Origin: a virus
Direction: 5' to 3' (one strand)
IMG/VR virus record: IMGVR_UViG_3300008110_003766
Span: 1 to 20,264 of that record
DNA: 20,264 nt
Under the pieces are notes generated by a model, which was given only the letters and a program-made list of their open reading frames with translations, was not told the origin of the DNA and made no database searches. Below, piece by piece: positions 1 to 20,264 of the stretch (position 1 is the stretch's first letter; every line of letters starts with the position of its first letter). The position numbers and the translations under genes were made by a program.

Positions 1-344
1 TGGTCGCCTGCGCCAAAGTCATCTGTGCCTAGTGCAATATCTGCACTTTGTGGATGCAGCTCGTTATAGATTTTTAGATGCTGCCAGTGGAAGCCTTCTT
101 GTTCGTAACCAATATCCTTAACTGTGTTACGCACAATGTCTGCAATCACACTCTTGTCAATTTCTTTGGTGCTCTTATACTCACCAGCTAGTGTTACCAT
201 GTTAGTGGTGACTAGTGTTTCTACTGCGGCACGGTGAGCTGGATTCTTATCCAGAATATATGTAGCAACAGCATCACTGATTAAATCAGCAACCTTGTCA
301 GCATGTCCTTCACTTACGCTTTCACTTGTAAAAAGATACCCCAT
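1..344 (-). CDS. metK: S-adenosylmethionine synthetase (MetK), N-terminal part; runs off the left edge
   Basis: Reading leftward from an ATG at 344, the frame is open to the window edge and gives about 114 residues of methionine adenosyltransferase. This enzyme makes S-adenosylmethionine from methionine and ATP in the cytoplasm. Near the N-terminus is [16 protein letters not shown], the family signature around the ATP/methionine site. It is followed by [10 protein letters not shown] (bacterial enzymes typically read CETxVxTGMV) and, at the window edge, GAGDQ of the GAGDQG motif. Cellular enzymes have HPDK where this has HADK, and TGM where this has TNM, so the protein is a divergent phage version. 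The start shares one base with the apt stop (TAATG), which suggests translational coupling. Completeness and activity cannot be judged because the C-terminal two thirds lie outside the window. Confidence 0.93.
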
Positions 345-901
345 TATTCATCCTTGTTATATGTAATGACGCTAAATGTTTTAACGCCCTGTTCTGTTAG
401 TTTAACTGTGCCGCCTAGAAATATTAGATCAATAACTGAAGCATAACATACTTCGATCGGATGCACATTAAACTTCTTAAGCAACTCAACAATAGCTAAT
501 GCTGTTCCGCCTGTGGCGTTCACATCGTCAACAATTAATACATTGCTCACTTCACCAAGCGGAGCATTTTCTTTCATATGCAGACTCGTGTTAGCATACT
601 CATACTCAAAGTCATATCCAATTGTGGGCGGTGGCAGCTTGCCTGGCTTGCGAACCAGGTGTAACGGGACACCCAAATTAAGTGCTACTGGGCCGCCCCA
701 AATAAACCCCCTAGCATCGGCTGCTACTACATCAGTGATATAATTAGCCCTAGCAAACGCTGTAATAGCGTCTACAGTGGCTTTAAATGCAGCAGGCTTA
801 TACAGCAAGCTAGTAACATCTTTGTACTGTACACCCGCTACAGGAAAGTCTGGAATAGGGGTAATTTCATGCTTGAGGTTATAAGGATCTGTATCTTGCA
901 T
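344..901 (-). CDS. apt: Adenine phosphoribosyltransferase (type I PRTase)
   Basis: This 185-aa protein should convert adenine plus PRPP to AMP and pyrophosphate (purine salvage, cytoplasm). Residues 11-30 match the Apt N-terminus (ITPIPDFP...GVQYKDVT). [14 protein letters not shown] at about 61-74 is the substrate-side motif, [10 protein letters not shown] at 81-90 is typical of bacterial Apt, and [13 protein letters not shown] at 121-133 is the PRPP-binding motif with two adjacent aspartates. Length is close to the usual 170-185 aa. The start at 901 shares one base with the stop of the upstream 166-aa gene (TAATG), and its own stop overlaps metK in the same way, so the three genes are probably coupled. 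The pairing with metK suggests adenine recycling into the ATP and SAM pools. Family assignment is firm; exact base specificity is inferred. Confidence 0.92.
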
Positions 902-1401
902 TAGCCCACTAAGTCCCCAACTTGTAGATCACAAACCTTGTTAAGCTCTTTAACAAACAATGCACATAGCGGCTTACCCTTATTTTCCAATGGTACTGCT
1001 AGTACATGCCCATTCTTTAACTTTGGAAAGTACCATTTAACATCTTGAAATATGTTTGTAATAGAAATATCGTAACTGGTTAAAGAGTTGCTTACCATTG
1101 GATTTAATGCTAGACAACGAAATCCTCGATTATTTAAACTTGCTAAAGGAATAACTTCTACCGCAGTATAGTCCTCATCACAAATTACAATACTCCAATC
1201 CATGGGCATTTGCAAACTATGTTTGCCTATTTGTAGGCAGATAGCAGGAGCATGAAAGCTCTCTAGAAAGATCAAAGGAAGAAAGTAATAGTCGATGTAG
1301 GTTGGATCGCTTGCATCAAGTACACAATATCGAACGTCTTCAATTTCATCTGGTACAGTATCTAAATCATAGGGTTTGTTATCAACTGTTAGTATTTTCA
1401 T
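901..1401 (-). CDS. Conserved-looking phage protein of unknown function, 166 aa
   Basis: I do not assign a function. The protein is mostly short beta-prone segments, has no signal peptide or clear membrane segment, and carries no catalytic motif I recognise. The central part (WSIVICDEDYTAVEVIPLAS, then NNRGFRCLALNP) and the C-terminal part (QDVKWYFPKLKNGHVLAVPL) look like compact folded domains. A possible Shine-Dalgarno AGGAAG precedes the ATG at 1401, inside the end of the upstream 99-aa gene, which it overlaps by 20 nt. It shares one base with apt downstream. The tight packing places it in the uvsW-apt-metK operon. Codon use resembles its neighbours, so it is very likely a real gene. Confidence 0.8.
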   Translation of the reverse strand: MKILTVDNKPYDLDTVPDEIEDVRYCVLDASDPTYIDYYFLPLIFLESFHAPAICLQIGKHSLQMPMDWSIVICDEDYTAVEVIPLASLNNRGFRCLALNPMVSNSLTSYDISITNIFQDVKWYFPKLKNGHVLAVPLENKGKPLCALFVKELNKVCDLQVGDLVG

Positions 1402-1681
1402 ATTGCTTCCTAAATGTTTTGTTTAAAATGTTTGCCATGTCAGCAAACACGCTCTTACCTTGCCGTGAACTGTTTGTTACAATCTTGTTAGGACCGCGGT
1501 CCCAATTATAAGCAAATGTTAGTTTTGGGATGTAGCTACACCATTCGCTGTGTACAATGAGTGGGCTGTTCATGAACTTCATGTTCATATCACACCCACA
1601 ACCAACACAACGTCCTTCTAGTTTTAGAAAGGCTTTATCAGTGTCAGTGAGATTTGTATATTCGTCCAGTGTCATTTTCAT
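1382..1681 (-). CDS. Small Cys-rich protein, possible zinc-binding, 99 aa
   Basis: The function is unknown. At residues 25-31 the protein has CVGCGCD, and about 20 residues later HSEWC, an arrangement that could bind one metal ion (three or four cysteines plus a histidine). The C-terminal half is basic (KTFRKQY near the end) with no hydrophobic segment. Its ATG at 1681 overlaps the uvsW stop codon (ATGA), so it is probably translated by ribosomes finishing uvsW, and its end overlaps the next gene by 20 nt. A second in-frame ATG two codons downstream is possible but has no better ribosome binding site. Zinc binding is an inference from cysteine spacing only. Confidence 0.78.
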   Translation of the reverse strand: MKMTLDEYTNLTDTDKAFLKLEGRCVGCGCDMNMKFMNSPLIVHSEWCSYIPKLTFAYNWDRGPNKIVTNSSRQGKSVFADMANILNKTFRKQYENTNS

Positions 1682-3135
1682 TTGTATTCAACTTTAGTCA
1701 TTTGGTTTCTAAAGTTTTGTTCTTTATAATATGTTTTACGATGTGTTAAGTGTCTCTTACTATACTTTAAATTGCTAGTAAGGTCAACTACTTGTACATA
1801 ATCTTTATCTTCTGCTTTACGGATTCCGCGGCCGATACTTTGAATTACACGAACAAAGCTCTTGCCGGGCTCTATCATAACAAGATTGAAGATGCGAGGA
1901 ATGTTAATACCCACAGCAGCAACACCGTAGGTAGCAACAATAACCTTGTTATTCATTTCACTAACTTCAGCGTATTCCTTTTGACGATCATTTGTTTTCA
2001 TCTCGCCACTGATAAACACCCAATCTGAGTTACGCTCCATTAGCATTTCGCCTGTTTTGATACGATCAATTAGTACAAGTGTGTTACCGCCTGTGCTTAG
2101 TCCGTTGATTATTTGACTAATGTGATCTATACGAGTTGGATCTGTAAGCAACCATTTTAGTTCTTGAGCGTAACTATTAAAACCCAATTGGCCGTCCTGC
2201 AACTGAAGAATATTAATATCTAAATCAGCAAGCACACCCATATCTTGAAGTTCCTTGCTGCTTAAATTACCAACTACAGGACCAATAGCACAAACACAAC
2301 CAACTGCTTCGTATTCATCTTTGGGGATGGTACCAGTTAAACCCCAACGAATAGGTACATTACGGAACATGCCGCCTAACTGATCACGAAGCACATCAGC
2401 CTTTGCCTTGTGAACTTCGTCAACCATTACGCACACTACACCTTCTAAAAACTCGTCAATTGTGATATTAGCGGTGCCGGCTTTAGTTGCCTTTTCCAAA
2501 ATGTCAAGACTCTGCCATGTGCAAATAGTGTGAGTCTTTCCAAAGTCTTTTCTGTCGCCAAAGTATACTCCAACATCAAGTCCTAAATTGATATAGTCAC
2601 GCTCTGTTTGAACAACAAGATCCTTGTTGGGCACAATTACAATTGTTCGACCATACGGCTCACAGCGATGACTTAGAACTGCTGTGATGATGGTCTTGCC
2701 TGCGCCGGTAGCAATCTGCTGTATGCATTGTGGGGTATCAAGAAAGCGATTAATTACTTCTACTTGATAGTCTCTAAGTATAATAGGTTCGCCCGCATTT
2801 GGATGATTCTTAGGCCATGGAATGTGCTCATAGTCCAATTGATCTACAGCACTGAATTCAAAGTTCCACTTGGTACGCATATCGTTGATTTCGATATCGT
2901 AACCCTCTTCAACTACTAGAGGCAGTAGTTTATCCAAAAGATTAAAATAGGTACGGCCGCCAATATCGCAATATCTAATACAGCCGTCCCAGCGTCCTAA
3001 TTTAAACGCAGGCATATGTCTAGCATAGGGCAAGAAATACTTTACTGCATCAGATATCTTGCGACGAGTTCGCGGGTCCAGTCCCGCAAACCTAACATTA
3101 ACTTCATCGCGAATTTCTAATGTAACCTTCTGCAT
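1678..3135 (-). CDS. uvsW: UvsW-like superfamily 2 helicase (recombination and branch migration)
   Basis: This 485-aa protein is close in length to T4 UvsW (about 503 aa). In T4, UvsW unwinds R-loops and branched DNA, shuts off origin-dependent replication late in infection, and helps resolve recombination intermediates. Helicase motifs are clear: RDYQ (Q-like) at 121-124, Walker A ATGAGKT at 142-148, DEVH (motif II) at 239-242, LTGTIPK (motif III) at about 266-272, and QSIGRGIRK (motif VI) near 430. The N-terminal 110 residues match the small substrate-recognition domain region by position. The start at 3135 has no convincing Shine-Dalgarno, but a TATAAATT late-type element ends only eight bases upstream of the ATG. 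The next gene's start overlaps the stop. Order relative to uvsY (upstream) resembles T4. Confidence 0.94.
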   Translation of the reverse strand: MQKVTLEIRDEVNVRFAGLDPRTRRKISDAVKYFLPYARHMPAFKLGRWDGCIRYCDIGGRTYFNLLDKLLPLVVEEGYDIEINDMRTKWNFEFSAVDQLDYEHIPWPKNHPNAGEPIILRDYQVEVINRFLDTPQCIQQIATGAGKTIITAVLSHRCEPYGRTIVIVPNKDLVVQTERDYINLGLDVGVYFGDRKDFGKTHTICTWQSLDILEKATKAGTANITIDEFLEGVVCVMVDEVHKAKADVLRDQLGGMFRNVPIRWGLTGTIPKDEYEAVGCVCAIGPVVGNLSSKELQDMGVLADLDINILQLQDGQLGFNSYAQELKWLLTDPTRIDHISQIINGLSTGGNTLVLIDRIKTGEMLMERNSDWVFISGEMKTNDRQKEYAEVSEMNNKVIVATYGVAAVGINIPRIFNLVMIEPGKSFVRVIQSIGRGIRKAEDKDYVQVVDLTSNLKYSKRHLTHRKTYYKEQNFRNQMTKVEYK

Positions 3136-3143
3136 ACTATACT

Positions 3144-3172
3144 AATTTATACTCAGTCAATGGATTTGTCAA
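3144..3172 (-). promoter_or_regulatory. Putative promoter(s) of the uvsW-metK operon
   Basis: On the minus strand TTGACA (3167-3172) is followed after 15 bases by TATAAATT (3144-3151). The pair can be read as a sigma70-type promoter with a short spacer, or the second element alone as a T4-type late promoter (consensus TATAAATA). A late start about five bases beyond the element would give a leader of roughly three bases before the uvsW ATG. UvsW is made late in T4, which fits the late reading. Confidence 0.55.
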
Positions 3173-3187
3173 GCCCTTAAAATAGAT

Positions 3188-3220
3188 AAAAACTACCCCC
3201 CGAGTTGCCTCGGGGGGTAG
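3188..3220 (-). terminator. Strong intrinsic terminator after the AAA+ ATPase gene
   Basis: A perfect 12-bp GC-rich stem (CTACCCCCCGAG and its complement, 3193-3204 and 3209-3220) with a TTGC loop is followed on the minus strand by five T residues (3192-3188). It lies about 30 bases after the stop of the ATPase gene and before the uvsW promoter, so it insulates the uvsW operon from upstream transcription. Confidence 0.92.
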
Positions 3221-3247
3221 TGCCTTTACGCTGTGGGAGAATAACGC

Positions 3248-4255
3248 TTAGGCAAACCGCTTCATACAGGTGCTCTCTGCAAGATCCTTCCAGTTCTCAG
3301 GAGCCATCTTCTTAAGGTCTGCAACCTTAAGCACCATACGCAAACTAATCTCTCGGAGTAGACTTGCCTTCTCAACCATAAGCATGCCGTCGTTAACGAT
3401 CTGGTTAATTCGCAGGAAGCGATCGCTTACACTATCCATACCCAAGTCAATGTAGTGGCAGCGTGACATTAGGGCCTGCAAGTGATCCTGAATCTTCTTG
3501 CTACGAACATTCTCAAAGTTGACGTTCGTGATAAAGATACAACCACCCTTAAAGTCGAATCGATCCGGAATGCCCTCGCGACGCAGAGCGTTGGATTCTG
3601 CCTTCCAAGTAATGGTGCGCTTCTTGCCCGAGTCCAGTACAGCCTTGAGCATGTTCAAGCAAACTTCGTCAAACAAGATGCTGTCACAGTCGTCAAACAC
3701 AAGGATGTCGCCTTCTCGACTGTTGTTAAACAGCGTCTGGAACAAACCAATTGGGCTCATTGCGCCCTTAACAACTTCAGTGCGAGCATCCTTACCGCCA
3801 GCGAGCTTGTGCATCGCTTCGTACTCATCGAGGATTCGCTCAACACCAAAGCTCTTACCAACACCAGGAGGGCCGCTAACAATTAGACCACGCACAACAC
3901 CGTTAGCAACAGCGTCAGTCATTTGGTCTAGAATCGCAAAACGCTTGCGGATACGATCCATTGCCTCTTCAGGCGTCTCTGCTGGTGCAGCAGGTTTAGT
4001 CTTAGTAACCAGTGCAGCAACAGGTGCCGCAGAAGCAACACTCACAGGAGTGTCAGTGCCGACGTACTCTACGTCTTCAATATTTTCAATCAACACGCGG
4101 ATTGCTGCCTTATCAGTGCCGAGGATGTTTGAAGCATCAACGGTAACAAACATGCCCTTCTTGCCTACCTTCATAGGCTTAACGAGCGGAAAAACAGTAT
4201 CGTAAATTGGAGCATTACGATAGCTGCCCTGCTTAATTTTAATCAACTTCTGCAT
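3248..4255 (-). CDS. AAA+ family ATPase of unknown role
   Basis: This 335-aa protein carries GPPGVGKS (Walker A, residues 128-135), ILVFDDCDS (Walker B, about 184-192) and IFITNVN (sensor-1 region, about 239-245), all in AAA+ order. A conserved arginine follows in ALMSRCHYIDLG, a candidate arginine finger region. Residues 1-70 form a separate, probably beta-rich N-terminal domain. An Ala/Pro/Thr-rich linker at about 73-95 joins the two parts. AAA+ proteins of this kind use ATP to remodel a protein or DNA partner; the partner is not evident. A GGGAG ribosome site precedes the ATG at 4255. It has its own sigma70-type promoter upstream and a strong terminator downstream, so it is a single-gene transcription unit, probably expressed early. 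It is not the T4 clamp loader gp44 by motif context. Confidence 0.85.
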   Translation of the reverse strand: MQKLIKIKQGSYRNAPIYDTVFPLVKPMKVGKKGMFVTVDASNILGTDKAAIRVLIENIEDVEYVGTDTPVSVASAAPVAALVTKTKPAAPAETPEEAMDRIRKRFAILDQMTDAVANGVVRGLIVSGPPGVGKSFGVERILDEYEAMHKLAGGKDARTEVVKGAMSPIGLFQTLFNNSREGDILVFDDCDSILFDEVCLNMLKAVLDSGKKRTITWKAESNALRREGIPDRFDFKGGCIFITNVNFENVRSKKIQDHLQALMSRCHYIDLGMDSVSDRFLRINQIVNDGMLMVEKASLLREISLRMVLKVADLKKMAPENWKDLAESTCMKRFA

Positions 4256-4289
4256 TTAATGTCTCCCACAACATTTAACTTACATATTA

Positions 4290-4317
4290 ATAATAGCATC
4301 TTTTAGGATGCTGTCAA
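4290..4317 (-). promoter_or_regulatory. Sigma70-type promoter of the AAA+ ATPase gene
   Basis: TTGACA (4312-4317) and TATTAT (4290-4295) are separated by 16 bases on the minus strand. The spacer contains GCATC and GATGC as a small inverted repeat around CTAAAA, and resembles the spacers of the two promoters at 4507-4534 and 4766-4794. Confidence 0.8.
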
Positions 4318-4322
4318 CCAGT

Positions 4323-4481
4323 TTAGGCAAGAATTTTCAACATAACAATAAGGGCAATAATTGCGCCCCAATAGCCCAGGAATGCATCGAATCCTTTAAA
4401 TCCTGTAAGCCCTGCGAGAATGTCAAGCAAGTTGCTCAACACTACCCAAGCCCCACCAAGAATTAATACTGCTGCAAACAT
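4323..4481 (-). CDS. Small hydrophobic membrane protein, 52 aa
   Basis: The protein starts MFAAVLILGGAWVVLSN and ends in AIIALIVMLKILA. It has two hydrophobic stretches (about residues 2-25 and 36-51) separated by a short GFKGFDAF loop, so it probably spans the inner membrane twice. AAGGAA lies a suitable distance upstream of the ATG at 4481. A sigma70-type promoter is just upstream (4507-4534), and the coding region ends a few bases before the -35 box of the next promoter. I recognise no family. Its size and early-type promoter fit a phage host-takeover or membrane-modifying protein, but that is inference. Confidence 0.72.
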   Translation of the reverse strand: MFAAVLILGGAWVVLSNLLDILAGLTGFKGFDAFLGYWGAIIALIVMLKILA

Positions 4482-4506
4482 CGTTTATTCCTTACCCTAC
4501 ATTTAT

Positions 4507-4534
4507 ATAATAACATCTTTAGGGAGAGTGTCAA
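4507..4534 (-). promoter_or_regulatory. Sigma70-type promoter of the 52-aa membrane protein gene
   Basis: TTGACA (4529-4534) and TATTAT (4507-4512) lie 16 bases apart on the minus strand. The base run after the -10 box (ATAAATG) also resembles a late element, so mixed early and late use is possible. Confidence 0.78.
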
Positions 4535-4550
4535 CCATTTTTTAGGTAAT

Positions 4551-4584
4551 AAAAAAAGCCTGCTAAATCAATAACTTAGCAGGC
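4551..4584 (-). terminator. Intrinsic terminator after the 48-aa gene
   Basis: A 9-bp stem, GCCTGCTAA (4558-4566) paired with TTAGCAGGC (4576-4584), with a 9-base loop, is followed on the minus strand by seven T residues (4557-4551). It begins about ten bases after the stop of the 48-aa gene. Confidence 0.88.
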
Positions 4585-4593
4585 CTAATAAAA

Positions 4594-4740
4594 TCAATGA
4601 CTTACGTCATCTTGTCCGTAATTGTCATTTTTAGCTTCTTTTTTGCGGTCTTTGAATACCTTAGCTCTGTTAAAATTATGTGCGTTTTTAGCCACAGGAT
4701 TGCGTTTAGCAACTGTTGGTTTTTTAGGTTTTTTAGCCAT
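4594..4740 (-). CDS. Small basic protein, 48 aa
   Basis: The sequence begins MAKKPKKPTVAKRNPVAKNA and continues with a Lys/Arg-rich stretch ending YGQDDVSH. It has no hydrophobic segment, and nearly one third of the residues are Lys or Arg, so nucleic-acid binding is plausible. GAGGAA precedes the ATG at 4740 at usable spacing. The gene is framed by its own sigma70-type promoter (4766-4794) and a terminator (4551-4584), which strongly supports it as a real gene despite its length. The KRNPVAKN...DRKK pattern feels familiar from small hypothetical proteins of T4-like marine phages, but I cannot confirm that here. Confidence 0.8.
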   Translation of the reverse strand: MAKKPKKPTVAKRNPVAKNAHNFNRAKVFKDRKKEAKNDNYGQDDVSH

Positions 4741-4765
4741 AACACAATTCCTCAAAAGTATACTA

Positions 4766-4794
4766 ATACTAGCACCTTTTTAGAAAAGTGTCAA
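4766..4794 (-). promoter_or_regulatory. Sigma70-type promoter of the 48-aa gene
   Basis: TTGACA (4789-4794) and TAGTAT (4766-4771) are 17 bases apart on the minus strand. The -35 box starts two bases after the stop codon of the upstream exported-protein gene. Confidence 0.8.
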
Positions 4795-4795
4795 C

Positions 4796-5116
4796 TCAGT
4801 ATTCAGTACAACGATACTCTGTTCTACGCTCTAAAATATCGCCCCAACGGTTTTGCACAATAATTGTAAGTTCTTCGCAATGCTTTTGTGGTTCCTTAAC
4901 TACAATAATTTTGCGATTATTTTCTCGTTCTTTAGCCTTAGCATCTGAAATAATAGCACCAAGTACAATACCACCAATTAATGGTGCAACCCATTTGCCG
5001 CTACCTTTGTGATTGTGGTGATTGTGTGATCTATAATAATCATGATGTTTAGGATCTGCTAGTGCGGGTGTTGCTACTGCAAATGAAAGAACTGCTGCTA
5101 AAATATATTTGTACAT
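4796..5116 (-). CDS. Exported His-rich small protein with signal peptide, 106 aa
   Basis: The N-terminus has the classic layout of a Sec signal peptide: a short charged MYK, a hydrophobic core to about residue 17, and a likely signal peptidase I site after PALA (residue 20 or 21). A His-rich segment follows (HHDYYRSHNHHNHKGSG), then a Gly/Ala/Ile-rich hydrophobic stretch (VAPLIGGIVLGAIISDA, about 43-59) that may be a membrane segment. A mixed C-terminal domain ends RRTEYRCTEY, with two cysteines in this region. The His-rich part could bind metal. Export is unusual for a T4-type phage gene sitting beside recombination genes. Late expression is suggested by the CTAAATAA element just upstream. 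Function is unknown; an envelope or lysis-related role is possible. Confidence 0.82.
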   Translation of the reverse strand: MYKYILAAVLSFAVATPALADPKHHDYYRSHNHHNHKGSGKWVAPLIGGIVLGAIISDAKAKERENNRKIIVVKEPQKHCEELTIIVQNRWGDILERRTEYRCTEY

Positions 5117-5132
5117 AGTAATCTCCTACTAT
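5115..5132 (-). promoter_or_regulatory. Short inverted repeat enclosing the Shine-Dalgarno of the exported-protein gene
   Basis: On the minus strand ATAGTA and TACTAT form a 6-bp stem whose loop contains GGAG, and the 3' arm runs into the ATG. The stem is AT-rich and weak alone. It matters because the same layout recurs at 10056-10080 and 14078-14104. Confidence 0.5.
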
Positions 5133-5133
5133 T

Positions 5134-5141
5134 TTATTTAG
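5134..5141 (-). promoter_or_regulatory. T4-type late promoter element (CTAAATAA)
   Basis: CTAAATAA on the minus strand lies 17 bases before the ATG at 5116. A start about five or six bases downstream would fall within the 5' arm of the repeat at 5115-5132 and leave a leader of about 11 bases beginning near the Shine-Dalgarno. Confidence 0.65.
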
Positions 5142-5174
5142 TGTTTTTGTATAGATTACAACCTTAACTAAACA

Positions 5175-5636
5175 TTAACTAATTACAATATCTTCCATGC
5201 CTGCGGTACGCAATCTTGTGATGTGACCAATCTGCCACTGTTTAGTATCTAGGCCTTTCATAATACCCAAAAACTTATTACGCATCAGACTGAATTGGTT
5301 GGTCAGGTGAGTGAGAGTAATTACACTCTCCTCACCGTCCACAAACTTTTCAGCATCTCTGCTGCTTAATTGACGATTATAACTTTCTAAATATTTTCTA
5401 AATACCTTACTGCGCTCTTTGCGTAATTCAATATTTAGATGTTCTAGAATTGCTTCAATTTCTTGAAGTTGGTTAAATCGCTTTTCAGTAATGCCCGGGA
5501 GGGCAGCACTGGCTTTTTCCAGACTGCCCTTGATCCCGCACTCGTACCTGGCTTCGTCAAGCTCATTTTCAAAGTACTCAATGCAATCAACGATAACACT
5601 AAGATCTTCTACTATCTTGTTATACCAGGTACTCAT
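5175..5636 (-). CDS. uvsY: UvsY-like recombination mediator
   Basis: This 153-aa protein matches the T4-superfamily UvsY pattern. It is helical and highly charged, with YLESYNRQLSSRDAEKFVDG at about residues 83-102 and RNKFLGIMKGLDTKQWQIG near the C-terminus, followed by ITRLRTAGMED. T4 UvsY is 137 aa. UvsY binds single-stranded DNA and helps load UvsX onto DNA covered with gp32. The order gp32, uvsX, small protein, uvsY on the same strand supports the call. The ATG at 5636 follows the previous stop by three bases and has no clear Shine-Dalgarno, so translation is probably coupled to the upstream 78-aa gene. Confidence 0.93.
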   Translation of the reverse strand: MSTWYNKIVEDLSVIVDCIEYFENELDEARYECGIKGSLEKASAALPGITEKRFNQLQEIEAILEHLNIELRKERSKVFRKYLESYNRQLSSRDAEKFVDGEESVITLTHLTNQFSLMRNKFLGIMKGLDTKQWQIGHITRLRTAGMEDIVIS

Positions 5637-5639
5637 GCG

Positions 5640-5876
5640 TTAACATTCCCAGTCATCTTCATCGCCATCTTCTTCTAATAGAAGATCAAAATGGCTTACT
5701 ACTGCTGTCTTTAACACGCTGTCATATTCATTAACAAATGATTCAACATCACTGATGTCTACATTATCGTCAAATAGTCTAACAAGTGTTTCAGCAGCCT
5801 GTAGTCTTTCTTTTCTTGGGATAAAGGATTTAACCGAATCCCAAACTTCTCCTAGAAGTACTACTTCAGGACTCAT
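5640..5876 (-). CDS. Small acidic protein between uvsX and uvsY, 78 aa
   Basis: I chose the ATG at 5876 (MSPEVVLLGEVWDSV) because GGAGG lies eight bases upstream, inside the end of uvsX. An upstream TTG at 5903 in the same frame would add nine residues that lie wholly within uvsX and has no comparable signal. The protein is helical and acidic, with a C-terminus of EEDGDEDDWEC, a tail style seen in proteins that contact DNA-binding partners. It overlaps the uvsX stop by 11 bases. Its position between recombinase and mediator suggests a part in recombination or its regulation. No function is assigned. Confidence 0.8.
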   Translation of the reverse strand: MSPEVVLLGEVWDSVKSFIPRKERLQAAETLVRLFDDNVDISDVESFVNEYDSVLKTAVVSHFDLLLEEDGDEDDWEC

Positions 5877-6972
5877 CTGCATATTCCTCCGTAGTTGGCT
5901 CAAAATCAGCGGGATCAGCGTCTGCTACAGTTGTAGTATTAGCGACTGGATTTTGACCCCACTCGTCAATAATTACCTGCAACTTATTGTTGGTCCAACC
6001 TTTTCTGAACTCCTTGATGATTTCACCAGTAACAGGTGAAGTATACGCAAGTCGATTGCCTTCCTTAACAAGAATACCTTTTGCTTCAAACATGTCCAAT
6101 AGGCCACTATAAGGATTCATACCTGAGTCATAAGGAATCTTAATTTGAACGCTTTCAAACGGCTTGCTATAGCGAGTTTTCATTACCTTACAGGCACTAC
6201 GAATACCACGCACTTCGCTAATCTTATTACCGTCATCATCTTCCTTGAGCTTGAGCTTACGCATAGCAACTACAATTGAACTAGCGTAAATAAAGCCCTG
6301 TCCACCACTGATCTTGTCATCTGGATCAAACATATCCTGACTTGCATAAGTGTGGTTTGTTGCAACTAGTCCAATTGGATAAGGTGCAATCATGTTTACA
6401 GTATTACGAACCAAGGCTGTAAGAGCCTTTGGCTTTCTACCCATATCACCCTTCATGTCACCCTTCTGGAACTGATCAACATCAGTTGGAGTAAGCAACA
6501 TGCCGAGACTGTCAATTACGAACAGTAATTTGGGCATTTCTTCATACTTCAGTGAGCCATAATTAACTTTGTAGTCTTTCATAAAGTCTGAGATGGCTTT
6601 GGCCACATCGTCAATCATGCTAACTGAAATACGCAACAGCTTTTCGGAACTAGTATCAACGTCTAGTGCCTTGAGCCATTCTTCATCAAGTGCGTTCTCG
6701 GAGTCAAAAAGAACAACCTGACAGCCCATCTTTTGAGCGTTCTTCACAATATTGCCGGAGCAAATAAAGCTCTTACCGGAGCCTGATTCACCTGCAAACA
6801 CACATACCTTACCTAGCGGAATACCCTTGTTAAAGTCTCCGCTGATAAGATAGTTTAGAGTATGGTTACCTGTGCTGATCCAATCAACTGGATCATGGAA
6901 ACCAGCACTGATACCCGTAATGTTTTTAGTTAGACCAGTACGAAACTTGGTCAGATCAAAAGGTTTCTGCAT
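5866..6972 (-). CDS. uvsX: UvsX RecA-like recombinase
   Basis: This 368-aa protein (T4 UvsX about 391 aa) forms filaments on single-stranded DNA and drives strand exchange for recombination and recombination-dependent replication. GESGSGKS at 61-68 is the Walker A motif, and LLFVIDSLGM at about 149-158 is Walker B. FDSENALDEEW near 95-105 and the GQGFIYASS loop-2 region near 244-252 match UvsX-type recombinases. The C-terminus is acidic (ADADPADFEPTTEEYADES), as in many RecA-like proteins where it tunes DNA binding. It follows gp32 by 13 bases, with AGGAG before the ATG at 6972, so the two are co-transcribed. Confidence 0.96.
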   Translation of the reverse strand: MQKPFDLTKFRTGLTKNITGISAGFHDPVDWISTGNHTLNYLISGDFNKGIPLGKVCVFAGESGSGKSFICSGNIVKNAQKMGCQVVLFDSENALDEEWLKALDVDTSSEKLLRISVSMIDDVAKAISDFMKDYKVNYGSLKYEEMPKLLFVIDSLGMLLTPTDVDQFQKGDMKGDMGRKPKALTALVRNTVNMIAPYPIGLVATNHTYASQDMFDPDDKISGGQGFIYASSIVVAMRKLKLKEDDDGNKISEVRGIRSACKVMKTRYSKPFESVQIKIPYDSGMNPYSGLLDMFEAKGILVKEGNRLAYTSPVTGEIIKEFRKGWTNNKLQVIIDEWGQNPVANTTTVADADPADFEPTTEEYADES

Positions 6973-6985
6973 ATACTACTCCTAA

Positions 6986-8002
6986 TTAGGCTTGCTTGCG
7001 GTTACGAATCATTGCAAGAATGTCATCAGCTGACTTCTTTGCACCATCGCTTGCTGCTGGAGCAGGAGTTGGTTGTGCTTCTACCTTTGGTGCTGGAGTA
7101 GTGTCGAAAGGTGCTTCGTCATCTTCTTCAACTGCTGGCTTTGCTGCTGGAGCAGGCTTTGCTGCTGGAGCACTAGCCTTCTGAAGTGCTGGGCTTGCTG
7201 CACTAGCAGGTACTTCAACACCATATGGCTTATAGTAGTTACCCCAACGAGCAGCATCATATAGTTCACCATTAACACTTGCTTCAAACATTTCAGCAAT
7301 AGCCTTATAATGTTCAGCGGTTGGGCGAGCTGGGAGGAAGTCCTTTAGATCGTACAGACCATGCTCATCAATAGCAGCAAGTTCTGTTTCATCTAAACTA
7401 CGCTCCTTACGAGCCCACTTACTGGTGCTGTAGTCTGCATACTGACCCTTTGTTGTCTTTGACAAGCGGAAGTCTGTACCATTTACATAGTCAGTTGGGA
7501 TATTTTCCATATCTGGGTCCATAAGCGCACCCTTAATGATATTGAAAATCTGAGGACCAATTACAAATCGACGAATTGGATTTTCTGGCTTTTCTTCATT
7601 TAGCGGATTTTCTGTTACAAAGCCCTGGAAGATATATGACTTCTTCTTCCAATACTTACGACCCATTTCCTCAAGGCTCGGATCCTTAAACCAAGGACGA
7701 ACTTCAGTTAGAATTGGGCAGTTGTCGCTGTACATTTCACCGCACGGTACCTGTACAGTTACAGGCTTATTTTCTCCGCCTACAACACCAGGGAAGGTCA
7801 AGCGAATCATTTGTCGCTCTACCCAAAAGAATGTGTTGTTGGGGTCACCGTCTGGTAGGAAACGAAGCGTTGCGCTTTGTCCTTCTTCAATATTCCAAAA
7901 CGGGTAAATTGCGTTGTCGCCTGCGGTCTTGTTTGAATCTTTAGAACCGGGCTTATTTTCCATTTGTGCGAGCTTCGCACGGATATCAGCTAATGAGGCC
8001 AT
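6986..8002 (-). CDS. 32: gp32-like single-stranded DNA-binding protein
   Basis: This 338-aa protein resembles gp32 of T4-like phages. A short basic N-terminus (LADIRAKLAQMENK) fits the cooperativity domain. The core carries WNIEEGQSATLRFLPDGDP, RQMIRLTFPG and WFKDPSLEEMGRKYWKKKSY, with C87 and C95 where T4 has its zinc-binding cysteine/histidine cluster. Only two cysteines remain, so a zinc site is reduced or absent. The C-terminal part is an Ala/Pro/Lys linker with an 18-bp tandem repeat, then an acidic stretch (VEEDDEAPFD) and a final helix SADDILAMIRNRK, which fits a tail used to recruit replication partners. AAGGAG precedes the ATG at 8002. Both an early-type and a late-type promoter lie upstream. 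Confidence 0.94.
   Translation of the reverse strand: MASLADIRAKLAQMENKPGSKDSNKTAGDNAIYPFWNIEEGQSATLRFLPDGDPNNTFFWVERQMIRLTFPGVVGGENKPVTVQVPCGEMYSDNCPILTEVRPWFKDPSLEEMGRKYWKKKSYIFQGFVTENPLNEEKPENPIRRFVIGPQIFNIIKGALMDPDMENIPTDYVNGTDFRLSKTTKGQYADYSTSKWARKERSLDETELAAIDEHGLYDLKDFLPARPTAEHYKAIAEMFEASVNGELYDAARWGNYYKPYGVEVPASAASPALQKASAPAAKPAPAAKPAVEEDDEAPFDTTPAPKVEAQPTPAPAASDGAKKSADDILAMIRNRKQA
7137..7172. repeat. Two perfect 18-bp tandem copies in the gp32 linker
   Basis: GGCTTTGCTGCTGGAGCA occurs twice back to back on the plus strand, encoding two copies of an Ala/Pro/Lys hexapeptide in the gp32 linker. It is a likely slippage-prone site that would change linker length in frame. Confidence 0.9.
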
Positions 8003-8021
8003 AATGTTTTCTCCTTAAGTT

Positions 8022-8037
8022 GCCTTGTTGCCTTGTT
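8022..8037 (-). repeat. Direct repeat in the gp32 leader, possible translational operator
   Basis: AACAAGGC occurs twice in tandem on the minus strand, just upstream of the AAGGAG ribosome site and 20-35 bases before the gp32 ATG. T4 gp32 represses its own mRNA by binding an unstructured leader. This purine-rich, weakly structured repeat is in the right place for that, which is inference from position. Confidence 0.45.
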
Positions 8038-8068
8038 TGTAACATACCTAAATATGCTACTGTAGTTT

Positions 8069-8097
8069 ATTATATTGCCATGTTGTAGGAAAGTCAA
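8069..8097 (-). promoter_or_regulatory. Near-consensus sigma70 promoter of the gp32-uvsX-uvsY operon
   Basis: TTGACT (8092-8097) and TATAAT (8069-8074) are 17 bases apart on the minus strand. This is the best match to the bacterial consensus in the window and predicts early expression by host RNA polymerase. Confidence 0.88.
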
Positions 8098-8108
8098 TGA
8101 CTTTCTAC
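8085..8108. repeat. Inverted repeat covering the -35 box of the gp32 promoter
   Basis: AAAGTCA (8090-8096) and TGACTTT (8098-8104) are exact complements around one base, extended by GTAG and CTAC on the outside with a single-base bulge. The repeat includes the -35 hexamer, so it could be an operator for a dimeric regulator. With only one base between arms and no T-run after it, it is not a terminator. Confidence 0.55.
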
Positions 8109-8113
8109 AATTT

Positions 8114-8120
8114 TATTTAT
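8114..8120 (-). promoter_or_regulatory. T4-type late promoter element upstream of gp32
   Basis: ATAAATA on the minus strand lies about 110 bases before the gp32 ATG, upstream of the sigma70-type promoter. It would allow continued late transcription of the gp32 operon. Confidence 0.55.
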
Positions 8121-8179
8121 GCCAAACACACTAAATGCCCGACATTATTAGTTATCTTTTTAAAAACTATAAATGAAGT

Positions 8180-8734
8180 TTACTGGAATTTGATTCGGTC
8201 AAAGTCAAACCAACCAGTTGCTATGTATTTGTCTGTTTGTAGATCTGCTGCTGCACGATGTAAATGAGTAAAAGATGCAGGCCATATAAGTAATGTTCCC
8301 GCTACAGGCTGAATTGATAGATCAAAATGCTTAAATTCGGTTGCGCCGCTTGTTTCAATAGAGTTTAAATATATCATCCAGGCTGCAAATCTTTTGTTTG
8401 ACGATGCTTGTTCAGCATGCCAAACAGTAAAGCCGCCGCCTGGTTCAGACTTTTGAAATTTCCATATAGGATTAAAAATCTTATCAAACTTTTCAGTGCT
8501 AGCACCATACACATTATTGTATTTGTGCCAACCTTTATAAACTCGATCAAAGATCATTGACTCAATAGTTGCCAGTTCGCTGTGAATGCCTGATCGAATA
8601 TTATAATCCTTCCTATACGAATTATCAATATAATTTGCACGATTTTGAAGAATTATTTCATCAATTATTCTACATGTATTAGCGCACACATTACTTGGTA
8701 AGTATGAAGGATAACTACTTATAAATGTCGTCAT
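8180..8734 (-). CDS. 2-oxoglutarate/Fe(II)-dependent oxygenase (prolyl-hydroxylase-like)
   Basis: This 184-aa protein has the C-terminal half of the 2OG-Fe(II) oxygenase fold. WHAEQ at 105-109 supplies a candidate H-x-E iron pair (H106, E108). AAWMIYLNSIETSGATEFKHF at 117-137 is the strand pair typical of the family. GTLLIWPASFTHLHR at 146-160 leads to the distal histidine (H159), and K169 ten residues later is the expected 2-oxoglutarate-binding residue. Related enzymes are frequent in T4-like marine phages, where the substrate is unknown; a virion protein, host protein or nucleic acid is possible. The ATG at 8734 follows a terminator U-tract with no spacer, so expression probably depends on read-through. 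No later start keeps the N-terminal domain intact. Confidence 0.88.
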   Translation of the reverse strand: MTTFISSYPSYLPSNVCANTCRIIDEIILQNRANYIDNSYRKDYNIRSGIHSELATIESMIFDRVYKGWHKYNNVYGASTEKFDKIFNPIWKFQKSEPGGGFTVWHAEQASSNKRFAAWMIYLNSIETSGATEFKHFDLSIQPVAGTLLIWPASFTHLHRAAADLQTDKYIATGWFDFDRIKFQ

Positions 8735-8767
8735 AAAAAGTCCCGCATAATGTTAATTATGCAGGAC
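8735..8767 (-). terminator. Intrinsic terminator ending at the start codon of the oxygenase gene
   Basis: In minus-strand RNA, GTCCTGCATAA (8767-8757) pairs with TTATGCGGGAC (8750-8740) as an 11-bp stem with one U-G wobble, followed by five U residues (8739-8735) and then the ATG at 8734. The wobble becomes a C-A mismatch on the other strand, so the element is oriented for minus-strand transcription. It terminates the 420-aa gene. The only Shine-Dalgarno-like bases for the next gene (GGGA) lie inside the stem. Confidence 0.85.
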
Positions 8768-8792
8768 CAAGAAAAGATACACCACTTACTGA

Positions 8793-10055
8793 TTAAATTA
8801 CGAATGTTTCTAAATATTTTTCGTATTGTTCCGATTCTGTTATGCCCGGTATTGTTTTAGTTTTTGCTTCGGATGCACTGAGTAGGCAGCTCTTAACTGT
8901 ACCATACTCAAAATGATTTAGTGTGCCGCCTGCGTTAAGTTTCTTACTAATGCCATGAAGATGATTGCTTAGTATTGGATTTTGAGCAGCGTATCCCATT
9001 TGTGCCACTTGATGCCCTAGTCGTGCATGTGGTGATTCAAAATCTATCACATCACTTTCGCGCAATGAGTCTTTAAGTCCTTCAAAAGTTTCTTCCTGAA
9101 TTGCATTTTTGATTCTACTCTCGTATGATTGTTGTCTTGCCATTGCTCGTTTGATACCGCCCATAGCATCAGCTACGCGGTTATCAAAATGTGTTTCTAC
9201 AAACTTTTGTTCAATTTCAATTGTATCTTCTTCAATAATACTTAGATTCTGATAGTCTTCTAAACTTTCTACAGTATTTGCGTATGTCTTAATACCACTT
9301 AGTTTTTCAAAAGTATTGCGAATGCTGTTAATTTGCTCTAGTGCTAGAGTTACATATTCTTCATTTGATTCGTTTACTAGATTTGCCTTGCGAACATAAC
9401 GCACAAATTCTTGAAGCTTGCGATATTCTGCTGCTAGTTGAGTAATTGATTCGCCTACGCTATCATGCATTTCGCCGCCTGCATACAAGTGACGTGCCAT
9501 TGCACGAGCAGCCTTTAAACTGTTCTCCTGCATCTTGAAACGCTCTTCGCCGCGCTGAATATAAATGCTGTGAATGTTGCGACTGCGTGAGCCGCGAACT
9601 TCTTCATTAACAGCCTTCTTATGACGAACAACAATTTTAATGTTGTCTAGGGGTTGATAACTGGTTTTTGTTGATCCTGTCATCACACCAAATCCTTCCA
9701 TAACGTCTGCCATGTCTTTCTCCGAATTTTGTGCAATATTAACTGCTTCACCTTTTGGCTCGATCTTCTTGTCAAATATCTTGTAATCAAAAGTAAATGG
9801 GGGATTACTTCTTGCAAGCTTCTGTAACATTTTTCTTATAGGATGCTCGCTCAAATCCTCGCTGGTCGCTAGACTAATAAGATCATAATTAAGATCTAAC
9901 CGTACTAAAAGATTAGGATCAGACACAGAGAATCTAGTTGCTTCCTGTGGATTTACAACCAACTTTCCTTGCTTATCATAATTTTTTACAGCGTACCCAA
10001 AACCCTTTAAAATATTAAAGATTTTTTCCGCTAGTACATTAGTATCAATTGCCAT
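8793..10055 (-). CDS. Uncharacterised phage protein, 420 aa, between terL and the oxygenase
   Basis: I do not assign a function. The N-terminal 100 residues look like a folded domain (FNILKGFGYAVKNYD, then a beta-rich part through LDLNYDLISLAT). Residues about 120-190 are basic (VVRHKKAVNEEVRGSRSRNI). From about 190 to 345 the protein is strongly helical and charged, with coiled-coil potential. The C-terminal part is mixed. No signal peptide, membrane segment or nucleotide-binding motif is visible. It directly follows the terminase large subunit and has its own late element, so a late role in the virion, head or packaging is likely but unproven. The ATG at 10055 has GAGG upstream, inside an inverted-repeat loop, and a terminator follows the gene. 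Confidence 0.82.
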   Translation of the reverse strand: MAIDTNVLAEKIFNILKGFGYAVKNYDKQGKLVVNPQEATRFSVSDPNLLVRLDLNYDLISLATSEDLSEHPIRKMLQKLARSNPPFTFDYKIFDKKIEPKGEAVNIAQNSEKDMADVMEGFGVMTGSTKTSYQPLDNIKIVVRHKKAVNEEVRGSRSRNIHSIYIQRGEERFKMQENSLKAARAMARHLYAGGEMHDSVGESITQLAAEYRKLQEFVRYVRKANLVNESNEEYVTLALEQINSIRNTFEKLSGIKTYANTVESLEDYQNLSIIEEDTIEIEQKFVETHFDNRVADAMGGIKRAMARQQSYESRIKNAIQEETFEGLKDSLRESDVIDFESPHARLGHQVAQMGYAAQNPILSNHLHGISKKLNAGGTLNHFEYGTVKSCLLSASEAKTKTIPGITESEQYEKYLETFVI

Positions 10056-10080
10056 AATAGTATTATCCTCTAATACTATT
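10056..10080 (-). promoter_or_regulatory. Perfect 10-bp RNA hairpin with the Shine-Dalgarno in its loop
   Basis: On the minus strand AATAGTATTA (10080-10071) and TAATACTATT (10065-10056) are exact complements around a five-base loop, GAGGA, that is the ribosome binding site. The 3' arm touches the ATG at 10055. The late element at 10077-10084 overlaps the 5' arm, so a late transcript should begin near the loop and lack that arm. Confidence 0.7.
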
Positions 10081-10082
10081 TA

Positions 10083-10084
<2 letters not shown>
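10077..10084 (-). promoter_or_regulatory. T4-type late promoter element (GATAAATA)
   Basis: GATAAATA on the minus strand overlaps the terL stop codon and the 5' arm of the hairpin at 10056-10080. The predicted start near 10071 gives a leader of about 15 bases that begins at the Shine-Dalgarno. Confidence 0.7.
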
Positions 10085-11678
<1,594 letters not shown>

Positions 11679-11702
11679 CTAAAACAAACAGTTTTACTGA
11701 TA

Positions 11703-13385
11703 TTATGATAACCGCTGTGCTAGCTTATCTTTAATAGCATTAATTAATGCTGTTTTGTCAGTGGTATATTTAAGATCTAGTGGCTTTGGTCCAGGCACCA
11801 TAGGGATAGCAACTTCAGCATCGTCACAACCGCATGGTTCTTCAGCCGGTGCTTCAGGAGCATGTGGTGCAAGAGCTACGGCAACATCTTTCATACTGGG
11901 CTCTTGCATTGCGCCGTCGCCATTGTAATTAACACCTGCTAACTTCAATATGCGATGCAATTCTTCCATATCCTTAGCATTGGCGCTTACTGTTACGCTA
12001 GAATCACCAATACGCTTAGTTTGATTAAAACTAATATTTGTATCTTCTTGCGGGCCTACTGCGCCAGGCATTGTCTCTGGACCCGGTGAATAATAGTTTT
12101 CGGGAAGAATAGATGATTTAGTGACCGTTGTTTTAAATACAGCAGGATCTACTCCAACTCGTTTTGCAGCAACTTTGTGTGCATGGGCTGTATTTTGTGC
12201 TTTGACATGAACTGCCCCAGCATCAACTGATTTGCCAGCATGTTGTTTAGGGAATTCAACTTTCCACATACTGTATTCTTCATTAACATTATCTTCTGAT
12301 ACTATACGAGCACTTTTTGTTGAAGGTTGATCGCGATAATGATTAAGTGCTTTATATGCATTTAGTGGATGTACTGGTACACGCTTTGTGTGACCTAATA
12401 GACTGACAATTTCAATATATTGCTTACTCTTGCCAGAATCCTCACCAACTTTATCTGGTGCAGGTAATGCTTCAACATCGCCTACGATGCTTTCATAATC
12501 ATCCATGCTTAATGCACCATTCTTTGACAATTCAATCATACGCTCTGCTGCATTGTGCAGATCCATATCTTCTCGTGCATCTTCACGGGCGTATTCCATC
12601 ATACGAAGTAATAGAGGAACATCTAATGTTACTGTATCAACTTCATCATTTTCGCTGTCGGCATCAGTTGGATCTTCATCGCTATCACCTAATGCGTCTT
12701 GCGCCATAGTTCCTGCTACATGGCCAACGCCGCCAGCTACACTACGAGTAACTGCACTTGCGCCGCTGCCAACCACTGCTCGACCAACAGCAGCGCCAAT
12801 GGCTGGTAAAATTTCATCAAGCTGTTCTGCGCTTTCCATGCGGTCATAATGACCTGCTTCTAAATCTTGAATAACTTGCTTGGTCCAAATACTTACATCG
12901 CTTGAACCAATTTCTTCTAAACCATCACTGCCGGCAAAATCTGCCACATCATTAATAGCAGCCATTACCTTAACTGGACCGTACTTGCCAAGTAGGTCTG
13001 TGTGCTGCATCATAATGCGGCGAGTAACTGCGCTAGAAACTGCGTCAATGCTGTCTTGGTCTTCGGTAACATTCTCAACAGCCTTAACTAACTTTACCAT
13101 TGCTAAAAACTTTGTTCTTAGTGCAGGATCAGCAAAAATCTTTTCTAACGCACCAGCAAACGGTGCCAAAGATTGTAATAATGAAGGATTTAGAGCTTTA
13201 CCTTTTTCTGCTTGATCAATTGCTTGAGCAAATTTTGCATTTGGTTTTCCGCCTAATGCTCTCGATACAGCGGCTGCACCAGCTCTAGTTTTTGGATCTA
13301 GTGGTGCATTTTTTGTTTGTGCAGCTGGAGTGGCAGCTGGAGGCGCATTAGTTGTTGCAGCGTTTTGGAATTCTGAAAACTTCAT
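11703..13385 (-). CDS. Large Ala-rich phage protein, probably virion- or packaging-associated, 560 aa
   Basis: I take the ATG at 13385 (MKFSEFQNAATT) as the start because AGAAGGAA lies five bases upstream. An upstream GTG at 13403 would overlap that site. After an Ala/Pro/Thr-rich leader the protein has a helical region (residues about 40-180). A Gly/Ala segment at about 195-235 (AAVGRAVVGSGAS, GGVGHVAGTMAQDALG) could insert into membranes. A very acidic stretch follows (DSDEDPTDADSENDEVD). Later come SVTVSANAKDMEELHRILKLAGV near 470-490, a short beta-alpha module, and EPCGCDDAE. No enzyme motif is evident. Its place between structural genes and terL suggests a virion or prohead protein. It overlaps nothing; the upstream stop is two bases before its ATG. 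Confidence 0.82.
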   Translation of the reverse strand: MKFSEFQNAATTNAPPAATPAAQTKNAPLDPKTRAGAAAVSRALGGKPNAKFAQAIDQAEKGKALNPSLLQSLAPFAGALEKIFADPALRTKFLAMVKLVKAVENVTEDQDSIDAVSSAVTRRIMMQHTDLLGKYGPVKVMAAINDVADFAGSDGLEEIGSSDVSIWTKQVIQDLEAGHYDRMESAEQLDEILPAIGAAVGRAVVGSGASAVTRSVAGGVGHVAGTMAQDALGDSDEDPTDADSENDEVDTVTLDVPLLLRMMEYAREDAREDMDLHNAAERMIELSKNGALSMDDYESIVGDVEALPAPDKVGEDSGKSKQYIEIVSLLGHTKRVPVHPLNAYKALNHYRDQPSTKSARIVSEDNVNEEYSMWKVEFPKQHAGKSVDAGAVHVKAQNTAHAHKVAAKRVGVDPAVFKTTVTKSSILPENYYSPGPETMPGAVGPQEDTNISFNQTKRIGDSSVTVSANAKDMEELHRILKLAGVNYNGDGAMQEPSMKDVAVALAPHAPEAPAEEPCGCDDAEVAIPMVPGPKPLDLKYTTDKTALINAIKDKLAQRLS

Positions 13386-13386
13386 C

Positions 13387-14079
13387 TTAGTTCCTTCTAG
13401 CACTCTGACTAATCACATCAACTTCTTTGTTCTCAATTCCCTTGCCCATATTGGCAGTATTATGAATTGTATCCCAAAGTGGCTTTAGATCCTCTCCCAT
13501 CAATTCATCCTTGTTTGGATAATTGCGGAAATAATCTGCGCCCTTTTCTGCTTTAATCTTTGCTAGCTCATCTAAAAACTTTTTGTTAAATTCTTCACCA
13601 AAGAAAGGACCGTCTTTGTAGAGGTCTGGATTCTGCATTCCATAATGTTCTTGATCTTCGTTAGCAAGTACACTTTCCTCTTGCTTTGGTGCGCGGTCTT
13701 TATTAAATTCTGTACGCTCTTCAGCATTTTCACTTTCTAATCTACGAGGATCTTTTACACCGTAAACAAGAACACGCTCATGTGGTAAGCCTAAATTAAC
13801 TGCTAACCATACTTCTAAAATTCTTTCATTAACAGGATACTTGAGAACTACATCTGTTGCACAAACTTCTGAAACAAACTTAACACCTTTAGCACGAACA
13901 AATTCCATTGGATTTTCTTCGATTGGTCTGCGCTTCCAAGCAGCAGCACTTACAAGGCCGTATTTCTGTAGTGCATTTTCAAGTTGAGTCATTTGCTCGG
14001 CGCCGCAGTTAGCAGCGAACTTAACTCTATATGCGTATTCTTTTTTGAAGCTTTCAGCGATGAATTCTTTTAGTTGCAT
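13387..14079 (-). CDS. Uncharacterised late phage protein, 230 aa
   Basis: The protein starts MQLKEFIAESFKKEYAYRVK. It has an N-terminal alpha/beta domain through about residue 115, in which YRVKFAANCGAEQMTQLENAL looks like a strand-helix unit and RILEVWLAVNLGLPHERVLVYG another. A charged, probably extended C-terminal half follows (ENAEERTEFNKDRAPKQEES onward). No catalytic motif, signal peptide or membrane segment is visible. It is expressed from its own late element (14102-14109) after a terminator. AGGAG is present before the ATG at 14079 but enclosed in an 8-bp inverted repeat. It leads the group of genes that ends with the terminase large subunit, so a head or packaging role is plausible but not shown. 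Confidence 0.8.
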   Translation of the reverse strand: MQLKEFIAESFKKEYAYRVKFAANCGAEQMTQLENALQKYGLVSAAAWKRRPIEENPMEFVRAKGVKFVSEVCATDVVLKYPVNERILEVWLAVNLGLPHERVLVYGVKDPRRLESENAEERTEFNKDRAPKQEESVLANEDQEHYGMQNPDLYKDGPFFGEEFNKKFLDELAKIKAEKGADYFRNYPNKDELMGEDLKPLWDTIHNTANMGKGIENKEVDVISQSARRN

Positions 14080-14104
14080 AGTTATGAACTCCTGTTATAA
14101 CTAT
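14078..14104 (-). promoter_or_regulatory. 8-bp RNA hairpin with the Shine-Dalgarno in its loop
   Basis: On the minus strand ATAGTTAT (14104-14097) and ATAACTAT (14085-14078) are exact complements. The 11-base loop contains AGGAG, and the 3' arm includes the first two bases of the ATG. The late element overlaps the 5' arm, as at 10056-10084. Confidence 0.68.
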
Positions 14105-14109
14105 TTATC
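14102..14109 (-). promoter_or_regulatory. T4-type late promoter element (GATAAATA)
   Basis: GATAAATA on the minus strand is placed so that transcription should start near 14096, just past the 5' arm of the hairpin at 14078-14104, giving a leader of about 16 bases. Confidence 0.72.
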
Positions 14110-14118
14110 ATCTTAGTC

Positions 14119-14146
14119 AAAAAGGAAGGGGCCTAAGCCCCTTCCC
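14119..14146 (-). terminator. Intrinsic terminator after the 114-aa gene
   Basis: GGAAGGGGC (14124-14132) and GCCCCTTCC (14137-14145) form a perfect 9-bp stem with a CTAA loop, followed on the minus strand by five T residues (14123-14119). It separates the 114-aa gene from the next late promoter. Confidence 0.9.
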
Positions 14147-14191
14147 ATATTACTCTACTCGTCGGGCGTTACAAGTGCCCTACTTATTATA

Positions 14192-14536
14192 TTAAGATAC
14201 TACTAAACTTGTACCAACTGTTACAGCGGCGCCTGAGAAGTCGTAGCTGTTAACGGTGGATGTACCGATAGCCTGTAGCTGAGTTTCTAGTGCTACTTCG
14301 TCAAACTGTGAACCGTCAACTACGCAGTGGATCTGACCACTTGTGTTTGATGGTAGGAAGTATGCTAGTGGCTGAATGATCTGTAGAGCACGCTCTACTG
14401 CTTCACGAGTAGCATCATCTTCAGTCTGAAGATTTGCACCTGTGTCAACCATGATTAACTTTAGATTATGTCTGCTGATTAGTGTACCTGTTGCAAATTC
14501 TGCAACGCCTGCACCATTACCTTTTGATTGTGGCAT
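14192..14536 (-). CDS. Putative small virion protein, 114 aa
   Basis: The protein starts MPQSKGNGAGVAEFATGTLI and has alternating strands, a helix (DDATREAVERALQIIQPLA), and Ser/Thr/Val/Gly-rich strands to the end (TVGTSLVVS). It has no cysteine-rich motif and no hydrophobic membrane segment, and its composition resembles small structural or decoration proteins. It has a dedicated late element (14584-14591), a strong AGGAG ribosome site before the ATG at 14536, and a strong terminator downstream. That isolated, well-equipped unit is what one expects for an abundant late protein. The structural role is inference; I do not recognise a T4 counterpart. Confidence 0.78.
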   Translation of the reverse strand: MPQSKGNGAGVAEFATGTLISRHNLKLIMVDTGANLQTEDDATREAVERALQIIQPLAYFLPSNTSGQIHCVVDGSQFDEVALETQLQAIGTSTVNSYDFSGAAVTVGTSLVVS

Positions 14537-14582
14537 TTTGTTTCTCCTAAAATATATTACTCGACTAAGTCAAGCTATGCAC

Positions 14583-15053
14583 TTATTTATCTTTTTGGTT
14601 GATAATTTTAAGTAACTCGTTACGATCAAATTGACTGCTGGATTCTTCTGGGGACACGCCGTTTGCTTTATCTAATCTTGCTTTTTTAAGCATTAGGTCA
14701 ACTTGTTTTAGTTTTCGTGTTACTTTACTGTCTTTGGCTTCTAATGCAATTTTTAGCATCTGAGCAGCATTATTAAAAACAGGGCCTGCTGCCATATCTG
14801 TCATGTTCATACCCAATGCCATAAGCTGAGTATAACTGTCTATGGCTTGCCGAGCAATGTCGTCCATTTCGCCATCATGCGCTTCCATACCACGCACTTC
14901 ACTGAGTGCCATATTAATTTTTTCACTGATAGTAATAGCATCTTCAACAGTTTGAATAGTTGCTATAGGATTTTCAGTTTGGGCGGGCTGTGCAGCACTC
15001 AATGCTACATCTAATGGCGGTAAATTAAATTCTTCTTCCAATTTCTTAGTCAT
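14583..15053 (-). CDS. 16: Terminase small subunit (gp16-like)
   Basis: This 156-aa protein is close to T4 gp16 in length (164 aa) and in layout: a variable N-terminus, then a helical core. SYTQLMALGMNMTDMAAGPV and NNAAQMLKIALEAKDSKVTR, with RKLKQVDLMLKKARLDKA after them, form the helical hairpin of T4-superfamily small terminases. The C-terminus is short and charged. gp16 forms rings, recognises DNA to be packaged, and stimulates the gp17 ATPase. It follows gp4 by eight bases without a clear Shine-Dalgarno, so coupling is likely. It is separated from gp17 by three genes, unlike T4 where they adjoin. Confidence 0.85.
   Translation of the reverse strand: MTKKLEEEFNLPPLDVALSAAQPAQTENPIATIQTVEDAITISEKINMALSEVRGMEAHDGEMDDIARQAIDSYTQLMALGMNMTDMAAGPVFNNAAQMLKIALEAKDSKVTRKLKQVDLMLKKARLDKANGVSPEESSSQFDRNELLKIINQKDK
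14584..14591 (-). promoter_or_regulatory. T4-type late promoter element of the 114-aa gene
   Basis: GATAAATA on the minus strand lies inside the last codons of gp16 and about 50 bases before the ATG at 14536, which gives a normal-length leader with a strong Shine-Dalgarno. Confidence 0.7.
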
Positions 15054-15061
15054 AACACTAC

Positions 15062-15532
15062 TTATTGCTTTTTCTTCTTAGCTATACGGCTTCTAGGATT
15101 TCTTTTCTTTTTAGTTTGAAAGATTTGATCTTCATTAAGAACTTTAAATCTTATTCCTTTTCTAGCACACCATTCTTGTGCAGCGGCCCATTTGGCAGCG
15201 TTTAACATAGCCTGCGCTTGCTGTTGTTTACTTTTAGCAGCTTCTAGAGTAGTCTGAGATGATGGTTTAATTTCAATCAGTTCAACATGCTCGCGACCAT
15301 CCTTATCCATATACTGAATCATAAAGTCAGGAATGTAATTTGCATGTTTGCCAGTAAATGGATTACGATAGGGAATAGCGATACTTTCATTGGCCCATTT
15401 TACAATGTTGGGATGCATATCACACATACGCATGAAAGTTAATTCCCAACTGCTGCGAAAATAGGGTGCTTTGCTTCCTACATACTTTGCAGGGTTCTGC
15501 ACAGTATAAACACCTTGTGCAAACGCCGACAT
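15062..15532 (-). CDS. 4: Head completion protein gp4-like, TnsA/PD-(D/E)xK nuclease-like fold
   Basis: From the ATG at 15532 the protein has 156 residues (T4 gp4 is 150). A longer frame from 15583 would overlap the upstream gene by 50 bases and add unconserved residues, so I reject it. YFRSSWELTFMRMCD at 24-38, W-x-x-E near 46-50, IPDFMI at 67-72 and IEIKP at 86-90 give the E...D...ExK arrangement of TnsA-like nucleases, with E30, D69, E87 and K89. T4 gp4 acts at the head after packaging so that tails can join. The C-terminus is very basic (KKKRNPRSRIAKKKKQ), which suggests DNA contact. The start lies two bases from the previous stop, so coupling is likely. Confidence 0.87.
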   Translation of the reverse strand: MSAFAQGVYTVQNPAKYVGSKAPYFRSSWELTFMRMCDMHPNIVKWANESIAIPYRNPFTGKHANYIPDFMIQYMDKDGREHVELIEIKPSSQTTLEAAKSKQQQAQAMLNAAKWAAAQEWCARKGIRFKVLNEDQIFQTKKKRNPRSRIAKKKKQ

Positions 15533-15533
15533 G

Positions 15534-15998
15534 TTACTTCGCTGTATATACTTGTTTGTTGTTGCTGTTAACCTTAGGTGCAACTAAACCAATTCTATTA
15601 CCCGCGGGCATGAGCGCATTTAATACTTGATAAGTATCGTTGGTTAACTGTAAGGTATAGTCATTCATTTCAAAATATGTTAATGGATTAACGCCTTGCT
15701 TTTTTGCAGTTTGCATTAAAATATCAGCCATAGCTTTTGCATTGGCTTCTTCAAAGCCTGCAATAATCAAATGACGGATCACTTGATCTAACAGCATTGG
15801 ATCAATTACTTCTTGGTCTTCTGAACGAAGTGCAGCCAAGATATTTGTACTTGCTTCAGGCAAAGGAAAATTTACAGTAGAATTTTCTAAGTACTGTATT
15901 AGAGTAGACTTAGAAATTACCTGTTTATTTTCATTACCAAAAGTCTCAAACATTGAAGATGAGCCATTGATATTTGTTGATGTGTTATTAATAGCCAT
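15534..15998 (-). CDS. Uncharacterised late protein between the tail-tube-fold protein and gp4, 154 aa
   Basis: The first 35 residues are polar and probably flexible (Asn/Ser/Thr-rich). A helical middle follows (STLIQYLENS, EVIDPMLLDQVIRHLIIAGF, EEANAKAMADILMQTAKKQG). The region TYFEMNDYTLQLTNDTYQVL leads to a polar C-terminus. It has no transmembrane or catalytic motif. It sits three bases after the upstream tail gene and directly before gp4, so it is part of the late structural operon. A tail or neck assembly role is possible. I recognise no T4 homologue by sequence. Confidence 0.78.
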   Translation of the reverse strand: MAINNTSTNINGSSSMFETFGNENKQVISKSTLIQYLENSTVNFPLPEASTNILAALRSEDQEVIDPMLLDQVIRHLIIAGFEEANAKAMADILMQTAKKQGVNPLTYFEMNDYTLQLTNDTYQVLNALMPAGNRIGLVAPKVNSNNKQVYTAK

Positions 15999-16001
15999 CT
16001 A

Positions 16002-17414
16002 TTAACCGCCCGGTGGTTTCTGTGGTGCTGTTTCGCCCTGTTGAGCAGGCGTTACACCCCTATCTTTAACAGGTCTAGATCTATTATTAGCTAGGTTAGA
16101 AGATACCGCACTAACGCTAGTTCCGATAACTGAACCAACTACTGCATTCTTAACATTTTTACCGCTAAGTGCTGCGCCCAGTGCTGCGCCTGCTGCATTA
16201 CCAACTAGATTTTCTAAGAAGCTAGACTTCTTAGACTTACCTAGTGCGTCTGCAAATCTTGCTGAATCTCCGTATACATCAGGAAGTTTAGCTCGCGTAT
16301 CACCTTTAAATGTTCCGCCCGATTGACTGGCATTTGCTGCTGCGCCAGCATCACTTGTGGCCGCGGTTGCCGCTTGAGCAGATGATGGTTGGGCCGCTGT
16401 GGTTGTTGATTGCCCTGGGGCAGTAGGCTGTGTGGCTGTTGGCGTTGTTGGTGTTACTACCTTTGGTTGGCCGCTACGGCTGCGGGATTTGCCGCCGGTG
16501 CCGCCGGCAGATGCGGGTGCGCCTAACGTATCTAAACTTGTAGGAGTTGCTGGAGATTCTTTTGTACCAATTGCAATTGGTTTGCGACCTTCTTCAAACG
16601 CAGGGCCAACAAATTTATAGCCTTGTTCAAATCTTTGAACGTCGGCGTCAGTTAATGAAAAATTAGTAACGCTATATGGAACAAAGTTTTCGTAATCAAA
16701 TGTTAGTTCGTATTCAAGTATATCACTAGATGAATAATCAATATCACCCATCTTTAGTGATTTAAGCGTAGGATTTATAATACTGTACTGAACACCTTTG
16801 TTACCGTGATATAAAATAAAATCAATTCTTTCAAAGAAATTTGGATCTTGGTTAGTATTATATCCGTAGGCATTACTATCGTATACTGTTTCTTGATCAA
16901 TATTAGGTGTTCCGGTTGCGGCTGTTTGTGCTCCTGCTGTCCCTCCAAATACTGAATTTTGCATAAGAGTAGAAGTACCAGCTGGGCGAACAGGATCTCT
17001 GTCAGTTCTAAGTGTTTTATTTCTCACATTCATAAAATGATAAGAATAATAATTCATTAACAATGATAACCATTCATTGCCAACTGTATCCATAACAGTT
17101 AGCGAAACTGGATCGTAATCAACACCAGTTTGAATTATCTTTTTACGATTATATGAATTTTTAGTTTCTGTTTTAAAAGTAATATCAGGAAGCGATGCCT
17201 TGCGGACTAAACTACTGATCTGAGTTCTAAAAACAGAATTATCAACTGATCCAAAAAGGCTAGCAAATAATTCTCGATTGAGAATAAAATTTACATAGCC
17301 CTGAAATTTTTGTCTAGGAGGATTAGTATCAGGTCTTAGGTGATAAGCATTGCGGAAGTCTCGGGCATAAAATGATCGTCCTGATCCTATGCCTAGTTTA
17401 TCAAATAAACCCAT
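16002..17414 (-). CDS. Tail-tube-fold protein, candidate baseplate tail-tube initiator (gp54-like), with long low-complexity tail
   Basis: The N-terminal half of this 470-aa protein reads as a gp19-type tail-tube domain: FQGYVNFILNRELF, then SSLVRKASLPDITFKTETKN, then DYDPVSLTVMDTVGNEWLSL, and later FERIDFILYHGNKGVQYSI and SSDILEYELTFDYENFVPYS. In T4 that fold also occurs in gp54 and gp48, which start the tube on the baseplate. Being immediately downstream of gp19 fits. Residues about 275-380 are Ala/Thr/Pro/Ser/Gly-rich linker. Residues 400-440 form an Ala/Gly/Val hydrophobic stretch (NLVGNAAGAALGAALSG, then AVVGSVIGTSVSAVSSN), an odd addition that could contact membrane or bundle in the tube. 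GGAG precedes the ATG at 17414. The tube fold is likely; the exact T4 equivalent is uncertain. Confidence 0.72.
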   Translation of the reverse strand: MGLFDKLGIGSGRSFYARDFRNAYHLRPDTNPPRQKFQGYVNFILNRELFASLFGSVDNSVFRTQISSLVRKASLPDITFKTETKNSYNRKKIIQTGVDYDPVSLTVMDTVGNEWLSLLMNYYSYHFMNVRNKTLRTDRDPVRPAGTSTLMQNSVFGGTAGAQTAATGTPNIDQETVYDSNAYGYNTNQDPNFFERIDFILYHGNKGVQYSIINPTLKSLKMGDIDYSSSDILEYELTFDYENFVPYSVTNFSLTDADVQRFEQGYKFVGPAFEEGRKPIAIGTKESPATPTSLDTLGAPASAGGTGGKSRSRSGQPKVVTPTTPTATQPTAPGQSTTTAAQPSSAQAATAATSDAGAAANASQSGGTFKGDTRAKLPDVYGDSARFADALGKSKKSSFLENLVGNAAGAALGAALSGKNVKNAVVGSVIGTSVSAVSSNLANNRSRPVKDRGVTPAQQGETAPQKPPGG

Positions 17415-17448
17415 GTCGAGACTCCGCTATACTTTATCCTCTAACCTA

Positions 17449-18087
17449 TTAAGCTGTTGTGCCTGGCTCGTTAAATGCTACTGCTTCAGGGAATGGGTTA
17501 CCGGCTGTTACGCGACCGTTAACATCGTTATCACCCTGATAGTGTGTTGCGTTATCAAAGCGAATCTGTAGAGTAATCTGTACAGGATCGTTTGCGCTAT
17601 AGTCAGCATCACTGTAGTCAACATTGGTTAAGAAGGCGCCTTCTAGGAACCAAACTTCACTTGCGCCAGCGTTAACACCGTCAAGTACTTCGATCTGCAT
17701 ATCAAACTTATAGTCTGAACCTGCGGCAGCAGTTGTCTGCTGGAAGTGGTTAACCTGACGCTGTACTTGAGAACCTACCATCTTTGTTACGCTGTTGCTG
17801 ATATCATCACGAAGCACAACAGTTACCTGTTCCCAACTATGCTTGCCCTGTACATATGCCTTTGAGTTGTAACTGTCAATAGTTACTTCTTCATATGTAA
17901 TCTTTGGACGGGTAACGTTCTGAACATTTTGTGTTAACACTCTTGATTCAGCTTCACCACCAAAACCACCTAAAAAGCTAACACGGAAACGATACTTTAG
18001 TTTAGGCATTAGAATGCCGGAACCACTTGTACCGGTAATTGGAACACCAAACTTACTCTTGGTTTCCGATGTGTTGATATTTGCCAT
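17449..18087 (-). CDS. 19: Tail tube protein (gp19-like)
   Basis: This 212-aa protein is the inner tube subunit of the contractile tail. After a short polar leader it has LKYRFRVSFLGGFG, then NVTRPKITYEEVTIDSYNSKAYVQGKHSWEQV (read in segments), the strand pattern of T4-type tube proteins. LRDDISNSVTKMVGSQVQRQ is the inner helix, and FLEGAFLTNVDYSDADYS and PVQITLQIRFDNATHY form the closing strands. T4 gp19 is 163 aa, so this has extra N- and C-terminal residues, as in marine relatives. It lies just after the sheath gene and its terminator, with its own late element about 57 bases upstream of the ATG at 18087 and AGGAG at good spacing. Confidence 0.93.
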   Translation of the reverse strand: MANINTSETKSKFGVPITGTSGSGILMPKLKYRFRVSFLGGFGGEAESRVLTQNVQNVTRPKITYEEVTIDSYNSKAYVQGKHSWEQVTVVLRDDISNSVTKMVGSQVQRQVNHFQQTTAAAGSDYKFDMQIEVLDGVNAGASEVWFLEGAFLTNVDYSDADYSANDPVQITLQIRFDNATHYQGDNDVNGRVTAGNPFPEAVAFNEPGTTA

Positions 18088-18142
18088 CTTGTTCTCCTAC
18101 GAACTATAAAAAGTTAAAACTTCAAAAAGTTTTGTATGTAGA

Positions 18143-18150
18143 TATTTATC
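18143..18150 (-). promoter_or_regulatory. T4-type late promoter element of the tail tube gene
   Basis: GATAAATA on the minus strand, located between the sheath terminator and gene 19. The leader it predicts contains a small AAAACTT/AAGTTTT hairpin that does not include the ribosome site. Confidence 0.75.
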
Positions 18151-18188
18151 ATATTATTTCAAAAATCATAAACTCTTGCTTTAATTCC

Positions 18189-18219
18189 AAAAGAAAAGGG
18201 GCATTTCTGCCCCTTTTCT
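18189..18219 (-). terminator. Intrinsic terminator after the tail sheath gene
   Basis: AGAAAAGGGGCA (18192-18203) and TGCCCCTTTTCT (18208-18219) form a perfect 12-bp stem with a TTTC loop, and the minus-strand RNA ends in a U-rich run. It lies about 25 bases past the gene 18 stop and splits sheath from tube transcription. Confidence 0.88.
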
Positions 18220-18241
18220 ATTTTTAAGAGTTTGTTCTCTA

Positions 18242-20264
18242 TTAACCAGTTGTACCAAGTGTGTTCTGGATACGAATTGGAATGTAGATAAACTCAACTG
18301 CTTTGACTGGCTGAATAGCAACATCAATATGTAGCTCATTGCGGTCAATTCTTGCAGGTGTATTGTTTGTTGTATCACAAACTGTTAAGAAGTCAAACAA
18401 ACCACGCTGTGTTACTAGCTGACCTAAGAAGCGGTCAACTACAACCTTAGCGTTTTGACGTGTAACTTCATCGTTTGGCTCAAACAAGAATGGCTTAACG
18501 ATATCATCTAGACGCTCACGAATGTAAACAACTAGACGTGCTACGTTAATACGATCCAATGCGCTGGCTGTTGGGTTTAGGGTCTTTTGACCAAACACCG
18601 CAATACCTCTTCCTGGGAAGTTGCTGATTGGGTTTAACTTGTTAACGTATAAGCTATCTCGCTGACCTTCACTTAGCGCAACACTCACAAACTCAGCTGT
18701 ATCAGCGTTGATATAACCTAAGCCAGTTGCGTTAGTTACAATACCGCGCTGGAAGCCGGCTGGTGCAAACCATGGGAAAGCAACATTATCGTTATAAGCA
18801 AGTGTGCGTAGCGCAATATGACTTGCTGGAACAACAACATTTGTACCGTCTAGGTTTGTTGTTAAGCCGTGTGGGTAATAAACTGCTGCATAAGCATTGC
18901 TGCTTACTAGGCCGTCTTCACCATTTTCTTCTGCATTGTTTGAGTTAGTTGCCCATGCTTGGGTTGCTGTTGAACTTGATGCTAGGCGTAGAGGAGCGTC
19001 AGCAACAATAAATGCTGTTTCCTTACGATCAACATTTAAGCTGATCATTTCATCTAGCAGTTCTGGATATCCAGGTGCTGCAATTAGATTGAAACGGTTT
19101 ACTTCGTTACGAATGTCAGTGTTGCTAACAATAGCAGCCTGCATTTGTTTTACAACTGCGCGGCGTTGAGCCTTGCGTAGCATGTGTGGACTACCATTGC
19201 TCTTATTACCACTGTAGTTTACCCAGCGATCGCCTACCAATACACCTTCATGTGTATGGCCAACTACCCATTGCTTAACGTTGCCGCCACTAGCGCGAGT
19301 GTTCCAGCCAAGAATTAAGTTTGGATATTCTGCGCCTGATGGTGCATCTCCGTCAAGTGAGCTACCAGCGTCAACACGGAAATCAGCAAATACAACACCC
19401 ATATCAGTTTCTTGATCGGTGTTATCTATTAGAATCCATTCGCTGCCTGTAGCATCCCATAGATAAATCTTTGGGAAGTTTTCTAAGTCGCTGCCGTCAA
19501 TCCAAATATCGCCGCCTACTAACGCAGTACCGTCACTCTGTACAGTTGGTTCAGTGGCTTTTACTTGAACATCAGTATTATATGTTACCCAAGTACCGTT
19601 GTTATTATATAACAAGTCAATGTTATCAGCAGTGATATTATCGTCATACCAAAGAGTACCGTCTACTGTATCGCCGCTAAGAGCAGTTGCACTTACTTCG
19701 TAGCTTAAAAATTCCCAATTTGAATATGCAAGATCAGCATTAAAGTTTAGATCAGTTGGATCAAATCCTGCAACATTACCAGCACTTAATACAATATCAT
19801 ACCCATCTGTATTTGTAATGGTTAACAATCCGCTCACATTAGCAGCTAATGCAGAACCTGTTCTTGAAAGTGTAGCATTAGCACCGCTAATAGCATTATT
19901 GATATCAGTTGCCATGTTGTCTACAGTAGCGTTTACGTTACCAGTTGTAAATGTAACATTAACTGGTGTGCCGTCGCCAAATGTAAAGGACAATGAAATC
20001 TTATTAGCGTGACTGGCTAGTACAACCGCATTTGCAGCAGCGGCTGAACTTTGTGTAGCGGTAACTGTGCCTTCGCCGTTCCAACGCTTTAGTCGTAATG
20101 TTGCTTCACCTGATACTGTATCAGCCCAAAGAGCGCCTTCGGCTGGATTAAATCCGTATGCTGAAAGTGCTTGATATGACAGATCCTTAACGAAAATTTC
20201 GTCTGTTGTAAACTGAGCAGCGGCTGAATCGTATACTTTAACTGTTAAAGTTGTACCGTTGTTT
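18242..20264 (-). CDS. 18: Tail sheath protein (gp18-like), 5' end outside the window
   Basis: The frame is open from the stop at 18242 to the window edge (about 673 residues), so the N-terminus is missing. A TTG at 19993 is internal and is not the start. Sheath subunits polymerise around the tube and contract at infection. The C-terminal conserved core is clear: FPWFAPAGFQRG, NPISNFPGRGIAVFGQKTL, SALDRINVARLVVYIRERLD, VDRFLGQLVTQRGLFDFLTV and VKAVEFIYIPIRIQNT. The N-terminal and middle part visible here is a set of beta-rich domains, including repeats of the style IWIDGSDLENFPKIYLWDATG. These are probably surface insertions absent from the core. The total must exceed T4 gp18 (659 aa). Confidence 0.95.
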   Translation of the reverse strand, partial: NNGTTLTVKVYDSAAAQFTTDEIFVKDLSYQALSAYGFNPAEGALWADTVSGEATLRLKRWNGEGTVTATQSSAAAANAVVLASHANKISLSFTFGDGTPVNVTFTTGNVNATVDNMATDINNAISGANATLSRTGSALAANVSGLLTITNTDGYDIVLSAGNVAGFDPTDLNFNADLAYSNWEFLSYEVSATALSGDTVDGTLWYDDNITADNIDLLYNNNGTWVTYNTDVQVKATEPTVQSDGTALVGGDIWIDGSDLENFPKIYLWDATGSEWILIDNTDQETDMGVVFADFRVDAGSSLDGDAPSGAEYPNLILGWNTRASGGNVKQWVVGHTHEGVLVGDRWVNYSGNKSNGSPHMLRKAQRRAVVKQMQAAIVSNTDIRNEVNRFNLIAAPGYPELLDEMISLNVDRKETAFIVADAPLRLASSSTATQAWATNSNNAEENGEDGLVSSNAYAAVYYPHGLTTNLDGTNVVVPASHIALRTLAYNDNVAFPWFAPAGFQRGIVTNATGLGYINADTAEFVSVALSEGQRDSLYVNKLNPISNFPGRGIAVFGQKTLNPTASALDRINVARLVVYIRERLDDIVKPFLFEPNDEVTRQNAKVVVDRFLGQLVTQRGLFDFLTVCDTTNNTPARIDRNELHIDVAIQPVKAVEFIYIPIRIQNTLGTTG

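Follow-up and report, generated by a model that had tools for sequence, protein, structure and literature searches.

Why should the start codon of a phage virion gene adjoin a hairpin whose 5′ arm is at the same time part of a late promoter? The question arises in the window, i.e. the whole stretch of 20,264 nt analysed here, a 20-kb virus fragment, on whose minus strand the sequence TTT TGA TAA ATA GTATTA GAGGA TAATACTATT ATG leads into the gene for a 420-aa virion protein (Table 1). A sequence-only reading had described a 10-bp inverted repeat with a Shine-Dalgarno (SD) loop, in contact with the ATG and overlapped by a late element, and had interpreted it as a time-dependent translational lock, to be checked by looking for paired changes in relatives, whose recurrence at two further genes of the window could make it a general strategy of the phage. 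The anatomy is confirmed exactly: the arms AATAGTATTA and TAATACTATT are fully complementary over 10 bp, and GATAAATA overlaps the 5′ arm. A perfect arm of at least 10 was obtained in 7 of 20,000 dinucleotide shuffles of the 35-nt leader, and 0.33 perfect 10-bp repeats of such a kind are expected by chance across the whole window. Folding both transcript forms, we found a stem of -8.2 kcal/mol at 37 °C in read-through RNA, with both arms paired and the SD itself unpaired within the loop, while the stem cannot form in RNA begun at 10070-10072. If T4 late-promoter spacing is assumed, RNA from 10071 lacks 9 of the 10 bases of the 5′ arm. The late promoter upstream of the 420-aa gene can also be regarded as real, as it lies directly 5′ of the gene in every homolog with enough upstream sequence, and a gp55-like sigma factor is found in a relative.

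The explanation that we consider likely is that gp55-type late promoters produce leaderless mRNAs across a group of related phages, the hairpin of the window being a clade-specific addition. At this locus a T4-type (gp55-class) late promoter (10084-10077), welded to the start of the virion gene, would drive late RNA from 10071 with a 16-nt leader, AGAGGAUAAUACUAUU, in which the SD is accessible; the +1 position is a prediction borrowed from T4 spacing and base preferences. The conserved device would allow two arrangements: a spacing of exactly 5 nt from NATAAATA to ATG, with which the message opens on the A of AUG and is leaderless, or a leader of ~11 nt or more that carries an SD. Within the window the TerL and 156-aa genes appear to be leaderless and the 420-aa gene leadered. 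The leader in the window's clade can also base-pair with the promoter spacer, so that a stem may cover the start region in RNA read through from upstream; this stem would probably lower independent initiation unless ribosomes translating terL open it.

Table 1. Positions of promoter, hairpin, gene and terminator features in the window
Feature	Position	Strand	Basis or remark
Late promoter element GATAAATA, T4-type, -13 to -6	10077..10084	-	Motif match; present in all homologs with upstream sequence
Promoter spacer GTATT, -5 to -1	10072..10076	-	Spacing taken from T4 (PMC2988020)
Predicted late transcription start A (+1), initiator-like base	10071	-	Predicted; A/G at the same offset in leadered promoters of relatives (see text)
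Inverted repeat, 5′ arm AATAGTATTA	10071..10080	-	Sequence, shuffles, folding
Loop = SD GAGGA, 5 nt	10066..10070	-	Sequence, folding
Inverted repeat, 3′ arm TAATACTATT, adjoins ATG	10056..10065	-	Sequence, shuffles, folding
420-aa virion protein gene, phrog_13484 (E 9e-29)	8793..10055	-	ATG 10055-10053
TerL (terminase large subunit)	10083..11663	-	Stop 10085-10083
terL stop codon	10085-10083	-	Ends 2 nt before the stem
Near-consensus late element GCTAAATA, exactly 5 nt before TerL ATG, no SD, predicted leaderless	11669..11676	-	
GATAAATA, late promoter of 230-aa gene (13387-14079)	14102..14109	-	Motif
Second promoter-arm/SD-loop hairpin, 230-aa gene, ATAGTTATAACAGGAGTTCATAACTATG, -7.1 kcal/mol	14078..14104	-	Shuffles, folding, relatives
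GATAAATA, late promoter of 114-aa gene, long SD leader, hairpin at leader 5′ end	14584..14591	-	Motif
Near-consensus late element AATAAGTA, exactly 5 nt before 156-aa gene ATG (15053), no SD, predicted leaderless	15059..15066	-	
GATAAATA, late promoter of tail tube gene	18143..18150	-	Motif, gene annotation
Strong intrinsic terminator, 5′ of late promoter 14109	14123-14146	-	
Strong intrinsic terminator, 5′ of late promoter 18150	18192-18219		
Strong intrinsic terminators	8739-8768, 3192-3221, 4556-4586	-	

Conservation of the hairpin

The 420-aa protein is encoded at 61 IMG/VR loci. The clade of the window has 21 nt between motif and ATG and the stem of -8.2 kcal/mol, and the L004 clade has 18 nt and a stem of -7.4 kcal/mol. 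For L017-L020 we observed a change in the 3′ arm alone (TAATACT to TAAACT, 5′ arm unchanged), by which the stem drops to -2.1 kcal/mol; the expectation that relatives keep the stem through paired changes thus fails for this gene. Other leadered relatives reach 0 to -4 kcal/mol, mostly without involvement of the promoter arm; L037, L039 and L050 form no stem with that arm, and L027-L029 no comparable one. The strong stem is hence present in two sister clades, broken by uncompensated changes in the next clade and absent deeper in the tree. The promoter-to-ATG spacing follows the same protein tree, in which 16 of 42 rows have exactly 5 nt from motif to ATG (e.g. GATAAATAGTTGT directly followed by ATG), so that the A of the ATG is the predicted +1. 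A single change separates the leaderless from the leadered state (support for the leadered clade 98; the tree is unrooted and gives no direction of change), most of the deep branches carry the distance-5 state, and the window belongs to a clade in which the 420-aa gene has a leader.

Using swapped arms and shifted windows for 50 leadered gene families, we found that pairing between the promoter arm and its own leader exceeds that of arms swapped in from other genes only slightly (p = 0.04, or 0.09 once the two window genes are left out), and does not exceed that of the 13 nt further upstream. Promoter-arm pairing is therefore not convincingly above chance, which argues against the hairpin as a general strategy; a stronger signal in an earlier pairing test of 44 sites was discounted because homologous copies dominated it. 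The hairpin exists, though only in a few close relatives, and is best read as a clade-specific addition to the promoter-ATG device.

Late promoters at a fixed distance from the start codon

T4 TATAAATA begins at -13 (PMC2988020), so that the element covers -13 to -6 and +1 follows 5 nt later. We measured the spacing between NATAAATA and the ATG of open reading frames (ORFs) of at least 50 aa in 558 kb from eight large contigs of relatives, which are partial metagenome contigs with 208 distinct motifs. An ORF ATG lies at distance 5 for 47 of the 208 motifs and at distance 6 for 7, every other distance from 0 to 17 accounts for 0-2, and leadered starts resume at distance 18-60. The reversed-pattern control gave 3 compared with 51, and control 7-mers showed no peak. 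As related contigs are not independent, we also counted protein families: the distance-5 class covers 28 that blastp does not join. An SD within 20 nt of the start is present at 1 of the 47 distance-5 sites versus 63 of 84 leadered ones, and all 47 distance-5 starts are ATG, compared with 62 ATG, 8 GTG and 1 TTG among 71 SD-led starts (p = 0.011). At the same +1 offset the leadered promoters carry A/G in 75 of 84 cases, preceded by a pyrimidine in 70 of 84, as would be expected for a start site, and homologous N-termini agree between leaderless and leadered genes. In an IMG/VR scan with GATAAATAGTNNTATG, whose contigs had been picked by the pattern itself, other NATAAATA motifs of the same contigs peak at distance 5 among the matches listed (at least 37, other distances at most 7). 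The wider group keeps its late promoter at a fixed distance from the start codon. We infer 5′ ends and leaderless translation from sequence, spacing statistics and phylogeny, by which many viruses of this group would probably make late messages without a leader.

The same geometry is seen in the cultured Pelagibacter phage HTVC008M, where 9 of 45 motifs are distance-5 sites and 9/9 of these coincide with annotated CDS starts. In that genome the nine sites are those at 6280, 7562, 16007, 18916, 19456, 31132, 49760, 75559 and 142360. PA5oct shows it weakly (5 of 145); three of its sites were checked, two of which are annotated starts, one of them belonging to a structural protein whose record notes detection by mass spectrometry. 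GAP32 has only 2 distance-5 matches in 359 kb, with 0 in the reversed-pattern control. The distance-5 class is absent from the motifs of T4 (0 of 65) and Syn9 (0 of 38), so the late machinery could differ in detail from that of T4. A pattern general to all T4-like and jumbo phages was rejected, as no clear excess was found in T4, S-PM2, Syn9, P-SSM2, Phosso, Vibrio 2.275.O, GAP32 and phiM12. A gp55-like late sigma is present in PA5oct, Phosso and G001 (for the latter a match to phrog_12791, E 8e-98); G001 is the relative whose homolog of the 420-aa protein is 95% identical, the window itself being limited to its 20 kb. A relative also encodes a homolog of ribosomal protein bS21 (L102, G002:C1:6415-6570; PF01165, E 2e-13). 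We considered phage bS21 as a helper for non-SD translation, but it was found in 1 of 13 partial contigs, which speaks against a general link.

Other late promoters and hairpins in the window

The window contains five NATAAATA motifs on the gene strand and none on the opposite strand. The distance-5 sites of the TerL and 156-aa genes (2 observed versus 0.05 expected in the window) each have one mismatch to ATAAATA; in relatives we found exact NATAAATA-N5-ATG at terL in 12 and at the 156-aa gene in 13. The proposed recurrence of the hairpin at two further genes of the window is upheld for the 230-aa gene, but in the folded leaders at 14591 and 18150 the promoter arm does not close a loop around the SD. 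The late leaders of the 114-aa gene have a hairpin of their own (14559-14575, minus strand, in the window), which begins 2-3 nt past the predicted +1 in nearly all relatives with differing sequence (stems AGCC/GGCU, AGUUGU/ACAACU and GCUUGAC/GUCGAGU), the MAFFT alignment being too poor for a count of covariation. This hairpin is likely a message-stabilising 5′ hairpin, and its position suits the predicted 5′ end. In the leader of the tail tube gene (5′ of 18087, minus strand) a mini-hairpin, GTTC-GTAGGA-GAAC, presents the SD in its loop, and it recurs in late leaders of relatives. Since this mini-hairpin is part of the late transcript, placing an SD in a loop does not necessarily imply repression.

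Alternative explanations for the hairpin

A two-state lock as in T4 gene e, limited to the clade of the window, would leave read-through RNA folded and silent while late RNA without the 5′ arm is translated, a reading that we regard as possible though rather doubtful. Anatomy and energy fit it (-8.2 kcal/mol, with the stem absent from RNA begun at 10071), a perfect stem is unlikely by chance, a precedent is known (PMC3014915), and the 230-aa gene is similarly arranged, with the pair variants A-U, G.U and G-C in different lineages (L002, L072 and L087) and a differently sequenced stem in L028. However, in sister clades the stem of the 420-aa gene is lost or broken without compensation, there is no covariation at this gene (its 5′ arm hardly varies because it is promoter), there is no convincing excess of such pairing across other leadered genes, the SD is unpaired in the loop, and ribosomes on terL, whose stop ends 2 nt before the stem, should open it. 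Nor is early read-through RNA evident: the genes 5′ of TerL on the minus strand look late (virion genes), a terminator at 14146-14123 should end transcripts from further upstream, and the overall number of sigma-70-like sites in the window is that expected by chance. Any transcript reaching the 420-aa gene by read-through would therefore itself be late, which weakens the early/late switch of the sequence-only reading; what stands of that lock is its anatomy and folding, and what lacks support is its conservation and its generality.

The repeat might instead be a by-product of how the leader arose. AATAGTATT in the promoter is nearly palindromic, and the leader, GATAATACTATTATG, resembles the promoter-ATG junction GATAAATAGTATTA as if copied from it by slippage or duplication; together these features would yield an inverted repeat without selection for RNA structure. 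Such an origin seems to us conceivable rather than probable. It agrees with the close match of GATAAATAGTATTA and GATAA-TACTATTA (one gap and one base apart), with the position of the second copy, likewise 5 nt before the ATG, with the free decay of the stem in relatives and with the distance-5 state on most deep branches. Against it, the spacer base in the second copy is C, as exact complementarity requires and a direct copy would not give, a stem of -7.4 kcal/mol is maintained throughout the L004 clade, and the 230-aa gene has a second hairpin. Translational coupling, in which the stem blocks free ribosomes and is opened by those finishing terL, would make synthesis of the 420-aa protein from read-through RNA depend on translation of terL. 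A ribosome at termination occupies about the length of the 5′ arm, the terL stop (10083) is 2 nt from the stem, and in many relatives upstream stop codons overlap or adjoin the promoter (by eye). We nevertheless think coupling unlikely, as the L004 clade has other sequence directly 5′ of the promoter while the stem remains, and as a late promoter that makes its own RNA leaves coupling unneeded. A point against the leaderless reading is that coupling to a closely preceding gene could allow some distance-5 ATGs to be used when the RNA is read through. Under the explanation that we prefer, leaderless late promoters with a clade-specific hairpin, the unifying idea would be that the leaderless and the hairpin form both favour RNA begun at the gene's own promoter.

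Relation to known systems

Phage late genes are usually thought to rely on strong SD leaders. The cI mRNA of phage lambda is leaderless. Leaderless mRNAs are also known from mycobacteria (PMC4633059); the sites described here resemble both in an AUG predicted at the 5′ end, in the lack of an SD and in the use of ATG only, and differ in being tied to a phage late sigma promoter, in extending across T4-like structural genes and in being predicted from sequence. Leaderless translation reportedly escapes inhibition by kasugamycin (PMC5230787). A passage in the AR9 paper, citing a ribosome-binding study, calls phage transcripts 'often leaderless'; for leaderless late RNA in T4-like phages we found no report in the open-access literature. 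With the gp55 late promoters of T4 they share the 8-bp NATAAATA, a start about one helical turn downstream and, in a close relative, a gp55-like sigma (PMC2988020), whereas G is here the commonest first base and about a quarter of the sites put the ATG exactly at +1, compared with 0 of 65 in T4. The translational lock is known from the T4 genes e, soc, 49 and I-TevI, where, as here, the 5′ arm of a start-site hairpin lies partly within a T4-type late promoter and is missing from late RNA (PMC3014915). Unlike these, the present case concerns a virion gene among late genes, with no early read-through RNA evident, the SD in the loop and a stem confined to two sister clades. For the jumbo phages CBB and GAP32, an ATAAATA motif was described before structural genes and predicted to be late (PMC5259590), as in our relatives, in which, unlike GAP32, the distance-5 arrangement is frequent.

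If a late promoter fused to the start codon is indeed used in T4-like phages of aquatic bacteria, their late messages would be leaderless, the annotation of gene starts and late promoters would change, and phage transcription would be linked directly to the choice of translation route, which is testable in cultured phages. In pelagimyophages the search for late promoters was reported to have been unsuccessful (PMC7029224); the fused promoter-ATG form is seen here in a phage of Pelagibacter, HTVC008M. A more far-reaching version, which we hold to be improbable, is a start-site-gated programme in a large group of environmental T4-like phages: about a quarter of the gp55 late promoters would fire at the A of AUG, structural genes would be translated only from 5′-terminal AUGs along a leaderless route, and the same genes on read-through RNA would be silent for want of an SD or shut by a hairpin, so that promoter choice, possibly together with phage changes to the ribosome, would gate late translation.

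Gene neighbourhood

The minus strand of the window carries genes for the tail tube, a sheath-like protein (by eye), further virion proteins, TerL, the 420-aa virion protein, a 2OG oxygenase, a gp32-like single-strand binding protein (SSB) and others. GAP32 shares this gene order, its annotation showing a matching terL / virion protein / SSB / UvsX-like neighbourhood, and the order terL / protein / SSB is also annotated in Vibrio phage 2.275.O. Upstream of the gp32-like SSB gene (8069-8121, minus strand) we found CATAAATA, a hairpin and a near-perfect sigma-70 promoter, TTGACT-17-TATAAT; this gene is probably under early and late control. At the end of the window (3-901, minus strand) there are metabolic genes which, judged by eye only, resemble those for S-adenosylmethionine synthetase and a phosphoribosyltransferase.
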